Assembly: GCA_021646465.1 (NCBI GenBank)
Contig: SOET01000004.1
Span: forward strand, 62,001 to 126,000
Source: Candidatus Kuenenia hertensis
GTDB taxonomy: Bacteria; Planctomycetota; Brocadiia; Brocadiales; Brocadiaceae
Direction of reading: 5' to 3'
Length of the DNA: 64,000 bases
Shown: piece by piece, positions 1-64,000 of the stretch
Layout of the letters: each line of letters begins with the position of its first letter
How positions within the stretch are numbered: position 1 is the stretch's first letter
Program-made: the position numbers and the translations under genes
Notes under the pieces: model-generated
Database searches by the model: none
Told to the model about the DNA's origin: nothing
Seen by the model: the letters and a program-made list of their open reading frames with translations, nothing else

Positions 1-1
1 T

Positions 2-139
2 GGCTCAGATTTTGGATTGCAATCTCAACCTCATAGTTTCTCTACAGGTGACACAGTTTCTTATATTACGACAAGCGGCAAATGGTTACCTGGTGACAAC
101 AGAAAACAGCAACAAAGAAATAGAATTACTCTCTTATAG
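2..139 (+). CDS. C-terminal end of an unidentified protein, cut by the window start
   Basis: An open frame enters the window at base 2 and stops at 137-139. The 45 visible residues read like the end of a beta-rich, Ser/Thr/Gly-rich secreted protein, with GDTVSYITTSGKWLPGDN as the clearest stretch and a basic tail. It meets the leftward SBBP gene tail to tail with a 14-base overlap, which suits two convergent genes. No family can be named from this fragment. It could be a chance frame, because only one end is visible. Confidence 0.4.
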   Translation, partial: GSDFGLQSQPHSFSTGDTVSYITTSGKWLPGDNRKQQQRNRITLL

Positions 140-2834
140 ATTTTATCCTCACTTTTATTGGACCATGCATAGTCGTTGCACCGCTAGAATTCATATCCTC
201 AAGCTTATAGAAAAATATACCATGGCCTGGTGTATCCACAAAGTTGTAAGTAGCCCCATCTACCGCATCACCCTTGGAATCAATAAGTTCATCATTGATC
301 TTTTTATAACGCCCATCTTTTCTCCTGGCACGATAAATATTGAAGCCAACATTATCAATCTCAGTGGCAGTTTCCCAAATTAAATTAACGGAACCGTTAT
401 CATCTACAATGGCAGAAAAAGAGTCCAATTCAATTGCGGTGGCAGAAGCAGAAATATCTCCATCTAACTTTGCCACAAAAGGATCGTTACTGCCACCATT
501 AAAAGACCTGTCATACGAACCGGAAATAGTTGGGAAGTTATGTGAATAAGTTCCACCGATCACATATATGTTTCCCAGTGAGTCTGTGGTAATGCCATAG
601 GCATGATCTTCGTTAGTGCCTCCCAAATAAGTAGATGCAAGCATATTGGTTAAATTGCTATTGAGTTTTAATACAAATGCATCATTACCGCCATTAAAAG
701 AGGTATCAAAGCCACCTGGTGTGATTGGGAAATCCGTAGAAAAAGTTGTGCCAAACACACATACATTTGCATTTGAGTCTATTGCCATGGAACCTACCGC
801 ATAGAAAGCATCCTGTAAAGTCCCTCCCACATAGGTTGATGCAAGGAGGCTCGTTAAATCTTCATCAAGCTTTGAAACAAAGACATCGCCACCACTATTA
901 TAAGAAATATCATATGCACCCTGCATAGTGGGAAAATCTGACGAATGCGTTGTACCAACCACAAATACATTTCCATTTGGGTCCAGCAACATAATCCCTC
1001 CATCGGATAATGACCCTCCCAGATAAGTAGATGCAATCAGGTTTGTTAAAGCACCATCCATCTTTGATATGAAAACATCAGGATCATCGTTACTGATACT
1101 ATTAAATGAAGTATCGTAACCGCCTGAAGTTGTTGGAAAATCTGGTGATTGAGTAGGCCCCCCCATATATAAATTTTCCTCTGCATCTATGGCCAAAGAG
1201 TAGCATGTATCCGTATAACCACCCCCTAAATAAGTAGACGCAAGGAGGCTCGTTAAATCTCCATTAAGTTTTGAAACAAAGACATCACCACCTCCATTAT
1301 AAGAATTATCATAAGCACCTGCGGTGGTTGGAAAGTTTGATGAATGAGTTCTGCCAGAGACATATATACTTTCATTGTCGTCTAAGGTTAATGCCCCAAA
1401 TTCTTCAGTCGCTGAGCCTCCTAATAATGTAGAAGCAAGGAGATTGTTTAATTCACCATTGAACTTTGATATAAAAATATCCTCCGTATCATAAGAACGA
1501 TCATAAGCGCCAAGAGTGGTTGGAAAGTTTAAAGATGTAGTATATCCACCCACATAAACATTTCCACCGGTGTCTATTACCATAGCACGTGTATTCCTGG
1601 GTGAATCAAACCCATTACCTCCCAAAAAGGTAGACGCGAGTACTGAGGTTAAATCGCTATTAAGCTTTGAAACAAAGACATCGCCGTCACCATTATGAGA
1701 AGTATCATAAGTGCCAGGTACAGTGGGAAAATCTGTCGAATAAGTATAACCGGTAACATATACATTTCCCTCTGAATCTATCGCTATCGAATAACCAGTT
1801 TCATCGGAATTTCCTCCCAAGAATGTTGATGCAAGCAGAGGGTCGATGATAAGGTCTTTGGTTCTGTCATAAGAAGCTACTGCGAAGCTGTATGTTTGTG
1901 TTCCACATACGTTGTCCCCCTTCGTATTTTTGTTAGAAAATGAATGAGGGTTACAAATTGCGTATTCTGCCTCCACTATCTCTCTTTTCCCGTCAATCTC
2001 TTGATACGCTACTGGTTTTGTAAAGAAAACAGATCCAAGTTCCGTATCCACTTCAAGAAACCCTTCTTCATTTTTCTTTATGGACTTTACACCACAAAAC
2101 TGCATGGATATTTGGTCTGGGTCGGCACCTGGTTTTACGCAAAATATCTTCTCAACATTATTCCCGTAAGTCCTCAGCTTTAACCCGATACCCTCATATA
2201 TATCGCCAAGATTGACTTCATTATATGTGGAGACATCAGTCTTCCACTGAGAAGGCTCATTTCCTTTAAAATAATTTACTTTAGTAACAGATGGCTGTTC
2301 TCCCTGTACCATCCCGACCTGCGCACCGACGATTTCCTCTTTCAGAACAATTACTGCCTCTTTTAATTTTTGATTGATTTTCTGTTGATGGTTTCGAGAT
2401 TCGGTTTTTGAACGACAAACTTCTTCATTGGAACCTTCTCCTTCTATTTGTTGCTCTGAATCCTCAATTTCCCGCTCCAAATTTTTCATAGGCAATGAAT
2501 AGAAGATTTCTCCTTTTTTCGTAATATACACTGTTCCACCAAATGTTTTTGTATAGAAATTTACCTCCCCATCCACCTGCCCTTCATTCTCTATAAAAGG
2601 TATTTGAAGCTTTCGGAATTTTTGAATAAATTCAGACTTCGATAGTTTGTCAAGCGGAATGGATTTTTCCTGTTCAGAAGAAATAGTGCTTGCACCCTCT
2701 AAACCTATTTTAAGAATTGATGTGTTTATCTTTCTTGGTTTATTCAAATAAAAAACTGTTTGTGTCAATATCCCTGCCATTAAAAGCAATACAGGGGCTA
2801 TGAATACAAAATTCTTCATTCTTCCCTTCATCAT
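126..2834 (-). CDS. SBBP-repeat beta-propeller surface protein
   Basis: This is a 902-residue secreted or anchored protein. It opens with a short basic stretch and one hydrophobic segment (about residues 8-28), which serves as a signal peptide or anchor. Residues about 70-330 form the N-terminal domain typical of SBBP proteins (IPFIENEGQ, FGGTVYITKKGEI, KVNYFKGN, FTKPVAYQEIDG). Seven repeats of roughly 60-65 residues follow, each beginning LASTxLGG and containing GNVYVxGxTxSxDFPT, expected to fold as a beta-propeller. The last 100 residues are an FN3-like domain (LIWETATEIDNVGFNIYR). An AGGAGG site lies 6 bases before the first of two adjacent ATGs, which fixes the start. The N-terminal half is paralogous to the truncated gene at 19326. 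The ligand is unknown; a cell-surface role is inferred. Confidence 0.85.
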   Translation of the reverse strand: MMKGRMKNFVFIAPVLLLMAGILTQTVFYLNKPRKINTSILKIGLEGASTISSEQEKSIPLDKLSKSEFIQKFRKLQIPFIENEGQVDGEVNFYTKTFGGTVYITKKGEIFYSLPMKNLEREIEDSEQQIEGEGSNEEVCRSKTESRNHQQKINQKLKEAVIVLKEEIVGAQVGMVQGEQPSVTKVNYFKGNEPSQWKTDVSTYNEVNLGDIYEGIGLKLRTYGNNVEKIFCVKPGADPDQISMQFCGVKSIKKNEEGFLEVDTELGSVFFTKPVAYQEIDGKREIVEAEYAICNPHSFSNKNTKGDNVCGTQTYSFAVASYDRTKDLIIDPLLASTFLGGNSDETGYSIAIDSEGNVYVTGYTYSTDFPTVPGTYDTSHNGDGDVFVSKLNSDLTSVLASTFLGGNGFDSPRNTRAMVIDTGGNVYVGGYTTSLNFPTTLGAYDRSYDTEDIFISKFNGELNNLLASTLLGGSATEEFGALTLDDNESIYVSGRTHSSNFPTTAGAYDNSYNGGGDVFVSKLNGDLTSLLASTYLGGGYTDTCYSLAIDAEENLYMGGPTQSPDFPTTSGGYDTSFNSISNDDPDVFISKMDGALTNLIASTYLGGSLSDGGIMLLDPNGNVFVVGTTHSSDFPTMQGAYDISYNSGGDVFVSKLDEDLTSLLASTYVGGTLQDAFYAVGSMAIDSNANVCVFGTTFSTDFPITPGGFDTSFNGGNDAFVLKLNSNLTNMLASTYLGGTNEDHAYGITTDSLGNIYVIGGTYSHNFPTISGSYDRSFNGGSNDPFVAKLDGDISASATAIELDSFSAIVDDNGSVNLIWETATEIDNVGFNIYRARRKDGRYKKINDELIDSKGDAVDGATYNFVDTPGHGIFFYKLEDMNSSGATTMHGPIKVRIKSIRE

Positions 2835-3344
2835 AAAATACCTCCTCTGTTTTTAAACTAAAAATGATTATTGGTAGAATGGTTCTGTAAATATGTTTCT
2901 TATACTACTTCTATAGTGAGTATCAAGTTTGCAGCCTTCAACCCTACGTTTTATACTGCTGATTTCACCATTGCTTTCACACAGCGTTGGTATATAAATG
3001 AACTCATAGATTCAGGTTGTAGGCCTAAAGCCTCTGAAGTATCAATTGAGTCTTTTGAAAAATGATTTGCCTGCGCGTTACGTGCAGACAGGTCAATCAT
3101 GAGTTTTTAAAGGGGAAATTTTACTATTGGCGATTTAATGATATTAAGCGATACTAAACAGATATGGATATTTTCTCCCATATGTTTTATTATCTGTAAG
3201 AAGTAATTCAACGTATATTCATGTTTTACCAATAAACGAATTGGGAAATTAACGCTTAGTATAGAGAAACAGGTAATAAAGTAAATACCCTAAAAAGGAT
3301 GCCTGCTTTCGGGTGTATGGGTGGGAATATAGAGGGAGGGGGGA
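2835..3344. other. 510-base intergenic region between divergent genes
   Basis: This lies between the leftward SBBP gene and the rightward J-domain gene, so it should hold two divergent promoters. I see no convincing -35/-10 pair and no conserved short ORF. An imperfect palindromic stretch near 3070-3095 (gcctgcgcgttacgtgcagac) resembles the CTGCCGGCAG-type repeats near 6560 and 19240. Confidence 0.4.
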
Positions 3345-4643
3345 GTGAAAACCATCTCCCTTTGTGTCTTTTGTCTCCTTGTGGGAAAAAAGGAGTTTTT
3401 GGAAAAAACTTTCTATGGAATCTATCGCGCCGTGAAAGAGTTAATAAGTTTTATAGCAATAACTATTTTTATCCTCCTTATTTTTTTATTAGCCATAGGC
3501 TTCCTTCCTGTTGCAATAATAAGCCTCCCTGTTTGTATCTCCGCCATTACAGTTATGCTTTTGGTGTTATATCTCTTTCGTATACAAAAGATCAATCATT
3601 TAAACTTACACGGAGTACTGGCAAAAGTACTAACGGTACACTTTGACGGAGAAAAATTAGATTGGGAGCTGGAAAATACCAAAATAGATTCTTATGCTAA
3701 AGCGAAAGCAGCAACGCTCTGCAGCATAATCATGGGAATGCTCTCCGTCTGGTTACTTTTAATTATGGTGACCAAAACCGGTATTATTAATAATAACACG
3801 GGCTATTCCCCAGCGACGAACCATGCTGTCAGTTACATTTTCTCGGGAATAGTTATTATGGCAACCGTCATAAAAATAAAACCGGTCAAAACCCTTAAGT
3901 ACGCTATATGGGAACGGGCCATTACTCTGGTTGAACAGATAAATGTTACTCTCGAAAGAACGCATGAACTAGCTTCACTGGAAAACTCTATCAAAGCACT
4001 TGCTTCTCAGTTAAAAACCTCTTTTCCTTCTGATTTCAGAACAGATATCCAGGAATTCGTCAATTTACATAAGGAAGAACTCATCACTGATGCTACTGAT
4101 TTAAACAGATTAGTTGCAAAAAACATTGAACGGGCAGAAAACGATTTGATAAAATTGCAAGAGGCAAACAAACATTATGGGGCTGCTATGAAATTATACA
4201 CAGTCGTTGCCATAGAGGTAAACTGGACATGTAGTATTCCTCTTATAAAAGAAATGGAATACTATTATGAAGGTTTAACCTCAGAAAATTTGAAATCTCT
4301 TTTGTCTGATAAAAAATGGGATGAATTTCATGAAATTGTTGACGAAATAATGATGGATTTATCTCAACTAAGGGATCTTGCCATTAAATATCAGGAGGAA
4401 ACGCTGGGAGAAGACTTCTGCAACAATAAAAATATTGCAGATGATGAAAAAGCCTATCACACTTTAGAAATAACACCTGCGGCAACTATTCCGGAAATAA
4501 AGAATGCCTATAGGAGGCTGGCGCTCAGCTATCATCCGGATAACGCAGAACAAACAACTGATAGCATAAGAAAATTAGCAGAAGAACGGTTTAAAGAAAT
4601 TAATTGGGCATATAATACCTTGCGAAAATCGAGAAATTTTTAA
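3345..4643 (+). CDS. Membrane protein with C-terminal J domain
   Basis: The protein has 432 residues. A pair of hydrophobic segments lies at about residues 34-78 and two more at about 125-185, so the N-terminal half is membrane-embedded. The middle (about 190-340) is helical and charged and probably cytoplasmic. The last 65 residues are a J domain: AYHTLEITPAATIPEIKNAY is followed by an intact HPD tripeptide with His397. J domains stimulate DnaK-type ATPases through HPD, so this protein probably recruits Hsp70 to the membrane. The GTG start has a purine-rich GGAGGGGGGA site immediately before it, so spacing is tight and the true start may lie slightly downstream. The vWA gene begins 10 bases after the stop, indicating one operon. 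The client is unknown. Confidence 0.75.
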   Translation: MKTISLCVFCLLVGKKEFLEKTFYGIYRAVKELISFIAITIFILLIFLLAIGFLPVAIISLPVCISAITVMLLVLYLFRIQKINHLNLHGVLAKVLTVHFDGEKLDWELENTKIDSYAKAKAATLCSIIMGMLSVWLLLIMVTKTGIINNNTGYSPATNHAVSYIFSGIVIMATVIKIKPVKTLKYAIWERAITLVEQINVTLERTHELASLENSIKALASQLKTSFPSDFRTDIQEFVNLHKEELITDATDLNRLVAKNIERAENDLIKLQEANKHYGAAMKLYTVVAIEVNWTCSIPLIKEMEYYYEGLTSENLKSLLSDKKWDEFHEIVDEIMMDLSQLRDLAIKYQEETLGEDFCNNKNIADDEKAYHTLEITPAATIPEIKNAYRRLALSYHPDNAEQTTDSIRKLAEERFKEINWAYNTLRKSRNF

Positions 4644-4653
4644 CTTAAAAAAT

Positions 4654-5298
4654 ATGGATAATAATAAAACAACTACCAATTCAATAGATAAAAATCTTCC
4701 TCTCAAAAAATTTCGAGATAAATCCTGGGTAAAAAAACTGGAGGCGGCTTCAGGAAAATCAATGATACCGAACAAATCAAGAAAAACAGTTTATCTTCTT
4801 ATTGATTGCTCGGGAAGCATGTCTGAAGGAAACAAACTTGAACAGGCAAAGAAAGGGGCTATCGGCTTTGCAATCGAAGCTCAATCAAAGGAATATTCGG
4901 TGGGATTGATCAATTTCTCAACGTATGCGGAACTCATGCTCGACCCCCAAAAAGTACTAACACAAATTACTGCTGTTGTTGAAGATTTGTCACCGAAGGG
5001 ATCAACAAACATGACCGCTGCAATTCAACTGGCACAGGGTAAATTATCTGATAAAACGGGCGACAAAATCATTTGTATTATAACCGACGGTTTGCCTGAT
5101 AATAAAGAAGCAACCCTTGAAGCGGCTAAAGAAGCAAGGATGCACGGGATAGAAATAATGGCAATTGGCACTGACGATGCTGATAAATCTTTCCTGGAAC
5201 AAATTGTTACCCGAAAAGAACTTTCCGTAATGGTATTAAGAGATCAACTGGAAAGAGGCATTGTTTCCATGGCAAAAATGCTGCCCGGGAAAAAGTAA
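4654..5298 (+). CDS. von Willebrand factor type A domain protein
   Basis: This is a 214-residue soluble protein with no signal peptide. After a charged 40-residue leader, the vWA (Rossmann-like) fold runs to the end. The metal-ion-dependent adhesion site is complete: DCSGSMS (Asp51, Ser53, Ser55), a conserved Thr in GSTNMTAA, and the Asp of IITDGLPD. vWA domains bind protein partners through a divalent cation, often in complexes with AAA+ or chaperone machines. It lies 10 bases behind the membrane J-domain gene, so the two are probably co-expressed and may form one chaperone assembly (inference). No ribosome site is obvious, which is consistent with translational coupling. Confidence 0.8.
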   Translation: MDNNKTTTNSIDKNLPLKKFRDKSWVKKLEAASGKSMIPNKSRKTVYLLIDCSGSMSEGNKLEQAKKGAIGFAIEAQSKEYSVGLINFSTYAELMLDPQKVLTQITAVVEDLSPKGSTNMTAAIQLAQGKLSDKTGDKIICIITDGLPDNKEATLEAAKEARMHGIEIMAIGTDDADKSFLEQIVTRKELSVMVLRDQLERGIVSMAKMLPGKK

Positions 5299-5333
5299 AA
5301 AAAGAGACAATAATAGCGTAAATCAGTAAGGTC

Positions 5334-5387
5334 GGGTTTCTTACCCGACAATACCATTTTTGGAATAAAAAGTCGGATAAGAAACCC
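5334..5387. terminator. Nested hairpins between convergent genes
   Basis: A 16-base arm at 5334-5349 pairs with 5372-5387 with one mismatch. The left part can instead fold alone as gtcgggt/acccgac (5331-5349). A separate gagaaac/gtttctc hairpin follows at about 5400-5417. The block sits between the ends of the vWA gene and the globin gene, so it could end transcription from both sides. No strong T-run follows, so it may be a REP-like repeat instead. Confidence 0.45.
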
Positions 5388-5471
5388 AACCATATTTATT
5401 TTGAGAAACCGGAGTTTCTCGAACAAATCGTGTAATGAGGACAATGAATAGAGTTGCAAAAAATCAGCTAT

Positions 5472-5888
5472 TCATCGTCCTCCCTTCTTCGCCGCATTTA
5501 TCATAACACTTGCCAGTAATTTATATGCCTCTCCCCATGCTTCCTTTACTTCCTGAGTAAAATCAGAGCCCAAACCTTGCTCTAAAGTCCAAAGCAACGC
5601 CTCGCCTACCGTATCGTAATCTTCTTCCTTTACTCCATATCCAACATGGCGTTTTCCCAGGTCCTGGATTGTTGGCAGGATTGTTTCCGGATCGTCTAAG
5701 CCTTTCACTGCAAAATCAATCATTTGCATGAGCATCCTTCCCTGCTTCTTTATGTCTCTTTTAAAAAGCAGTTTGAACGAAGGATTCAGCTCAAACAAAT
5801 GCCGGTAAAACATTTCTGCCGCTTTGTCAGAAACAGGTTGAACTTTTGCAAATGTTTTCTGAACAAGCGCTATTTGATCAGCCCTCAT
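5472..5888 (-). CDS. Single-domain bacterial globin
   Basis: The 138-residue protein matches single-domain haemoglobins of the Vitreoscilla/flavohaemoglobin globin family, without the FAD reductase part. The conserved CD1 Phe (LFKRD, Phe42) and a proximal His (GKRHVGYGV, His81) are present, followed by the C-terminal helix pattern EAWGEAYKLLA. Such globins bind O2 or NO and commonly serve NO detoxification, with electrons from a separate reductase. GGGAG lies 7 bases before the ATG and supports the start. Two monohaem cytochromes c follow upstream on the same strand with gaps of 60-250 bases, so the group may be co-regulated. The exact ligand is inferred. Confidence 0.88.
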   Translation of the reverse strand: MRADQIALVQKTFAKVQPVSDKAAEMFYRHLFELNPSFKLLFKRDIKKQGRMLMQMIDFAVKGLDDPETILPTIQDLGKRHVGYGVKEEDYDTVGEALLWTLEQGLGSDFTQEVKEAWGEAYKLLASVMINAAKKGGR

Positions 5889-5947
5889 TATTTCTCCCTG
5901 CTATGTTCGTACAGAAAATAACATAAATAGCACATGAACGGACGTTC

Positions 5948-6514
5948 TTACCCTCCGCTTATCTGCATCCATTCGGGCCATTCAGGCCATTTGGAACGAT
6001 ATGTTTCATGGCATTTGAAACAAGTCTCCCTCAACATCAAATCAAAATTATTATACGTCTCATCGATGTTTCCTTCCATTGATGATTCTGCAATATTTTT
6101 TGCTGAACTTTTGATCATATTAATATATTTCTCAACATCCTCTTTTATTGCTTTTATTACCGTCGGATTATTCGGATCTATGCCTGCCAGGTCAAACTCG
6201 TATATCCACTTACCTACCGGTTCCCCCTCAGGGAAAAAACTTTTTAACAAACCTTCACTTTTCTCAATAACGATATCTGTTTCACTTTTCACCGAATCAT
6301 AATCACCCATCATAATAGCTTCGAGAATATTTGCTGTATGAGAACTTATGATATACATTAATGATCGTATCGGTGCGTATTCTGTTGTATGTTTTTCTTC
6401 AATATCTTTTCCTGATGTAATGCCACCCGAAAAAATACTTAAAACACTTATGAAAACAGCAAAAGATGCAATTATTAATGCAACGCGTTTTTTATCCTTT
6501 TTCCCCATCTGCAT
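5948..6514 (-). CDS. Monohaem cytochrome c, C-terminal CxxCH
   Basis: The 188-residue protein begins with a basic leader and one hydrophobic segment (about residues 10-30), so it is exported and may stay anchored. The single haem-binding site ETCFKCHETYR lies near the C-terminus, as in four-helix cytochromes of the c-prime type. The protein is paralogous to the next gene: both share a WxxxFDLAGIDPNNP/WFTRAGIDPDD motif and the terminal haem motif. AAGGAGG sits just before the ATG and confirms the start. Next to a globin, a role in NO or stress redox chemistry is plausible. C-prime membership is suggested by layout only, not by a full alignment. Confidence 0.8.
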   Translation of the reverse strand: MQMGKKDKKRVALIIASFAVFISVLSIFSGGITSGKDIEEKHTTEYAPIRSLMYIISSHTANILEAIMMGDYDSVKSETDIVIEKSEGLLKSFFPEGEPVGKWIYEFDLAGIDPNNPTVIKAIKEDVEKYINMIKSSAKNIAESSMEGNIDETYNNFDLMLRETCFKCHETYRSKWPEWPEWMQISGG

Positions 6515-6767
6515 TTCCTCCTTACAAGATAAGTATTAAAACATAGATCTACCCTTCCTTACCTGCCGGCAGACAGGCTGAGCGGAATCCCTGTTTACCG
6601 GTACAGGCAGGGAAGAGCAAAAGATCTAACGTATTACAAAATTTTCAAAAAAAAGAGTCTTGTGACTAAAAATAAGTGCCACGCTATTAAAAACCACAAA
6701 TTCTGTTTTTCCACTTCCTTTTCAGCAAATCAAAACATCAGGAAATGTACTTTGTGTAATACAAAAT

Positions 6768-7301
6768 TTACCTGCCAGGGCCATGGCTTCCGGGTTGATC
6801 AAACAACCAATCCCTGTGTTTCCTGTGACATTCAAAACAGCTTGTTTCTATCATGTCGGTTAATGCCCTCAAGGTATCTTCCTGGCTGCCGGACAATGCC
6901 ATTTTTCTGACGTTTAATGCCTTCTCCGCTATTCCGCTCTGGTACATAGTAAACTCTTCTTTCAGTTTTGTAACCTTTGCAGCATCATCCGGATCAATAC
7001 CTGCACGTGTGAACCAGGTGTTTCCCTCCATATTGAAATCAAAAAACAACTGGTTTATCCTGTAACTTTGATCAACGACTGCACCGGCTTCATTTGCAAC
7101 ATACTTTAAATTATTTTCTAAAATCCCCGTCAGCATATTATTTAGCCGGTCTTCTATTTCTCTCATTAGTTTCTTTGTTGGCTCAATAACTTCTTCATGC
7201 TCCGCTGCTTTCCCTCCCGCTTCTGTAACTTTGGAGATTACGGAAACATTTACGGCAACTGCCGCAGTTAAAAGACAAAAAAATAACGTTAGATGCTTCA
7301 T
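6768..7301 (-). CDS. Monohaem cytochrome c, paralogue of the neighbouring gene
   Basis: The 177-residue protein has a cleavable-looking signal sequence (MKHLTLFFCLLTAAVAVNVS). One haem motif, SCFECHRKHRDW, lies near the C-terminus. The body is helical with conserved blocks NTWFTRAGIDPDDAAKV and SGSQEDTLRALTDMIETS, parallel to the downstream cytochrome, so the two probably arose by duplication. A GGAGGAG ribosome site precedes the ATG. It is the first gene of the leftward cytochrome-cytochrome-globin group. A periplasmic (or, in anammox bacteria, anammoxosome or paryphoplasm) location is inferred from the signal sequence. The C-terminus ends in a short Gly/Pro/His tail. Confidence 0.8.
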   Translation of the reverse strand: MKHLTLFFCLLTAAVAVNVSVISKVTEAGGKAAEHEEVIEPTKKLMREIEDRLNNMLTGILENNLKYVANEAGAVVDQSYRINQLFFDFNMEGNTWFTRAGIDPDDAAKVTKLKEEFTMYQSGIAEKALNVRKMALSGSQEDTLRALTDMIETSCFECHRKHRDWLFDQPGSHGPGR

Positions 7302-7540
7302 GATTTATCTCCTCCTTCCATATAAGTTCTGATGTGATAAATACCGGTTTTTTTTTAGCAACAACCACCCCCCCTGTAAAAAATTTAAAATCGCACAACC
7401 ACACACATACACCTTTTATAAAAAATGTAACAGACATAACTATTTTTTAGATTATTCTCAGTTTTTTTCAATACCTTAAAATGGGTATATCCATAAGGGC
7501 GCACGCAAAGGAAGTACAAAGCAACTTACCATAAAAAACG

Positions 7541-7563
7541 AACCGGTTGCAAAACAACCGGTT
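7541..7563 (-). terminator. Perfect hairpin with T-run on the minus strand
   Basis: Aaccggttg (7541-7549) pairs perfectly with caaccggtt (7555-7563) around a 5-base loop. Read leftward, the stem is followed by cgtttttt, a shape typical of an intrinsic terminator. It lies about 240 bases upstream of the leftward cytochrome gene and would stop leftward transcripts before they reach it. It could be an attenuator, the end of a small RNA, or a chance hairpin. Confidence 0.45.
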
Positions 7564-7591
7564 TAATTAGGCCTTCGGAGGTTTTCAACAG

Positions 7592-7644
7592 AGGGTGGAC
7601 ATTGCCCACACAACAAAAATTGAAATTCCTTAACGTAAATTTAT
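7592..7644. repeat. Dispersed repeat, copy 1
   Basis: The stretch gggtggacattgcccac, then a ttgaaattcctt block and aacgtaaattta, recurs at 43038-43102 in the same order. In this copy the palindromic head is shortened. It lies in the cytochrome/cstA intergenic region, most of which (7302-7810) otherwise holds only the hairpin at 7541 and the cstA promoter. Confidence 0.7.
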
Positions 7645-7747
7645 TGCTGAACCAACCCGAAATAAACCCCTAAAAATATATTCCGTTTGCAAACATTGAT
7701 CATTGCCAAAAACGATAATTTTTCTGAAGGATATACTGTGTAAAACC

Positions 7748-7756
7748 TGATATAAT
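7748..7756 (+). promoter_or_regulatory. Extended -10 promoter of cstA
   Basis: TGATATAAT is a perfect TGn plus TATAAT extended -10 element, 54 bases before the cstA ATG. No good -35 lies 17 bases upstream, which is normal for extended -10 promoters. The predicted transcript would have a leader of about 48 bases. Confidence 0.5.
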
Positions 7757-7810
7757 AATTAGCATAAACATTCCCGATTTTTTTAATTTATACGGCAACA
7801 AAATTCATCT

Positions 7811-9550
7811 ATGAATCCAATTGTCATTTTGAGCATTTCCGTTGTGTGCTTTTTGCTGGCAGGCAGATTTTACGTGCGGTTTGTGTCTAAATCACTGGGA
7901 GTCGATTCCAAACGACAAACTCCCGCTGTAGAAATAAATGACGGGCGCGATTACGTGCCTACCGCCACACCTATCGTTTTTGCGCATCATTTCGCAGCTA
8001 TTGCCGGTGCAGGTCCAATAATCGGCCCCGTTATGGCTTTGATTTACGGATGGGGACCTGCCTGGTTATGGATCTTACTCGGCGGAATTTTCTTCGGTGC
8101 GGTACATGATTTTTCTGCTCTCTATATAAGTGTAAGGGAGGGGGGGAAATCAATTGCCGAAATTGCCAGAAAGTCATTTGGCACGCCCACGTTTATTATG
8201 ATCATTTCATTCGCCATCGTTATGCTTGTTCTGGTAAATGCCACGTTTCTCAATGCATCAGCTACCGCACTTACATCAATCATTGATAGCGTACAGATTG
8301 GCCTGAGCAACGACCAAATGTTTTTCCGATGGGTGGATGAAGTCGGGGGCAAGGTAGTAATTGGCGGAATCGCCTCGATGTCGGTTATTATCGTTACCGT
8401 TTTTGCGCCGCTAATTGGATATCTTTACATTAAACGCAGCGTTTCCGTTTTAAAATGTTCACTTTTTGCCATTCTTATTTGCATTGCCTCAGTTACCGCA
8501 GGTTTTTTCATGCCTGTTACAATGGAGCCGATACACTGGATGCTTCTTATTTCTCTCTATACGGTAATTGCCGCCGGTGTTCCCGTATGGTTATTTTTGC
8601 AGCCAAGGGATTTTATTAATGTGCATCTCCTTTATATCGGTCTTGTGCTGCTTTTTCTTGGTATTATTGCTTCCGGAATACGGGGTGTTGAAGTACATTT
8701 CCCCGCAAATAATATTAAGGAAGGCACGTCGCATATCGGTTTCATGTGGCCGGGACTTTTTATTACTATTGCGTGTGGTGCGATTTCGGGATTCCACGCA
8801 CTTTGTGCCGGGGGAACAACTTCAAAACAAATCAAAACGGAAATCGCAGCCCACAAGGTGGGATATTATGGAATGCTTCTTGAATCATTCCTTGCCCTTT
8901 GCGTGATCATTACCGTTATTATGGGGCTTGATATGATACAATATAAACAGCTTGTCTTTCCCGCTGAAGAATCAGGATATAAATGCAACCCGATATTAAC
9001 CTTTGCCCTGGCACTCGGCCGCTCTCTTGACACCGGTCTGGGATTGCCACTACCTTTTGGAATCCTCTTTGGAATGCTTCTCCTCGAGGGTTTTGTTGTT
9101 ACTTCGCTCGATACTGCCGTACGATTAAACCGCTACCTTTTTGAAGAGCTTTGGAGAACTGTTTTTAAACGCACTCCGAAGTTTCTTGGATATTACTGGG
9201 TAAATTCAGGATTGGCAGTTGTTTTAATGCTTGGGCTGGCATACAAAAATACCGTAAGCAACATATGGTCAATTTTTGGAACAAGCAACCAGCTCCTTGC
9301 AGCCTTCACCCTGATAATAATTTCCTTCTGGTTACTGTCGAAAAGAAAGAATATATGGCTCACCGCAGTTCCGGCGGTATTCATGATCGTCACTACGGTA
9401 ACAATGCTCGTAGTGATGCTTGTTACCCGTTTTATCCCGCGGGGCAATTTACCGCTTGTTATTGCGGATATTGTGCTTCTCGGCCTTTCTGCAGGAATCA
9501 TCTCAATTGCAGTGAAGACACTCCTGAATTACAAAATAAATCTAAAATAG
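7811..9550 (+). CDS. cstA: Carbon starvation protein A family transporter
   Basis: The 579-residue polytopic membrane protein matches the CstA family, whose members are peptide or pyruvate transporters induced on carbon limitation. The N-terminal signature is clear: GRDYVPTATPIVFAHHFAAI, then AGAGPIIGPVMALIYGWGPA and GAVHDFSALYISVREGG. At least 14 hydrophobic segments can be counted. SGFHALCAGGTTSKQI and GFVVTSLDTAVRLNRYLFEE match conserved family blocks. Its length is between short (about 480) and long (about 700) family members. It is probably a single-gene unit behind its own promoter. The substrate cannot be read from the sequence. Confidence 0.9.
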   Translation: MNPIVILSISVVCFLLAGRFYVRFVSKSLGVDSKRQTPAVEINDGRDYVPTATPIVFAHHFAAIAGAGPIIGPVMALIYGWGPAWLWILLGGIFFGAVHDFSALYISVREGGKSIAEIARKSFGTPTFIMIISFAIVMLVLVNATFLNASATALTSIIDSVQIGLSNDQMFFRWVDEVGGKVVIGGIASMSVIIVTVFAPLIGYLYIKRSVSVLKCSLFAILICIASVTAGFFMPVTMEPIHWMLLISLYTVIAAGVPVWLFLQPRDFINVHLLYIGLVLLFLGIIASGIRGVEVHFPANNIKEGTSHIGFMWPGLFITIACGAISGFHALCAGGTTSKQIKTEIAAHKVGYYGMLLESFLALCVIITVIMGLDMIQYKQLVFPAEESGYKCNPILTFALALGRSLDTGLGLPLPFGILFGMLLLEGFVVTSLDTAVRLNRYLFEELWRTVFKRTPKFLGYYWVNSGLAVVLMLGLAYKNTVSNIWSIFGTSNQLLAAFTLIIISFWLLSKRKNIWLTAVPAVFMIVTTVTMLVVMLVTRFIPRGNLPLVIADIVLLGLSAGIISIAVKTLLNYKINLK

Positions 9551-9639
9551 TAAAATAGCGACTATTTAATGACAGGCAGATATTGCCTCCCCCCCCGATT
9601 CCCAAATAAACTTATTATTCAAATTGCTAAAAAAGGGGC

Positions 9640-11259
9640 TCAAATATCTTTGTTTGAAACAAAAAGCATCTTTCGGTGGCCTACAGAATCCCTTGCAAGG
9701 ACGAAAGCGGGTATTTCCGACAACTGCGTAACCTTTTTAAAATCTTTCTCCGTAATAAAGATAAAAACTCGTTCCTCTGAATGCAGATATTTTTTCAATT
9801 CCTCCAGTCCGTAAATCACCTCAATGTGATTTCTGTTCGTATAGAACAGATATGTGTCTCTGAGAAAGTTATACATTGCCAGTTGCTCATCCGGTTTCAT
9901 AATAGCGTTTGCCTTGCCGCAAATTTCCTTTGCCGATTTATGTTGGTTTAACAAGGGAATCGCCTGCAGCGTGCTGATAGTGAAAACCGAGAAAACAAGA
10001 AGAATCAGGACAAAGAGGAAAGGCAATATTCTTGAGCGTTTTGTGTAGCGCAGCATTATCACTCCCCCGGCAAAAAGGAGTAGTACAAAAGGTATGGTCA
10101 GGCGAACGTGTTCAGGCAGGAATTTGTAAACGCCTATAGGTAAAAGAACTCCCAGACAGATGGACAATCCGCTTGCAAAGTAACAGGGAACGTAGCCAAT
10201 TCTCCTGAAACGGCTATTTCTGAATTGTTCGATAAACTCATTGAAAAACCATGCGATAATCAGCGATGCAGCAGGGTACAGGGGAAGGACGTAAATGTCC
10301 CTTTTTCCGGAAACAATGGAAAAGAAAAAGAAGAGAACGACAAACCAAACTGCAGGGAATGAAATTTCCTGAAATTTTTTTCGCCCTTCGCGTGAAAACA
10401 GATATAGTACTGCGCTGGGGATAAATATTGTCCACGGAAAGTAATTCAGGGGAAATTGTATAAAATAGTAATAAAACGGCCGTTTGTGGGCAAAAGAATC
10501 AGCGAACCTCCCGACGTTTTGTTTGAATAATATCTGCTGTGTGTACTCTTTGCCGCCGTAAATACTGGCCAGATAAACCCACGCAAATACGATGATGGCA
10601 AACAGCACCCCCCCAATCCACGGCTTTGTTTCTTTTAAACTCTTTATATCCCTTTTCAAAAACAAATATGCCACTACCGTGAGGAAAGGCAGAAGGAATC
10701 CCACAGGACCTTTTGTAAGTACCCCAAACGCCATGAAGACATAAAAGAGGGTATAGCTACGTCCCTTGTTTCTGTCTTCTGTATATCCCTTATAAAAACT
10801 GAAAATGGCGGCCATAACAAAAAAAGTAAGAAGAACGTCAAACGCCACACGGTGCGACATCCAGAGGAATTTTATGCTTGTGGCAAGGATAAGGGCGGAA
10901 AGCAGACCTATCCTGGTATTATGAAAAACATTTCTTCCGAAATTGAATAATAAAAGGCAGCATCCAATTCCCGCAAAAGCAGAAGGTAAACGCCCGGACA
11001 GGTGCGTTATTTTGCCAAAAGGAATCGAAAACAGATTAACCATCCAGAATAAAAGGGGGGGTTTGTGGGGATATGGTTCGCCATTTAACTGCGGAAGAAT
11101 AAAGTTGCCGCTATCCCGCATTTCTTTGGAAACCTGTGCGTAACGAGGTTCGTCAGGCGCCCAGAGATCCCTTTTTCCTGTATTGAAAAGAAAAAGAAAT
11201 GAAATAAACAGTGCAAGAATAACCGTTAATAACCGTATATTTGTCGAGGTTTGATTCAT
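9640..11259 (-). CDS. GT39/ArnT-type membrane glycosyltransferase
   Basis: The 539-residue protein has about 11-12 hydrophobic segments. The first periplasmic loop holds the family signature WAPDEPRYAQVSKEMRDSG, whose acidic residues correspond to the catalytic DE motif of GT-C enzymes using polyprenyl-phosphate sugars, followed by NGEPYPHKPPLLFWMV. The fold and length match ArnT and other PMT-2 family proteins. ArnT adds aminoarabinose to lipid A, but substrate use varies widely, so lipid A modification is only one possibility. No clear ribosome site precedes the ATG. It stands alone, divergent from the sugar nucleotidyltransferase gene. Confidence 0.83.
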   Translation of the reverse strand: MNQTSTNIRLLTVILALFISFLFLFNTGKRDLWAPDEPRYAQVSKEMRDSGNFILPQLNGEPYPHKPPLLFWMVNLFSIPFGKITHLSGRLPSAFAGIGCCLLLFNFGRNVFHNTRIGLLSALILATSIKFLWMSHRVAFDVLLTFFVMAAIFSFYKGYTEDRNKGRSYTLFYVFMAFGVLTKGPVGFLLPFLTVVAYLFLKRDIKSLKETKPWIGGVLFAIIVFAWVYLASIYGGKEYTQQILFKQNVGRFADSFAHKRPFYYYFIQFPLNYFPWTIFIPSAVLYLFSREGRKKFQEISFPAVWFVVLFFFFSIVSGKRDIYVLPLYPAASLIIAWFFNEFIEQFRNSRFRRIGYVPCYFASGLSICLGVLLPIGVYKFLPEHVRLTIPFVLLLFAGGVIMLRYTKRSRILPFLFVLILLVFSVFTISTLQAIPLLNQHKSAKEICGKANAIMKPDEQLAMYNFLRDTYLFYTNRNHIEVIYGLEELKKYLHSEERVFIFITEKDFKKVTQLSEIPAFVLARDSVGHRKMLFVSNKDI

Positions 11260-11427
11260 TGAAAGAGGGATCGTTATGCGAAGGTAAAGATACCAAGTAC
11301 AATACTATTCTTCCTGGAAAAGGAATAGATTGGTCAAAATTCTAGCACAGTTAACCAGTCCCGTCAATGATATAGTGAAAGAATACAAACAGGATTTGCC
11401 CATCATGATTTTTCCTATATTATTGGC

Positions 11428-11456
11428 TTGACAAAGCTTATCACTCTCAGTATTCT
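11428..11456 (+). promoter_or_regulatory. Sigma-70 promoter for the nucleotidyltransferase/HARP operon
   Basis: TTGACA at 11428-11433 and TATTCT at 11451-11456 are separated by exactly 17 bases, close to the sigma-70 consensus. The TTG start of the next gene is 58 bases beyond the -10. The rest of 11260-11427 shows nothing else. Confidence 0.65.
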
Positions 11457-11513
11457 ACATTCCTGCACTGCGCGCTCATTAATTGCATGCTAACTAAAAA
11501 AGGGTAATTCAAA

Positions 11514-12761
11514 TTGTCTCATATTTGTATTTTTGAAGATATCCACTATTCACGTCTCTCTCCCCTCGTATATACCAGGGCAACGTTTGAACTGCGTTGC
11601 GGCCTGTACACTCCGCTGGAGAGGGCATCCAAACTCTATCCCGGTGCAATAATTACCCTTTTCTGCCGGGACTATCTTACTGATGTTTTGAAAGAACGCT
11701 ACAATCTGGAGGTAAATGCACCACGCAAACCTGAGAATAGTTGCCTTTTTATTAACGGCCGCGCAATCCTTTCTCATCCTGTTCCCCCGGAAGGCCCGGA
11801 GGAAATTGGCATACAGGGAGACACGGTTATTTACCTTCGTCTCAAAAAAAACACGGCAGGAAAAATATCGTTTGAGAAATTTCCGGAAGAAAACAACATT
11901 GAGAAATTGAAAAATTTGTTTCCCAGGGTTGATATCCGTGTTCCGGTGCTCCATTATTTTTGGGACATTATAAAACATAATGCATCACAAATAACGGAAG
12001 ATTTCTCTTTATTTGTCAGAGAGGGGCGGAACGCTGGGAAAGATTACGAAGGCGCGTATCTCATCAATAAAGATAAAATATACATTGGGAAAGACAGCAG
12101 GGTCAAACCCTGCTGCGTAATAGACGCTGAAAACGGGCCGGTATACATAGGCAATAACGTCACCATTTCCCCGAATACCACTGTTGAGGGGCCCGTTTAC
12201 ATTGGAGACAATTCAGTAGTGCAGCCCAACTCCAGACTACGGAGGGGTACCAATATCGGAGAAGTGTGCAAGATCGGGGGAGAAAACGTAAATACAATAT
12301 TCCACAGCTACACCAATAAACAGCATGACGGATTTCTGGGCGATTCCTACATCGGCTCATGGGTCAACATCGGGGCGGATACGACGAATAGTAATTTGCT
12401 GAATACCTATGATAGCATAAAAGTTCAAATGGGCAACGAACTCATAAATACAAACAACACTTTCCTGGGCATGGCAATGGGAGACCACACGAAAACCGCT
12501 ATAAATACGAAGATTATGACGGGGAGTATCTTTGGTTTTGGCTGTAATATTGTTACCAATCTCTATCCTCCGAAATATCTTCCTTCGTTTTCATGGTGTT
12601 CTGACCACGGAGTAATAGCTTACACTTTGGAAAAGGTATTACGCGTGGCAAAAATTGCCATGGGAAGACGGGAGAAAGAAATGTCCCCCAGCGAAGAAGA
12701 GCTTTTTAAAAAGATATTTGATCTTACCAAAGAGGAAAGAACTATATGCAAAAAGACGTAA
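11514..12761 (+). CDS. GlmU-like sugar nucleotidyltransferase with hexapeptide repeats
   Basis: The 415-residue protein has an N-terminal sugar-1-phosphate nucleotidyltransferase-like region ([21 protein letters not shown], about residues 1-190). A left-handed beta-helix of hexapeptide repeats (about 210-370) contains [20 protein letters not shown] and [19 protein letters not shown]. This matches the uncharacterised bacterial family annotated as putative sugar nucleotidyltransferase, in which the N-terminal part is divergent from true GlmU. It probably makes or modifies an activated acyl-amino sugar for the envelope. The TTG start has a weak AAGGG site at suitable spacing. Its last 16 bases overlap the HARP gene, so the two are translationally coupled. 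Confidence 0.78.
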
Positions 12762-13351
12762 AACGTGAACAAATCATCCAGGAAAAAATAATTATCGACA
12801 CCAGTATCTTTACTAATCCGGACGTGTACCAGACCTTTGGTAAAGACCCTACGGACGCTTTGCGCTCTTTTCTGGAAATTATCAGCAAATTGGAAGGGCC
12901 TTCCTTTTACATGCCGCAGACGATTTACGAGGAACTTTTGACGTTTGTAGAGATAAAAGATATTCATATCGATTTGCAAATGCTGATACACCAGAAACCT
13001 CCAAAGCGTTACGAATTGACCGTGCCCGCGTTTTTACTCTACGAACTTATCGAAGACGTACGGCAAAGGATCGATAAGGGATTGCGGGTAGCGGAAACCG
13101 CCGTAAGGGAAGCCTCCCCCAATACCGAACCCGAAGCCATTGCGAACCTCAGGAAAAAATACCGCATGGCGCTGCGAGAGGGAATCATCGACAGCAAAGA
13201 AGACGTAGATTTAATCCTCCTTGCGAAAGAAATGGAAGGCATCCTGATGACCGCCGACACCGGCATCGTCAAATGGGCAGACAAACTAGGCATCCGCTAC
13301 ATCGACCCCAGGTTGTTGCGGGGTATTTTGGATAAACTGGCGGCTTCGTAA
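12746..13351 (+). CDS. HARP-type protein-only RNase P (PIN-like; 'RNA ligase partner' family)
   Basis: The 201-residue protein matches the family formerly annotated 'RNA ligase partner', which includes Aquifex Aq_880, the minimal protein-only RNase P (HARP). The PIN-like metallonuclease acidic residues are visible: Asp18 in [14 protein letters not shown], then Asp149, Asp153 and Asp155 in [16 protein letters not shown], and Asp171 in [13 protein letters not shown]. The inserted helical domain pattern KGLRVAE and [16 protein letters not shown] is also shared with Aq_880. HARP removes 5' leaders from pre-tRNAs. The start overlaps the upstream gene by 16 bases with a GAGGAAAG site. Whether it is the only RNase P in this cell is not visible; many HARP-bearing organisms also have the ribozyme form. 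Confidence 0.85.
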
Positions 13352-13509
13352 CGGCGTTAACGTATTTAAGATATTATAAAATCATGATATTGGTACCTAA
13401 TTACTAAGACGGGGATTGAATGAAGCGTACAATTAGTATTTTCATTTTGTGGGTATTTTATAGACTTTAAAATAGTATTCAGACGGTAATTGTACATTAG
13501 GGAAAAAAT

Positions 13510-14457
13510 ATGGAACAATGTCCTATTTGTCTAAATAAATGTAAATCAAACATGTGGACAGGAGATAGAATATATTTATACAACATAGATTGTCCGCAAT
13601 GTGGAAACTATACGACAAACACAAAAATTGAAATGTTAATCGGCAGAAGGAACCTAACGGAGCGACAAAAGGCAAACATATCGGCTTGGCTAGCGGAAAA
13701 TGAGGGATATGAAATAACTTCAGAGAACCTCGATAATTTTCTAATCAAATTAAAACCACCGTCATTTATTGATAGAGCAGATAATCTGCTTCGCCATATC
13801 GCCTTTAAATCTGATTTCGCCGGTGCCTCAATTCAATTCGATAAATCATTTATAAGCAGGGCTTGGTGTGTAAACGAAAAAGAACTGCAGGCCATAACTG
13901 ATTACTTAATTACAACAAAAAGAATGGCTGTTTCCATAGAACCGGAAATAAGATTAAATAAGTATAAAGTACTTCCTGATGGTTGGATACGATTGGAAGA
14001 ATTGTCAAAAAGTAATCCCAAAAGCTCTCAAGGGTTTGTTGCAATGTCATTCTCTAACAATGAGGAAATGCATTTGGTGGGAAAAGCAATTACAGCTGCT
14101 ATAGGAGATGCTGGATATAAACCTCTCATGGTGAATAAGATTGAACATGTTAACAAAATTTGTGATGAAATTATCTATCAAATAAGAAGAAGTAAGTTTG
14201 TTGTAGTCGATTTTACTGAACAGAAGCCCAACGTTTATTTTGAAGCGGGTTTTGCAAAAGGGTTGGGGTTAGAAGTGTTTTGGCTTTGTAAAAAAGAGGA
14301 CATTGATAAACTTCATTTTGACATTCGTCAGTATAATTGTATCGAGTGGATTTCTGAGAAAAATGAGATTTATTGTCCTGATGATAAGAAATTGTTGCAA
14401 GAACGTCTTACTCAAAGAATAGTGAGTATGCTTGGCAAAGGTCCAGAAAAGAGCTAA
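13510..14457 (+). CDS. Zinc-finger protein with deoxyribosyltransferase-like domain
   Basis: The 315-residue protein has a Cys4 zinc-ribbon at the N-terminus (Cys4, Cys7, Cys28, Cys31). A linker of about 130 residues contains helices that may bind nucleic acid or partners. From residue about 175 the protein matches the nucleoside 2-deoxyribosyltransferase-like superfamily, with QGFVAMSFSNNEE, then DFTEQKPNVYFEAGFAKGLG carrying the conserved Asp and the likely catalytic Glu245, and HFDIRQYNCIEW. Members of this superfamily cleave or transfer N-glycosidic bonds; several are proposed effectors in bacterial conflict systems. The gene stands alone at the edge of the accessory region, next to decayed toxin modules. 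A defence role is inferred only. Confidence 0.65.
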   Translation: MEQCPICLNKCKSNMWTGDRIYLYNIDCPQCGNYTTNTKIEMLIGRRNLTERQKANISAWLAENEGYEITSENLDNFLIKLKPPSFIDRADNLLRHIAFKSDFAGASIQFDKSFISRAWCVNEKELQAITDYLITTKRMAVSIEPEIRLNKYKVLPDGWIRLEELSKSNPKSSQGFVAMSFSNNEEMHLVGKAITAAIGDAGYKPLMVNKIEHVNKICDEIIYQIRRSKFVVVDFTEQKPNVYFEAGFAKGLGLEVFWLCKKEDIDKLHFDIRQYNCIEWISEKNEIYCPDDKKLLQERLTQRIVSMLGKGPEKS

Positions 14458-14550
14458 GTTCTGTACGGTAGGCTTCTCACATACTTTTAAAACCGGTTAT
14501 TTTATTTAAACAAGAAGATTTGTCTATTGGGAATGGGTAATAATCAAACA

Positions 14551-14646
14551 ATGAAAGAATCCGTTTACTTAGAAACCAGCGTCATTAGTTACCACACATC
14601 AAATCCGAGCAGAGATATAATCGTTCTTGCACATCAGAAGAATTAG
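14551..14646 (+). pseudogene. Remnant of a PIN-domain toxin (N-terminal 31 residues)
   Basis: The frame encodes MKESVYLETSVISYHTSNPS and RDIIVLAHQKN, the typical N-terminus of a VapC-like PIN toxin with the first catalytic acidic residue in YLETS, and then stops. A full PIN toxin has about 130-150 residues, so some 100 residues are missing. A GGAGG site and the start of an antitoxin-like frame follow 15 bases after the stop, as in intact modules. This implies an internal deletion that kept the toxin-antitoxin junction. Confidence 0.6.
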
Positions 14647-14661
14647 CGGAGGATTAATTAT

Positions 14662-14925
14662 ATGGGAAGTCCAATAGTTAAAGATGTACGTAAAGCAGGT
14701 GAAGAACTTACAAAACAATCAAAGTACGACATGGATCAATTTTTTCAAGAACTCAGTTCAGGTTGGGTTGAGCAAGTCAAAATCCAAAAGATATCGAAAG
14801 ATCGTTATATTAATTATTATTCCGTTATTATCTGGGATAATAGTTACCGCAACTGTTTTATGTTTTTCTTCTTGCTTCAGTGTGTCAGGATAAGGGAGCA
14901 GAGGATATTTATATGTTTCTGCTGA
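14662..14925 (+). pseudogene. Antitoxin-like gene, 3' part probably frameshifted
   Basis: Preceded by GCGGAGG 7 bases before the ATG. The first 33 or so residues (MGSPIVKDVRKAGEELTKQS onward through DQFFQELSS) resemble the short helical antitoxins that follow PIN toxins. After about residue 40 the frame becomes hydrophobic and Cys-rich and does not look like any antitoxin, so a frameshift or fusion with unrelated sequence is likely. The alternative is a small membrane protein in another frame over the same bases; I cannot choose firmly. Confidence 0.35.
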
Positions 14926-14986
14926 AAGTCTGTGCGGTAATTTGTGTGACAGAATATTTCGTGATAATGAATGGAAGGGATCTACA

Positions 14987-15451
14987 TTGAAAAAGATTCA
15001 TATATTATGTTGATACTTCTGTAATTGGCGGTTGTTTCGATCCTGAATTCCAGGTATGGTCAAATGGGATTCTTTCAGATTTTCAAGCGGGGACTTTTTC
15101 ATTGCTTTTATCTGAGCTTACTGATGTCGAGATTCAAGATGCACCAGATAACGTAAAGGATATTTATCGTGAATTTAGGAACTATGCAGATGAAATTATT
15201 GCGCTATCTTCCGAAGCTATCGAATTGGCGACGCATACCTGAATCACGATATTTTAACGATAAATTATCGCGATGATGCCCGGTATATTGCAATAGCAAC
15301 AGTCGCGAGTGCGGATTTGTTGGTAAGTTGGAATTTTAAGCACGTTGTGCATTTTGAAAAAATACAGATGTTTAATGCTGTGAACATTGAAATGGGGTAT
15401 AAACAGATTCTGATTTATACCCCGAGGGAGGTAACAAGATATGGTGGTTAA
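14987..15451 (+). pseudogene. Frameshifted PIN-domain toxin
   Basis: Reading across frames recovers a full PIN toxin: YVDTSVIGGCFDPEFQ, then LSELTDVEIQDAPDNVKDIY, SSEAIELA, YLNHDILT, RDDARYIAIATVASADLLVS and WNFKH. At least two frameshifts break it, one near 15003 (extra T before the DTS motif) and one near 15235. The protein is closely related to the broken toxin at 30233. Its stop overlaps the start of the intact antitoxin at 15441, as in a working module. It is therefore a dead toxin beside a surviving antitoxin. Confidence 0.75.
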
Positions 15452-15608
15452 AGCCGTTGAAATGGTACGTAAAATCAGAGATAAACATTATAATGAAACG
15501 AAAGATTTATCAGTGGATGAGCAAATAAAAATTATTAAAAAAAACTCGGAAGAGTTACAAAAGACATTCCAAAAAAAGAAACGTTCTACAGCAGATAACC
15601 CATTGTAA
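15441..15608 (+). CDS. Small antitoxin of a PIN toxin module
   Basis: The 55-residue charged, helical protein begins MVVKAVEMVRKIRDKHYNET and ends in a Lys-rich tail. A GAGGGAGG site precedes the ATG. It overlaps the stop of the broken PIN toxin by 11 bases, the usual order (toxin first) for this family in which the antitoxin carries a VRKIRD-like helix. The gene at 30680, with MMREIRDTLSKQY, is a second member. The frame is intact although the partner toxin is not. Confidence 0.6.
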   Translation: MVVKAVEMVRKIRDKHYNETKDLSVDEQIKIIKKNSEELQKTFQKKKRSTADNPL

Positions 15609-15649
15609 TTGATTACATCATCGCTAATTGAAAGTTTAGAGAAAATCTG

Positions 15650-15785
15650 TATTGACCAGTTAGAAAAAGGGAGCAGGGATTTTTCTCATTGCTTTTTTGA
15701 ACTTGCTCCCAAAGCTATTGAACTGGCCAGTGCGTATCTGAATCACAATATTTTACCGATGACTCCAACACGGATTCCTTTTTAA
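15650..15785 (+). pseudogene. Further PIN toxin remnant
   Basis: A short frame ending at 15785 contains FSHCFFELAPKAIELASAYL and NHNILPM, which aligns with the middle of the broken toxin at 14987 (TFSLLLSELT, SSEAIELA and YLNHDILT). At DNA level a cattgctttt core is shared. The first and last thirds of the gene are missing. The left boundary is approximate. Confidence 0.5.
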
Positions 15786-15832
15786 TTTCACTCAACGATA
15801 CAGCCAATTTGTTTGAAGTAAATAAATTCTTT

Positions 15833-18187
15833 TTATTCGGCTTGACGCTTATTTTGCGGAATATTCAATAAAACAAGCAGTATCAAACTTGATATATTCA
15901 ATACTGTCAGCACGAGACACGAGCCGTATACTCCAAGAAGCGGTAAAAAGAGTATTCCTGTCAGTAATGATCCCAAAAATGCTCCGATATGATCTGCACC
16001 ATCCGTTGCTCCGGCAGACGTTGCAATATTGTCATCACACTCTGCACATATCTTGTTAACAATGGGGAATTCTATGCCGGTTAAAATTCCCGTGAACATT
16101 ACCAGAAATATCAGCGCTGCTTCCGCTACAGATGAATAAACGGATACGATGGAAATCAGGAAAGGCACTGTGATGGCGTAAACGACAATTACCCCTTCCA
16201 GAAAGAGTAAGACTTTTATCCAGTCGAACTGTTTCTTCCGTATCATCTTGTTCGCGACATATCCTCCGAATGCAAGCCCTGCCATGAAAAGGGAGACGAT
16301 GACGCCAATCCTTTCGTAAATGTATCCGTAAATATTCTGAAAGGCATAGAGGAGTATGATTTCAAGCGCCATACCGGTAAAACCCGTTGTTGCAAGCGCG
16401 ATAAGGGCATGGGTTTTTCTGTAGTAACTGTTTAATTGCAAGGTATTCGTTCGTCGTTTTCTTACGGAGAGGTAAAGTATTCTTCCGGCAAGTGTAAATG
16501 CAATGGGGATAAGAAAATATTTTATACCGGTGTTTTTCAACCGGTAAAAAAAACTATGCAGATTCCCTCCGGCAAAGGCATCCCACAAGACGAGATTGAG
16601 GAAGTAGGCAACGGGTTTTGCGTCGGTATTGATAACTAAATCTTTTCGCTGTTGTAATTGTGTTTCAATAAAGTCAACCTGTTCCGGCTGGAGCAGGGTG
16701 TAGAAAAGATATTCATTAAAATAATCAGATTGTATCCCTTGTTGTTTATATCGTTCCATAAGGGTTTCCCAGTCAAGGGTAATGATACCCTTTTTGCCGC
16801 ACGCGAAATAGAAATTAGTTTGGCCGGGTGTTACTTTTACCTCCCGAAAGGTTTCATGGAGGGTTTTGTATAACGACCCTGTGTAACTCCCCACTTCTTT
16901 ACCAATATACGTAACTGAAGAACTTACAGAAGTGGCGATTATGCCATCGGGTTTCAGAATGGTTTGTATTTCCTCAAAAAAATTCCTGGTGTAAAAGCGG
17001 TTAAGAAACGCAGTGGAGGGGTCGGGAACATTTACAAATACAATATCGTAAGAGTGTTTTTCCTCGAGGTGTTTTATGTAATATCGTCCGTCCTGATGAA
17101 AGATGTTTATCCGATGATCAGACAATGTTTTTTTCTCTGATGGAGATAAGTAGTTGCTGGTAATGTGCAGGAGTTTCTGGTCAATTTCCACATAATCCAG
17201 TCTTTCAATGGGATAGAAAAGCATTTCCGTCAAAAGCCCTCCGAACCCGCCGCCGATTACCAATACGTTTTTTGGTGAAGGGTGTTGCGTCATTACCAGA
17301 TGGGCAATTTGCGCGTAATCATATTCGTTAGGGAAGGCGAATGCAAAGTGCCCGTTGAGATATACGTTGTATTGATCCGCCTGTTTACCGATGTCGATAT
17401 GCTGGTATCTGGAGTCCGCTGATGCGACTAATTCGATGTTATGGGTAAAGGCGTTCCATCGTATTTTTGTAGTCCACGCATCAATCCGTTCCGGCACCGG
17501 AGAAAACCAGAGGATAATCATAACTAATGTTAATCCCAACGCCAGAAGATGAGTGTTCCCTCTTTTTTCTCCCGCCCCTTTTTTTTGCGTAACATACTGC
17601 ATAAGAAACAGGATGAAAAACATTCCGGCATTCATGAGGGTAACAATATGTATCGAATGAAATTTTGAGACGAGGTAGAATGAAAATATCAGCCCGCCAA
17701 TGAGACTGCCCATAGATTCGATTATGTATACCGACCCGATATCGGAAGCGGTGTCTCTGGTTATACCCCTTACAACCTTTGATGAAAACGGAAAGACAAT
17801 TCCAATGATGAAACTGAAAGGCAAGACCATACTTACGGTAATGGAGAGAAGGGGCAGCAGGGAAATATATTCACCCGTGCCGATATTCAGGATGTGGCGT
17901 ACTCCGCGAATGGTTACAATCTGAACAGGGAGAACAAGGCACATGGAGAACAAAAAGACGATAAAGACGGTCATGGATTGTTTAAAAAAACATTCAAACT
18001 TTATTCCGGCAAACGCACCGGATGCTATCCCCAGAAACCATGCGCCAAACACAATGCCCAGGCAGAGTTCATTGCCGTAAAATATGTTAAGGAATTCACG
18101 AATCAATAGTACCTGCGCTATGGTTGCATAGCAACCAATTGATGCAATGCAAAGGAATAATACAAAAGATGATTTTCTGTTTTGCAT
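15833..18187 (-). CDS. Spermidine-synthase-like membrane protein
   Basis: The 784-residue protein has three parts. An N-terminal membrane domain of about six to seven segments (1-215) resembles a transporter half. A soluble spermidine synthase/methyltransferase Rossmann fold follows (about 250-490), with VLVIGGGFGGLLTEML binding the nucleotide-like cofactor and LDYVEIDQKLL and DIVFVNVPDPSTAFLNRFYT as the family's acidic motifs. The C-terminal membrane domain (about 540-780) has six or more segments. This matches fused spermidine synthases with membrane domains, widespread in planctomycetes and deltaproteobacteria and of unproven substrate. No good ribosome site is visible. The gene stands alone. 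Confidence 0.8.
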   Translation of the reverse strand: MQNRKSSFVLFLCIASIGCYATIAQVLLIREFLNIFYGNELCLGIVFGAWFLGIASGAFAGIKFECFFKQSMTVFIVFLFSMCLVLPVQIVTIRGVRHILNIGTGEYISLLPLLSITVSMVLPFSFIIGIVFPFSSKVVRGITRDTASDIGSVYIIESMGSLIGGLIFSFYLVSKFHSIHIVTLMNAGMFFILFLMQYVTQKKGAGEKRGNTHLLALGLTLVMIILWFSPVPERIDAWTTKIRWNAFTHNIELVASADSRYQHIDIGKQADQYNVYLNGHFAFAFPNEYDYAQIAHLVMTQHPSPKNVLVIGGGFGGLLTEMLFYPIERLDYVEIDQKLLHITSNYLSPSEKKTLSDHRINIFHQDGRYYIKHLEEKHSYDIVFVNVPDPSTAFLNRFYTRNFFEEIQTILKPDGIIATSVSSSVTYIGKEVGSYTGSLYKTLHETFREVKVTPGQTNFYFACGKKGIITLDWETLMERYKQQGIQSDYFNEYLFYTLLQPEQVDFIETQLQQRKDLVINTDAKPVAYFLNLVLWDAFAGGNLHSFFYRLKNTGIKYFLIPIAFTLAGRILYLSVRKRRTNTLQLNSYYRKTHALIALATTGFTGMALEIILLYAFQNIYGYIYERIGVIVSLFMAGLAFGGYVANKMIRKKQFDWIKVLLFLEGVIVVYAITVPFLISIVSVYSSVAEAALIFLVMFTGILTGIEFPIVNKICAECDDNIATSAGATDGADHIGAFLGSLLTGILFLPLLGVYGSCLVLTVLNISSLILLVLLNIPQNKRQAE

Positions 18188-18379
18188 GGGTTTTTTATTT
18201 GAAATGGCCTGTCAAAAGGGTAAACTAACCTTCGCAGAATGTACTTAACATCATAACATATAATCTTGCGAGTAGTATATTTGCAAATTTAAAATATGGT
18301 CAACGCTTTATGAAAACAAGAGACTACATTTTTCTAAGCGTAGTAGTTTTATTTACCTTTCCGATTAAGGAGGTGTAGA

Positions 18380-18613
18380 ATGTTTGTAAATACCCAACAT
18401 CGATATATAGAAAAAGACCCCGGCAAATATGAGGGCAAAGCCATTATTAAAGGCACAAGGATCCCCGTTGCATCAATTGTAAATCACTACCGTTCAGGTA
18501 TGGGGATAGAGGAGATACTTGACGGCTATCCAGCCCTTACCCCTGCGCAGTTGTTTGATGCCCTTAGCTATTATTTTGATAACAAAGAAGAGATAGACAA
18601 AGAATTCGAATAA
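18380..18613 (+). CDS. DUF433 family antitoxin-like protein
   Basis: This 77-residue protein matches DUF433: GKAIIKGTRIPVASIVNHYR, then EEILDGYPALTPAQLFDALS and a DNKEEID tail. The fold is a winged/homeodomain-like HTH, and members are usually antitoxins of DUF5615 (PIN-like) toxins. A TAAGGAGG site precedes the ATG. The stop shares one base with the ATG of the following toxin remnant, the normal arrangement of this pair. The toxin is broken, so the antitoxin is now orphaned. Confidence 0.85.
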   Translation: MFVNTQHRYIEKDPGKYEGKAIIKGTRIPVASIVNHYRSGMGIEEILDGYPALTPAQLFDALSYYFDNKEEIDKEFE

Positions 18614-18759
18614 TGGCAAGACTCTATCTTGACGAAGATGTGCATAAGAAAATTGCCGTTGCTCTTAGAGTGAGAGATATAGTAAAGCAAGCATCCCTGC
18701 TTGCTATTATACTGTCAGGCAAAAATGCCTGGTCTATCTTTATTATTTGTATACTTTAG
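18613..18759 (+). pseudogene. Truncated DUF5615 PIN-like toxin
   Basis: The frame starts MARLYLDEDVHKKIAVALR, the canonical N-terminus of DUF5615 toxins with the acidic LDEDV motif. After about 25 residues it runs into a palindromic repeat (gcaagcatccctgcttgc near 18687) and stops at 18759. A complete toxin has about 110-120 residues. The repeat seems to have invaded or replaced the 3' part. Confidence 0.7.
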
Positions 18760-18806
18760 CTTTTTGAAAACATCTTGGAAAAGCATTTGCCGGTTTGAGG
18801 AATGTA

Positions 18807-18828
18807 CCGCCAGCATCCTTGCTGGCGG
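18807..18828. repeat. Perfect 9-bp hairpin repeat
   Basis: Ccgccagca and tgctggcgg pair perfectly around tcct. It belongs to a run of palindromes filling 18680-19290, where no gene is visible. It could also act as a terminator for the DUF433 unit, but no T-run follows. Confidence 0.5.
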
Positions 18829-19057
18829 GTAGTCAGGAGCAGGGATGCTACTGTTACATTAATGCGGCGCATCGTTATTGTTGGAATTTTTCAAAAAGCT
18901 AAGTGTTACTATATATTTTATGACTGACAGCACTGCATATGACCATAACATCCACCACCAATTACCCACCTTGTTTTTTTTGTTTCTTGACACAAAAAAA
19001 TAAACTGCTATTAATAGGCGAGTAATTTTTGATAAACAACTGAAATCCGGTTTTCCC

Positions 19058-19204
19058 TGCTGGTTCAATTTTGCACATTGAACCAAAAATTTTCCAGAAG
19101 TTTTGAAATGCCAGATGTACTCAAACCATTGTGTTGCAGAGAATTAGCAATGTTTTTGAAAAATATCAAATGTTACGGTTCAATCGGGGACGATTGAACC
19201 AGCA
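19058..19204. mobile_element. 147-bp MITE-like element with paired terminal hairpins
   Basis: Perfect 12-bp inverted repeats bound the element: tgctggttcaat at 19058-19069 and attgaaccagca at 19193-19204. Each end also forms its own hairpin: ggttcaat/attgaacc with a 7-base loop at 19062-19084 and with an 8-base loop at 19177-19200. There is no coding capacity. This double-palindrome shape suits a non-autonomous element moved by a transposase that recognises hairpin ends. Only one copy is in this window. Confidence 0.6.
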
Positions 19205-19223
19205 AAAAGATACTAAAATAACT

Positions 19224-19288
19224 CAAGCTTCCCTGTCTGCCGGCAGGCAGCTTGAATGTTAAAAACACAAGCAGGATGCTTGTAATAC
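19224..19288. repeat. Dispersed palindromic repeat, copy A
   Basis: This unit begins caagcttccctgtctgc, continues ggcaggcag, ttgaatgtt, cacaagca and gatgcttgt, and ends atac. The same order of blocks occurs at 30071-30151, with an insertion of about 12 bases in the first palindrome. It ends 37 bases before the start of the truncated SBBP gene. Confidence 0.65.
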
Positions 19289-19325
19289 TATGTTTACTCT
19301 TTTCATAATAAGGGGGACAATACCT

Positions 19326-20534
19326 ATGAAAAAAAGGAACCGTTTTTTTCTCTTTTCGGTAGTGCTTTTAGTGCTGTTTGGTTTTGCGTTTTCCTCATTT
19401 GCGCAGGAAAATAAAGACAAACCCTCTGGTCAGATTGTTAGTCAAAAGATCAAAAAACTCCAAATCCCTTTCATTGCCAATGAAGGGCAGGCAGATAAAA
19501 AGGTTGCCTATTATGCAAACACCTTTGGTGGGACAGTCTTTATCACAAAAGACGGGGAGATAGTGTATTCAATGCCGAAAGCATTGGGAGTTGAGAGTGC
19601 GGAGTCAAGAGTTGAGAGTTCAGATGTAGAGACGCAATGCATTGCGTCTTTAAACCATTCGCCCGATCAAATACAACAACGTAGGGGCGAATTGCATTCG
19701 CCCAATGTGATACACAATGCCGGATGCAAGCTACAGGACAATCCCGAATCATGTATCAAGGATAATAAGTCGTTCAACAACTCCCAAACTCATAACTCAA
19801 AACTCGTAAACTCCGAATTACAGGGAGTTGCCTTAAAAGAAACGCTCGTTGGCGCAAGGGTGAAGAAAATAATAGGCGAAAACAAGTCAGCAACAAAAGT
19901 CAATTATTTCAGGGGAAATGACCAGAAGAAATGGAAATGCAATATTTCCACGTATGATGTTGTCGATCTTGGAGAAGTCTATAAGGGCATAGAATTAAAG
20001 CTCAAGGCATACGGCAACAACGTAGAAAAACTCTTTCATGTAAAACCCGGCGCCAACCCCAACCAGATAAAAATAAGCCTAAGCGGAATACAACCCCCTT
20101 TATCCCCCTTTTCTAAGGGGGACTTGGCTGAATCCCCTTCAACAAAGGGAAGCATCGCAAAATCTTCGTTATCGGCAAAATCCTCCTTATCAAAGGAAAG
20201 TTTAGAGAAATCCCCCTTAACAAAGAGGGGCAGGGGGGTTGTTTCACCTGACGAACCAGTAGCAAGCGGGTTGTGGATAGACAAACAAGGCCAACTCGTA
20301 GCAGAAACTACACTCGGCCCCGTAACGTTCACAAAACCCATTGCCTATCAGGAAATAGACGGCAAAAAAGTCAATGTAGATGTGAAATACACCATTCAAA
20401 ATAACGAAAAACCTGCTGTTTCCCCTCTAAAAACCGGGGTCAGGGGTGTGTTAAATTCCAGGACTCATGACTCATTGGTGCACAACAGCCCAACTAATTA
20501 CTCAACGCCGATGGACTCCAAGTTGCAATCTTAA
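19326..20534 (+). pseudogene. Truncated SBBP protein, N-terminal domain only
   Basis: The 402-residue frame encodes a signal peptide (MKKRNRFFLFSVVLLVLFGF, then AFSSFAQ) and the N-terminal domain shared with the SBBP protein at 126 (IPFIANEGQ, FGGTVFITKDGEI, KVNYFRGND, FTKPIAYQEIDGKK). It ends before the conserved junction (SFAVASYDRTKDLIIDP in the paralogue) and has no propeller repeats. It is therefore probably a truncated pseudogene, though an independent secreted protein is possible. Two regions absent from the paralogue, about residues 97-165 and 255-305, are low-complexity and come from palindromic DNA repeats read in frame. The start at 19326 has a GGGGG site; an earlier in-frame ATG at 19290 is less likely. 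Confidence 0.7.
20090..20240. repeat. In-frame imperfect repeats inside the SBBP-like gene
   Basis: Repeated blocks of tccccc...aaggggga type, such as ccccctttatccccctttt and ctaagggggac, alternate here and read as SPFSKGDLAESPSTKGS-like peptide. Another palindromic insert lies at 19625-19715 (gacgcaatgcattgcgtc). Neither is present in the paralogue at 126. Both keep the reading frame open. Confidence 0.65.
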
Positions 20535-20596
20535 ATGAATCCGTATATGCATTTTTATTTTTGTGAAAAAATTATAGATTTTAGGAGATATTGAAA

Positions 20597-23284
20597 ATGG
20601 GATATGAAAACAATGGCTTTTTTAGAAATGGTTTTATTGCTGTGATTTTGTTTCCACTTATGGTTTTGTTTGCTTCTGCACATAATTCGTATGCATTAGT
20701 AGCTACAGGAGGAAGCGGGGTGTTAAATCTCAGCAAGACAGAGGCATTTCTCAACGGAGACACCATAATAATAACTGTGATTGATAACGATCTGAATGTA
20801 ACAAGCGCAGCAGACTCAGGTACGGTTAAAATAACACCGGCATCCGGAAGTAATATTTATCTTACAATGAATGAAAATAGTTCAAATTCAGGAACATTTT
20901 TAGGCACATTTAAAACTGCTTCCTCTACTGACGATAGTGCATTACCCGTCAAAGTAGAAGCAATTGCCAACGGTACTATTACGGTAATGTATCAGGATGC
21001 AAGTCCTGCTGCTGACATTACGGCAAATGTCAGCACCAAAAATTATGGAGCAGTAATTGATATTACTGAAGATCAGATAGCGCTTGGCGGAAATGCCGTT
21101 GTATCCTTGTATGACCCGGAAACAAATACTTCAATAACCACTGCAAATGTTGCCAATATAAACGTTAATTCCATTACGGATTCAACGGGCACTACATTGA
21201 GGTTGACTGAAACGGGTAACGATACGGGGTCATTCCTTGGAACTATTGCCGTAAGCACCAGCGATACATTGGTAAATACCCGTATTAAATCAGCGGTTGA
21301 CGATACTATAACGGTTTTATTTACCGACAATCCTGATGCGGACGGTGGTATTAGCACAGTTTCCGATACCGCAGAGGTAGTTGAGGCGGGAACGATTGAT
21401 TCTAGCGCACCCTCTGGTTCGATAGCCATAAACGATGGCGATATATATACAAAAACCACTTCTGTAACTCTGAATCTTTCTGCAACAGACAACACGGGAG
21501 TTACTGGCTATTATTTATCCACAAGCTCAACAACCCCCGCATCTTCCGATTCAAGTTGGATATCGGTGTCTTCCATCACCAGTTACAGCACAAGCGTTTC
21601 GTACACATTAAGCAGCGGAGATGGTTCAAAGACGGTATATGTCTGGTACAAAGACGCGGCAGGGAATGTTTCCGATTCTGCCAGTGCTTCTATAACACTC
21701 GATGCCACAGCGCCAACGGTATCGATAACCAGCCCAACACCCGATGCCACCTATTCAACCACAAGCAGTGCCATAGACCTGGGTGGCAGCGCATTGGATA
21801 GCACAAGTGGGGTAAGCAGCGTTGCATGGTCAAACAGCGCTACCGGAAGCAGCGGGACTGCAAGCGGCACGACAAACTGGTCTGTTTCAAATATAAATCT
21901 TTCTGAAGGGAGCAATTCAATAACGATAACGGCAACTGATAATGCGGGAAATACGGCAACAGATTCAATTACTGTTACCTATTCCGAACCGCAACCCACT
22001 CCTTCGCCAAGACCTATAATAATTCCTCCAACGGTGGAAACTGATTCGGCAACAAATGTTTCAAACGGCTCTGCCACATTAAACGGTAAGGTAAACGCCA
22101 ATAACTCATCTACTACCGTATGGTTTGAATATGGAACAACAAATGGTGTTTATTCCTTTTTGTCATCAATACAAACCATTAAAGGTACGGCTGATACGTC
22201 AATAAGTATTAGCATAAGCGACCTGTCAGAAGGCACAACGTATTATTATCGTATTGCAGGACAAAACAGCGCAGGTACCAGCTATGGAGATGAAAAGAAT
22301 TTTACAACTGAATCATCCTGCATTGATGATTTTGAACCTAATGATGATTTCGACGTGGCATACGGACCCTTGGAGTCGGGGAAAAGTTATGAGGGGAAAT
22401 TGTGTAGTTCTTCAGACAGGGATTATTTTAAGTTTGAGTTGAAAAATCCAGATATACAGTTGATGCTTACTGTGCCAACAGATAATGATTATGACCTTTA
22501 TCTGTATAATTCCTCGAAAAGTGAAATAAGCAACTCTACAAATCCTAAAGGTACGGAAACGATTTCACACAACAACCTCGATGCCGGTATGTATTATATA
22601 CAGGTCTCCGGTTACAGTGGATCATATAATACGGAAGTTGTATATGTCCTTGTTGGTACATGGACGGCTGCAACAAGCACGACACCTGTGCCAACCTCAG
22701 CCGAATTAGGCGCTATATTTGGAAGTGTGGTTGATACGGATGGAAAGCCTGTTGCAAATGCAACTGTATTTACTGATAAAGGGGGATATTCAACAAAAAC
22801 AGGTTCTAATGGCACCTATCAATTGAACGATGTTGCGGAAGGGAGCTATTTACTGACTGCACTGGCGGAAGGCTACGGGTCTGTATCACAAGCAGTAACC
22901 GTAACAGCAGGAGAAACAACACAGGCCGATTTTACATTATTACGTGCGGCAACAATCCCATCCCCTATTCTATCCCCCACAATTAACCCTATACCATCTA
23001 CAACACCCACACCGTTTATTGCTTCAAAGAGCAAGATATTCGGCTATGTTATGGACGAACACAACACTCCCATTGAATCTGTAAAAGTAATATGTAAAGG
23101 TAAAAACACAGAAGTTAAAGTGAAAGAATATACAAACGAAGAAGGTTATTTCGAATTCAACAACCTTGATGCCAACACATATAAAATTGTCGCAAAGAAA
23201 AAAGGGTATTACAAATCAAAATATAACGTGAACCTTGAAGAAGGAGAGGAAAAGGAAATTGAGATGGTGTTGGAGGAAAAGTAA
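20597..23284 (+). CDS. Large secreted Ig/FN3 multidomain surface protein
   Basis: The 895-residue protein has a signal sequence (hydrophobic core about residues 12-32, ending near SAHNSYA). Two beta-domains follow (about 35-265) that share a NSGTFLGT/DTGSFLGT motif, then Ig-like domains with TDNTGVTGYY, YKDAAGNVSD and GSNSITITATDNAGNTA (about 270-465). Next come an FN3 domain (EGTTYYYRIAGQNSAGTSYG, to about 575), a pre-peptidase-like domain (DDFEPNDDFDVAYGPLESG, about 577-690) and two carboxypeptidase-regulatory-like domains (about 710-785 and 815-895). Pro-rich linkers PTPSPRP and PSTTPTP separate blocks. Calcium-type DND motifs are frequent. No anchor follows, so attachment to the envelope is unclear. 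AGGAG precedes the ATG at 20597. It may be an adhesin or cell-wall component. Confidence 0.78.
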   Translation: MGYENNGFFRNGFIAVILFPLMVLFASAHNSYALVATGGSGVLNLSKTEAFLNGDTIIITVIDNDLNVTSAADSGTVKITPASGSNIYLTMNENSSNSGTFLGTFKTASSTDDSALPVKVEAIANGTITVMYQDASPAADITANVSTKNYGAVIDITEDQIALGGNAVVSLYDPETNTSITTANVANINVNSITDSTGTTLRLTETGNDTGSFLGTIAVSTSDTLVNTRIKSAVDDTITVLFTDNPDADGGISTVSDTAEVVEAGTIDSSAPSGSIAINDGDIYTKTTSVTLNLSATDNTGVTGYYLSTSSTTPASSDSSWISVSSITSYSTSVSYTLSSGDGSKTVYVWYKDAAGNVSDSASASITLDATAPTVSITSPTPDATYSTTSSAIDLGGSALDSTSGVSSVAWSNSATGSSGTASGTTNWSVSNINLSEGSNSITITATDNAGNTATDSITVTYSEPQPTPSPRPIIIPPTVETDSATNVSNGSATLNGKVNANNSSTTVWFEYGTTNGVYSFLSSIQTIKGTADTSISISISDLSEGTTYYYRIAGQNSAGTSYGDEKNFTTESSCIDDFEPNDDFDVAYGPLESGKSYEGKLCSSSDRDYFKFELKNPDIQLMLTVPTDNDYDLYLYNSSKSEISNSTNPKGTETISHNNLDAGMYYIQVSGYSGSYNTEVVYVLVGTWTAATSTTPVPTSAELGAIFGSVVDTDGKPVANATVFTDKGGYSTKTGSNGTYQLNDVAEGSYLLTALAEGYGSVSQAVTVTAGETTQADFTLLRAATIPSPILSPTINPIPSTTPTPFIASKSKIFGYVMDEHNTPIESVKVICKGKNTEVKVKEYTNEEGYFEFNNLDANTYKIVAKKKGYYKSKYNVNLEEGEEKEIEMVLEEK

Positions 23285-23313
23285 TATTTATAACTTTTTA
23301 ATGAGAAAAAACT

Positions 23314-23565
23314 ATGATGAAATGTCCTAATTGCAAAAAAATTAGTCCAGATGAAGATTCAAAATGTGATTGTGGTTATCTATTCCCGACAATATACAGT
23401 AGTCCGGTAATTGTAAAAGACATTGAGATGAAATTTTTTTCAATGATGTGGTTTATGGTAAAGTGGGCATTTGCTGCAATACCGGCAATGATTATCATTG
23501 CAATAATTGTAGCATTTGTAATGATGCTTCTTGGTGGATTCACAACATCATTGATAGATAGTTGA
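23314..23565 (+). CDS. Small zinc-ribbon membrane protein
   Basis: The 83-residue protein has an N-terminal Cys4 ribbon (CPNCKKISPDEDSKCDCGYLFP) and one to two hydrophobic segments at about 40-75. It resembles the protein at 29635, which has the same CPxC, CxCGYxFP layout and one membrane segment. Such small ribbon-membrane proteins have no assigned function. It starts 29 bases after the surface-protein gene. The ATG follows directly on another ATG candidate; either start gives the ribbon. Confidence 0.6.
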   Translation: MMKCPNCKKISPDEDSKCDCGYLFPTIYSSPVIVKDIEMKFFSMMWFMVKWAFAAIPAMIIIAIIVAFVMMLLGGFTTSLIDS

Positions 23566-23852
23566 ATTTCTTAAAAATAATAGAATCCGGCTTGCATAAT
23601 ATTTTTTTGCTTAATAGGTGTTTTTATTTCCAAAATCCATGATTATTAAGAAAACATGAGTGTCAAAACCTTACTCAACTCGCTCCCAAACTCCTGTTTA
23701 GAAACGAAAATGTACTAGAACCCTGTTTTCCAATGGTAACAAGTTGGTTTTTTAGAAAAGGAAAGAAGCATTTGTCGGATATCTAGACATTCTTAGATTC
23801 AAAGAAAAAGTGAAAAATAAAAAGGACAGAGAATTATTGGTAAAAAATTACA

Positions 23853-24422
23853 ATGAAAGAAAAGGGATTTGTTGAACTTTTATTTGGAAGTTTTTTTAGA
23901 TGGTGGTGGGCCTTTATCACTGGCTTTGCCTCTTTGCTTAGTTGGGTATTTGTACCAGTTGGCATCACTCTTAGCAGAATTGCGGTTACTATATTGACTG
24001 TCGTTAGCCTTACCTTGTTGTTCCTTTGTGTTTCAACACTCTATCAAAGTTGGCTGCTTTATAGAAATCGTTTGACTGCTCCTGCTATCGTAGGCTATCA
24101 GAGATGTGATAGTTATGGAGGAGAGTTCATATTTCTTATCGATGGTTTCCCATCAATTGCTCAAGGTAGAGTTGCTGAACTTAAACGATTTGTTGGTGGT
24201 GTTGAAGTGAGTTTTGCATTGGTTGAGTTGATGGAACGTAATTCAAAAGGTCAATTTCAAGCTAGACCTATATGGATATCTCCTATACATCTTCGTGACC
24301 TTAGAATGAATCAGTTTGTTTATACCGACATTATTGTAGATCCTTTGGTACAATTACGTACAATTTCTGCCTCAAAGGATAATCTGATAGAACAAGGAGT
24401 TTATAATGAACAAAGATCCTAA
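23853..24422 (+). CDS. Two-segment membrane protein paired with a TIR gene
   Basis: The 189-residue protein has two hydrophobic segments (about residues 15-35 and 40-66), the first Trp-rich (FFRWWWAFITGFASLLSWVF). It continues with a cytoplasmic, beta-rich domain of about 110 residues, including GGEFIFLIDGFPSIAQGRV and RPIWISPIHLRDLR. I do not recognise a family. Its last 17 bases overlap the start of the TIR gene, whose AAGGAG site lies inside it, so the two are translationally coupled. By context it may anchor or regulate the TIR protein. No clear ribosome site precedes its own ATG. Nothing of note is visible in the gap 23566-23852. Confidence 0.65.
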   Translation: MKEKGFVELLFGSFFRWWWAFITGFASLLSWVFVPVGITLSRIAVTILTVVSLTLLFLCVSTLYQSWLLYRNRLTAPAIVGYQRCDSYGGEFIFLIDGFPSIAQGRVAELKRFVGGVEVSFALVELMERNSKGQFQARPIWISPIHLRDLRMNQFVYTDIIVDPLVQLRTISASKDNLIEQGVYNEQRS

Positions 24423-25377
24423 GGTTTTTTTAAGTTATTCGCATTCAGATAAGGAATTTGCAGTTAAACTCGCAGAAGACCTGCGTAAACAAGGGATTGA
24501 TATCTGGATAGATAAATGGGAAATACAACCAGGAGACTCTATAATACAAAAAATATTTTTACAAGGACTTGCCGACACTGATTTTTTCTTAATTCTTTTA
24601 TCCTCCGAGAGTATACGTTCGAAGTGGGTAGCCGAGGAATTAAACGCTGCAATAGTAAAAAAAATGGAAGGTATAACACGTATTATACCAGTAATCAAAG
24701 AACGTTGTGATGTTCCTTTGCCTCTTCGTACCCTTTTATGGGTAGATCTATCTTCAGATTATGATGAGGGCATTCGCACGCTTGTAAAAACAATGCATGG
24801 GGTATCAGAAAAACCGCCTCTTGGTAAAATTCCAGAGTACGTATCAGCTATAAAACAAAGTGTTGGTGGCCTTTCAAAAAATGCTTCAACAGTTGGCGCA
24901 TTATTACTAACGAGACCCGATGACCAAACGGGATTTGAGAGGAGTTACTCATCAAAAGAACTTCAATCACTTGTGCCTTTTCTTAAGCCGGATGAACTAA
25001 ATGACGTAGTAGATGAACTTGAAAGTTATGGACTTGTTAAGACACATAAGTTTTTAGGAACTGCCCCTTACAATTTTGGCCAAGTAACACCAACATATGC
25101 TCTTTTTTTACATTTTAAAAATGAGGGCATTGACTATGATCCGATGGAAGATGTTAAGGCTGTTGCTGCTGCAATAACAGCAAAAGGTCAACTTAATGGA
25201 GATGAGTTGCGTTCTATTGTCCAGTTACCACCAGTTAGGTTAAACCGTGCTGTTTCTTATCTTGAAGATTATGGATATGTCCAAGTTTATAAATACATTG
25301 GAACAGCCCCTTACAACTTTGGGCGGCTTAAAGCAACGCGACATACACGGCAATTTGTCCAAGAGCATGGTAAATAA
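24406..25377 (+). CDS. TIR-domain protein with tandem C-terminal winged-helix-like repeats
   Basis: The 323-residue protein begins with a bacterial TIR domain (residues 5-135): VFLSYSHSDKEFAVKLAEDL, then IDIWIDKWEIQPGDSI, and LLSSESIRSKWVAEEL, in which Glu78 occupies the position of the catalytic Glu of NAD-cleaving TIRs. Two similar helical modules follow (about 170-245 and 250-323), each ending GTAPYNFG (LGTAPYNFGQVTPT and IGTAPYNFGRLKATRH), which look like winged-helix repeats for ligand or nucleic-acid binding. Bacterial TIR proteins often act as NAD-depleting effectors in phage defence. Overlap with the membrane protein gene makes a two-gene unit. No known sensor partner, such as a Thoeris or CBASS gene, is adjacent. 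Confidence 0.8.
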   Translation: MNKDPKVFLSYSHSDKEFAVKLAEDLRKQGIDIWIDKWEIQPGDSIIQKIFLQGLADTDFFLILLSSESIRSKWVAEELNAAIVKKMEGITRIIPVIKERCDVPLPLRTLLWVDLSSDYDEGIRTLVKTMHGVSEKPPLGKIPEYVSAIKQSVGGLSKNASTVGALLLTRPDDQTGFERSYSSKELQSLVPFLKPDELNDVVDELESYGLVKTHKFLGTAPYNFGQVTPTYALFLHFKNEGIDYDPMEDVKAVAAAITAKGQLNGDELRSIVQLPPVRLNRAVSYLEDYGYVQVYKYIGTAPYNFGRLKATRHTRQFVQEHGK

Positions 25378-25709
25378 AAAGTGAGCACCAATTCGGATAA
25401 CCAAAACAAACGATTATCAATAAAAACTTTTTGGATATCGTTCGCAAATATGGAGGTATGGGTTCACACACTGATTATCTAATTTAGTCTATTGAGATAT
25501 TAAAGAAATAGACTTACGGACCTTGTATTGATATTGACCGGGGAAAAAATGGTTGCTATTTTCGCCCCCCCATCCCTTTCTCAAACTGTTGACAGCAAAA
25601 TCAGCTATATAAAAATGGAGGAATTTAAATTTTTATCTGCCTCTTTGTTGACTGAAAATAGATGTAATTACACAGCGGCAGGCAAATTCGTAAAAAGGAG
25701 ATTAAAACT
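25378..25709. other. Non-coding gap with a short frame after the TIR gene
   Basis: A frame beginning GTG at 25381 encodes about 33 residues (MSTNSDNQNKRLSIKTFWIS onward) and stops near 25484. It starts 3 bases after the TIR stop and could be the truncated head of another membrane gene. Nothing else recognisable is present up to the DUF4011 gene. Confidence 0.3.
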
Positions 25710-26348
25710 ATGACAAACGAGGTGTCCCAGCGATTAGAATCTGCCAGAAAAGAGTTGCTGGATTTTACAATGCGCAATCCACTGTTAAATCAGCGTAAAC
25801 GTGCCAAGCAGGTAAAGATTTCAGATGAACTTTCCAATGAGATATATCGTATATTAGTGACACAGGGGAAGGAAATGAGTTTTGAGGCATTGCCGGAATC
25901 AAAACTTGCGCAGGCAGTAGAATCTGAGGCAAACGATGAAATACAAGGTGAAAATGTCGATTTGGCAGACTTACTTGCACAGCCGGAAGAAAATCTTACA
26001 GAGGGCACACTGGCGTCTCGCCATACAGATAGAAAACTACAAACTATTCTCTCCTCTGAAAAACTGCAAACCAGACTACTCTCTATTCATAATGATGCCA
26101 GGACATACATAGAAGAACAGGGTGTAAATATTCTTTATTTGGCATTAGGTTTCCTCTATTGGTATGAATCAGATAGCGCCAAAGAGCCCAGGCATGCTCC
26201 CTTAATCCTTGTGCCTGTTGAATTGAAACGTATAAGCGCACAGGACAGGTTTTATCTTGTTTATTCAGGCGAAGAGATCGGGGATAACCTTTCCCTCATC
26301 GAAAAACTCAAAACAGAAGCAATATGGGGGTCACATCTTGACTATTGA
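25710..26348 (+). pseudogene. DUF4011 helicase N-terminus, truncated by a transposable element
   Basis: The 212-residue frame matches the DUF4011 domain that starts very large (over 1000 residue) superfamily-1 helicases: RKELLDFTMRNPLLNQRKRA, then VNILYLALGFLYWYESD, RHAPLILVPVEL and FYLVYSGEEIGDNLSL. These proteins, often with a Vsr or DUF3320 end, recur in defence islands. The element at 26327-27347 starts inside the codon series, so the last 7 residues come from the element and the helicase, nuclease and C-terminal domains are missing. No continuation was found beyond the element, so material was also lost. AAAAGGAG precedes the ATG. Even if expressed, this peptide would lack any ATPase. 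Confidence 0.8.
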
Positions 26349-27347
26349 CAATATTTGCAAGATATGTATAATACAAAACCATGGCAAGGCAGGCAAGAAT
26401 AGAATTTGAAGGGGCTTTTTACCATGTAATGAATCGAGGAAATCACAGAGAAAATATTTTTCTTGATACACATGATCGGGAAAAGTTTTATGAGATTGTT
26501 GGTAATATTGAAAGCCGATATGGCATTATTGTTTATGTTTTTGTATTAATGTCAAACCATTATCATATCTTATTAGAAACTCCCCATGCGAATTTATCAC
26601 GTGCAATTCAACGCCTCAATGGAGATTATGCCTTGTATTTCAGCCGCAGGCATAAACGGCCAGGACATCTGTTTCAAGGAAGATATAAGGCTATGTTGGT
26701 GGAAAAGGAAACGTATCTTTTAGAATTAAGCCGGTATATACATTTAAATCCATTCAGGGCGGGGCTCGCTCGAAATCCGGAGGAATACAAATGGAGCAGT
26801 TTACCGGCATACGCGACTGGAAAAGCACATTTCCCTTTTACCCTTCATTGGGAATGGATTGCATCAAGATTTGGTAAAAAAAAAGATAGTGCTACAGGGA
26901 AGTATTTAGAATTTATCCGGGAAGGGATACGGGACGGGAGCAACCCTGGGTTGAAAGCAGCGGGGAAGTGGATATTGGGAAGTGATGATTGGATAAAGAC
27001 AGTACTTAAGAGATGGGGCAATTTTTCATCAAGAGAGTTAAGCGGGGTAAAACCACTCAGGAAGCATATACTGGTTGAAACGTTAGAGGAACATGTTTGT
27101 AATGAATTTGAGATAAAAAGGGAAACGTTAGAAATGCCAATGTATAATAATGTTGCCAGACAGGCAATGATGTTTCTCGCGGTAAATCATGGTGGCATGA
27201 CGTTAAAAGAAGTCAGTCAAAGGTATGGAGCACGGAGTTATTATTCTGTGAGTAAAGCAGTTAGCCGTTTCCGTCAACGAGTTGCAAAAGATCATACATT
27301 ACATAAACGATTCAGGAAAATATTGTCCAATGTCCAGATGTGACCCC
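26327..27347 (+). mobile_element. RAYT-type Y1 transposase element with terminal inverted repeats
   Basis: The 1021-bp element is bounded by imperfect 30-bp inverted repeats at 26327-26356 and 27318-27347 (26 of 30 bases match). The outermost 12 bases, ggggtcacatct, are perfect. The single gene inside is the Y1 transposase at 26381. The right repeat overlaps the last codons of that gene. Insertion truncates a DUF4011 helicase. No clear target-site duplication is visible, which suits single-strand Y1 transposition. Confidence 0.8.
26381..27343 (+). CDS. REP-associated tyrosine (Y1/HUH) transposase
   Basis: The 320-residue protein matches the IS200-like Y1 family of RAYT type. The N-terminal motif MARQARIEFEGAFYHVMNRG is typical. 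The HUH metal site is NHYHILLE, and the catalytic Tyr lies in SRYIHLNPFRAG. GHLFQGRYKAMLV is a conserved family block. A C-terminal extension (about 225-315) resembles a DnaA-like helix-turn-helix (GGMTLKEVSQRYGARSYYSV). These enzymes cut single-stranded DNA at folded palindromes and are linked to the spread of REP elements. It is a candidate mover of the palindromic elements in this window. The frame is intact. No strong ribosome site is visible. Confidence 0.9.
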   Translation: MARQARIEFEGAFYHVMNRGNHRENIFLDTHDREKFYEIVGNIESRYGIIVYVFVLMSNHYHILLETPHANLSRAIQRLNGDYALYFSRRHKRPGHLFQGRYKAMLVEKETYLLELSRYIHLNPFRAGLARNPEEYKWSSLPAYATGKAHFPFTLHWEWIASRFGKKKDSATGKYLEFIREGIRDGSNPGLKAAGKWILGSDDWIKTVLKRWGNFSSRELSGVKPLRKHILVETLEEHVCNEFEIKRETLEMPMYNNVARQAMMFLAVNHGGMTLKEVSQRYGARSYYSVSKAVSRFRQRVAKDHTLHKRFRKILSNVQM

Positions 27348-27391
27348 TGTCTCCCTGTCTCCTGTCTGTTCTACATGCTTAATGAGCAGCG

Positions 27392-27494
27392 GGGGTCGCC
27401 TTTTACCATTGACATTTGATCCCATCCCTCTTGAGGAAGGACGAAGGGGTCGTTTACCATTGACAAATATGTCATTGATAAAGATTCGACCCCC
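27392..27494. repeat. Remnant ends of a second RAYT-like element
   Basis: Two near-copies of ggggtcgccttttaccattgaca (shortened in the second copy) start at 27392 and 27446. An inverted copy, tgtcattgataaagattcg followed by acccc, ends at 27494. The ends resemble but differ from those of the intact element just to the left. The second copy and the inverted copy enclose only about 49 bp, suggesting a solo pair of ends with the transposase lost. Confidence 0.45.
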
Positions 27495-27520
27495 ATCCCC
27501 CATCCCTCTCATTTATCGTA

Positions 27521-27823
27521 ATGCTAACACTGGAAGACAGATATCGCCATTATCACATTAGGTTCAAAAGACATGTTATCAGTTTTATTGTACAATACGA
27601 AACCAAATATAAAGGTACGTGGCTGCCTGTGGTGAGATATGATACCGAACATGGTTTTGCTCACCGTGATTTACTAGATAGAGAGGGTAATAAGAAAAAA
27701 ACACCGCTATTTGCCAAAGATTATAATGAGGTATTAACTTTTGCTGAATATGACATTAAATCGAATTGGAACTCATATAAACAAGCCTTCTTAGGAGGTA
27801 AAGGGTATGAAGGAAAAAACTGA
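27521..27823 (+). CDS. DUF7718-like small protein
   Basis: The 100-residue soluble protein contains a charged core: YRHYHIRFKRHVISFIVQYE, then WLPVVRYDTEHGFAHRDLLD. The His-rich RYDTEHGFAHRD motif suggests a conserved active or metal site and recalls uncharacterised DUF7718-type proteins; that assignment is from memory of the motif. Its last 17 bases overlap the next gene (DUF5647-like), whose AGGAGG site lies within it. The coupled pair is arranged like a toxin-antitoxin module, but neither activity is established. The start lies in repeat-derived sequence and may be slightly later. Confidence 0.5.
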   Translation: MLTLEDRYRHYHIRFKRHVISFIVQYETKYKGTWLPVVRYDTEHGFAHRDLLDREGNKKKTPLFAKDYNEVLTFAEYDIKSNWNSYKQAFLGGKGYEGKN

Positions 27824-28088
27824 TGATTTTTTTATGAGAAACACCGAATTAAGCACTGAGTTTAGTAAATATATTTTAGATCATCCTGAGATGGATAATC
27901 TTTTAACAGAGGAAAAAGTAATTGTATTTCTTCCGGAATTCGACCAGGAATTAAAAGAATTTAATCTCACTATGGCAAAAGAGATTGAAGCCGGAGGAGG
28001 AAAAGTTGTCTATGTAAAAGTAAAACAGTTATCACCAAAGATTCAATCGAGATTAGTTGGAGTAGAAATTGGAGTTAAACAAAGATGA
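27807..28088 (+). CDS. DUF5647-like small protein
   Basis: The 93-residue protein matches the DUF5647 pattern: FFMRNTELSTEFSKYILDHP, then an Ile/Val-rich VIVFLPEFDQELKEFNLTMA and GGKVVYVKVKQLSPKIQSRL. Members sit beside toxin-like genes in many bacteria and are small and acidic like antitoxins. Here the gene is coupled to the upstream gene by a 17-base overlap, with TAGGAGG giving a strong start. Which of the two would be toxin is not visible. Confidence 0.6.
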   Translation: MKEKTDDFFMRNTELSTEFSKYILDHPEMDNLLTEEKVIVFLPEFDQELKEFNLTMAKEIEAGGGKVVYVKVKQLSPKIQSRLVGVEIGVKQR

Positions 28089-28152
28089 TAAGGGGTTTTT
28101 ATATACGGCAACTCAGCGGATACATAATACTTAATTATTCGAGCAAACCGGG

Positions 28153-28374
28153 AGGCATCTTGGCATTAGCCGTTTTTTAGCACGGCTTGAAAATTTATTT
28201 GAGAAAATCTTCATAAGCGGAAACATGGCCCAAAGGTGAATTAAAAGAAACATATGAGTCTCTAAAATTAGGTATGGCGTCCACGGAATTGGTGCACTAT
28301 ACGAAAAATTTGTTGAACATCTTGAGCCGGGAGATTGGATATTTACTTTTAATTACGATACAATAAGGCCATAG
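28153..28374 (+). pseudogene. Fragment of a SIR2-like NADase gene
   Basis: In a frame with internal stops, the translation shows HLGISRFLARLENLFEKIF, then YGVHGIGALYEKFVEHLEPG and DWIFTFNYDTI. The last block resembles the SIR2-like pattern in which a His-x-x-L region precedes TFNYD. SIR2-like proteins deplete NAD in several phage-defence systems. Only two short blocks survive, so the rest of the 28089-28546 gap is decayed sequence without an open frame. The family call is tentative. Confidence 0.35.
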
Positions 28375-28546
28375 AGGACTATAGATCAACATATAACTTT
28401 GTCAATTGGAATAAAGCAGTTACATATTTTGATGGTTTCAACAATGAGTCACTGAGTTTGATATTTTTAGAAGATTGATTGTGACTCAACCGAATCTAAC
28501 GTAAATTTAAAGCAAAAACACTTGAATTTTTTAGGAGGTTACTTTC

Positions 28547-28786
28547 ATGAAGACTATTAATTTAAAAGCTCATTTTGATGGCGAAAAAATACTTTTAGAT
28601 GAACCATTTAACATTGAACCAAATGCAAAACTCATCGTAACCGTTTTACCAAAGCACCTTGATGAAGACCGGGAAGCATGGAGGGTAATTTCTCAAAAAG
28701 GCTTAGAGCATGCTTATGGAAAGAATGAGCCGGAATATTCTACGGATTTAATAAAAGAGGCAAATCCTGATTATGAAGGAAAGTGA
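28547..28786 (+). CDS. AF2212-like antitoxin of a MazF/PemK pair
   Basis: The 79-residue protein has the AF2212/DUF104-like antitoxin pattern: INLKAHFDGEKILLDEPFNI, then LIVTVLP, a REAWRVISQKGLEHAYG block and an EPEYSTDLIKEANP tail that would contact the toxin. AGGAGG lies 8 bases before the ATG. The last 14 bases overlap the PemK/MazF-like gene, giving the usual antitoxin-first order. The promoter is probably autoregulated by this protein (family knowledge). Confidence 0.8.
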   Translation: MKTINLKAHFDGEKILLDEPFNIEPNAKLIVTVLPKHLDEDREAWRVISQKGLEHAYGKNEPEYSTDLIKEANPDYEGK

Positions 28787-29114
28787 TGTAATTCTCGCTT
28801 CAATTCCACAGGCAGATGGGGGAAAGAAAAACAGACCTGCAATAATATTACGAGAATTGCCAATGCATGGTGATTTCCTTGTGTGTGGTGTAAGCACACA
28901 ACTTCAACATTATCTGAAAAATTTTGATGAGATAATATCCCCCCAAGATACGGATTTCAAATCCAGTGGGCTACTGTCTAAATCCGTAATAAGGCTTGGT
29001 TTTCTTGCTGTTTTGCCACGCACCAGCATTGTCGGTACCATTGGTTCTATTGAAAAAGATCGCCACCATCGTTTGTTGAAAAACTTAGCCGATTTTCTTT
29101 TAAAGAATTTCTGA
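28773..29114 (+). CDS. PemK/MazF family toxin
   Basis: The 113-residue protein matches the PemK/MazF endoribonuclease family: DVILASIPQADGGKKNRPAI begins the SH3-like barrel, followed by FLVCGVSTQLQHY, and SVIRLGFLAVLPRTSIVGTI, which matches the Arg/Thr-Ser active-site region. Such toxins cut mRNA at short motifs. It overlaps the antitoxin by 14 bases, so the pair is co-translated. The frame is complete, unlike the PIN toxins in this region, so this module is probably functional. Confidence 0.85.
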   Translation: MKESDVILASIPQADGGKKNRPAIILRELPMHGDFLVCGVSTQLQHYLKNFDEIISPQDTDFKSSGLLSKSVIRLGFLAVLPRTSIVGTIGSIEKDRHHRLLKNLADFLLKNF

Positions 29115-29164
29115 ACAAGCAGGGACAGCAACCGTTTATTTATAAAATGGACATACTACGAAAA

Positions 29165-29359
29165 GGGAGCATTCCCAAATTTTTGCAAATCCACCATTCT
29201 TGTTCCCAAGTTCCTGCTTGGGAACACTATTGTGAAGGAAGCTCATGCTTCTTGTTATGAGAAGCGAAGCTTCTGAAGCAATTACGTTCCAAAGCCGGAG
29301 CTTTGGAACGAGCCATGGTCTTCTTTTTTTGATTTTTGCAAAAATTTGGGAATGCTCCC
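29165..29359. mobile_element. 195-bp MITE-like element with perfect 25-bp inverted ends
   Basis: A 25-bp perfect inverted repeat (29165-29189 and 29335-29359, starting gggagcattcccaaat) bounds the element. Inside are further perfect palindromes: gttcccaag/cttgggaac, and cgttccaaagc/gctttggaacg with a 4-base loop. No frame is conserved. It sits in the 29115-29634 intergenic gap. The gcattccc end resembles agaatgctccca near 30180. It is probably one of many copies in the genome. Confidence 0.7.
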
Positions 29360-29634
29360 CTACGAAAATAGTAATATCCCAATTTTATTTAACTTTTATT
29401 AAAGGTTGCGATGTTTGTTATAAAAGTCTTTGATTACGAAAAAATCGGGGTCTCCCATTATTCAATATTCTATTATTCAGTAATTGAAATATGAAGGTGT
29501 CCCCGCAGATATGGACGGTCACAAGGCAAAGATAGATTTAAAGGAGGCCAGGCAAATATTGGCAGAACAAGAGAAGCTGAAAAATAATTAAAACACTAAA
29601 TAATTTGGCGAGGTTAATAAAAAATAGAGAAAAA

Positions 29635-29922
29635 ATGTTACAGTGTCCTTCATGCAAATTAAAAAGTCCTGATGATGCAGAATTTTGTGAATGCGGATAT
29701 CGCTTTCCGCAATCAGAAAATAGAAGATATTTATTGAATCCAGAGAATAAAGAAAAAAAATCAACTCGAACTATTTGGATTGTTGTTTTATTAGCAATAA
29801 TATCAATTTCCGTTGCAGGGTGGGTTATATTCTCGTATGTTTCAATAGAAAAAAAATACGGATCAATATTTAATCAGGGAAAGAATATAAAGTTAGAAGA
29901 ACATGGTAGGGTCACACAGTGA
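29635..29922 (+). CDS. Small zinc-ribbon membrane protein
   Basis: From the ATG at 29635 the protein has 95 residues: a Cys4 ribbon (CPSCKLKSPDDAEFCECGYRFP), a short charged linker and one hydrophobic segment (about residues 50-72, IWIVVLLAIISISVAGWVIF). An earlier TTG start at 29605 adds 10 residues and is less likely, since the paralogue at 23314 also starts just before its ribbon. The function is unknown. Confidence 0.55.
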   Translation: MLQCPSCKLKSPDDAEFCECGYRFPQSENRRYLLNPENKEKKSTRTIWIVVLLAIISISVAGWVIFSYVSIEKKYGSIFNQGKNIKLEEHGRVTQ

Positions 29923-30070
29923 TAGATTGTCAGAGAATTGCCTTTTCCGAAAATATCTCTCTCATAATCCCTTATAAATTAATATCCGAATTTTTGTAAT
30001 TTTACATTTTAGTACGGCAGTATTCCGGTTTTTTGGGGAAAAGCAATTAGCAGAATGATAGTTAGTAACC

Positions 30071-30151
30071 CAAGCTTCCCTGTCTGCATACAACACACAC
30101 ACAGGCAGGCAGTTTGAGTGTTCAATAGCACAAGCAAGATGCTTGTGATAC
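30071..30151. repeat. Dispersed palindromic repeat, copy B
   Basis: Counterpart of 19224-19288: caagcttccctgtctgc, an inserted cacacaca run, ggcaggcag, ttgagtgtt, cacaagca, gatgcttgt and gatac. It lies in the 29923-30232 gap, in which I see no other feature. Confidence 0.65.
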
Positions 30152-30232
30152 AATATTGTGAAAATGTACAAAAACCCGAGAATGCTCCCAATCACTTCTC
30201 AAATTTAAATATGCATAGGGAAGACGAGATAA

Positions 30233-30687
30233 ATGAAATTAAAAATTTATGCAGATACCTCTGTATTTAGCGGTTGCTTTGATAAAGAGTTTTGTGAATC
30301 GTCCATACAGTTAATTGATGAATTTAAAAATGGCGATAAAATCATCACTATATCCGACTTAACAGTAAAAGAAATAGAAAATGCGCCAGATAATGTGAAA
30401 GCTATATTTTTTTCTATTCCTTCAACTTTTGTTGAATATGTAACGCTTGATGAAGAATCAAAATATTTAGCAAAGAAATATATAGCTGAACAAGCAATAA
30501 GCGGTAAATATTTAGTTGATGCACAGCATATTGCTCTATCAACCGTGAATAGAGTGGATGTTTTAGTAAGCTGGAACTTCAGGCTATTGTAAATTTAAGA
30601 AGAATTCATCTCTATAATGCTACAAACTTAAAATATGGTTATTCTTTAATTGAAATCAGGTCTCCGAGGGAGGTTATAAATGAGTAA
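30233..30687 (+). pseudogene. PIN toxin with a single-base frameshift
   Basis: The first 119 residues form a nearly full PIN domain: YADTSVFSGCFDKEFCESSI, TVKEIENAPDNVKAIFFSI and DAQHIALSTVNRVDVLVSWN. The frame stops at 30590-30592 after WNFRLL. One missing base near 30583 accounts for this: the next frame continues IVNLRRIHLYNATNLKYGYS and LIEIRSPREVINE, the family's C-terminus. It is related to the broken toxin at 14987. The truncated product lacks about 30 residues and may or may not be active. The restored stop overlaps the antitoxin start at 30680. Confidence 0.75.
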
Positions 30688-30847
30688 CAATAAAAAAGAA
30701 AAAAATTTTGATGCCGTTAAAATGATGAGAGAAATAAGAGACACGTTATCTAAACAATACATTGAAAACCCGGAATTAGAAGAGAAAGACTTAGAACTCA
30801 TACGAAAAAAATACGGAATCCGAGAGAAAGAAAAGACAAAGTATTAA
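30680..30847 (+). CDS. Small antitoxin of a PIN toxin module
   Basis: The 55-residue protein has the motif FDAVKMMREIRDTLSKQY and an acidic middle. It is preceded by GAGGGAGG and overlaps the restored toxin frame by 8 bases. It parallels the intact antitoxin at 15441. Many related antitoxins share the MMRxIRD helix. The YfhO gene starts 19 bases after its stop but is probably transcribed separately. Confidence 0.65.
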   Translation: MSNNKKEKNFDAVKMMREIRDTLSKQYIENPELEEKDLELIRKKYGIREKEKTKY

Positions 30848-30866
30848 TATCACAAGTAATATCCCC

Positions 30867-33386
30867 ATGAATAAAGAACAGAAGATAAACAAGAACCACA
30901 GCAATTACTCAGCTTCAATTTTAATTACAAACCCATCTGAAGCATGGTCAAAATACGATTGGTATGCTATCCTTACCTTGTTTCTCCTGACACTGGCCTA
31001 TTTTCACAAGGTTGTTATCCCCTTTGATACCAGCATACTGAGTGATCAGAATACCGATACCCGCCACCAGCTTTTTTATTGGAGGTATTTTGGTTTTAAT
31101 ACGTTGGCAAATGGCACATTGCCCCTGTGGAATCCTTATATTTACAGCGGATCACCCTTTGTTGGCGGAATACAATCCGCACTGTTTTATCCGCTTAATC
31201 TTATTTTTCTCATATTTCCCATTCATGTTGCAATTAATTACAGCATTATCCTGCATGTGTTTTTATCGGGAGTGTTTACTTATCTTTACGTAAGATATCT
31301 TCGTTTTTTCAGGGAGGAAAAACAAAATTCAGCGCTTTTAAAGAATGAAGAAGCAGGCGGGCTTACCAGGACAAGCTGCATGATCTCTGCCATTATATTT
31401 ATGTTTTGTGCTCCGCAAATATTTCACGTGTATCCCGGACACCTGCCAAATCTGTGTACCATGATATGGCTGCCGCTTGTCCTCCTGTTTTCGGAACTTT
31501 TTCTGCGAACCAGAAGACTTTTGTATGCATTTCTCGGGGGCATTGTCGTTGCCTGTAACATATTAGCCGGGCATCCCCAGTATTTCTTTTATACGGCAAT
31601 AGCAGTATCACTGTATTTTATCATACGTATTCTACAGGAGGTTATCGACCATAAAAGCCTGAAAGCGGCTGGTTATTCCCTTGCCGGATTTTGTATTATC
31701 TACGTAACGGGATTTTTTCTGTCTTTGATACAATTACTTCCTGCCATTGAGATGGTGAAGCATTCTGCCAGGCAATCACTCACCTATGAATGGGTGGGGC
31801 AATTTTCTTTTTTGCCTGAAAATTTTATTACCCTCTTTCTCCCCGATTTCTTTGGCGATTTGTTTAATGCTCCCTATTGGGGAAGATGTTATCTCTGGGA
31901 AATGTCATTATATCTGGGAATTCCTTCACTGATGCTGTGCGGTATTGCCTCATTCAATTTTAAAAGTGGATACACAAGGATTTTTTTAATTATAGCATTA
32001 ATAACAACAATCCTCGCCCTGGGTAAATTTACTCCTCTCTTCAAAATCCTCTATGCCGTTGTACCCGGATTTAACATGTTTCGGGGGAATTCCAAATTTA
32101 TATTCATCGTTGCCTTTTCTCTCTCCGTGCTTGCCGGATTCGGGCTGGAATATTTACAAAACGTTTTTGCAAAAAAGATGACAAAAACGTTCCTTTTTAT
32201 TACCATCGGTATAGCAGCCGCAATAAGTATGTTTCTTATCATATTCTTTTTGTTTCATGCGGGATTTGGTGCGTGGCATGCGATTCTCCACAAAATCTAT
32301 ACATGGGGTGACCGCTACACAACGCTGCCGGATCTGAATAATGCCAATTTTCTGAGAACAACCTTTATTGTAGCCAGGAAGAGTGCTATAAAAGTTATAC
32401 TAGTGGCAATACTCAGCCTGCTCATTATCGGATTATGGATAAACGGACGATTAAATAAGAAGGCGCTTATCCCTCTTACAATTGCATTACTCTTCGGGGA
32501 CTTGTGGATGTTTGGAAACCGGTATATGGTTACGTTTGATCCCAAGGAATGTTTTTGGAATAAAGAAGTTACAGATATTTTGAAGAAGGATCCTGCCCCT
32601 TCCCGTATCACAACAGCCGGCCATTTTGAGTTAAACCAGGGTATGGCGCATAATATCGCAAATATTGGGGGATACGATGCCAATGTAATAAAAGAATACA
32701 GCGAGTTTGTCAATCTGTTAAGCGGCAAACCCATTGAACAACCAAATATCGTAATGGAAGTATCTCAAATATCTAAATTGACCAATCTTCTTACTTTACG
32801 ATATTTACTTCTTCCCGCAAACATGAGAATAAATCATCCAGGCTTTACATTATTATATAATGATGCAAAATATGCCCTCTTTGAAAACCTACACGCTTTA
32901 CCGCAATCTTTTGTTGTCCATAAGGCAAAAGAACTTCATGGACGGGATACAATATTTAAGGAACTTTCCGGCAATGACTTTCAGCCAAAAGAATATATTG
33001 TTGTAGAAGAACCTGTGCCGCCTGTTCGGATATCGAATTCCCAAAATATACAAAATGAATCGGTTCCCGAAATCCTTGAATATACACCGAACAGCGTTAC
33101 AATAAGAGCGTCTCTGCTGGAAGACGGATATCTTGTCCTCAGCGACACGTATTATCCGGGATGGAATGCCTATGTGGATGGCAAACAAAGCAAAATATAT
33201 AAAACAAATTATGTAATACGTTCTGTCTTCCTTGAAAAGGGAGAACATATCGTTAAATTTATTTACGAACCGATGTCTTTTGTTATTGGCATGATTATTT
33301 CCCTATCCGCGCTTATTCTCATTATTCCTGCATGCATTTATTTAGTGATGTATCGAAAGAAGTCTAAGGAATATGTTAGCACTTAA
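30867..33386 (+). CDS. YfhO-family membrane protein (GT-C glycosyltransferase type)
   Basis: The 839-residue protein has about 13 hydrophobic segments, starting at about residue 31. The first loop carries SDQNTDTRHQLFYWRYF and LPLWNPYIYSGSPFVGGIQS, the conserved YfhO signature. The extracytoplasmic C-terminal domain ends YYPGWNAYVDGKQSKIYKTN followed by a last membrane segment, also typical. YfhO in Gram-positive bacteria takes part in glycosylating teichoic acid with undecaprenyl-phosphate sugars; the planctomycete substrate is unknown. The next gene is another GT-C-like protein, 56 bases downstream, which suggests joint work on envelope sugars. Confidence 0.83.
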   Translation: MNKEQKINKNHSNYSASILITNPSEAWSKYDWYAILTLFLLTLAYFHKVVIPFDTSILSDQNTDTRHQLFYWRYFGFNTLANGTLPLWNPYIYSGSPFVGGIQSALFYPLNLIFLIFPIHVAINYSIILHVFLSGVFTYLYVRYLRFFREEKQNSALLKNEEAGGLTRTSCMISAIIFMFCAPQIFHVYPGHLPNLCTMIWLPLVLLFSELFLRTRRLLYAFLGGIVVACNILAGHPQYFFYTAIAVSLYFIIRILQEVIDHKSLKAAGYSLAGFCIIYVTGFFLSLIQLLPAIEMVKHSARQSLTYEWVGQFSFLPENFITLFLPDFFGDLFNAPYWGRCYLWEMSLYLGIPSLMLCGIASFNFKSGYTRIFLIIALITTILALGKFTPLFKILYAVVPGFNMFRGNSKFIFIVAFSLSVLAGFGLEYLQNVFAKKMTKTFLFITIGIAAAISMFLIIFFLFHAGFGAWHAILHKIYTWGDRYTTLPDLNNANFLRTTFIVARKSAIKVILVAILSLLIIGLWINGRLNKKALIPLTIALLFGDLWMFGNRYMVTFDPKECFWNKEVTDILKKDPAPSRITTAGHFELNQGMAHNIANIGGYDANVIKEYSEFVNLLSGKPIEQPNIVMEVSQISKLTNLLTLRYLLLPANMRINHPGFTLLYNDAKYALFENLHALPQSFVVHKAKELHGRDTIFKELSGNDFQPKEYIVVEEPVPPVRISNSQNIQNESVPEILEYTPNSVTIRASLLEDGYLVLSDTYYPGWNAYVDGKQSKIYKTNYVIRSVFLEKGEHIVKFIYEPMSFVIGMIISLSALILIIPACIYLVMYRKKSKEYVST

Positions 33387-33442
33387 TTATAGTCACGAGA
33401 CACACTACTTATTACTAACTTAAGCAAAATATTATCATACAT

Positions 33443-35392
33443 GTGAAGACGTTCAGCAAAAAATATCATTTCCTGTTATTTACCATTATTATCACCACCC
33501 CTCTTTTCGTTTTTCTCAATTCTCTGGTGAATACATTTGTTTATGATGATTACCTCACCATAACAAATAATCATTTTATTCGTGAATGGCGTTATCTTCC
33601 CGCACTTTTCAGCAAGAAATATTATGCAATATCTAATGAACTGACCTATCGTCCCGCTGTTACCCTTTCGTATTTTATCGATTATGCCCTTTGGCAATTA
33701 AAACCTGCCGGATATCACTTTGCCAATAGTGTTATCCATACCGTTAATGTGGTCTTGTTATATTTTTTGACCTACCGGCTTTTTGGTAATCGTATATCCT
33801 CTTTGATTTCTTGCCTTATGTTTTCCCTGCATCCGGTATTCTCGGAGACGGTAAATGCAATAAGCTACCGTGAAGACCTTCTCTCAGCAACCTTTTTGCT
33901 GATTGCGTTTATTTTCTTTCTTAAATCTTCAAACAAAACAAGCATAAGAAATCTTATAGTTTTTTACGCCGTATCACTGATTGCTTATTTCTTTGCGCTA
34001 TTGTCAAAAGAAATGGCAATTACCTTTCCCCTGTTAGCGTTTGCTTACGATTTTATATTTAGGAAAGAAGATTATTCTCAAGGACAAAACACCGAGAAAT
34101 CATTTTCCGGAATTCATTTTATAAAAAAACGGTTAGTAACACACTATATTGGATATATTGTCATAAGTACCATATATCTGTTTTTACGGTTCGAGGTATT
34201 TAAAAATCCAGGCGAAACGTTATCGTATCCTGAAAAAAGCATCTTCGTAAACTTCCTTATGATGACGAAGGTAGTCGGTTATTATTTTAAACTCTTTTTC
34301 ATCCCCTTTCCCCTGAATGCGGACTATGTTGTTCCTGTTACTTATTCTTTTTTTGAGGGTGCTTTTATTGTTTCCCTTCTATTAATTGTTTGCACTATGG
34401 TATTGGTAAAAAAGTGTTGCTTTTCCAGGGCATGGATCTTCGCATTAGCCTGGTTTTTTGTTACGCTTTTGCCTGTTCTTAATATTATTCCCATATTAAA
34501 CATAATGGCAGAAAGGTATCTCTATATACCGGGCATTGGATTTACCATGTTTGCAGGTTTGGTTTTTGCCAAAAGCATTCAACGTTATCATAGAAAAAAA
34601 CGTTATTTACTATCGTTTGTAATAATAATTTGCTTCTTATTGATGTGGGGTATAATACAGAGAAACAAAATTTGGCTCAATGAATTTACTTTTAGCACGG
34701 AAACGATACGTCGTTCACCGAAGAGCTTCAGGATTTACAACGATCTTGGATATTTTTATTATAATAATGGTTCTATTGATAAAGCCATCCAGGCATTTGA
34801 AAACTCTATCCAGGTAATGCCGACACATCCGAAGGCGCATTGCAATCTTGGTGCGGCGTACTCTTTAAAAGGTATGCAGGATAAGGCTATTGAGGAACTG
34901 AAAACAGCGGTTCGTTTAAAAGAACAATACCCGGAGGCACATAACAATCTTGGGTTACTGTATAAAAGAAAAGGTTTGTTCGACCTTGCCACCAATGAAT
35001 ATATGGCGGCGCTTAAAACAAACCCCTACCATGCAGATGCTCATAATAATCTCGGAAGTGTATATATTGATGCGGGAAGGTATGACGAGGCCTTTTCTGA
35101 ATTGGAAAAGGCATTAAAAATCAGAAGCAATTTCGCACTGGCCCACTATAATATGGCAGTAGTCTATTTCAAGAAAGGTCTGGTAGAGGATGCGTATAGA
35201 AAACTATTGGAGGCGTATCAACTTGACCCCAATAATGCCGATGTGCATCTCAGCCTGGGTGTTGTTTATAAAGACTATTTTCATGATAAGGCTAAAGCTA
35301 TTTTCCATTTAAAAGAGTCGTTGCGGATAAATCCGCAGCACAAACAGTCAGAGGAAATGAAAAAGGTTATCAGGGAACTGACTTCACGGTAA
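33443..35392 (+). CDS. TMTC-like membrane protein with C-terminal TPR repeats
   Basis: The 649-residue protein has about 10 hydrophobic segments in residues 10-400. YDDYLTITNNHFIREWRYLP and FSLHPVFSETVNAISYREDL match the GT-C signature of the TMTC and related bacterial proteins, with an acidic pair (DD) in the first loop. Residues about 425-640 hold six TPR repeats, such as AHNNLGLLYKRKGLFDLATN. In animals TMTC proteins O-mannosylate cadherins; the bacterial function is not established. The GTG start lacks a strong ribosome site. It follows the YfhO gene by 56 bases and precedes the antiporter by 8. Confidence 0.8.
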   Translation: MKTFSKKYHFLLFTIIITTPLFVFLNSLVNTFVYDDYLTITNNHFIREWRYLPALFSKKYYAISNELTYRPAVTLSYFIDYALWQLKPAGYHFANSVIHTVNVVLLYFLTYRLFGNRISSLISCLMFSLHPVFSETVNAISYREDLLSATFLLIAFIFFLKSSNKTSIRNLIVFYAVSLIAYFFALLSKEMAITFPLLAFAYDFIFRKEDYSQGQNTEKSFSGIHFIKKRLVTHYIGYIVISTIYLFLRFEVFKNPGETLSYPEKSIFVNFLMMTKVVGYYFKLFFIPFPLNADYVVPVTYSFFEGAFIVSLLLIVCTMVLVKKCCFSRAWIFALAWFFVTLLPVLNIIPILNIMAERYLYIPGIGFTMFAGLVFAKSIQRYHRKKRYLLSFVIIICFLLMWGIIQRNKIWLNEFTFSTETIRRSPKSFRIYNDLGYFYYNNGSIDKAIQAFENSIQVMPTHPKAHCNLGAAYSLKGMQDKAIEELKTAVRLKEQYPEAHNNLGLLYKRKGLFDLATNEYMAALKTNPYHADAHNNLGSVYIDAGRYDEAFSELEKALKIRSNFALAHYNMAVVYFKKGLVEDAYRKLLEAYQLDPNNADVHLSLGVVYKDYFHDKAKAIFHLKESLRINPQHKQSEEMKKVIRELTSR

Positions 35393-35400
35393 AATATATC

Positions 35401-36582
35401 ATGGAACATAATATCGCCATAACATTAATCACATTTGGAGGATTACTTTTTCTCGGACTCCTGACTGACGTATTGGGCCGCCGCACGAAATTACCACGGG
35501 TGACATTATTGTTAATCTTCGGTTTCCTTATAGGTCCTTCATGTTTGGATATTTTGCCCGCTTTAGGCGAAAAAAGATTTCCTGCCATTGCGGATATTGC
35601 GCTTGTGATGGTTGGTTTCCTGCTTGGGGAAAAATTTACACTTTCTTCCCTCCGCGAATACGGCAGATACGTTTTATGGATTTCTGTTTCTGTGGTTATC
35701 GCAACATCAATAATAGTATTTTTTGGTCTCATATTGTTTGGTGTAAGAACAGATATTGCGTTATTGCTTGCCGGAATTGCCTGTGCAACTGCTCCTGCTG
35801 CAACAGTTGATGTTGTTCGGGAAGTAGGTGCAAACGGACCATTTTCAAAGATGTTATTAGGAGTGGTAGCTGTTGACGATGCATGGGGTATGATTGTATT
35901 TAGTTTTCTGTTGGCTATTGTTCAAACACTCAACGGAAATGGAGGAAATATGGCAACGCTTCTTTTCGGTGTTTGGGAAATAGGTATGTCAATACTTGTT
36001 GGTATTGCCCTGGGAATACCATTGGCTTATTTAACGGGACGTATAAAGGACGGTGAGCCCACTTTGGTGGAGGCTTTGGGAGCGGTGTTTCTTTGTGGCG
36101 GAATCGCAATCTGGCTTGAAGTATCATTTATTTTGGCTGCAATGGTAATGGGTATCGTGGTTGCAAATCTGGCGCGTCACCATAAACGCCCCTTCCACGC
36201 TATCGAAGGAATTGAATGGCCTGTCATGATACTATTCTTTGTGCTGGCTGGGGCTATGCTTCATGCAAAATCACTCCTACAGGTAGGTGTTATTGGAACA
36301 TTATACATTATCTTCCGGACGGGCGGGCGTCTGATCGGCGGCTGGATAGGGGGCAAAATAAGCCACACGGTACCATTATACAGAAAGTGGATTGGAACAG
36401 CTTTGATGCCTCAGGCAGGAATCGCATTAGGCCTGGGACTCGTTGCGGAACAAAAATTACCCGGTGTTGGGAAAACGGTTCTCCATATAGTTATCGGCGC
36501 AACGGTGTGGTTTGAGATTACTGGCCCAATAATGACAAAAATAGCTTTGAATCGTGTTGGAGAAACAGACACCAGCAAATAA
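35401..36582 (+). CDS. Cation:proton antiporter (CPA superfamily)
   Basis: The 393-residue protein has 12 or so hydrophobic segments and matches the Na+/H+ exchanger domain. GLLTDVLGRRTKLPRVTLLL opens the first pair of segments. GIACATAPAATVDVVREVGA and LLGVVAVDDAWGMIVFS contain the unwound-helix region and the paired acidic residues of ion binding. PQAGIALGLGLVAEQ is the second half's conserved helix. It ends without a TrkA-type nucleotide-binding domain. It exchanges Na+ or K+ for protons across the membrane; the cation is not determined. The start is 8 bases after the TPR gene. Confidence 0.85.
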   Translation: MEHNIAITLITFGGLLFLGLLTDVLGRRTKLPRVTLLLIFGFLIGPSCLDILPALGEKRFPAIADIALVMVGFLLGEKFTLSSLREYGRYVLWISVSVVIATSIIVFFGLILFGVRTDIALLLAGIACATAPAATVDVVREVGANGPFSKMLLGVVAVDDAWGMIVFSFLLAIVQTLNGNGGNMATLLFGVWEIGMSILVGIALGIPLAYLTGRIKDGEPTLVEALGAVFLCGGIAIWLEVSFILAAMVMGIVVANLARHHKRPFHAIEGIEWPVMILFFVLAGAMLHAKSLLQVGVIGTLYIIFRTGGRLIGGWIGGKISHTVPLYRKWIGTALMPQAGIALGLGLVAEQKLPGVGKTVLHIVIGATVWFEITGPIMTKIALNRVGETDTSK

Positions 36583-36700
36583 TCGTCAGTAAAATTTGCC
36601 CGCTATAAAAAAACTGATGCCGTAAAATATAACAACTAACACTAGTTTTTTTTGTTGCAAAGACCTGCCGATCTTTGCTATACTTCGAAGCTATACGATT

Positions 36701-36709
36701 TGGTATAAT
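36701..36709 (+). promoter_or_regulatory. Extended -10 promoter for rpsO
   Basis: TGGTATAAT matches TGn-TATAAT. It is 64 bases ahead of the rpsO ATG. The expected -35 position (36681-36686, tacttc) is poor, which is compatible with an extended -10 promoter. Confidence 0.5.
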
Positions 36710-36772
36710 AAATGTGTTAGTTGATATTTATACGTGTAAAAAAGTCGGTTTTTTTAAGGATTTGGTGTTTCG

Positions 36773-37039
36773 ATGATAAGTAAAGAGGCAAAACAGAAAA
36801 TTATTAACGATCTTAAAATTCATGAAAATGATACAGGATCATCAGAAGTACAGGTAGCATTGCTTACCGGACGAATCAATCATTTGACTGATCATCTAAA
36901 GGTGCACAAGAAAGATTATGCATCCAGAAGGGGATTGCTTCAAATGGTCGGTAACCGATCTGCACTACTTAATTATTTATCAAGAACAGATCACGAAAGA
37001 TATAAAAAATTAATAAACAAGCTAGGTTTGCGTAAATAA
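36773..37039 (+). CDS. rpsO: 30S ribosomal protein S15
   Basis: The 88-residue protein has the full S15 pattern: [40 protein letters not shown], and [20 protein letters not shown]. It binds the central domain of 16S rRNA and organises platform assembly. An AAGGA site is 12 bases ahead of the ATG. It is followed by pnp, the standard rpsO-pnp order of bacteria, where S15 can repress its own mRNA and RNase III and PNPase regulate pnp. Confidence 0.97.
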
Positions 37040-37155
37040 CTGTAAATTTTAGGAGGAAGCCATATACCTACCAACACCAATGTATAAAAACAATTCAAAT
37101 GTTCATTCCTTTGCTGGTCAATGGAAATTTTAATAGACACAGATGGAGATGTTAA

Positions 37156-39279
37156 ATGGAACGATTTAAAGTAGAGAAGTTGATCGGCAACAGGACTCTT
37201 AGTATAGAAACAGGTAGAATCGCTAGGCAGGCTGATGGTGCTGTGCTAGTGCAATATGGTGAAACTATGGTATTGGTGACAGCGGTTTCTGCCTCAGAAG
37301 AAAAGGAAAACGCTGATTTTTTCCCTCTCACTGTTGATTACAGAGAAAAGACCTATGCCGCCGGCAAATTTCCCGGTGGTTTTTACAAAAGAGAAGGACG
37401 GCCCTCTCAAAAAGAAATTCTCACCATGCGGTTGATAGACCGCCCTATCAGACCACTCTTTCCGGATACTTACTTCCGTGAAGTTCAGATTATGTCCATA
37501 GTACTTTCTGCTGACAGGGAGAATGATCCGGACATACTTGCAATGGTAGGTGCTTCTGCCGCACTATCCGTTTCAAGCATCCCATTTTGCGAGCCCACTG
37601 GTTCTGTGAGAGTTGGACAAATTGATGGTAAATTTATTATCAACCCCACACACACCGAATTGGTTCAAAGTAGCATGGACCTTGTTGTTTCCGGTACAGA
37701 AGAAGCTGTTATGATGGTTGAAGCGTCTGCTAGGGAAATCCCTGAAGAAAAAATGCTGGATGCCATCATGTTTGGGCACTCTTATATTAAAGAAATTATA
37801 AAGCTTCAACGAGAGCTTATTGAAAAATATGGAAAAGAAAAGCAAATCGTTGCCCCCTGCAAAATAAATAAAGACCTCACAGAAGAAATAAAACAGAAAT
37901 ATCATTCCATTATCGCAGAAAAGAATCTGACGCCCGGAAAAGCGAACCGAAAGGAAGCGCTTGACGAGATACTTGCCAATATCATCAGTGAATACTGTGT
38001 TGAAAACAACGAAAATGCTCCTGCACCAAAAGAAATTAAAACAATTTTTGAGAATATCGAAACAGTGATTGTACGGGAGCAAATAGTAACAAAAGGATTA
38101 CGGCCTGATTCCCGGGGGTTGAAGGATATAAGACCTATAACCTGCGAAGTTGGAATTTTGCCGAGGACTCATGGATCCGCTCTGTTTACAAGGGGAGAAA
38201 CACAGGCAATAGTGGTGGCAACCCTTGGCACTACGATTGATGAACAAAAAGTAGACGGTCTGGAAGAAGAATATACAAAGAAATTTATGCTGGATTACAA
38301 TTTTCCGCCTTTTTGTGTGGGAGAGACTAAGCCATTACGCGGACCCGGCAGAAGAGAAATCGGACACGGAGCATTGGCTGAACGCGCACTGGCAGAAACT
38401 GTCCCACCTTCAAACATATTCCCCTATACGATTCGTGTGGTTTCAGACATCACAGAATCCAACGGATCGTCCTCAATGGCCACAGTTTGTGGCGGTACAC
38501 TTGCGTTGATGGATGCCGGCGTGCCTATAAAAGCTCCGGTAGCAGGAATTGCCATGGGTCTGGTAAAAGAAGGTAATGATGTTTGTATTTTATCTGATAT
38601 ATTGGGAACGGAAGATCACCTTGGGGATATGGACTTTAAGGTTGCAGGAACGGATAAGGGCGTTACTGCGTTGCAAATGGATATAAAAATTGCCGGAATT
38701 ACCGAGGAAATAATGCGCGATGCGTTGGTGCAGGCAAGGGAAGGTCGGCTCCATATTCTGCAAGAACTTTCAAAAGTTATTGAAAAACCGAGAGAAAAGA
38801 TTTCTGTGCACGCACCAAAAATTGTGCACATAAAAATTAATCCGGAAAAAATTGGAATGGTTATTGGCCCCGGTGGAAAAAATATAAAGAAAATACAGGA
38901 AGAAACCGAAGCAAAAATTGAAATTGAAGATGACGGTACTGTGATTATTTCTGCTGTGCTTGCCGAATCGGCAGAAAGAGCAAAGACATTGATTGAAAAT
39001 ATGACGAAGGAAGTTGAAGTGGGGAAAACGTATCGGGGAAAAGTTTTATCAATAAAAGAATACGGAGCGTTTGTCGAGATAATTCCAGGGCACGATGGAC
39101 TCGTTCATATTTCTGAACTTTCTGATGGTTATATTGAAAAGGTTGAAGATGTGGTGCAGGTAGGCCAGGAAATAGTGATAAAAGTAATCGGAATAGACGA
39201 CCAAAAAAGAGTCAAGCTGAGCAGGAAAGCCGCTTTAAAAGAAAGCGAACAATCCCTCACTCCTACGAGTAAAAATTAA
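37156..39279 (+). CDS. pnp: Polyribonucleotide nucleotidyltransferase
   Basis: The 707-residue protein has two RNase PH domains (about residues 10-220 and 310-540), a helical linker, then a KH domain (about 550-610, VHIKINPEKIGMVIGPGGKN) and an S1 domain (about 620-690, GKTYRGKVLSIKEYGAFVEI). The motifs FPLTVDYREKTYAAGKFPGG and SNGSSSMATVCGGTLALMDA are typical catalytic-core sequences. It degrades RNA phosphorolytically in the 3'-5' direction and forms degradosome complexes. The 116-base gap from rpsO includes an AGGAGG stretch near 37050 not associated with a start. The ATG has a weak GGAGA site. Confidence 0.98.
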   Translation: MERFKVEKLIGNRTLSIETGRIARQADGAVLVQYGETMVLVTAVSASEEKENADFFPLTVDYREKTYAAGKFPGGFYKREGRPSQKEILTMRLIDRPIRPLFPDTYFREVQIMSIVLSADRENDPDILAMVGASAALSVSSIPFCEPTGSVRVGQIDGKFIINPTHTELVQSSMDLVVSGTEEAVMMVEASAREIPEEKMLDAIMFGHSYIKEIIKLQRELIEKYGKEKQIVAPCKINKDLTEEIKQKYHSIIAEKNLTPGKANRKEALDEILANIISEYCVENNENAPAPKEIKTIFENIETVIVREQIVTKGLRPDSRGLKDIRPITCEVGILPRTHGSALFTRGETQAIVVATLGTTIDEQKVDGLEEEYTKKFMLDYNFPPFCVGETKPLRGPGRREIGHGALAERALAETVPPSNIFPYTIRVVSDITESNGSSSMATVCGGTLALMDAGVPIKAPVAGIAMGLVKEGNDVCILSDILGTEDHLGDMDFKVAGTDKGVTALQMDIKIAGITEEIMRDALVQAREGRLHILQELSKVIEKPREKISVHAPKIVHIKINPEKIGMVIGPGGKNIKKIQEETEAKIEIEDDGTVIISAVLAESAERAKTLIENMTKEVEVGKTYRGKVLSIKEYGAFVEIIPGHDGLVHISELSDGYIEKVEDVVQVGQEIVIKVIGIDDQKRVKLSRKAALKESEQSLTPTSKN

Positions 39280-39474
39280 CTAAAATTGGGTATAATATTT
39301 GGAAAATTTTCAAAAAGGAGGGCGTATTAGAGATTCAGTAAACAAATAATATATCTATTTTATATCTTTTTTATCTTTTTAGGAGGATATAGAAAACGTA
39401 ATTAGAAGCAAAAAAATTACTAAGTTTGTTCGTTTTTTTAAGTGGTAAGTATTAAATATAAGGAGAATTAAATA
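39280..39474 (+). promoter_or_regulatory. Promoter and long 5' leader of the cold-shock gene
   Basis: TATAAT lies at 39291-39296, preceded by TTGGG; the TG is one base off the exact extended -10 position. A transcript starting near 39303 would carry a leader of about 170 bases, typical of cspA-type mRNAs whose leader senses temperature. The leader contains two GGAGG-like sites (39317 and 39382) not used by an ORF and runs of A/T. Confidence 0.45.
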
Positions 39475-39681
39475 ATGGCGATTGGCAAAGTTAAGTGGTT
39501 TGACGCAAAAAAGGGTTTTGGTTTTATCGAGCAAGAGGGAGGCGGAGACGTTTTTGTTCACTATTCTAATATTGGCGGAGACGGATTCAAAACACTCGAA
39601 GACGGCGAAAAGGTAGAATTTGAAGTCGTTGAAGGAGCGAAAGGCCTGCAAGCCCAAAAAGTTAATCGCGTAACTTCCTAA
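39475..39681 (+). CDS. cspA: Cold-shock domain protein
   Basis: The 68-residue protein is a single cold-shock domain. RNP1 is KGFGFIEQ and RNP2 is VFVHYS, both intact; a typical [18 protein letters not shown] start and GLQAQKV end complete the fold. It binds single-stranded RNA or DNA, melting structure in mRNAs. AAGGAG lies 8 bases before the ATG. A long leader and a strong terminator make it a single-gene unit. The Kuenenia/Brocadia family probably has several copies, so the exact symbol is generic. Confidence 0.95.
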
Positions 39682-39704
39682 AAATATACGAAATCTTATT
39701 TAAC

Positions 39705-39749
39705 GAGCCAGGAGGAAGCAAATTCGGCCATCTTCCTGGCTCTTTTTTT
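39705..39749 (+). terminator. Intrinsic terminator of the cold-shock gene
   Basis: Gagccaggagga (39705-39716) pairs with tcttcctggctc (39731-39742; 11 of 12 match), followed directly by seven T. It lies 23 bases after the cspA stop. The histidine kinase start is only 9 bases beyond the T-run, so that gene must depend on read-through or a promoter inside the terminator region (TTGACA overlaps the T-run). Confidence 0.85.
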
Positions 39750-39758
39750 GACAAAAGA

Positions 39759-40580
39759 GTGGTTTATCAATATCTCATAGGCGCGATCGCGTCGGTAATA
39801 ATCATAATTCCATTAGCATATTATTATAACAGGGAGATAATTCGCAAAACAAGAGAACTGGAAAAACGCACGATCGATTCTGAACGATTAGCGTTTGCCG
39901 GAACATTAGCAGGGGGACTCGCCCACGAGATTAAAAACCCACTCAGCACACTAAACATCCACCTCCAACTTCTCAGAGAAGATCTGCAAAATATCATTGG
40001 TACTTCAAGCGAACACACGCAAAAGGTATATAGAAAAATAGAGGTTATCCAAAAAGAAGCACAACGGTTGGAAGAAATTTTGAATGATTTTCTCAGGTTC
40101 GCCAAAGGCCAAAAACTGGAACTGGAATATTGCAATGTTAATGAAATTATAGATGAAGTAATCAACTTTGCAACACCGGAAATAAAACTGAAAAATATTG
40201 CTGTTCTTAAAAGCTATCATCCCGATATGCCTTTATGTTATCTGGACAGCAATCTTATAAAACAAGCGTTTCTTAATATTATTATCAACGCACAACAAGC
40301 AATGGACAATGGAGGGGAACTTATGATTCGAACCTCAAAAACAAAAACGGTGTTACAAATAAATATAACAGATACAGGCCATGGTATTCCCAAAGAGTCG
40401 ATTAATAAAATTTTTCACGTGTACTATTCTACCAAAAATACAGGTACTGGTCTTGGGCTTCCCACTACGAAAAGAATTATAGAAGACCACAGAGGCGCCA
40501 TTAGTGTTCAAAGCGAAGAAGGCAAAGGTACAAATTTTACGATACTATTACCCATAAACTTCGAAAATGTCTCAGTATAA
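39759..40580 (+). CDS. NtrB-like sensor histidine kinase
   Basis: The 273-residue protein begins with one membrane segment (residues 3-24). The phosphoacceptor H-box is GGLAHEIKNPLSTL with His56. The N box is NAQQAMD and the ATP lid has DTGHGIPKESINKIF and GTGLGLPTTKRIIEDHRG. The extracytoplasmic sensing part is almost absent, so sensing may occur through the membrane helix or a partner. Its last 14 bases overlap the response regulator. The GTG start lies very close to the cspA terminator and lacks a good ribosome site, so a downstream start is possible. Confidence 0.87.
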   Translation: MVYQYLIGAIASVIIIIPLAYYYNREIIRKTRELEKRTIDSERLAFAGTLAGGLAHEIKNPLSTLNIHLQLLREDLQNIIGTSSEHTQKVYRKIEVIQKEAQRLEEILNDFLRFAKGQKLELEYCNVNEIIDEVINFATPEIKLKNIAVLKSYHPDMPLCYLDSNLIKQAFLNIIINAQQAMDNGGELMIRTSKTKTVLQINITDTGHGIPKESINKIFHVYYSTKNTGTGLGLPTTKRIIEDHRGAISVQSEEGKGTNFTILLPINFENVSV

Positions 40581-41928
40581 TACGACAATTCTGATCATTG
40601 ATGACAATGAGGAGCATGCAAATGCTACGGCGGAAGCAATACAAAAAGTAGGATACAAATGCATTATTGCTACCTGTGGCAAAGAGGGTTTGAGGGTTAT
40701 TGAATCGGAAGAGATAGACATTGTAATTACCGACTTAATGATGCATGATTTCAGCGGTATGGAAATCCTCAAAGCAACCAAAGAAAAATTGCCTGACGCT
40801 GAAATTATTCTGATAACCGGATATGGTACTGTGGAAACGGCTGTTGACGCCATGCAAAAAGGAGCTGCTACCTTTCTTACGAAACCAATCAATATTAATC
40901 ATTTACGCGCTGAAATTAATAAACTCGTTGAAAAACAAAAATTGGTAAGAAATAATATCTTATTACAGAAACAACTCGATGAAAAATACGGTCTATCCGG
41001 AATTATTGGCAATAGTCCAAAGATGCAGAAAGTATTAACAATGGTAAATCAAATTGCCGGTACAAACGCCACCGTATTGATCACAGGAGAAAGCGGTACA
41101 GGAAAAGAACTTATAGCAAAAACTATACATAATAACAGCCAAAGGAAGCATAACCCTTTGGTAATCCTGAACTCTGCCGCAATTCCGGAAAATATTCTTG
41201 AGAGTGAACTTTTTGGGCACGAAAAGGGATCATTTACCGGGGCATTGTATCAAAGGAAGGGAAAATTTGAATACGCCCATCACGGCACACTCTTTCTGGA
41301 TGAAATAGGTGATATGCCTCTTCCTACACAAGCGAAATTGTTGCGTGTTTTAGAAGACGGGATAATTACCCGCATAGGGAGCAATGAATCCATAGAAGTA
41401 GATGTGCGTTTAATTGCAGCTACGAATCAGGAACTGGAAAATCTTATAAAAGAAGGAAAATTCCGGGAAGACCTGTATTTTAGATTAAATGTCATTCGTA
41501 TCAAACTGCCTCCTCTCCGGGAAAGACTCGAAGATATTACATTGCTCATTGACGCATTTATACGTGAATTTTCACTCTCATACAACAAGGAAATTTTGCA
41601 AATTACCCCCGAAGCCAGAAAAATATTATTAAAATACAATTGGCCGGGAAATATCAGAGAACTAAAGAATTGTATTGAAAGTATGGTTGTAATAACTACG
41701 AAAAAATGTTTAGATATTGAAGACCTGCCGGATCATATTGCAAATGTGAGTGAAGATACTCCAGCCTCTCATGGTTTGGTGGCTGGAATGACCATAGAAG
41801 ATGCCGAAAGAGAACTCATTAAGTGTACATTAGCTACAGTGGGAGGCAACAGAGAAGAAGCGGCAAAGATGCTTGGAATAGGCGAGAGAACTCTTTACAG
41901 AAAGCTCGACCTTTATCATTTGAAATAA
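40567..41928 (+). CDS. Sigma-54-dependent response regulator, NtrC type
   Basis: The 453-residue protein has a receiver domain (Asp56 in VITDLMM, Lys in FLTKP), a sigma-54 AAA+ domain (about 140-370) with Walker A GESGTGKE, the sigma-54 contact loop GSFTGA in ELFGHEKGSFTGALYQRKGK, Walker B LFLDEIGDMP and the arginine finger region FREDLYFRLNVIRIKLPPLR. A C-terminal Fis-type HTH ends with EEAAKMLGIGERTLYRKL. It activates sigma-54 promoters after phosphorylation by the coupled kinase. Its targets are unknown; the downstream peroxiredoxin unit is a candidate by position. Confidence 0.93.
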   Translation: MSQYNTTILIIDDNEEHANATAEAIQKVGYKCIIATCGKEGLRVIESEEIDIVITDLMMHDFSGMEILKATKEKLPDAEIILITGYGTVETAVDAMQKGAATFLTKPININHLRAEINKLVEKQKLVRNNILLQKQLDEKYGLSGIIGNSPKMQKVLTMVNQIAGTNATVLITGESGTGKELIAKTIHNNSQRKHNPLVILNSAAIPENILESELFGHEKGSFTGALYQRKGKFEYAHHGTLFLDEIGDMPLPTQAKLLRVLEDGIITRIGSNESIEVDVRLIAATNQELENLIKEGKFREDLYFRLNVIRIKLPPLRERLEDITLLIDAFIREFSLSYNKEILQITPEARKILLKYNWPGNIRELKNCIESMVVITTKKCLDIEDLPDHIANVSEDTPASHGLVAGMTIEDAERELIKCTLATVGGNREEAAKMLGIGERTLYRKLDLYHLK

Positions 41929-41962
41929 TACTTGTAAAAATTTTTAGAATGATTGATTTCGC

Positions 41963-42340
41963 ATGTTAGAAATCAGAGTATGCGCCAACTGCAAAAGAAG
42001 TCTTTCCAAAATCGATATTGAATCGGGAAATGCTTTCTATCAGGAAGGAGGCAAGGTAATCTGTGGTAATTGCCTGGCCGGGCTAACAAAAACAGAAGAA
42101 GAATATGAAAAAAATGACTTTGTCCTGGAGGCTATCTTAAGCGAAGTAAAAAATATTAATCGTACGTTAACTTATGAACCCGCATCATGGTTAACAATAC
42201 TGGCAGCCGTTATACAGTGTTTTGTATTTGGTTCCCTCATTTTTGCCTACCTTCATCGCCATGGCGATGTTCATTCCTATTTATTATTAGCCCTCGTTTT
42301 TCAAGTAATGGCTTTGACCTTTTTTGTGATAAAAAAATAA
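41963..42340 (+). CDS. Small membrane protein with a Cys-rich N-terminus
   Basis: The 125-residue protein has CxxC pairs (VCANCKRSLSKIDIESG and ICGNCLAGL), resembling a zinc ribbon, then a short charged stretch. Two hydrophobic segments follow at about 73-95 and 103-121. The function is unknown. It sits 34 bases after the NtrC-type regulator, in the same direction, and 95 bases ahead of the peroxiredoxin gene, so it may be part of either transcript. No strong ribosome site is seen before the ATG. Confidence 0.65.
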   Translation: MLEIRVCANCKRSLSKIDIESGNAFYQEGGKVICGNCLAGLTKTEEEYEKNDFVLEAILSEVKNINRTLTYEPASWLTILAAVIQCFVFGSLIFAYLHRHGDVHSYLLLALVFQVMALTFFVIKK

Positions 42341-42435
42341 TGATGAAATATTACTTGACTTTCATTTTTATCTTTATATAATCAGTAATCATTATTGAAT
42401 GGTAATATTTTCATTTTAACGATCGGAGGAAAAGT

Positions 42436-42957
42436 ATGGGTATACAAGTTGGACAATGTGCGCCGGGTTTTACAATGCAGGGTGTGGTGGGTGAAAAATT
42501 TGAGGACTTTTCTCTGGACAATTATAAGGGGAAATGGGTGGTGCTTTTTTTCTATCCCCTGGATTTCACCTTTATATGTCCGACGGAAATAACAGAATTT
42601 TCAAAACGAGACGGAGATTTTAAGTCGCTCAATGCTCAGGTATTGGGGATAAGTATTGATAGTGTCTTCTCGCATAAAGCCTGGCTGAAGGATCTTGGGA
42701 AACTTAATTTTCCTTTGCTCAGTGATATCACAAAAGAAGTTTCAAGGAAATATGGAGTATTGCTTGAGGACAAAGGTATTGCATTAAGAGGTACATTCAT
42801 CATCGACCCTGAAGGCAAGGTAAAATACCAGCTCGTACACGATTTGGGTGTTGGCAGAAGTGTTGAAGAAATTCTTAGGGTTCTTAACGCTTTACAGACC
42901 GGAGAACTTTGTCCCGTTGAATGGAAACCAGGAAAAAAGACTCTGGGAAAGGGCTAA
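42436..42957 (+). CDS. Typical 2-Cys peroxiredoxin (AhpC/Prx family)
   Basis: The 173-residue protein has the active-site block FYPLDFTFICPTEITEF with peroxidatic Cys48, and resolving Cys159 in GELCPVEWKPG, as in typical 2-Cys AhpC. FIIDPEGKVKYQLVHDLGVG is a conserved family stretch. It reduces H2O2 and alkyl hydroperoxides, being recycled by thioredoxin or AhpF-like reductase. TCGGAGG lies 7 bases before the ATG. It is cytoplasmic and has no signal. It is a single gene bounded downstream by the dispersed repeat at 43038. Confidence 0.92.
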   Translation: MGIQVGQCAPGFTMQGVVGEKFEDFSLDNYKGKWVVLFFYPLDFTFICPTEITEFSKRDGDFKSLNAQVLGISIDSVFSHKAWLKDLGKLNFPLLSDITKEVSRKYGVLLEDKGIALRGTFIIDPEGKVKYQLVHDLGVGRSVEEILRVLNALQTGELCPVEWKPGKKTLGKG

Positions 42958-43037
42958 GTGCCAATAGAGAAGGAAAAAACAATATTACGCTGCAAGCAAA
43001 TAAGTTGTTCTCATTCCTCCTCTGGAATAAATTTTAT

Positions 43038-43102
43038 AGGGTGGGCAGGACATTGCCCACCCTGCAAAGTTTGAAATTCCTTGTCATGTAACGTAAATTT
43101 AT
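43038..43102. repeat. Dispersed repeat, copy 2
   Basis: Begins with a perfect 9-bp hairpin gggtgggca/tgcccaccc (43039-43062), then a tttgaaattcctt block and ends taacgtaaattta. Copy 1 is at 7592-7644 with a shorter palindrome. It lies between the convergent peroxiredoxin and molybdopterin oxidoreductase genes, where the hairpin might also help termination. Confidence 0.7.
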
Positions 43103-43163
43103 AGTAAATATATTGTATCGAAAATCTTCAACCCCTACGTTATGATATGGATTTTTGTAGTAA

Positions 43164-45290
43164 TTATTGATTTTCCTTTTCAATAGTACACAATAATCCT
43201 CTTAATTGGTAAGAACCAAAGGCGGGATCGTACGGTGGTTGATTATTAGTTAATAAATTGGCATTCGATTCCCAAACGCCAAATTCAGGGCCTGCTTTTT
43301 CAGGAAACCACCATCCATGTTCCACGCTTATCACCCGAGGATGAATATCTTCCGTAACCAGCGCCTTCATTCTGATGCTCCCTCTGGGCGATCGCACAAT
43401 AACCCAATCGCCCTGATGTATTCCCTTTTCCCCAGCAGTTTTCGGATGTATCTCTACCTGAGGATGCGGTCTCCGTTTTCTCAGTGAGGGAATTTGCCTG
43501 TGCTCGCTCTGAAAAAATTCTTTTCTGCGGCTTCCTGTTATCAGTACATAGGGAAATTGTTCCGCCAGTTCGGGGGTTTGCTGCGGACTTTCCGGCGGTT
43601 CTTTGTATGTCGGCAGAGGATCGTACCCCAACCTCTGCAATGATTTTGAATAAAGCTCTACCTTTTTTGAGGGGGTTCTAAATCCTTTTTCTTCATACCT
43701 TCTGTATTCATGTGGTGGATAAAAAAATCCTGATTCTTTCAATTTCTGATAATCTATCCCTAATGGTTCTAATTGATAATTCATTACGTCTTCCAGGCTT
43801 TCATCGCTTCCCGGCAGGTGCAGACGTTTGGAGAGTTCATTCATTATCCATTCGTCCTGCCTGCATTCCCCATGTTGCGTTATTTTTTGCTGTGCCATGA
43901 CCATGTTTTCTACTACCAGAGGATATCCGATTACCTGTTTTACTTCCGTCCAGAAGGCGGCAGGGAGAACATAATCTGCCAGTGCCGCGGTGGGAGTCAT
44001 AAAGAGATCGGTAACCACCAACAATTCCAGCTTTTGCAAACTTTCAAACACCTCTCTTGAATTCGCAACGGTAATCAGCGGATTGTTGCCAAAGATAAGA
44101 AGCGCCCGCACCTGGTACGGATCTCCGGTTCGCATTGCCCGGAATAATGTGGGAATATGAGCAGACGGCATGAATGCCCTCCAACCACCCAGGAGTTTGA
44201 ATGTATCCGCCCCTAAACGTTTCTTCAGCATGCCTTCCGGCAGTTTATCCTTGAGGGTAGGATAACTGCGGATGATATTTTTACCGATAATATCGCCGCC
44301 GGGGTTGTCAATGTTGCCTGTTAATGCGCGTAAAATGGCGATGCTTCTGACAGTTTGCAGGGAATTCGGATTCTGTTCAATGCCAAGTCCCCATTCTAAT
44401 ATTGCGGGTTTATTCAAAGCATATGTCCTTGCAGCTTTTACAATATCAGACGCGGCAACCCATGTGATCTCCTCTGCCCACTCAGGCGTAAATGTTTTTA
44501 CATGTTCCTTCAGTTCTGAAAACCCATACGTCCATCTCTCCACGAATTCCTTGTCATAAATATCTTCCTTTATGATAACGTGTATCATTGCAAGCGCTAA
44601 AGCCGCATCAGTACCGGGTCTCACAGGCAACCATTGTCCGCAGCGTTTTGCCGTTTCCGACCTCCTCGGATCCACGGCTATGCCGATTGCTCCCTTATCC
44701 AGAGCCCTTTTAACGGAAATGGCTAATTCACCGTCTGGCCCGGAAACCAGCGGATTGTGCCCCCAGAATAAAATGCACTTTGGCGATACTTCCCCATAGT
44801 AATCTCCGACAACAAAACCACCATACATAATATTGCTTACCGTAATTCTGGGGATGAAACATTGCGCCAAACCTGGCTCGTACCAATTAGGCGTCCCCAG
44901 AGCGTTTGCAAAACGCACGACATGCATGTAATGGTGCCTTCCCGTTCCCTGCCCCAGCGCAATCGATTCAGCCCCATGTTCCTTTCTCAAGATATCCAGT
45001 TTGGAGGAGATTTCGTCCAGCGCCCTTTCCCACAAAATACTTTCCCACTCCATGCTTCCCCTTTTGCCTTTGCGCAACAGAGGGGTTCTCAAGCGGTCAG
45101 GATGGTTTGCTATTTCAGGAGACATTACCCCTTTAACGCACATCCATCCCTTATTCATGGGTGAAGCAGGGTCTCCCTTTACTTTTACAACCTTTCCATC
45201 TTTAACGGACACAATAACGCCGCAACCGCCATGGCAGATTCTGCAAATGCTTTTATAGGTTTTTACGCTATCAGTTGAAGTTGTCACCAT
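43164..45290 (-). CDS. Molybdopterin (Mo-bis-MGD) oxidoreductase
   Basis: The 708-residue protein is of the DMSO-reductase family. An N-terminal [4Fe-4S] motif is complete (Cys16, Cys19, Cys23, Cys51: ICRICHGGCGV and GWMCVKG). LAQCFIPR (Cys144) is at the position of the Mo-ligating residue. ILFWGHNPLVSGPDGELA and ALLIFGNNPLITVANS are cofactor-binding stretches, and the C-terminal MoCo-binding barrel contains VEIHPKTAGEKGIHQGDWVI. No Tat signal is present, so it is probably cytoplasmic. Electron partner and substrate (for example formate, polysulfide, acetylene hydratase-like hydration) are not determined. An AGGAGAG site supports the ATG. No iron-sulphur subunit gene is adjacent. Confidence 0.88.
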   Translation of the reverse strand: MVTTSTDSVKTYKSICRICHGGCGVIVSVKDGKVVKVKGDPASPMNKGWMCVKGVMSPEIANHPDRLRTPLLRKGKRGSMEWESILWERALDEISSKLDILRKEHGAESIALGQGTGRHHYMHVVRFANALGTPNWYEPGLAQCFIPRITVSNIMYGGFVVGDYYGEVSPKCILFWGHNPLVSGPDGELAISVKRALDKGAIGIAVDPRRSETAKRCGQWLPVRPGTDAALALAMIHVIIKEDIYDKEFVERWTYGFSELKEHVKTFTPEWAEEITWVAASDIVKAARTYALNKPAILEWGLGIEQNPNSLQTVRSIAILRALTGNIDNPGGDIIGKNIIRSYPTLKDKLPEGMLKKRLGADTFKLLGGWRAFMPSAHIPTLFRAMRTGDPYQVRALLIFGNNPLITVANSREVFESLQKLELLVVTDLFMTPTAALADYVLPAAFWTEVKQVIGYPLVVENMVMAQQKITQHGECRQDEWIMNELSKRLHLPGSDESLEDVMNYQLEPLGIDYQKLKESGFFYPPHEYRRYEEKGFRTPSKKVELYSKSLQRLGYDPLPTYKEPPESPQQTPELAEQFPYVLITGSRRKEFFQSEHRQIPSLRKRRPHPQVEIHPKTAGEKGIHQGDWVIVRSPRGSIRMKALVTEDIHPRVISVEHGWWFPEKAGPEFGVWESNANLLTNNQPPYDPAFGSYQLRGLLCTIEKENQ

Positions 45291-45320
45291 ACTCTCCTGA
45301 AATTTTCAGATTATTACCAT

Positions 45321-46295
45321 CTAATTAAACCTTGTTCGCACCATTCCCCACAACATTCCAAAGCCAAGCGCTCCTGCCCTGAGGACTAGGAGAAACGGGA
45401 CGCATAGCCCGACGATGCAGTCTTTCCTGATTCCCAATTTCATTAAAGGCAGGGAGAGAAGGAAGAAAAAGGCGCCGGAGCCAGATGCCGCATATAAACC
45501 TGCGGGGGAAAAAACAGAAAAGGAAATGCTCATTAAAAAAAGAAGCAAAAAAAATATCTGTAATTTTAATGTTTGAGGGGTATAAGTATCTTTAAGCATC
45601 TTGTCAGGAAACTTCTTGTATACAACCGCCCGCCAGTATCCTCTCCAGAATTTAAGCCTAGCATACCTTTTTACCGAGTCTGGATGATCCAGGTGAAATA
45701 CAATGGCGTTTGGATTGAATACCATTTTGTACCCCATCTTTGACATTCGGTACGATAATTCCGTATCTTCATTATTCGCTACAGGAAAGCTCGTGTCAAA
45801 ACCGTCAAGTTGAAGGAATATATCTTTGCGAAACCCTGCGGAATACGTATCAACCATGTCGATTGATTCCGCTTTTTTCAGCATTTCAAATCTTTCCTCA
45901 AACTCAAGCTGGGCAAAACGGGCAACAATGCTTTTCTGTTTATTCTTGTATGCCCCCTTTACTGCCATTACATTTTGATCGCTGAACGGTGCAACCATTT
46001 CCCGTATCCAATTGGAATCCGGTACGCAATCAGAATCGGTAAATAAAATAATTTCCCCTTTTGCCTCCTTTGCACCTTTGTTCCTTGCCGTTGCAGGCCC
46101 CTGGTTTTCCTGCCAGAGATATGTTATATCATAACCCTGAGCAATTTCTCCCGTAGCGTCTTTTGAGCCGTCATTGACCAAAATAACTTCATAGGAGTCT
46201 GAGGGATAGTTTTGTTGTTTCAGGGCCTGTAAACATTGCCCGATTGTTTTTTCGGCATTATAGGCAGGTACGATGACTGATACAATGTACGACAT
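45321..46295 (-). CDS. Family 2 glycosyltransferase with C-terminal membrane segments
   Basis: The 324-residue protein starts MSYIVSVIVPAYNAEKTIGQ and contains EVILVNDGSKDATGEIA and the DxD-like ILFTDSDCVPDSNWIREMV, the nucleotide-sugar and metal-binding motifs of GT-A family 2. FDTSFPVANNEDTELSYRMS supplies the downstream acidic motif (ED). Two or three hydrophobic segments lie at about 245-315. It transfers a sugar from a nucleotide donor to a cell-envelope acceptor. It stands just upstream in the leftward set, 25 bases beyond the oxidoreductase gene, but has no visible ribosome site. Acceptor and product are unknown. Confidence 0.88.
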   Translation of the reverse strand: MSYIVSVIVPAYNAEKTIGQCLQALKQQNYPSDSYEVILVNDGSKDATGEIAQGYDITYLWQENQGPATARNKGAKEAKGEIILFTDSDCVPDSNWIREMVAPFSDQNVMAVKGAYKNKQKSIVARFAQLEFEERFEMLKKAESIDMVDTYSAGFRKDIFLQLDGFDTSFPVANNEDTELSYRMSKMGYKMVFNPNAIVFHLDHPDSVKRYARLKFWRGYWRAVVYKKFPDKMLKDTYTPQTLKLQIFFLLLFLMSISFSVFSPAGLYAASGSGAFFFLLSLPLMKLGIRKDCIVGLCVPFLLVLRAGALGFGMLWGMVRTRFN

Positions 46296-46401
46296 ACTTT
46301 TGAATGAAATGAAAAAATAAAATGTAGGGGTTTAAAATATTCATCCCCTCCTTTGTTAACAAATGAGCGTAATCCCATGTTGTAATAAATAGTTAAATAT
46401 A

Positions 46402-47211
46402 TTATCGAACGATAATTCCCGCGTATCCTACCACCTGATCATAATCATCAGTAACGTCTCCGCTTGTTGCGTAACGAATGAGTTTTGTTTCTTTTGCGCC
46501 GCGCTCTTTGGAACACACTAACATAATCACCGCCGGATAGATCCCACACATGGAAATACGGAATTCGTGTACTTTGTTGTATAAACCATCTTCATTAAGT
46601 GCCAAAATTTCATCGATGGCAATTCTATCTTTTCTGTTTGCAGACTCTTGGGGTTCGTGATGCGTCATGTCGGAAGAAGCTACTACAAGGGCATCCGGAC
46701 ACAATTTCTGTAATACCAGAGACATGCATTTCCCGACAGTTTTTAATTCCTTAATATTTCGTGAGGAAATAGTCATAACCACTATTTTTGTGTCCGGTTT
46801 AAAATATTGAATAAAGGGTAATTGTACCTCGGCAGCATGTTCATACAAATGAGCCTCTTTATCTCTTTCTATAAGATGGCAACTCGCTACCAATTCATTT
46901 ACCACTTCCTCATTTACCGCAATATCTCCAAAGGGAGTATTCCAGAAACCGCCGGGCCAGATGGAGTAAGGCTTGCCATACCCGGTATGATTTGGAGACA
47001 ATATCACTACTGTGTCCGGTATCGTTATGTACGAATACAAACTTCCGGCAACGCTGCCGGAATACATATATCCCGCATGGGGAGAAACAACTCCCAGGGC
47101 GGATTGTTTTTCACAATCCTTGATGATAAGAGTATCAATCTCATACCGTAACCGGTTTTTGTCACTGCTGTAAAACGACCCTGCAACGGCTGGTTGACGT
47201 ATCATATCCAT
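46402..47211 (-). CDS. AmmeMemoRadiSam system protein B (MEMO1-like)
   Basis: The 269-residue protein matches the MEMO1/ygiD-like family: MIRQPAVAGSFYSSDKNRLR, GVVSPHAGYMYSGSVAGSLY, VVILSPNHTGYGKPYSIWPG, and SSDMTHHEPQESA, whose His residues form the metal site. MEMO-type proteins are metal-dependent dioxygenase-fold enzymes and in prokaryotes co-occur with AMMECR1 and a radical SAM protein. Those partners are not in this window. No ribosome site is clear ahead of the ATG. It is divergent from the tRNA-Met, from which it is separated by 234 bases without other features. Confidence 0.92.
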   Translation of the reverse strand: MDMIRQPAVAGSFYSSDKNRLRYEIDTLIIKDCEKQSALGVVSPHAGYMYSGSVAGSLYSYITIPDTVVILSPNHTGYGKPYSIWPGGFWNTPFGDIAVNEEVVNELVASCHLIERDKEAHLYEHAAEVQLPFIQYFKPDTKIVVMTISSRNIKELKTVGKCMSLVLQKLCPDALVVASSDMTHHEPQESANRKDRIAIDEILALNEDGLYNKVHEFRISMCGIYPAVIMLVCSKERGAKETKLIRYATSGDVTDDYDQVVGYAGIIVR

Positions 47212-47441
47212 TTCTGGCCACTATAAAATAACAGTATAATAATGAGGTAAATAAATCACTTACACTTTTGTCGTACCAGAAAAGCAGTCGAATACATTTT
47301 AAAACGCTAAAATTTTAAGAATATTTCTTGAAAACAATGATAGCAGATGTTATCTTTTTTGTATGATTATCAATCCGATTAACAGACTTTGTTATTCTTC
47401 TTTAACGATCTTTTTTCACGATAGATTTGAAGAACAAAAAT

Positions 47442-47522
<81 letters not shown>

Positions 47523-47533
47523 TACTTCAGACC

Positions 47534-48973
47534 TTAAAGATTCAAAAACCCTTTAAATTCCAAATCCTTACCCACTTTTCTTATTAATTCATCTTCGTCG
47601 CATGCAAAACAAGGATTGATTTCAATTTGTCCTATTACATTATTATCCGAATCAGTCGGAATAGTAATCCCCGCTTTTTGCAACCATCGGCCAAACATAT
47701 TCACCATGTCTTTTTGAGCCGTTGAGGGAGAATCGTTTCCTTCCGTATTTTTTATTGGGGAAAATTCATCTTTGCGGGCAACTTCCATGATTACACCCTT
47801 TTTCACATGCTTTAGTATATCAAAAATAAACGTTTCAAACTTAATGGCATTATTTTCTTCGGGAGTATTCAATTTTCCCTTCATATCAATAAAGGGAACC
47901 TTTTTTATCGCTATATGATACGGCAGATATGTTTCCATTTGAAACAGTCTTTCAAGAAAAGCAATGCTGAATATATGAATCGCAATATTTCCTGCATCGT
48001 ATTTTAATGAACCATCATTATTTTTTGCATATCTGTCTTCCTGGCTCAGTTCCGTATACTCAACCACGTGCAAGTGTCCGTTAAGAGAAACAATAACTCC
48101 TACCTTCTCTTCAGGATTACGTTTTTTAACTACCTTCGATGACATATCTGCACTATTCACTAGATGATAGCCGATAAATACCGGGTCTGCCATTTTTATG
48201 AGTACGTTATCCACCTGATGATAGAAAATATGTTTAATACGCCGTTTTTTCATATCGGTTATGATATTTTTTTCCTGAAGGGCAAGAATAGTACCACCAT
48301 GACCATTTGGGCTCATTACGATATTTGACCTTGTATTCATTAAAAGTTTGCCGTTCCTATTTACCGCGGGAATCATTCGTTGGGTAAAAAAGCATATCCC
48401 TTGTGGGTCCAGCCCGAAGAATGCGTTCGAATGAAAAAACGTCTTCGTATCGTTGTCGTTTGTTTCACTCGTCATAATATACCAGGGAACAGATGTATTA
48501 TATTTTATTTGCAGGGCGTAAATTTTCTCGGCATGAAGTTGAAAGATGCTTTTCTTGTTAACCGGCGATATGGGAAGCATGCCCTTCGGGCCGTCAATTC
48601 CCAACCTTGTTCCCTGCCCTCCCGCTACGGTAAGAACGGCAATTTCTCCCCTGCACAATGCATCTTCACCCATTTGCCTGGCTTTTTCAGCAATTTTCTT
48701 TTCTTCATTATTTTTGGGAATACCAATAATATGTGGAGGCTGTAAATTTTTCTGAAATGTATCCGGAGTTGAATTGAGATGCTCGTGAAAAAGTTTTTGC
48801 AGAAGCGTAAAATCTATTGAAGATATTTGTTCCAAAAGATGTTGTTTTTCTGAAGCGGACAGTTCTTCCCACCAATTAAATATGTGAGACTGTCCGGCCT
48901 CGAATACCTTTTCTATATGTTGGCGGTAGTCGGGATATGCTTCCTCAATAGAATCCTTGTTTGCTGTGTTCAT
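47534..48973 (-). CDS. UAP1-type UDP-sugar pyrophosphorylase
   Basis: The 479-residue protein matches the eukaryote-type UDP-GlcNAc/UDP-sugar pyrophosphorylase family. The nucleotide-binding signature VLTVAGGQGTRLGIDGPKGM, VPWYIMTSETNDNDT, SPNGHGGTILALQ and HIFYHQVDNVLIKMADPVF (with the UTP/Mg Asp) are in their usual order. It makes UDP-N-acetylglucosamine or UDP-glucose from the sugar-1-phosphate. It starts 2 bases after the hslU stop and so is the third gene of the hslVU operon. It may link cell-wall precursor supply to that operon. It is distinct from a GlmU-type enzyme by fold. Confidence 0.88.
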   Translation of the reverse strand: MNTANKDSIEEAYPDYRQHIEKVFEAGQSHIFNWWEELSASEKQHLLEQISSIDFTLLQKLFHEHLNSTPDTFQKNLQPPHIIGIPKNNEEKKIAEKARQMGEDALCRGEIAVLTVAGGQGTRLGIDGPKGMLPISPVNKKSIFQLHAEKIYALQIKYNTSVPWYIMTSETNDNDTKTFFHSNAFFGLDPQGICFFTQRMIPAVNRNGKLLMNTRSNIVMSPNGHGGTILALQEKNIITDMKKRRIKHIFYHQVDNVLIKMADPVFIGYHLVNSADMSSKVVKKRNPEEKVGVIVSLNGHLHVVEYTELSQEDRYAKNNDGSLKYDAGNIAIHIFSIAFLERLFQMETYLPYHIAIKKVPFIDMKGKLNTPEENNAIKFETFIFDILKHVKKGVIMEVARKDEFSPIKNTEGNDSPSTAQKDMVNMFGRWLQKAGITIPTDSDNNVIGQIEINPCFACDEDELIRKVGKDLEFKGFLNL

Positions 48974-48975
48974 AT

Positions 48976-50322
48976 TTATAATATATAGCGGCTAAGGTCT
49001 TCATCCTTCACTATTGCCTGCAATTTATCATTTACGTATTTATCATCAATAGTCACTTCCTTCTTCTCCATATCGGGCGCATCAAAAGAGGCGTCTTCCA
49101 GAAGTTTTTCCATAACAGTATGTAACCTTCTTGCGCCAATGTTCTGCGTACGTTTATTAACTTGTACTGCAATTTCTGTAATTGCCTCAATTGCTTCATT
49201 TTTGAAATCAACTTTAATCCCTTCTGTTTCGAGGAGCGACTTGTATTGTTTAATTAACGCATTTTTTGGCTCTGTTAATATGCGCAAAAATTCTTCCTTC
49301 CCCAAATCTTCCAGCTCGACCCGAATGGGGAATCTTCCCTGCAGCTCTGGAATCAAATCAGAAGGTTTTGACACATGAAACGCTCCTGCCGCTATAAAAA
49401 GAATGCGGTCGGTCTTGACGATCCCGTATCTTGTATTTACTGTGGTACCTTCTACAATCGGCAAGAGGTCTCTTTGCACCCCCTCGCGGGAAACATCAGG
49501 ACCTCTGCTTGTTTCACGGCCTGCGATTTTATCTATTTCATCCAAAAAAATAATTCCAAACTGTTCTGTCCTCCGAATGGCTTCCTGTATCGCCTTTTCT
49601 TTATCAACCAGTTTTTCCGCTTCCTCGTGTATCAAAATCCTTTTTGCCTCGGCAACAGCAACCTTACGCACCTGAGCGCGTGGTGGAAGCATTTTTTCCA
49701 TCATGTTTTGAAAATCCATCCCCATTTCTTCCACCCCGGCAACAAACCCTTGCAATACAAACGATTTTTCATGAACGGTAAGCTCCACCGTCCGGTTTGC
49801 AAGTTCACCACTCTTCAATTTTTTCCTTAGTTTTTCACGCGTTTTCATTCGCTGATCTTCCCTTGCCTCCTCCTTTTCCTTATCCATCTTCTCAGAACTC
49901 TTTGGAGTTGGCGGCAACAGCAGATCCAAAAGACGTTCTTCTGCCAATTCTTCCGCTTTATCCTGAACTTCTTTCAGCATCTCCGCCTTCACCATATTAA
50001 CACCGATCTCGGTAATATCACGTATCATAGACTCAACATCACGCCCATGATATCCTACCTCAGTGTACTTAGACGCTTCTATCTTGAGAAAAGGAGCCCT
50101 TACCAGCGAGGCCATACGGCGTGCTATTTCCGTTTTTCCCACGCCAGTCGGCCCTATCATGATTATGTTTTTGGGCAATATTTCTTCGCGTAATTCTTCA
50201 GAAAGCTGATGCCTGCGCCAACGATTTCGTATCGCAATCGCCACGGCGCGCTTGGCGTTTTTCTGTCCAATAACATATTTATCCAGTTCCTCAACGATTT
50301 TTCGAGGCGTCAATTCCTCCAC
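48976..50322 (-). CDS. hslU: ATP-dependent protease ATPase subunit HslU
   Basis: From the GTG at 50322 the protein has 448 residues. It matches Hsl[21 protein letters not shown], Walker [30 protein letters not shown], Walker [15 protein letters not shown], sensor and pore region [20 protein letters not shown], and the end DEDLSRYIL, whose last residues activate HslV. I chose this start because GGAGG lies 10 bases upstream and 2 bases past the hslV stop. An in-frame ATG further upstream lies inside hslV and adds 15 residues unlike HslU. It unfolds proteins and feeds them to HslV. Confidence 0.96.
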
Positions 50323-50324
50323 TT

Positions 50325-50861
50325 CTATATTTCCTCCACTTTGATATTTTTGTTGGTATATACACAAATATCCGCCGCAATGTTTAACGATTCCCCAACA
50401 ATTTCTTTAACCGACAGAGAAGAATGCTTTACCAGCGCGCGGGCGGCGGCAACTGCATACGATCCGCCGGAGCCGATACCGATAATACCGTCATCAGGCT
50501 CAATTACATCACCGCTCCCGGAAATCAGGAAAGAATGCTGTTTATCTATTACGACAAGAAGAGACTCCAGCCTTCTTAATACTTTATCTGTTCTCCATTC
50601 CCTTGCCAGTTCATGAGCACTCCGCAGTACATTGCCCTGATACTGTTCCAGCTTTGCGTCAAAACGCTCCATCAGTGCAAAGGAGTCCGCAGACGAACCT
50701 GCAAAACCGACCAACACCTTATCATGATATAATCTTCGGATCTTTTTCGCATCGTGCTTCACTACTGTAGCATGCATCGTGACCTGCCCGTCACCACCAA
50801 TGGCAACATGCCCGTCTTTTCGAACTGATAAAATTGTTGTGGATGAAATGAACGGTTTCAA
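50325..50861 (-). CDS. hslV: ATP-dependent protease peptidase subunit HslV
   Basis: From the TTG at 50861 the precursor has 178 residues. The N-terminal Thr nucleophile is exposed after removal of a short propeptide: the family's TTIxSVRxxGxVxIxGDGQ appears as [20 protein letters not shown], so about 7 residues are cleaved. [40 protein letters not shown] and [17 protein letters not shown] are conserved. A GAGGT site at 7-8 bases supports TTG; the longer frame from 50891 has no site. It forms the proteolytic core of HslUV. Confidence 0.95.
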
Positions 50862-51096
50862 TATAAATACCTCAATGTTTTTACTTTGCAATCATTCAAG
50901 ACCAAATGGTATCAACAAAATTAAAAGTTATCAAGGGTTTTCTCTTCTGCGGCACTTTCTCTTTTTTCCAAAGTTTGACAAACAAAAAAATGATCGTATA
51001 ATTTGTAAAGACATTCTAACTTAACCTGTTACGTTCAGCTATACAGATGAAATAATTCATTCGTGGCTTCAACCTTTTAATAAGGAGGAGAGAGAG

Positions 51097-51495
51097 ATGA
51101 TTGCAAAAGACATCATGAATAAAATCGTCGTTGCTGCAAAAAGAGGTACCATTGGCCGTGATTTGGCAGTAAAACTCCTATCGGGAATGTACAGCGGATT
51201 GCCTGTTGTTGACGAAAAAGGCCGGGTAATAGGAGTGGTAACCGAGTTTGATCTTCTGAAAGTAATAAAAGAGGGGAAAAAACTGGAACAGGTAAAGGCA
51301 GAAGAGATCATGACAAAAACCCCTGTATGCGTAAAAGAAAATTCTTCCGTCGATGATGTTATAGACCTTATGACAAAACATAATATTATCAGAGTCCCTG
51401 TAGTGAGAGACGACGTGCTTGTCGGGATTATTTCACGCTGCGATATATTGAGCAGCGTGGTAGAACCGGAGTTTGTAACCGTTTGTTACGAATAA
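51097..51495 (+). CDS. CBS-pair protein
   Basis: The 132-residue protein consists of two CBS motifs: the first (about 8-64) ends VIGVVTEFDLLKVIKEGK and the second (about 70-127) ends VLVGIISRCDILSSVVEPE. Paired CBS motifs form a Bateman module that binds adenosyl ligands such as AMP, ATP or S-adenosylmethionine and regulates partners. There is no attached effector domain. AAGGAGGAG lies 7 bases before the ATG. The gene is a single unit, closed by the palindrome at 51534. Confidence 0.9.
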   Translation: MIAKDIMNKIVVAAKRGTIGRDLAVKLLSGMYSGLPVVDEKGRVIGVVTEFDLLKVIKEGKKLEQVKAEEIMTKTPVCVKENSSVDDVIDLMTKHNIIRVPVVRDDVLVGIISRCDILSSVVEPEFVTVCYE

Positions 51496-51533
51496 TATTA
51501 TTACCCTCGGATGCTTCGCAAATGGTTTTCCCT

Positions 51534-51557
51534 GATGGGTGTGCATGCACACCCATC
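51534..51557. terminator. Perfect 24-base palindrome after the CBS gene
   Basis: Gatgggtgtgca is followed immediately by its exact complement tgcacacccatc, then cttgtataaataataaact. It sits 39 bases after the CBS stop. It may act as a terminator, though a T-run is lacking, or be a repeat of the REP type. The rest of the gap to 51812 shows nothing recognisable. Confidence 0.5.
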
Positions 51558-51812
51558 CTTGTATAAATAATAAACTATTTTATCTATTTTCAGGTAAATT
51601 ATTCCCGATGATTGCTTTTTCTAAAAAAATCGGAAATACTCTATGGTAAATACCTTCGGGGGCTCTGTTTTTAAATGTCTCATATAGTGTTGATTGTTTA
51701 TTTCTGATCATCTATTCAACTATAATAATATTCTTTTTATCCTTGGAGTTCTCGTTTGCACCGCAATATCTTTTGTTTTGCCAGTTTGTCCTGATTACGT
51801 GGAGTAGTGACT

Positions 51813-52238
51813 ATGAAGACGATGGAAATAAAACAGAGGGAAAAAGTGGTTTCAATTCTTTCTGAGGTTTTATATACAGAAGAAGGAGTCGTTTTTGCCT
51901 ATTTATACGGTTCTTTTGCTACAGAGAGTATTTTTAACGATATAGATATTTTTATCTACATACGCAACGATAAAAATCCATTCACCTATCCGGTAGCGAT
52001 AAAAGAAAAGTTATTTGATGCGATAAATAAATCGGAGATAAATACATTTACCATTGATGATTTTGACGTCAGAATTATAAATGACGCACCATATGACATT
52101 GTTATTAACATCCTATGTGAAGGAAAACTGATGGTTGATAAAAATTTTGACTTAAGAACCGACTTCATAGAAAACATGTCAAACAAATATCGCGCTAATT
52201 ATTTTGTTCTTGATGAGGCATACGATGAAAGTAGATAG
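51813..52238 (+). CDS. mntA: MntA-type nucleotidyltransferase antitoxin
   Basis: From the ATG at 51813 the protein has 141 residues. The nucleotidyltransferase signature GSFATESIFNDIDIFI, with Gly33, Ser34, Asp43 and Asp45, is complete. In the HepT-MntA system this antitoxin AMPylates the HEPN toxin at a Tyr and so silences it. A GGAG site fits the ATG better than the GTG six bases earlier. It overlaps the toxin gene by 14 bases. The system is of the DUF86/MNT family. Confidence 0.88.
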   Translation: MKTMEIKQREKVVSILSEVLYTEEGVVFAYLYGSFATESIFNDIDIFIYIRNDKNPFTYPVAIKEKLFDAINKSEINTFTIDDFDVRIINDAPYDIVINILCEGKLMVDKNFDLRTDFIENMSNKYRANYFVLDEAYDESR

Positions 52239-52653
52239 AAAACGTGTGATGGGTTATCTGTATGATATTTCTTCTAATACGCGTGATATTGAAAGTCTTT
52301 TTAAAAAACATTCTGTGGAAGAAATCCTTAAAGAAAAACATCTCCTCAAGAGTATAAAGTATTCACTGATAGAAATATCGGAAGCCATGTCTTTGGTTCT
52401 TCAACATATACTTGCCAAACAGTACGCTGTCCCCGCAAAGGGTTATATTGATACAATTAAAAAAGCCTCTGAGGTGGGTATTGTTTCTCAAAAACTTTCT
52501 GATACGCTAAAACCTTTTTTTGATTTCAGGAATTCCCTTGTTCATAGGTATTGTATTATTGATGATAAAAAACTTCTGGAAAATTGCATTACAAAATACA
52601 AAGAATTTTTTACCTTTATTGAAGAAATAGAGAAGTTGCCAGGCACCAATTAA
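52225..52653 (+). CDS. hepT: HepT-like HEPN ribonuclease toxin
   Basis: From the ATG at 52225 the protein has 142 residues and matches DUF86/HepT. The HEPN RNase motif RNSLVHRY has Arg102, His107 and the AMPylatable Tyr109. The remaining helices (KAKHLLKSIKYSLIEISEAM-like region) match the family. It cleaves RNA when not AMPylated by MntA. It starts inside the antitoxin gene (14-base overlap), so the two are translated together. An ATG 21 bases upstream is in frame, but its position makes it less likely. Confidence 0.87.
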   Translation: MKVDRKRVMGYLYDISSNTRDIESLFKKHSVEEILKEKHLLKSIKYSLIEISEAMSLVLQHILAKQYAVPAKGYIDTIKKASEVGIVSQKLSDTLKPFFDFRNSLVHRYCIIDDKKLLENCITKYKEFFTFIEEIEKLPGTN

Positions 52654-52686
52654 TATAATACCAATCCTCTCGAATTAGGAACAAAA

Positions 52687-54891
52687 ATGGCTGAACAAAC
52701 TATCAAATTTGACATTTCCGGCATGCATTGCGTCAATTGCGCTTCAACAATTGAACGAAAACTCAAGGGGGTAAAAGGCATTAAGTCGGTACGCGTTAAT
52801 TTCTCCAATGCAACCGGTCTGGTCAGCTATGATACAAATACCATAAACAAGAACAACATTGCAAAATTTATAAAAAGTCTCGGTTACTCTGCAAAAGAAA
52901 GAATACGAATAGACCAATCTTCAAAAGAGTCCCTCCAAAAGATATGGCTTATTTATAGTATTACAACTTCCATTGTTATGATGGTATTCATGTATGTTCC
53001 TTTTCCCGGACTCGTTGAGAAATATTTATCTTACATACAGCTAGGTCTCGCAACAATTACAATATTGGGGCCCGGAATGGATTTTTTTATCAGCGCCTAT
53101 AAGTCTGTCAAAAACCTTTTTGCCAATATGGACGTCCTGGTCTCTCTGGGCATTTTGTCTGCTTTTATATACAGCACATTTGCCATTTTCGGCATTTTTG
53201 GCACATCAAGCCACGCATTTTTTGAAACCTCCGTAATGCTGATTGCCTTTATTCGCATTGGTAAGTATATGGAAGAACGTGCAAAAGGAAAAGCAAGCAT
53301 GGCATTACAAAAACTCATAAAATTACAGGCAGACAAAGCACGTTTGCTTTCTCCTGAAGGAAAAGAAACGGAAGTGAATGCTTCAAGTCTTAACGTTGGA
53401 GATACGGTTATCGTACGGGCGGGTGAAATTATCCCCGTGGATGGTGAAATCGAAGAAGGAACCTCAACTATTGATGAGTCGATGGTGACAGGCGAATCTC
53501 TGCCGGTTGCAAAGAAAAAAGGCGACCGCGTCATCGGGTCGACAATGAACAAAACGGGAGTTCTCATTATAAAAACCTCAAAGGTTGGAGAAGATACTGT
53601 TTTATCACAAATTATTAATATGGTAGAAGATGCTCAAATGGATAAGGCGCCTATCCAGCGGTTCGCGGATAACGTATCCAATATTTTTGTTCCCATCGTC
53701 GTTGCTATTTCCATAATAACGTTTCTCTGCTGGTATTTCATATTTTATCATGCCGCTTCTCAGCCCCCTCTTGTATGGGCGTTAAAAACAGCGGTTGCAG
53801 TTTTGGTAATAGCATGTCCCTGCGCTCTTGGGCTTGCAACACCCACTGCCATCATGGTGGGAAGCGGTATCGGTCTTAATAATTCAATACTTATAAAGAG
53901 AGCCAGCGCCCTTGAACAAATTGCGAGAATAGATACTATCGTATTTGACAAAACAGGAACTATTACAGAAGGAAAATTTGGCGTGGAAAACATCGTTCCT
54001 TCGGGAGAAATAAATGACAATGATCTTATTGCCCTCGCATCCGCAGGTTGCGCCTTTTCGAATCATCCTCTTTCCTTGTCTGTTGTTGATGAGGCAAAAG
54101 CAAGAAAACTTTCGTGGGATACGGTTCAGGATTTCAGAGAACTTGCAGGCAGCGGAATACAATGCAAATATAAAGACAAAACCCTAATGATAGGCAATGA
54201 GTCCCTTATGACTTCGAACAACATTACTATCGACTCCTTACAAAACAAAACAAAAGAATTGGAGGTTAAGGGAGAATCCATTCTCTACGTTTCTTACAAT
54301 AATACCTGCCAGGGCGTATTGGGCCTTATGGATAAGATAAAACAAAACGCAAAAGAGGCGATATCCTCATTACAACAAATGAATATACGCACCGTAATGA
54401 TGACAGGAGATAGTGAACTCGTGGCGAACGCAGTCTCTTCCGCAGTAAATATAAAAGAATACCGTTCAAAAGTACTGCCGGGGGAAAAAAGAGACGTAGT
54501 AAAAAACTATCAGGAACAGGGAATGAAAGTAGGGATGATCGGCGATGGTATAAATGATGCTCCTGCGCTGGCTCAGGCGGATGTGGGTATTGCCATAGGA
54601 GCAGGCACCGATGTTGCCAAGGAAACAGGCGATATTATACTTATAAAAAATGATATTATGGATGTCGTACGTGCCATACAGTTAGGGAAAAAAACACTCA
54701 CAAAGATACGTCAAAATTTATTTTGGGCTTTTTTTTACAATTCGATTGGGATTCCAATTGCCGCTGGAGTCCTGTCTCCTTACTTTGGCATAAGCCTAAA
54801 ACCTGAATACGCAGGACTTGCAATGGCGTTTTCTTCCGTTTCCGTAGTAACAAACTCTTTACTTCTAAAAAAGCTATCCTTCCGCTCATAA
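52687..54891 (+). CDS. copA: Copper-exporting P1B-type ATPase
   Basis: The 734-residue protein starts with one heavy-metal-associated domain ([10 protein letters not shown], Cys15 and Cys18). It has eight membrane segments, with the metal-binding CPC motif at Cys377-Pro378-Cys379 in [13 protein letters not shown]. The phosphorylated Asp421 is in DKTGT, the actuator has TGES, the nucleotide domain has the HP pair (SNHPLSLSV) and the P domain ends [20 protein letters not shown]. These are the CopA/PIB-1 signatures for exporting Cu+ to the periplasm. No ribosome site is evident. Its end overlaps the convergent reductase gene by 6 bases. Confidence 0.95.
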
Positions 54892-55941
54892 AGGCATAAG
54901 GTCCCTTCCCGCTATTTTTGCGCCTAATTTCCATGATACTGTCGTTTGTCTTCTTTCCTTTTTTGTTAGTTCCGTATACACAGAAATCACATCCGCTCCC
55001 GGCTTACTGCCGGTACATATCGCTTCTGCTGCAAAAAGACCCGACGACAATGCACATGAAATTCCTTCTCCAAAGGCATTCAGAAATCCCGCTGCTTCCC
55101 CCACCAGGAGGATATTGCCCTTTCCCAGATAAAAATTCCCTGTAGTACACATATTATTTCCAAGACAGCTTGTTTTTCTTATTAATTTTTTCAATGTCAG
55201 GCCGTGTACTTTCTCCAGCATTTGCCGATATGTACTCAGGCAGGGAAAAACTTTTCCCCCTTTTCTCACTGAAGTCCCAAATACCTGCAAGTCGTCCTTT
55301 ACGCTGAACCACGCATATACTTCGCCATATTTTTGATCTAAAAACCCATGATAAAAATATGGATCTAACTGAGACTGCCCTTCATAATAATTTTGATACG
55401 CAATGAACCATTTCAAATTACGCTCAAATTCGGGTGACAGCATTGCTCTGATTTTGGATTTGCTTCCTTCTGCACTCACTAAATACCTGCATTTCACCTG
55501 ATGCAATTTATTTTTCGAGGAATCAAAATAATGTACATTGATCACATTATTTTCAATCTCAAACCCCTTAAACTCGGAGCAATCCACAACTTCCGCACCG
55601 GAATTGCTAATAAGCCAGTAATCGTATTCCGAACGCCATATATTCGGCGCCCCTTCGTTGTTTTTTGAAAAAGGCCAGTCTGAATAATTTTCATCACTGC
55701 TCCAAAACCTTACCCCTTTTAACAACTTTGGTTTTACATAAACAGAATCGGGAATTTTACCAAAATAGCGTTCTGTGATCTCCTGTGATTTTTTAAAAAT
55801 GATACCTGAACAAATCTTATATCGGGGCAGTTTCTTTTTCTCCAGCACAAGCACTTTTGCCCCCTCATCTGTGAGTTTTTTTGCTGCGGCAGCACCTGAC
55901 GGACCTGAACCTACTACTATTGAATCGTATGTGTCTTTCAT
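54886..55941 (-). CDS. FAD-dependent oxidoreductase, geranylgeranyl reductase type
   Basis: The 351-residue protein matches the geranylgeranyl reductase/lipid reductase branch of the PHBH-fold flavoproteins. The FAD motif is [20 protein letters not shown], followed by [11 protein letters not shown], which corresponds to the PRxKxCGG motif in variant form. [15 protein letters not shown] and [20 protein letters not shown] are the second and third FAD-binding blocks. Such enzymes reduce isoprenoid or lipid double bonds, or act on other polyenes. Involvement in ladderane or menaquinone lipid chemistry would be of interest for an anammox bacterium but is only speculation. It faces copA tail to tail. 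Confidence 0.85.
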
Positions 55942-56163
55942 CTTATACTCGTTCTATCCAATTAAATTCCAGAAACAGTAATGGACTTTTTTAAAACTTA
56001 TTTGATGGAATATACTTTCAAGGTTAGAATGAAAGGAGTTGTTTACCAAGGTATATTCAACATTAACACTGACAAAGTAAAAAACCAGTATAGCTATGAA
56101 ATATCCTTTTTGTCAATCAGAACAATGAGCAATGAGATTGTCGGAAAAACAGGAGGTGAAAAA

Positions 56164-56472
56164 ATGATAGCAGAAATCAGTGTGATACCAATTGGCGCGG
56201 GTATTGACCTGGCTAAGCATGTCGCAAAAGTTCTCAAAGTAATCGATGAAAGCGGTCTTGACTACAAACTCAACGCAATGGGAACGGTTGTTGAAGGGGA
56301 TAGCGATAGTGTTTTTGATTTAGTGAAGAAATGCCATAATGCAATGCTCGAAACATCGCAAAGAGTTTATACTACGATAAAAATTGATGAAAGGAGAGAT
56401 ACAACAGGCAAAATGCTCGATCACAAAGTACAGGCAGTTGAGCAGGCTGCGGGAAGAAGTTTAAAAAAATAA
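56164..56472 (+). CDS. MTH1187-family thiamine-binding protein
   Basis: From the ATG at 56164 the protein has 102 residues: MIAEISVIPIGAGIDLAKHV, then AMGTVVEGDSDSVFDLVKKC. This matches the small MTH1187/YkoF-like fold that binds thiamine pyrimidine-type ligands. AGGAGGTG lies 7 bases before the ATG and settles the start; a longer frame from 55981 adds 61 residues unlike the family. It opens a rightward run with the DJ-1-like protein and the molybdopterin oxidoreductase, with gaps of 33 and 14 bases. The ligand here is not shown. Confidence 0.85.
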   Translation: MIAEISVIPIGAGIDLAKHVAKVLKVIDESGLDYKLNAMGTVVEGDSDSVFDLVKKCHNAMLETSQRVYTTIKIDERRDTTGKMLDHKVQAVEQAAGRSLKK

Positions 56473-56505
56473 GGACTCTGTATAATTTATTCCGGGAGTA
56501 CAAAA

Positions 56506-57120
56506 ATGAAAAAAACATTTTTTGTGTACCAACTAACACTTATACCATTTATTTTATTTACAATGTATTTTATCAATGGTAAAGGAGCACATGCCATGCA
56601 ATCAATAAAAGGGAAAAAAGTCGTAATGATTATCGCAAAAAATAATTTCAGAGATGAAGAATTACTGGAACCAAAAGCGATTCTTGAAAAAAACGGTGCG
56701 ACGGTAACAATCGCATCTTCTTCACTTAAAGAATCCACGGGGATGTTGGGAGCAAAAGTAACTCCGGATATTCTTTTTACGGATATAACTGTTGAAGATT
56801 TTGACGCGGTAGTATTTGTTGGAGGTACAGGGTCGAGTGAATACTGGGACAATCCCACGGCACACAAGATTGCAAAAGACGCCTGCGCGGCAAACAAAAT
56901 AGTGGGAGCAATCTGCATAGCCCCGGTAACACTGGCAAAGGCAGGATTACTGAAAGGAAAAAAAGCCACAACATATTCTTCTACCGTAAATGATATCAAA
57001 TCCGAAGGCGCAAATTATACTGGTGCAAACGTTGAAAGAGATGGTAACATTATTACATCAGAAGGTCCGAAATCAGCAAAGAAGTTTGGTGAAACAATTG
57101 TAAAGGCGCTTCAGCAATAG
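56506..57120 (+). CDS. Exported DJ-1/PfpI family protein
   Basis: The 204-residue protein begins with a signal sequence (MKKTFFVYQLTLIPFILFTM, cleavage near ..KGAHA-MQS), which is unusual for the family. The DJ-1/PfpI fold follows. KVVMIIAKNNFRDEELLEPK provides the conserved Glu52, and the nucleophile Cys137 sits in the elbow GAICIAPVTLAKAGLLKGKK. Family members are glyoxalases, deglycases, chaperones or peptidases, depending on the protein. Here it is exported and so probably protects periplasmic or paryphoplasmic proteins. It is 14 bases ahead of the molybdopterin oxidoreductase. Confidence 0.85.
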   Translation: MKKTFFVYQLTLIPFILFTMYFINGKGAHAMQSIKGKKVVMIIAKNNFRDEELLEPKAILEKNGATVTIASSSLKESTGMLGAKVTPDILFTDITVEDFDAVVFVGGTGSSEYWDNPTAHKIAKDACAANKIVGAICIAPVTLAKAGLLKGKKATTYSSTVNDIKSEGANYTGANVERDGNIITSEGPKSAKKFGETIVKALQQ

Positions 57121-57134
57121 AGGAATATCTCTCT

Positions 57135-59243
57135 ATGCCAATCCAATGGCACAAAACAACATGTTCATACTGCGGCTTTGGCTGCGGTTTAATGGTTGGA
57201 GTTGACAGGGGAAAGATCGTTGAAATTAAAGGAATGGAAGGCCACCCAACCAATGATGGAATGATCTGCACTCTTCCCGCCAACTCTGTTCCCATCTTTG
57301 GCGCAGAGGGGAGGCTGACAAAGCCAATGATCCGGCGCGATGGAAAGTTATCCCCCGTAACGTGGGAAGAAGCTATTGCGCATGTTGCCGCACAATTAAA
57401 AAAGATAATAGAAACTCATGGGCCCGGGGCAGTCGCTATTCATAGCGGTGCGATATGCATGACAGAAGAGTATTATCTGATGAACAAATTGCTGAAGGCT
57501 TCCATCGGTTCTAATAATATAGAGTCCAGCACCCGTCTTTGTATGGCAAGCTCGGCAATGGGTTTTGTTTCAACTATCGGGGCAGACGCTCCCCCTGCAT
57601 GTTATGATGATATAGAAATGGCGGATTTATTCTTTATCGCAGGCAATAACATGGCGGTTTCCGTGCCGGTATTATTTATGCGTGTAGCGCGCGCTAAAGA
57701 AAACAACGGGGCGAAAGTGATTGTCGTTGACCCGCGCAAATCAGAAACCTCATCCATAGCGGACATACATCTCCGGATCAAACCGGGTACGGACGTCGCG
57801 CTGAATAATGCACTCGCCCATGTTTTATTGAAAGAAGGCTATGTAAACGAAGAAACGGTGGAAGAATACGCTTCAGGCCTCAAGGACCTTAAGGAACTCT
57901 TAGAAGACTACCCCCCTTCGAAAGCATCAGAAATCACAGGATGTCCCGAGCAACTCATCATCGACGCTGCACGAACTATTGGCCGTTCAAAAGCAATGCT
58001 TACCTTCTGGTTCCAGGGGTATAATCATTCATCTCAGGCGGTCTTTAAGAATAACACACTTCATAATTTATGGCTTCTCACAAATAATTTCTGCAGGCCC
58101 GGCGCCGGGCCTCTTTCAATTACCGGAGAATGCAATGCCCTGGGCTGCCGCTGGATAGGCGGATTATCGCATCTTTTGCCGGGTATGAGAATGGTGGCAA
58201 ACCCTCAGCACCGGCAGGAAATTGCCGCTTTCTGGGATATTCCAATGGAAAAACTCCGGCCAATACCCGGCAGATCTATAATAGATATAATCAGAGGCCT
58301 TCACACCGGTGATGTGCGTGCTTTTTGGAGCATTACCACAAACCCCGCCGCCTCGCTGCCTAATACAAAATGGATTACCGCGGGGCTGGCGAAGGCGGAA
58401 TTGCTTATTGTTCAGGATATTTTTCACCCAACCGAAACTACTAATCTGGCAACGGTAGTATTGCCCGCAGCCCAGTGGTGTGAAAAAACGGGCACATTTA
58501 TTTCTTCAGAGCGGCGCATTGAACTTGCAGAGAAGATAATTGATCCACCCGGTGATGCAAAACCGGATTACGAAATATTGTGCCTCATTGCACGCGCAAT
58601 GGGTTTCGAAAAAGAATTCCCTTATTCTTCACCCGAAGAAGTCTTTGAAGAGTTAAAAAAAACAACCAAAGGACGCATCTGCGACCTAAACGGCGTAACG
58701 TATGAACGATTGCGCGGAAAAGTCGGCTTGCAGCTGCCCTGCCCTGATGTGAATCATCCCGGAACACCACGTTTATTTACGGATAAAAATTTCCCCAGGG
58801 CTGATGGACGTGCCGCATTGCTGCCGCGCGAATACAAGACATCAAAAGAAACGATTAATGAAGAATACCCCTTTGTTCTTATCACCAGCCGTCAGCAATG
58901 GCACTTTAACACCCGTACCCGGACCGGACGTATTCCAAAATTACACCGCAATGCTCCTGATAATTTTGTCGAAATTCATCCTTCTGACGCTGCGAATCTT
59001 TGCATAAACACAGGAGATACGGTTGAAATTTCCTCCGTCAGAGGTACGGCAAAAGGTGTGGCTCGTGTTTCTGACAGCGTACTTCAGGGTACCGTTTATA
59101 TGCCGATACATTATGGCAGCGCAATAAACATTGAAGACGGCAAATTGGCAAATCTCGTTACCAATAATGTGTATGATATCCATTCAAAACAACCAGAATA
59201 TAAATTCAGCGCGGTTAAGGTAAAAAAGGCCCGGTGGTCTTAA
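57135..59243 (+). CDS. Molybdopterin oxidoreductase, formate dehydrogenase/nitrate reductase type
   Basis: The 702-residue protein has an N-terminal [4Fe-4S] motif (Cys10, Cys13, Cys17, Cys45: TTCSYCGFGCGLMVG and GMICTLPANS). Cys136 in STRLCMASSAMGF is the likely molybdenum ligand, a cysteine as in NapA/NasA. The C-terminal MoCo-binding barrel includes WHFNTRTRTGRIPKLHRNAP and VEIHPSDAANLCINTGDTVE. This layout is closest to assimilatory nitrate reductase and formate dehydrogenase alpha subunits. No Tat signal is present. No partner subunit is adjacent; instead a histidine kinase starts 13 bases later, so the enzyme and the signalling genes are probably co-expressed. The substrate is unresolved. 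Confidence 0.9.
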   Translation: MPIQWHKTTCSYCGFGCGLMVGVDRGKIVEIKGMEGHPTNDGMICTLPANSVPIFGAEGRLTKPMIRRDGKLSPVTWEEAIAHVAAQLKKIIETHGPGAVAIHSGAICMTEEYYLMNKLLKASIGSNNIESSTRLCMASSAMGFVSTIGADAPPACYDDIEMADLFFIAGNNMAVSVPVLFMRVARAKENNGAKVIVVDPRKSETSSIADIHLRIKPGTDVALNNALAHVLLKEGYVNEETVEEYASGLKDLKELLEDYPPSKASEITGCPEQLIIDAARTIGRSKAMLTFWFQGYNHSSQAVFKNNTLHNLWLLTNNFCRPGAGPLSITGECNALGCRWIGGLSHLLPGMRMVANPQHRQEIAAFWDIPMEKLRPIPGRSIIDIIRGLHTGDVRAFWSITTNPAASLPNTKWITAGLAKAELLIVQDIFHPTETTNLATVVLPAAQWCEKTGTFISSERRIELAEKIIDPPGDAKPDYEILCLIARAMGFEKEFPYSSPEEVFEELKKTTKGRICDLNGVTYERLRGKVGLQLPCPDVNHPGTPRLFTDKNFPRADGRAALLPREYKTSKETINEEYPFVLITSRQQWHFNTRTRTGRIPKLHRNAPDNFVEIHPSDAANLCINTGDTVEISSVRGTAKGVARVSDSVLQGTVYMPIHYGSAINIEDGKLANLVTNNVYDIHSKQPEYKFSAVKVKKARWS

Positions 59244-59256
59244 CGCACAGAAAACT

Positions 59257-60348
59257 ATGCTTGATTATTTTATTAAAAATCAATTAAAGGCAACAAAAAG
59301 AACAATCCGGTTCTTCGAAGAAATTTTACGGTCAACAAATAACGGCATAATAGTTACCGACGTCATGAAAAATATTATCGTTGCGAATGACGCCTTTTGT
59401 GCTTTTTTTGATTGCAAATGGAGGGATGTTATCGAAACAAATCTATTTGTATGGCTTGAACAGCTTGATGATAATGCCCCGGAACAATGGACTGCGCTGG
59501 AAGAAAATGTGTACCGTAGCGGCTTCTGGCAGGAAGCAGAATTTCAGAGAACAACCACTGATGGTGTTAAATATTTTAGCGTCAATGCATCTCTCGTTGA
59601 AAATTTAGATACAAAAGAACATGGCATTATTGTTAGCATCTGGCGTAATATTACCCGGCAAAGACAGATGGAAAACGAAATCATTGCTTCGGAAAGGCTT
59701 GCCGTATTAGGTAAAATTTCAGGAAGCATCGCTCATGAAATTAAGAACCCCCTCGGGGTAATTGACAGTTCCGCTTATTATTTGGATCTAAAACTAAAGG
59801 ACGCTGACTATAAAATAAAAGAGCATCTTAACCGTATTAAGGCACAAGTTAGGAAAGCTTCCGGGATAATACAAAACTTACTCGACGTGGCAAAAATGAA
59901 AGAACCCTATAAGGAAGCAATAAATATTAATACTATTATTACAAACATACTCTTAACCATGAATTTGCCCCCCACTATGAAAATTATAAAAAAAATGACA
60001 GATACTGTTATTAAGGCAGACAGAGAGCAACTCGAAATGGTTTTCAACAATATTATCGTAAATGCTTTTCAGGCAATGGATGGCCGTGGAATCTTGTCTA
60101 TCTATGCACAGGAAAAAGACATTTCAGGAAACAAATGTATAGAAATTCAATTTCACGACACAGGACCCGGTATTACTCCGGAGAATCAGGAAAGAATATT
60201 TACTCCGCTCTATAGCACAAAAACCACCGGAATCGGCTTTGGTTTGACTATTTGTAAAATGATTATCGAAAGGCACGGGGGAACAATCACCGTTGCCTCT
60301 GAAAAGGGAAAGGGGGCAACTTTTATTATACAATTGCCCATAGTATGA
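59257..60348 (+). CDS. PAS-domain sensor histidine kinase
   Basis: The 363-residue protein has no membrane segment. A PAS domain (about residues 20-135) starts ILRSTNNGIIVTDVMKNIIV and ends with a PAC-like IIVSIWRNITRQRQMENEI. The H-box is GSIAHEIKNPLGVI with His160, the N box NAFQAMDG, and the ATP lid DTGPGITPENQERIF with GFGLTICKMIIERHGG. It is thus a cytoplasmic sensor. It starts 13 bases after the oxidoreductase and is 29 bases ahead of the double-receiver protein. It probably responds to a redox or ligand cue bound by its PAS domain. Confidence 0.9.
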   Translation: MLDYFIKNQLKATKRTIRFFEEILRSTNNGIIVTDVMKNIIVANDAFCAFFDCKWRDVIETNLFVWLEQLDDNAPEQWTALEENVYRSGFWQEAEFQRTTTDGVKYFSVNASLVENLDTKEHGIIVSIWRNITRQRQMENEIIASERLAVLGKISGSIAHEIKNPLGVIDSSAYYLDLKLKDADYKIKEHLNRIKAQVRKASGIIQNLLDVAKMKEPYKEAININTIITNILLTMNLPPTMKIIKKMTDTVIKADREQLEMVFNNIIVNAFQAMDGRGILSIYAQEKDISGNKCIEIQFHDTGPGITPENQERIFTPLYSTKTTGIGFGLTICKMIIERHGGTITVASEKGKGATFIIQLPIV

Positions 60349-60377
60349 ATTCATATACAGTATTACAGGAGGAATAA

Positions 60378-61124
60378 ATGTTGCAAGGAAGTACCATTGA
60401 AAAAACGTTACAGATTCTCATAGTAGATGATAACAAAGACTTTTGCATGAACTGCATTGATATCCTGGAGTCGAAGGGCTATTCGGCAGTTGCAGTTCAT
60501 GATGGATTGGCCGCTATGGAGACTGTAAGAGAAAACTCTTTTGATCTGGCTTTAATTGATATCAAAATGCCTGTGATGAACGGCGTTGATACATACAAAA
60601 TGCTCAAACAGATTGACCCCCAATTGCCGGTTATTATAATGTCTGCTTATGCGGTTGAGGACCTTATTGAGGAGGCATTAAAGAGGGGCGCTTTTGCCAT
60701 TTTTCACAAACCGCTGGATTTTGAGAAACTTTTCTCCGCCATTAAATTTATTCAGAAAAACGGCGCATTCATTATGATTGTTGATGATGACAATGACACT
60801 TGTGAAAATCTGTCAGATCTTCTTCAGGAAAAAGGTTACAGGGTTAAATCAGCAAACGACGGGGAAACTGCAATACAATTGTCCCGTGAAAATCTTTTTG
60901 ATATTATACTCCTTGATATGAAACTTCCCGGCCTGAATGGTTTGGAAACTTTTCTTGCAATAAGGGCCATACGCCCCTCCACCGTCGTAATTTTAATAAC
61001 GGGATACATGAGTGAATTAAAGGACCTTATTGATCAAGCCATGCAAAGAAGTGCGCATATTTGCCTGGAGAAACCGTTAAACATTGACAGGTTGTTAAAT
61101 ATTTTACAGGAAAAAACTCTGTAG
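60378..61124 (+). CDS. Tandem two-receiver response regulator
   Basis: The 248-residue protein consists of two receiver domains with no output domain. The first has Asp61 in LALIDIKMP and a Lys in FHKPLDF; the second has Asp180 in IILLDMKLPGLNG and a Lys in CLEKPLN. The upstream acidic pairs (LIVDDN and IMIVDDDND) are intact in both. Double-receiver proteins act as phosphate relays or sinks between a kinase and a final effector. AGGAGG lies 6 bases before the ATG. It lies between the kinase and the receiver-GGDEF-EAL gene, so it could connect the two. Confidence 0.9.
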   Translation: MLQGSTIEKTLQILIVDDNKDFCMNCIDILESKGYSAVAVHDGLAAMETVRENSFDLALIDIKMPVMNGVDTYKMLKQIDPQLPVIIMSAYAVEDLIEEALKRGAFAIFHKPLDFEKLFSAIKFIQKNGAFIMIVDDDNDTCENLSDLLQEKGYRVKSANDGETAIQLSRENLFDIILLDMKLPGLNGLETFLAIRAIRPSTVVILITGYMSELKDLIDQAMQRSAHICLEKPLNIDRLLNILQEKTL

Positions 61125-61164
61125 CGCAGCCATTATTTAAGTTCCTGCGAAGCTGATAAATAAA

Positions 61165-64000
61165 ATGGAAAGCCCTTTCAAAATTCTCCTTGTTGAAGAC
61201 AATAATGCGCTTGGGGAAAATATCAGAGATATTCTGGAAATGAACGGATATGCCGTTGTTAATTTTTCTCATGGCAAAGACGCCCTTCTCTCCGTGCAAA
61301 ACAATCATTTTGATGTAGCGCTTATCGATATTCAACTCCCCGATACCGCGGGCACTGAACTTGTAGAAAAAATAGCCGCTCTTTCGCCCGCAACCAGATA
61401 CATATATATAACCGGCCACGCTACGACTGATAGTACCATCAGTGCAATTAAACAAAAAAATGTTGTTTCTTATGAAGTAAAGCCTCTCGATATCGACCGT
61501 CTCCTGCTGACTCTCCAGCAAACAAAAATAACAATTAGAACAGAGGCCTCGCTGAAAGAGAGCGAAAAATGTTTGCGGCAGTCTCAGGAAGTCGGACACA
61601 TCGGTTCGTGGCACTGGTACCTGGATACCGGAAAAATTTTCTGGTCGGAAGAAACCTATCGTATATTAGGATTTTTGCCGGATGAAATTGAACCAACATA
61701 CGAACTCTTTCTTGAACGGATACATCCCGAAGACGTTGAACTCTTAAAAAAAGCCGTTAACGATTCGCTCCATTTCAAAACCCCTTTCAATATTGAATAT
61801 CGTATCATCAGAAAAGACGGCAGGGAAAGAGTGGCGCATGCAATAGGAGAAGTACATTTTGATGGCAACGAGAAACCAAAAAAAATGTTCGGTCTTTTTC
61901 AGGATATTACGGAACGGAAAAAAACAGAAGAAACACTTAAAAAACTCAATGCGGAGCTTGAACAAAGGGTAAACGAGAGGACAATGGAATTGGAAGAAAA
62001 ACACCGGAAACTCCGTGAGGAATTAATTATTCGCAGGAATATTGAAGATGAACTCAGAAAAATATTTGAACTATCGGTTGATATGATATGTGTTGCCGAT
62101 ATTGCTAAGGGCTACTTTATCAAATTGAATCCTTCCTTCGAAAAAATCCTCGGGTATACAAATGAGGAACTTCTTAGCAAACCAATTCTTGATTTTGTTC
62201 ATCCTGACGATAAACAGAAGACAATACACGTGATTGAGGAAATGCTTTCCAGAGGGACCAGAATCATTAATTTTGAAAACCGATACATTTGCAAGAATGG
62301 TTCCTATAAATGGCTGATGTGGACTGCAAATCCGCTTCAGGAAAAAGGAATAACCTATGCGGTTGCAAGGGATATTACAGGAAAAAAACTTGCAGAAGAA
62401 GAGCTAAGACGGCACAGGAATCAGCTCGAAAGCCTCGTTGCAGAACGTACCGCCGAACTCACCAAGTTAAATGAAGGCCTTCAGCAAGAGGTTGCCGAAC
62501 GCACACAAGCTGAAGAAAAACTGAGAAAATCCGAGGAAAAATACAGACGATTAGTAGAAAACCTTCGGGATAATTATTTCTTTTTCACGCGTGACGCCAC
62601 CGGAATTTTTACTTATATCAGCCCTTCCATTAAAAATATCCTTGGGTATACTCAGGAGGAATTTCATACCTCTTATTTTGAATATCTGACTGATAACCCC
62701 GCAAACAACAACGCCATTCAATGCTCCGCGCTGAGCAGAGAAGGAATCAAGCAGCCGCCTTACGAATTGGAAATTTACCATAAAGACGGTTCTATACGGA
62801 TATTGCAGTTACAGGAAGTACCGGTATTTGATCATGAAAAAAAGGTTCTCTCAATAGAAGGCATTGCCAAAGACATTACCGGGATAAAAATTTCTCAGTC
62901 ACAGCTTATATTTTTGGCAGATCATGATCCCCTTACCTGCCTCTTCAATCGCAGACGTTTTAAAAAAGAATTAGAACGATGCCTTCTTGAAGCGCAAAGA
63001 AATCATAGCAATGGAGCGCTCCTGTTTCTGGATTTAGATAATTTCAAGTATGTAAATGACACACTCGGCCATCAATACGGAGATAAATTGCTTATAAAAC
63101 TAGCCAATATCCTGAACGAACGGCTCCGCCAGACGGACATACTTGCCAGGCTTGGCGGAGATGAGTTTGCCGTCATATTGCCGCATACCGAAGAAAAACA
63201 GGCAATGTGCATTTCAAAGCAACTTGTCGACTTAACAAGAAACTGCCTCATGCTCGATGGTTTGAATCCACTGCATATAACGGTCAGCATCGGCATTGCA
63301 ATGTTCCCGGCGCACGGAGAAAACGCCGAAACACTTCTCGCAAACGCTGACATGGCAATGTACCGCGCAAAAGAAGAAGGAAGAGACCGCGGCTGTATTT
63401 TTTCGCTGGAACATAAAATACACATAGAGACACAATATGACTGGAAGCGCAGAATTACGATAGCGCTGGAACAAAATAACTTTGTACTGTATTTACAACC
63501 AATAGTAAGTGTTAAAACCAGAAAAACTATTGGCTATGAATCGCTGCTACGCCTGACAGAACAAAATAACGGTTTAATACCGCCTTTGAAATTCCTCAAC
63601 ATTGCCGAACGTTTCGGCCTTATACACGAAATTGACCGCTGGGTAATTACCAATGCAATAGGAATTATGCGGGGATTACAATTAAACGAAAAAAACCTCT
63701 TTCTTGAAATAAATTTATCCGGCAAGGCATTTTCTGACAATGAATTATTACCTCTCATAAGAAAAGAAATCGACAAAAACAGCATTAACCCCGCTCAACT
63801 CATTTTTGAAATAACAGAAACAGCTATTATTGAAAACATGGTAAAAGCACAGCATTTTATCACAACCCTTACGTCAATAGGTTGTCATTTTGCCCTGGAT
63901 GATTTTGGAAGCGGTTTTTCATCATTTAATTACCTTAAGCATCTGTCTGTAGATTATCTTAAAATAGACGGCAGTTTCGTTAAAAACCTGCCACACAATT
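61165..64000 (+). CDS. Receiver-PAS-GGDEF-EAL signalling protein, 3' end beyond the window
   Basis: The frame is open from the ATG at 61165 to the window edge (945 residues visible). Order: receiver (1-125, phosphorylated Asp55 in ALIDIQLPD), PAS domain (about 140-255), a coiled coil with LNAELEQRVNERTMELEEKH, a second PAS (about 295-415), a third PAS (about 445-585), GGDEF (about 590-755) with intact GGDEF at Gly664, then EAL (from about 770). The EAL ExLxR motif is ESLLR (Glu792) and DDFGSGFSSFNYLK is complete, so both cyclic-di-GMP synthesis and breakdown are possible. No ribosome site is clear. Only the end of the EAL domain is outside. Confidence 0.92.
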   Translation, partial: MESPFKILLVEDNNALGENIRDILEMNGYAVVNFSHGKDALLSVQNNHFDVALIDIQLPDTAGTELVEKIAALSPATRYIYITGHATTDSTISAIKQKNVVSYEVKPLDIDRLLLTLQQTKITIRTEASLKESEKCLRQSQEVGHIGSWHWYLDTGKIFWSEETYRILGFLPDEIEPTYELFLERIHPEDVELLKKAVNDSLHFKTPFNIEYRIIRKDGRERVAHAIGEVHFDGNEKPKKMFGLFQDITERKKTEETLKKLNAELEQRVNERTMELEEKHRKLREELIIRRNIEDELRKIFELSVDMICVADIAKGYFIKLNPSFEKILGYTNEELLSKPILDFVHPDDKQKTIHVIEEMLSRGTRIINFENRYICKNGSYKWLMWTANPLQEKGITYAVARDITGKKLAEEELRRHRNQLESLVAERTAELTKLNEGLQQEVAERTQAEEKLRKSEEKYRRLVENLRDNYFFFTRDATGIFTYISPSIKNILGYTQEEFHTSYFEYLTDNPANNNAIQCSALSREGIKQPPYELEIYHKDGSIRILQLQEVPVFDHEKKVLSIEGIAKDITGIKISQSQLIFLADHDPLTCLFNRRRFKKELERCLLEAQRNHSNGALLFLDLDNFKYVNDTLGHQYGDKLLIKLANILNERLRQTDILARLGGDEFAVILPHTEEKQAMCISKQLVDLTRNCLMLDGLNPLHITVSIGIAMFPAHGENAETLLANADMAMYRAKEEGRDRGCIFSLEHKIHIETQYDWKRRITIALEQNNFVLYLQPIVSVKTRKTIGYESLLRLTEQNNGLIPPLKFLNIAERFGLIHEIDRWVITNAIGIMRGLQLNEKNLFLEINLSGKAFSDNELLPLIRKEIDKNSINPAQLIFEITETAIIENMVKAQHFITTLTSIGCHFALDDFGSGFSSFNYLKHLSVDYLKIDGSFVKNLPHN

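Follow-up and report, generated by a model that had tools for sequence, protein, structure and literature searches.

A minimal protein-only RNase P (HARP) encoded in addition to a complete ribozyme RNase P in an anammox bacterium, and its association with the Rnl3 RNA ligase in Brocadiales

The HARP locus

The window, by which we mean the whole stretch of 64,000 nucleotides that was analysed, carries a gene for a minimal protein-only RNase P (HARP) directly behind a gene for a sugar nucleotidyltransferase. The features of the locus and the codons of the residues discussed below, assigned by alignment, are the following.

11514..12761, + strand: alt-GlmU-type UDP-GlcNAc diphosphorylase / acetyltransferase (TIGR03991; 359.5 bits, cut-off 225)
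12746..13351, + strand: HARP, minimal protein-only RNase P (PIN_5 / RNA ligase partner protein), 201 aa (PF08745, TIGR03875, PDB 7e8k)
12797..12799, + strand: codon of Asp18, the first catalytic Asp (Aq_880 D7)
13151..13165, + strand: codons 136-140, including Arg136 and Arg140 of the spike helices (Aq_880 R125, R129)
13190..13210, + strand: codons 149-155, including Asp149, Asp153 and Asp155 (Aq_880 D138, D142, D144)
13256..13258, + strand: codon of Asp171 (Aq_880 D160, PbHARP D173)

An earlier reading of the letters alone (the sequence-only reading) had placed the HARP open reading frame correctly, starting with ATG, and its family assignment has been confirmed. The protein matches the Pfam PIN_5 profile PF08745 over residues 15-198 (E=2.1e-60) and, with 204 bits where the cut-off is 95, TIGR03875 (RNA ligase partner protein). 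Seven PDB sequences match it, each of them an RNA-free ribonuclease P, with 7e8k/7e8o in first place (E=4e-82). HARP stands for homolog of Aquifex RNase P. The same reading had listed Asp18, Asp149, Asp153, Asp155 and Asp171 as the catalytic pattern, to be checked against Aq_880, the HARP of Aquifex aeolicus (PDB 7f3e; 47% identity). In our alignment these residues are in register with Aq_880 D7, D138, D142, D144 and D160, so that all the metal-binding Asp residues correspond and the assignment stands; Aq_880 R125 and R129, without which pre-tRNA cleavage is weak or absent (PMC8266387), are kept as well. The five Asp residues also align with D20, D151, D155, D157 and D173 of PbHARP, and together with E63, R136 and R140 they are invariant in 83 homologs. 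Comparison with the congener locus L034 (93% protein identity) gave a dN of 0.033 and a dS of 0.638 (dN/dS about 0.05), which demonstrates strong purifying selection on the gene.

The window protein itself is an ordinary HARP, from an order in which HARP has already been studied. PbHARP of 'Planctomycetes bacterium GWF2_40_8' (PDB 7e8k, 7e8o) is 70% identical to it over 181 aa and resembles it in length class, in catalytic and tRNA-binding residues and in belonging to the order Brocadiales (Scalindua clade), although it comes from a different family. PbHARP has been crystallised with pre-tRNA and cleaves it (PMC9051087), weakly, at about 6% in 20 min. It is 100% identical over 197 aligned aa to the protein of locus L065, which falls inside the Scalindua clade in our tree, so that a crystal structure with pre-tRNA and a weak activity were already on record for a HARP of the anammox order. 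Reviews also count the Planctomycetes among the HARP phyla and state that most such bacteria have rnpA and rnpB too (PMC10941002). The novelty that had been suggested for HARP in anammox-type bacteria is thus lost. Cleavage of pre-tRNA by the window HARP is probable rather than certain, given that four recombinant bacterial HARPs did not process pre-tRNA, as cited in PMC12153264.

Coexistence with the ribozyme RNase P

The window belongs to a genome of 4.17 Mb in 89 contigs. Hydrazine synthase alpha (PF18582) is encoded there with a match of 91 bits, while 14 control genomes gave none, and the host is therefore an anammox bacterium. It belongs to the order Brocadiales, in line with the planctomycete of anammox type that the sequence-only reading had presumed. 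The named relatives of the window HARP belong to Brocadia, Jettenia, Loosdrechtia and Scalindua.

Whether HARP replaces or duplicates the ribozyme had been left to a search of the full genome. This search found rnpB as a class-A RNA of full length (288.7 bits, covering model positions 1-367) and rnpA (100 bits), whereas HARP as the sole RNase P, of the Aquificaceae type, would call for the absence of both. These results do not support HARP as a replacement of the ribozyme; at the gene level it duplicates it. In this the host differs from Aquifex, where according to the literature Aq_880 is the sole RNase P and the ribozyme form is lacking.

HARP was clearly present in 45 of 62 Brocadiales genomes. 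Among these 45, rnpB exceeded the cut-off in 39 and rnpA was found in 39, and one genome (58% complete) had neither. Five HARP-positive genomes (G390, G402, G370, G374, G408) had no rnpB over the cut-off and were searched again with laxer filters. Four of them have rnpA and the remaining genome is 58% complete, which makes gaps in the assemblies the more likely reason, and loss of the ribozyme is unsupported. As a separate observation, G370, G374 and G408 (Scalinduaceae, 92-95% complete) have HARP and rnpA with rnpB undetected even with the laxer filters, probably by reason of assembly gaps or divergence. Two further families of the order, f2 and f4, gave no HARP; their sampled genomes have rnpB.

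In a tree constructed without archaeal sequences, all Brocadiales HARPs formed one fully supported group apart from those of Nitrospirota, within which the Scalindua and Brocadiaceae sequences were largely separate. Such a topology would fit a single acquisition followed by vertical descent. A search of viral contigs, which reaches close relatives only, gave no HARP match.

Association with the Rnl3 RNA ligase

The database label 'RNA ligase partner', mentioned in the sequence-only reading, proved apt. The RNA ligase Rnl3 (TIGR01209) is encoded in the same genome as the window HARP, on another contig (G000:C49:42867-43964; 337 bits, cut-off 136.9), and it adjoins HARP in most relatives. Rnl3 was over the cut-off in 42 of the 45 HARP genomes of the order and in one of the 17 without HARP, there at a contig edge; the genomes share ancestry and these counts are therefore not independent events. 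The two genes lie tail-to-tail in most Brocadiaceae, most Scalindua and many Nitrospirota. In most Brocadiaceae the stops of the convergent Rnl3 and HARP genes are 12-327 bp apart, and in most Scalindua the two open reading frames overlap by 15 bp. The locus of L065 is of the latter kind and has no GlmU neighbour, whereas the window HARP follows alt-GlmU and its Rnl3 is elsewhere.

This separation is a property of the genus of the window, where HARP and Rnl3 are apart in three of three genomes, by 1.2 Mb in G088, a congener assembled as a single contig. Rnl3 in this genus still adjoins a divergent gene for a TrkA-like protein of 490 aa and then a lipoprotein-like gene, the same neighbours that it has in G239, a genome with an undivided pair (L158, L160 and L162 compared with L167). 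The break therefore fell most likely between HARP and Rnl3. Both genes have outlasted the rearrangement that separated them in this genus.

In some Scalinduaceae, Rnl3 beside an intact HARP was found in broken frames, truncated or missing. It is missing in G407, truncated in G408 and spread over three frames in G316, the last possibly an assembly error. The loci and genomes concerned are the following.

L066/L171, 6394-7530: broken or truncated Rnl3
L061, 6550-6819: broken or truncated Rnl3
G408:C51:17576-17851: truncated Rnl3
G407: Rnl3 missing

Because Rnl3 is missing, truncated or broken in three Scalinduaceae with intact HARP, it can decay without HARP, and HARP does not strictly need it.

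The linkage has been described before (Seshadri and Gopalan 2025, PMC12153264), with co-occurrence and mostly convergent adjacency of HARP and the TIGR01209 ligase, as in the anammox genomes. That article presents mainly extremophile hosts, and its main text, as far as available, does not mention anammox bacteria; here, nearly all Brocadiaceae carry both genes and the genus of the window has them apart.

The alt-GlmU neighbour

The overlap of 16 bp between the alt-GlmU stop and the HARP start, noted from the sequence alone, is real and recurs at the congener locus L034. Adjacency of alt-GlmU and HARP was found throughout the Brocadiaceae loci examined, where the genes overlap by as much as 38 bp or lie up to about 120 bp apart, and a GlmU neighbour at none of the Scalindua or Nitrospirota HARP loci examined. 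The arrangement thus looks like lineage context: it was read correctly, and adjacency confined to Brocadiaceae is weak evidence for a functional coupling.

Role of HARP in anammox bacteria

We consider it highly probable that the window protein is an ordinary, intact HARP, additional to the ribozyme RNase P and acting as an accessory or back-up nuclease. As an ordinary HARP, this PIN-domain metallonuclease with a spike-helix arm would be expressed and would assemble into dimers or higher oligomers, in which the arm of one protomer would hold the tRNA elbow while the two-metal site of another, with four Asp and one Glu, would cleave the 5' leader from pre-tRNA-like substrates. Housekeeping tRNA processing would most likely fall to the complete ribozyme, and it is from working beside it that an accessory or back-up role is suggested for HARP, probably linked to the co-inherited Rnl3.

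One could suppose instead that tRNA 5' ends are processed mainly by HARP here and that the ribozyme is residual or specialised, and both the strong conservation of HARP in the order and the five genomes without rnpB over the cut-off would agree with this. It is nevertheless very unlikely in view of the intact rnpB and rnpA in the window's genome, the rnpA genes or incompleteness of those five assemblies, the weak activity of PbHARP and the normal growth of archaeal HARP knockouts, as given in PMC12153264 and PMC10941002. Equally slight is the probability of a functional link between HARP and the synthesis of cell-wall precursors by way of alt-GlmU. Their adjacency or overlap throughout the Brocadiaceae loci examined speaks for this, as does the result that no gene of the genome reaches the cut-off for canonical GlmU, but the neighbour is missing at the Scalindua and Nitrospirota loci examined, the spacing varies up to gaps of more than 100 bp, and co-transcription alone would explain the arrangement. 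The membership of HARP in a VapC-like group of PIN proteins, reported in PMC10941002 and PMC12153264, could further point to a VapBC-type toxin-antitoxin pair with a neighbour. We regard this as extremely improbable, because no small antitoxin gene adjoins the window HARP, the full set of HARP spike-helix residues is present, the protein has been inherited as one clade and is nearly fixed in the family, and a PADLOC search for a defence association gave no match for it.

A doubtful but more substantial alternative is that the real substrate is some other structured RNA, cut by HARP and then circularised or repaired by Rnl3, with pre-tRNA cleavage as a side activity. This has been proposed for archaea (PMC12153264), and would account for the co-occurrence of HARP and Rnl3, for their tail-to-tail pairing in most Brocadiaceae, most Scalindua and many Nitrospirota and for the persistence of both genes after the pair was split in the window's genus. 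Against it stands the loss or breakage of Rnl3 in some Scalinduaceae with intact HARP. The substrate proposed for archaea, C/D box RNAs, is moreover not known to exist in bacteria.

What is new with the accessory reading is an answer at the gene level, namely that HARP coexists with the ribozyme in the window's genome, and the near fixation of HARP with Rnl3 in Brocadiaceae and Scalinduaceae, the pair being split in the genus of the window. Both forms of RNase P are found almost throughout these two families, together with the partner ligase, making anammox bacteria a clean case for the question of why the ribozyme is supplemented by a protein RNase P in some bacteria. A published summary describes HARP hosts as mainly extremophiles (PMC12153264). 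Judging by the organisms named, most anammox HARP hosts would not come from extreme habitats, and so the published bias does not fit a group of mostly non-extremophiles in which HARP and Rnl3 are nearly fixed. With this distribution, habitat stress is hard to maintain as the shared reason for keeping both forms. Perhaps, and we put this forward quite tentatively as rather unlikely, a near-fixed, co-inherited cleavage and ligation pair beside a complete ribozyme in mesophilic anammox bacteria reflects a dedicated non-tRNA role, in which some bacterial RNA would be cut and circularised or repaired and which neither extreme habitats nor archaeal C/D box RNAs would explain.

Other observations at the HARP loci

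In the HARPs of the genus Brocadia (loci L048-L054 and L057), the loop that joins the two spike helices is longer by about 36-40 inserted residues. It lies in the arm that is thought to bind the tRNA elbow, and the catalytic residues of these proteins are intact. In some Brocadia genomes (L051, L053, L004, L006) the gene upstream of HARP gives an alt-GlmU match that is fragmented or limited to the N-terminus, which suggests divergence, assembly errors or decay. The gene that follows HARP in the window (13510-14457, + strand) encodes 315 aa. The protein begins with a zinc-finger-like stretch, and its C-terminal part is TIR-like, with a match to a PADLOC TIR effector profile (E=1.3e-9). The gene was not seen at the HARP locus of G088 and has a 73% counterpart in the congener G228; its position is the one that Rnl3 occupies in relatives.

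Follow-up and report, generated by a model that had tools for sequence, protein, structure and literature searches.

The locus described here raises the question of whether a transposase of a type generally taken to be domesticated can belong to an element that moves, and whether such a movement is what ended the helicase gene beside it. It lies in a window of 64,000 nucleotides, by which is meant the whole stretch of DNA that was analysed, from the genome of Candidatus Kuenenia hertensis (4.17 Mb in 89 contigs). The first-pass annotation, made from the letters alone, had proposed a mobile form of RAYT that had cut a DUF4011 helicase.

The element runs from 26327 to 27347 on the forward strand, 1,021 bp from one terminal inverted repeat (TIR) to the other, its limits being given by a repeat search and by the points at which homology ends in multi-copy relatives (GGGGTC...GACCCC). 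The left TIR (GGGGTCACATCTTGACTATTGACAATATTT, 26327-26356, forward strand) and the right TIR (27318-27347, reverse strand) are arms of 30 nt with 961 nt between them, they begin GGGGTCA and are 87% complementary, the repeat search returning the same 26 matches in 30 as the first-pass annotation, and the left arm fits the consensus GGGGWSAS (PMC3733652). A single ORF is carried, that of the transposase (26381-27343, forward strand, 320 aa), and its overlap with the right repeat is as had been noticed, with the final codons covered by the arm and the stop inside it. GTAG is not found at the ends of the element, so the flanking REPs of a RAYT/REPtron are lacking, and the ends fold no better than expectation (z of -1.64 and +1.29). 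A REP-like hairpin in every TIR was also considered, and was unsupported at the six ends tested.

Beyond the right end three TIR-like monomers that belong to another TIRYT-type family are clustered (27392-27496, with monomers at 27392-27414 and 27446-27465 on the forward strand and at 27470-27496 on the reverse strand). The pattern GGGGTC-N8-18-TTGACA has three matches in the window where 0.09 are expected from shuffles, and two of these three fall in the cluster. The monomers at 27446-27465 and 27470-27496 form a palindrome, the cluster folds better than most shuffles (z -2.58), and the ends of its family read GGGGTCG...TTTACCATTGACA, with the locus L109 listed alongside it. One related copy is present in the same genome (G000:C58:102672-102711), and related ends (GGGGTCGAATCTTTACCATTGACAAA) recur in the genomes G001, G002 and G021, where on two occasions they form pairs with a spacing of 570 bp.

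On its left side the element closes a DUF4011 gene of the anti-phage helicase type, of which an N-terminal stub is left (25710-26348, forward strand, 212 aa, PF13195 at E=2.1e-45), the nearest models being the anti-phage ProA and Hhe. The frame enters the left repeat at 26327 and its last six residues (GSHLDY) and stop are encoded by the arm, in line with the first-pass annotation, which had the last residues encoded by the element. When compared with a relative of 1,853 aa (G011), residues 1-186 alone are matched in the window and residues 2-187 in the whole genome, and the remaining ~1,650 codons were found neither downstream nor elsewhere in the genome. Because these codons are missing a clean insertion into an intact gene is not demonstrable, so of the proposal that the element cut the helicase it is the truncation at the left TIR that stands. 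The empty site that had been suggested as a check was looked for, together with a close DUF4011 gene, in 32 genomes (its own included) and none was found, the four other genomes that match doing so at no more than 39% identity. The element is rather to be seen as marking the 3' end of the stub than as a clean interruption of it. It is possible, if somewhat doubtful, that an unrelated deletion truncated the stub first and the element just marks the breakpoint, as the absence of ~1,650 helicase codons from the genome would allow, but the helicase similarity stops no more than about 5 codons short of the TIR's first G. The reading preferred here is that one insertion, or a rearrangement associated with it, would have left this defence gene cut off at the left TIR. 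A gene for a TIR-domain (Toll/IL-1R-like) protein lies just upstream of the stub (24406-25377), which suggests the remains of a defence locus.

The transposase has a Y1/HUH domain (Y1_Tnp, PF01797, E=1.5e-15) with the HUH motif N59-H60-Y61-H62 and with Y119 placed within RYIHLNP; no variation is seen at N59, H60, H62 or Y119, whether 23 or 42 sequences are aligned. It is followed by a C-terminal helix-turn-helix (HTH) resembling domain IV of DnaA (residues about 232-315), which is recognised by the Bac_DnaA_C profile (PF08299, E=8e-5, under its gathering cut-off) and by a fold match. Among the 23 aligned proteins, that of the window included, Y1_Tnp is matched by all and Bac_DnaA_C by 19. When the 42-sequence profile was compared with the PDB it matched DnaA chains and the REP transposase 4er8, and the AlphaFold2 model (pLDDT 91.4) matches 4er8 with E=6.4e-7 and a TM of 0.75 on the target chain, whilst for DnaA domain IV (1j1v) the TM is 0.88 on the target and the rmsd 1.6, yet E is just 0.01.

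By these features the window element is a TIRtron and its transposase a TIRYT of TnpA-Y1 subclass 2.1, not an ordinary RAYT. TIRYTs and TIRtrons are the names given by Di Nocera et al. 2013 (PMC3733652) to RAYT-like genes between inverted repeats with the motif GGGGWSAS, the term TIRYT being used again in PMC6006769. As described in the available part of the 2013 paper they share with the window element a RAYT-like tyrosine transposase, inverted repeats unrelated to GTAG REPs, the same motif, here in long TIRs (GGGGTCAC, 26/30), and the occurrence of TIRs in dimers and clusters as well, but that part gives no near-identical copies of whole elements and no flank duplications abutting the ends. 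A TIRYT of subclass 2.1 is expected to have a Y1/HUH domain with HUH motif and catalytic tyrosine and a C-terminal HTH (Bac_DnaA_C, HTH_23 or HTH_28), and the window protein has both; like it, members of the subclass combine the YIHLNP motif in their Y1 core with a C-terminal domain resembling Bac_DnaA_C (PMC6006769). In the survey by Quentin et al. 2018 (PMC6006769) intragenomic copies are distant, with a mean identity of 49% for subclass 2.1, and evidence of mobility is absent, whereas the present relatives hold copies of 97-99% identity; the accessible text of PMC8266576 likewise leaves the mobility of tnpAREP without evidence.

REPtrons (RAYTs of the group 2 and 3 TnpAREP, with 4er8 as the known structure) have the HUH/Y1 fold and inverted terminal recognition sequences in common with the window family, which differs in having no GTAG, no REP hairpin at the ends tested, an extra DnaA-like domain and multiple copies. 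The NCBIfam model for REP transposases (NF047646, REP_Tyr_transpos) gives the window protein 75 bits against a cut-off of 80, a near miss for this RAYT/REPtron model, and the usual single-copy state of a RAYT, immobile as a unit, does not describe relatives with three or four near-identical copies, although the window genome has one intact copy. IS200/IS605 elements (IS608, ISDra2) are alike in their Y1 HUH transposase and in the absence of a target-site duplication, but they have subterminal hairpins in place of terminal inverted repeats, the ends of the IS608 type being palindromes with transposition specific to one strand according to the part of PMC8266576 at hand, whereas the window family has true inverted repeats and two ends that behave alike. 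The TIRtron/TIRYT type is thus already known, if little studied, and the window element adds a member to it; the new contributions are the evidence of family mobility and the duplications abutting the ends, of which the literature searched gave no earlier report. What the first-pass annotation called a mobile form of RAYT is RAYT-like with long terminal repeats and belongs to a mobile family, its structure being one that had already been described (PMC3733652, PMC6006769, as far as their available text goes).

A homologue is present in 49 of the 59 genomes searched. Copies with 97-99% identity are found in G012 (three), G014 (three) and G041 (four), with two at 93% in G002; within the first three genomes the copies show 3-27 differences over 960-990 coding positions, pairs with L054 being left out for an indel. 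Near-identical copies have unrelated flanks and their homology stops at or a few bases from GGGGTC...GACCCC, those of G012 sharing up to about 10 further bases past the right end. That the TIRYT family is mobile is shown by the outcome of movement, in so far as genome comparison can show it, in these near-identical multi-copy units at unrelated sites with the ends GGGGTC/GACCCC, and such copies contradict the published lack of mobility evidence for these transposases (PMC6006769). In its own genome (G000) no second intact copy accompanies the window element, which has decayed relatives on C86 (276 nt, 92%) and C45 (215 nt, 86%) and end remnants on C58 (left end, 101 nt, 84%) and C16 (right end, 35 nt, 89%). 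The search for other copies with the same ends, which had been proposed as a check, was therefore positive both in the own genome and in relatives, and the repeats are not unique to the locus.

Of seven remnants in G000-G002, five (L064, L072, L073, L081, L083) retain the right-hand part, with differing 5' truncations and unrelated upstream flanks, as if there were copying from the right end or biased decay; in L064 and L073 the final bases of the right end are unaligned. The left flank ends in TA in all four copies of G041 (L057-L060) and in ATA in all three of G014 (L061-L063) whilst right flanks vary, possibly a one-sided target preference. The sequence G032:C35:93-202, next to a TIR, matches the left flank of L061 in G014, a different genus, at 100% identity, by either horizontal transfer or contamination.

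In a scan of GTDB species genomes, 80 loci were listed out of 557 confirmed, and by record titles those listed fall in Nitrospirota, Desulfobacteria, Omnitrophota, Planctomycetota, Gammaproteobacteria and others. Two of the 80 were dropped for too short a flank, and gene-flanking inverted repeats scoring at least 15, mostly [AG]GGGTCA..., are found in 54 of the remaining 78 relatives and in 117 of 2000 mismatched pairs. Matches, mostly partial, also occur in the records of 20 plasmids and 1 phage. Empty sites of 14 other insertions were looked for by joining their flanks and searching 59 genomes, and among the matches listed (the best 5 candidates per genome) none crossed the junction, a weak negative; reading frames continue across joined flanks, for 30 aa or more both before and after the join, in 35 of 102 cases against 144 of 400 random pairs, which is no excess.

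At the right end of the window element is a tandem duplication of 8 bp (27345-27367, no strand), with CCCTGTCT at 27345-27352, CCCTGTCT again at 27353-27360 and then CCTGTCT at 27361-27367 (period 8, run 10), the unit consisting of 3 nt of TIR and 5 nt of flank. Such units, made of host flank and a TIR prefix of 0-16 nt, recur outside TIRYT ends. When a tandem is required to have a period of 5-35, a run of at least 8 and at least 5 outside bases, 58 of 169 ends carry one; with the test point shifted to 23 positions along these flanks the mean count is 2.0 of 169, and other [AG]GGGTC motifs give 10 of 265. These ends come from 90 of 122 loci with a scorable TIR pair, 32 having been dropped for want of a pair scoring at least 13 with the motif; ends with less than 200 nt outside were excluded from flank tests, and five rows were removed as repeats of others (L145, same sequence as L143; L036, L040, L041 and L048, same places as L054, L066, L057 and L061). 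Both the run criterion and a 6-mer test were picked after inspecting this first set, and with the criterion unchanged a second set of 36 loci, which shares its 59 source genomes with part of the first and lost 12 loci for lack of a scorable TIR pair, gave 14 of 47 ends against 0.35. The IS110 abutting L067 (0/23) was rejected as a control since it is not independent, that element itself targeting TIRYT ends, and insertion sequences of E. coli K-12 were used instead: none of the 38 ends of 19 DDE elements is duplicated, abutting target-site duplications of at least 3 being seen in 10 of the 19 (Fisher p of 1.3e-6 for the first set and 1.6e-4 for the second).

The duplications of the first set lie at 28 left and 30 right ends, and where both ends of an element were scored (80 elements), 40 show no duplication, 28 a single one and 12 one at each end; most ends (111 of 169) are without. 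The flank contributes 3-11 nt (median 7) to the unit in the 49 exact tandems of the two sets, the criterion disfavouring very short flank parts and not long ones, and no conserved sequence was found at the inferred nick. Recent copies in single-contig genomes (L054 and L056 of G012, L062 and L063 of G014) have different duplications, each from their own flanks, so the event occurs at or after insertion. A target-site duplication, by which a DDE insertion sequence would be known, is not in evidence, a 6-mer common to left and right flank occurring in 1 of 87 elements where 1.2 are expected, which is as HUH chemistry would lead one to expect.

Judging from sequence, the window probably holds a mobile autonomous TIRtron whose HUH enzyme leaves duplications of flank and TIR prefix, and insertion or rearrangement of which left the DUF4011 gene truncated. 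A TIRtron would be an autonomous unit resembling an insertion sequence, with one TIRYT gene (for a RAYT-like Y1/HUH nuclease that cuts single strands, fused to a DnaA-domain-IV-like DNA-binding domain) bounded by GGGGTCA... repeats. The DnaA-like domain may bind the duplex TIR, and the catalytic Tyr119 would nick the GGGG-strand on the outer side of each TIR, at a distance of about 3-11 nt (median 7), so that the left and right nicks would fall on opposite strands. Synthesis from the free 3'-OH could then copy the flank and run on into the TIR, and resealing of the new end to the 5'-phosphotyrosine would give flank and TIR prefix twice, and productive events would move the whole element. More tentatively, and against our own doubts, TIRtrons in general might be HUH transposons in active movement, their two inverted ends being equivalent and nicked about 7 nt outside on the GGGG-strand and so on opposite strands, in a single-strand mode unlike that of IS608, with the duplications as nick-extend-reseal scars that form a genomic record of cut sites across phyla.

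The main rival to such a scar is slippage during host replication, in which left and right TIR pair in single-stranded DNA and the polymerase stalls at the foot of the stem and slips, the element still being a mobile TIRtron. This is rather unlikely, if far from fanciful: duplications extend 0-16 nt into the TIR, roughly the zone where a polymerase would stall at a TIR-TIR stem, and micro-homology is in slight excess, but run minus period is mostly 0-2, leaving little or no micro-homology at most junctions, the flank part is restricted to 3-11 nt, and the 38 ends without duplication in E. coli K-12, one other host, belong to elements that mostly have inverted ends. It is improbable that the duplications pre-date insertion, the transposase favouring short tandem repeats or purine-rich micro-repeats as targets. 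Flanks are indeed rich in purines and poor in T at -5 to -9 and have A/T at -1 to -3, and some cases such as L117 have three units with little TIR in each; however, the first set has 48 near-exact cases, and in 26 of them the unit holds at least 6 nt of the element's own TIR, impossible before insertion, and for this long-prefix class the idea is already contradicted.

The view of RAYTs as domesticated reportedly comes from Bertels et al. 2017. A domesticated, vertically inherited and immobile RAYT with ordinary REP-like flanking repeats is very improbable here, for although the own genome has a single intact copy and the literature, in the parts available, views RAYT/TnpAREP as domesticated and non-moving (PMC6006769, PMC8266576), relatives hold near-identical copies at different sites, the nearest intact relatives are in other families of the order (G050 at 61%, G036 at 57%) and the sister species G001 and G002 have partial remnants as their closest matches.

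TIRYT-like ends are themselves occupied by elements of the IS110 family (PF01548, PF02371; for example L216:1549-2610), with 23 places (L196-L218) in 7 of the 15 genomes searched. Their flanks have AAGRTNTGAT in 16 of 23, and TGAT stands directly before the IS end AATCATATAG in 22 of 23. This targeting of TIRYT TIRs looks analogous to that of ISPpu9, which is reported in REPs in the accessible text of PMC8450116.

Transposases of the RAYT type are generally regarded as domesticated, and a branch of their family in which the whole unit moves would let domestication be studied against a living counterpart, in a system that is tractable for tests. If it is the enzyme that makes the end duplications, genome data alone may reveal the cut sites of an uncharacterised HUH transposase whose ends are inverted.
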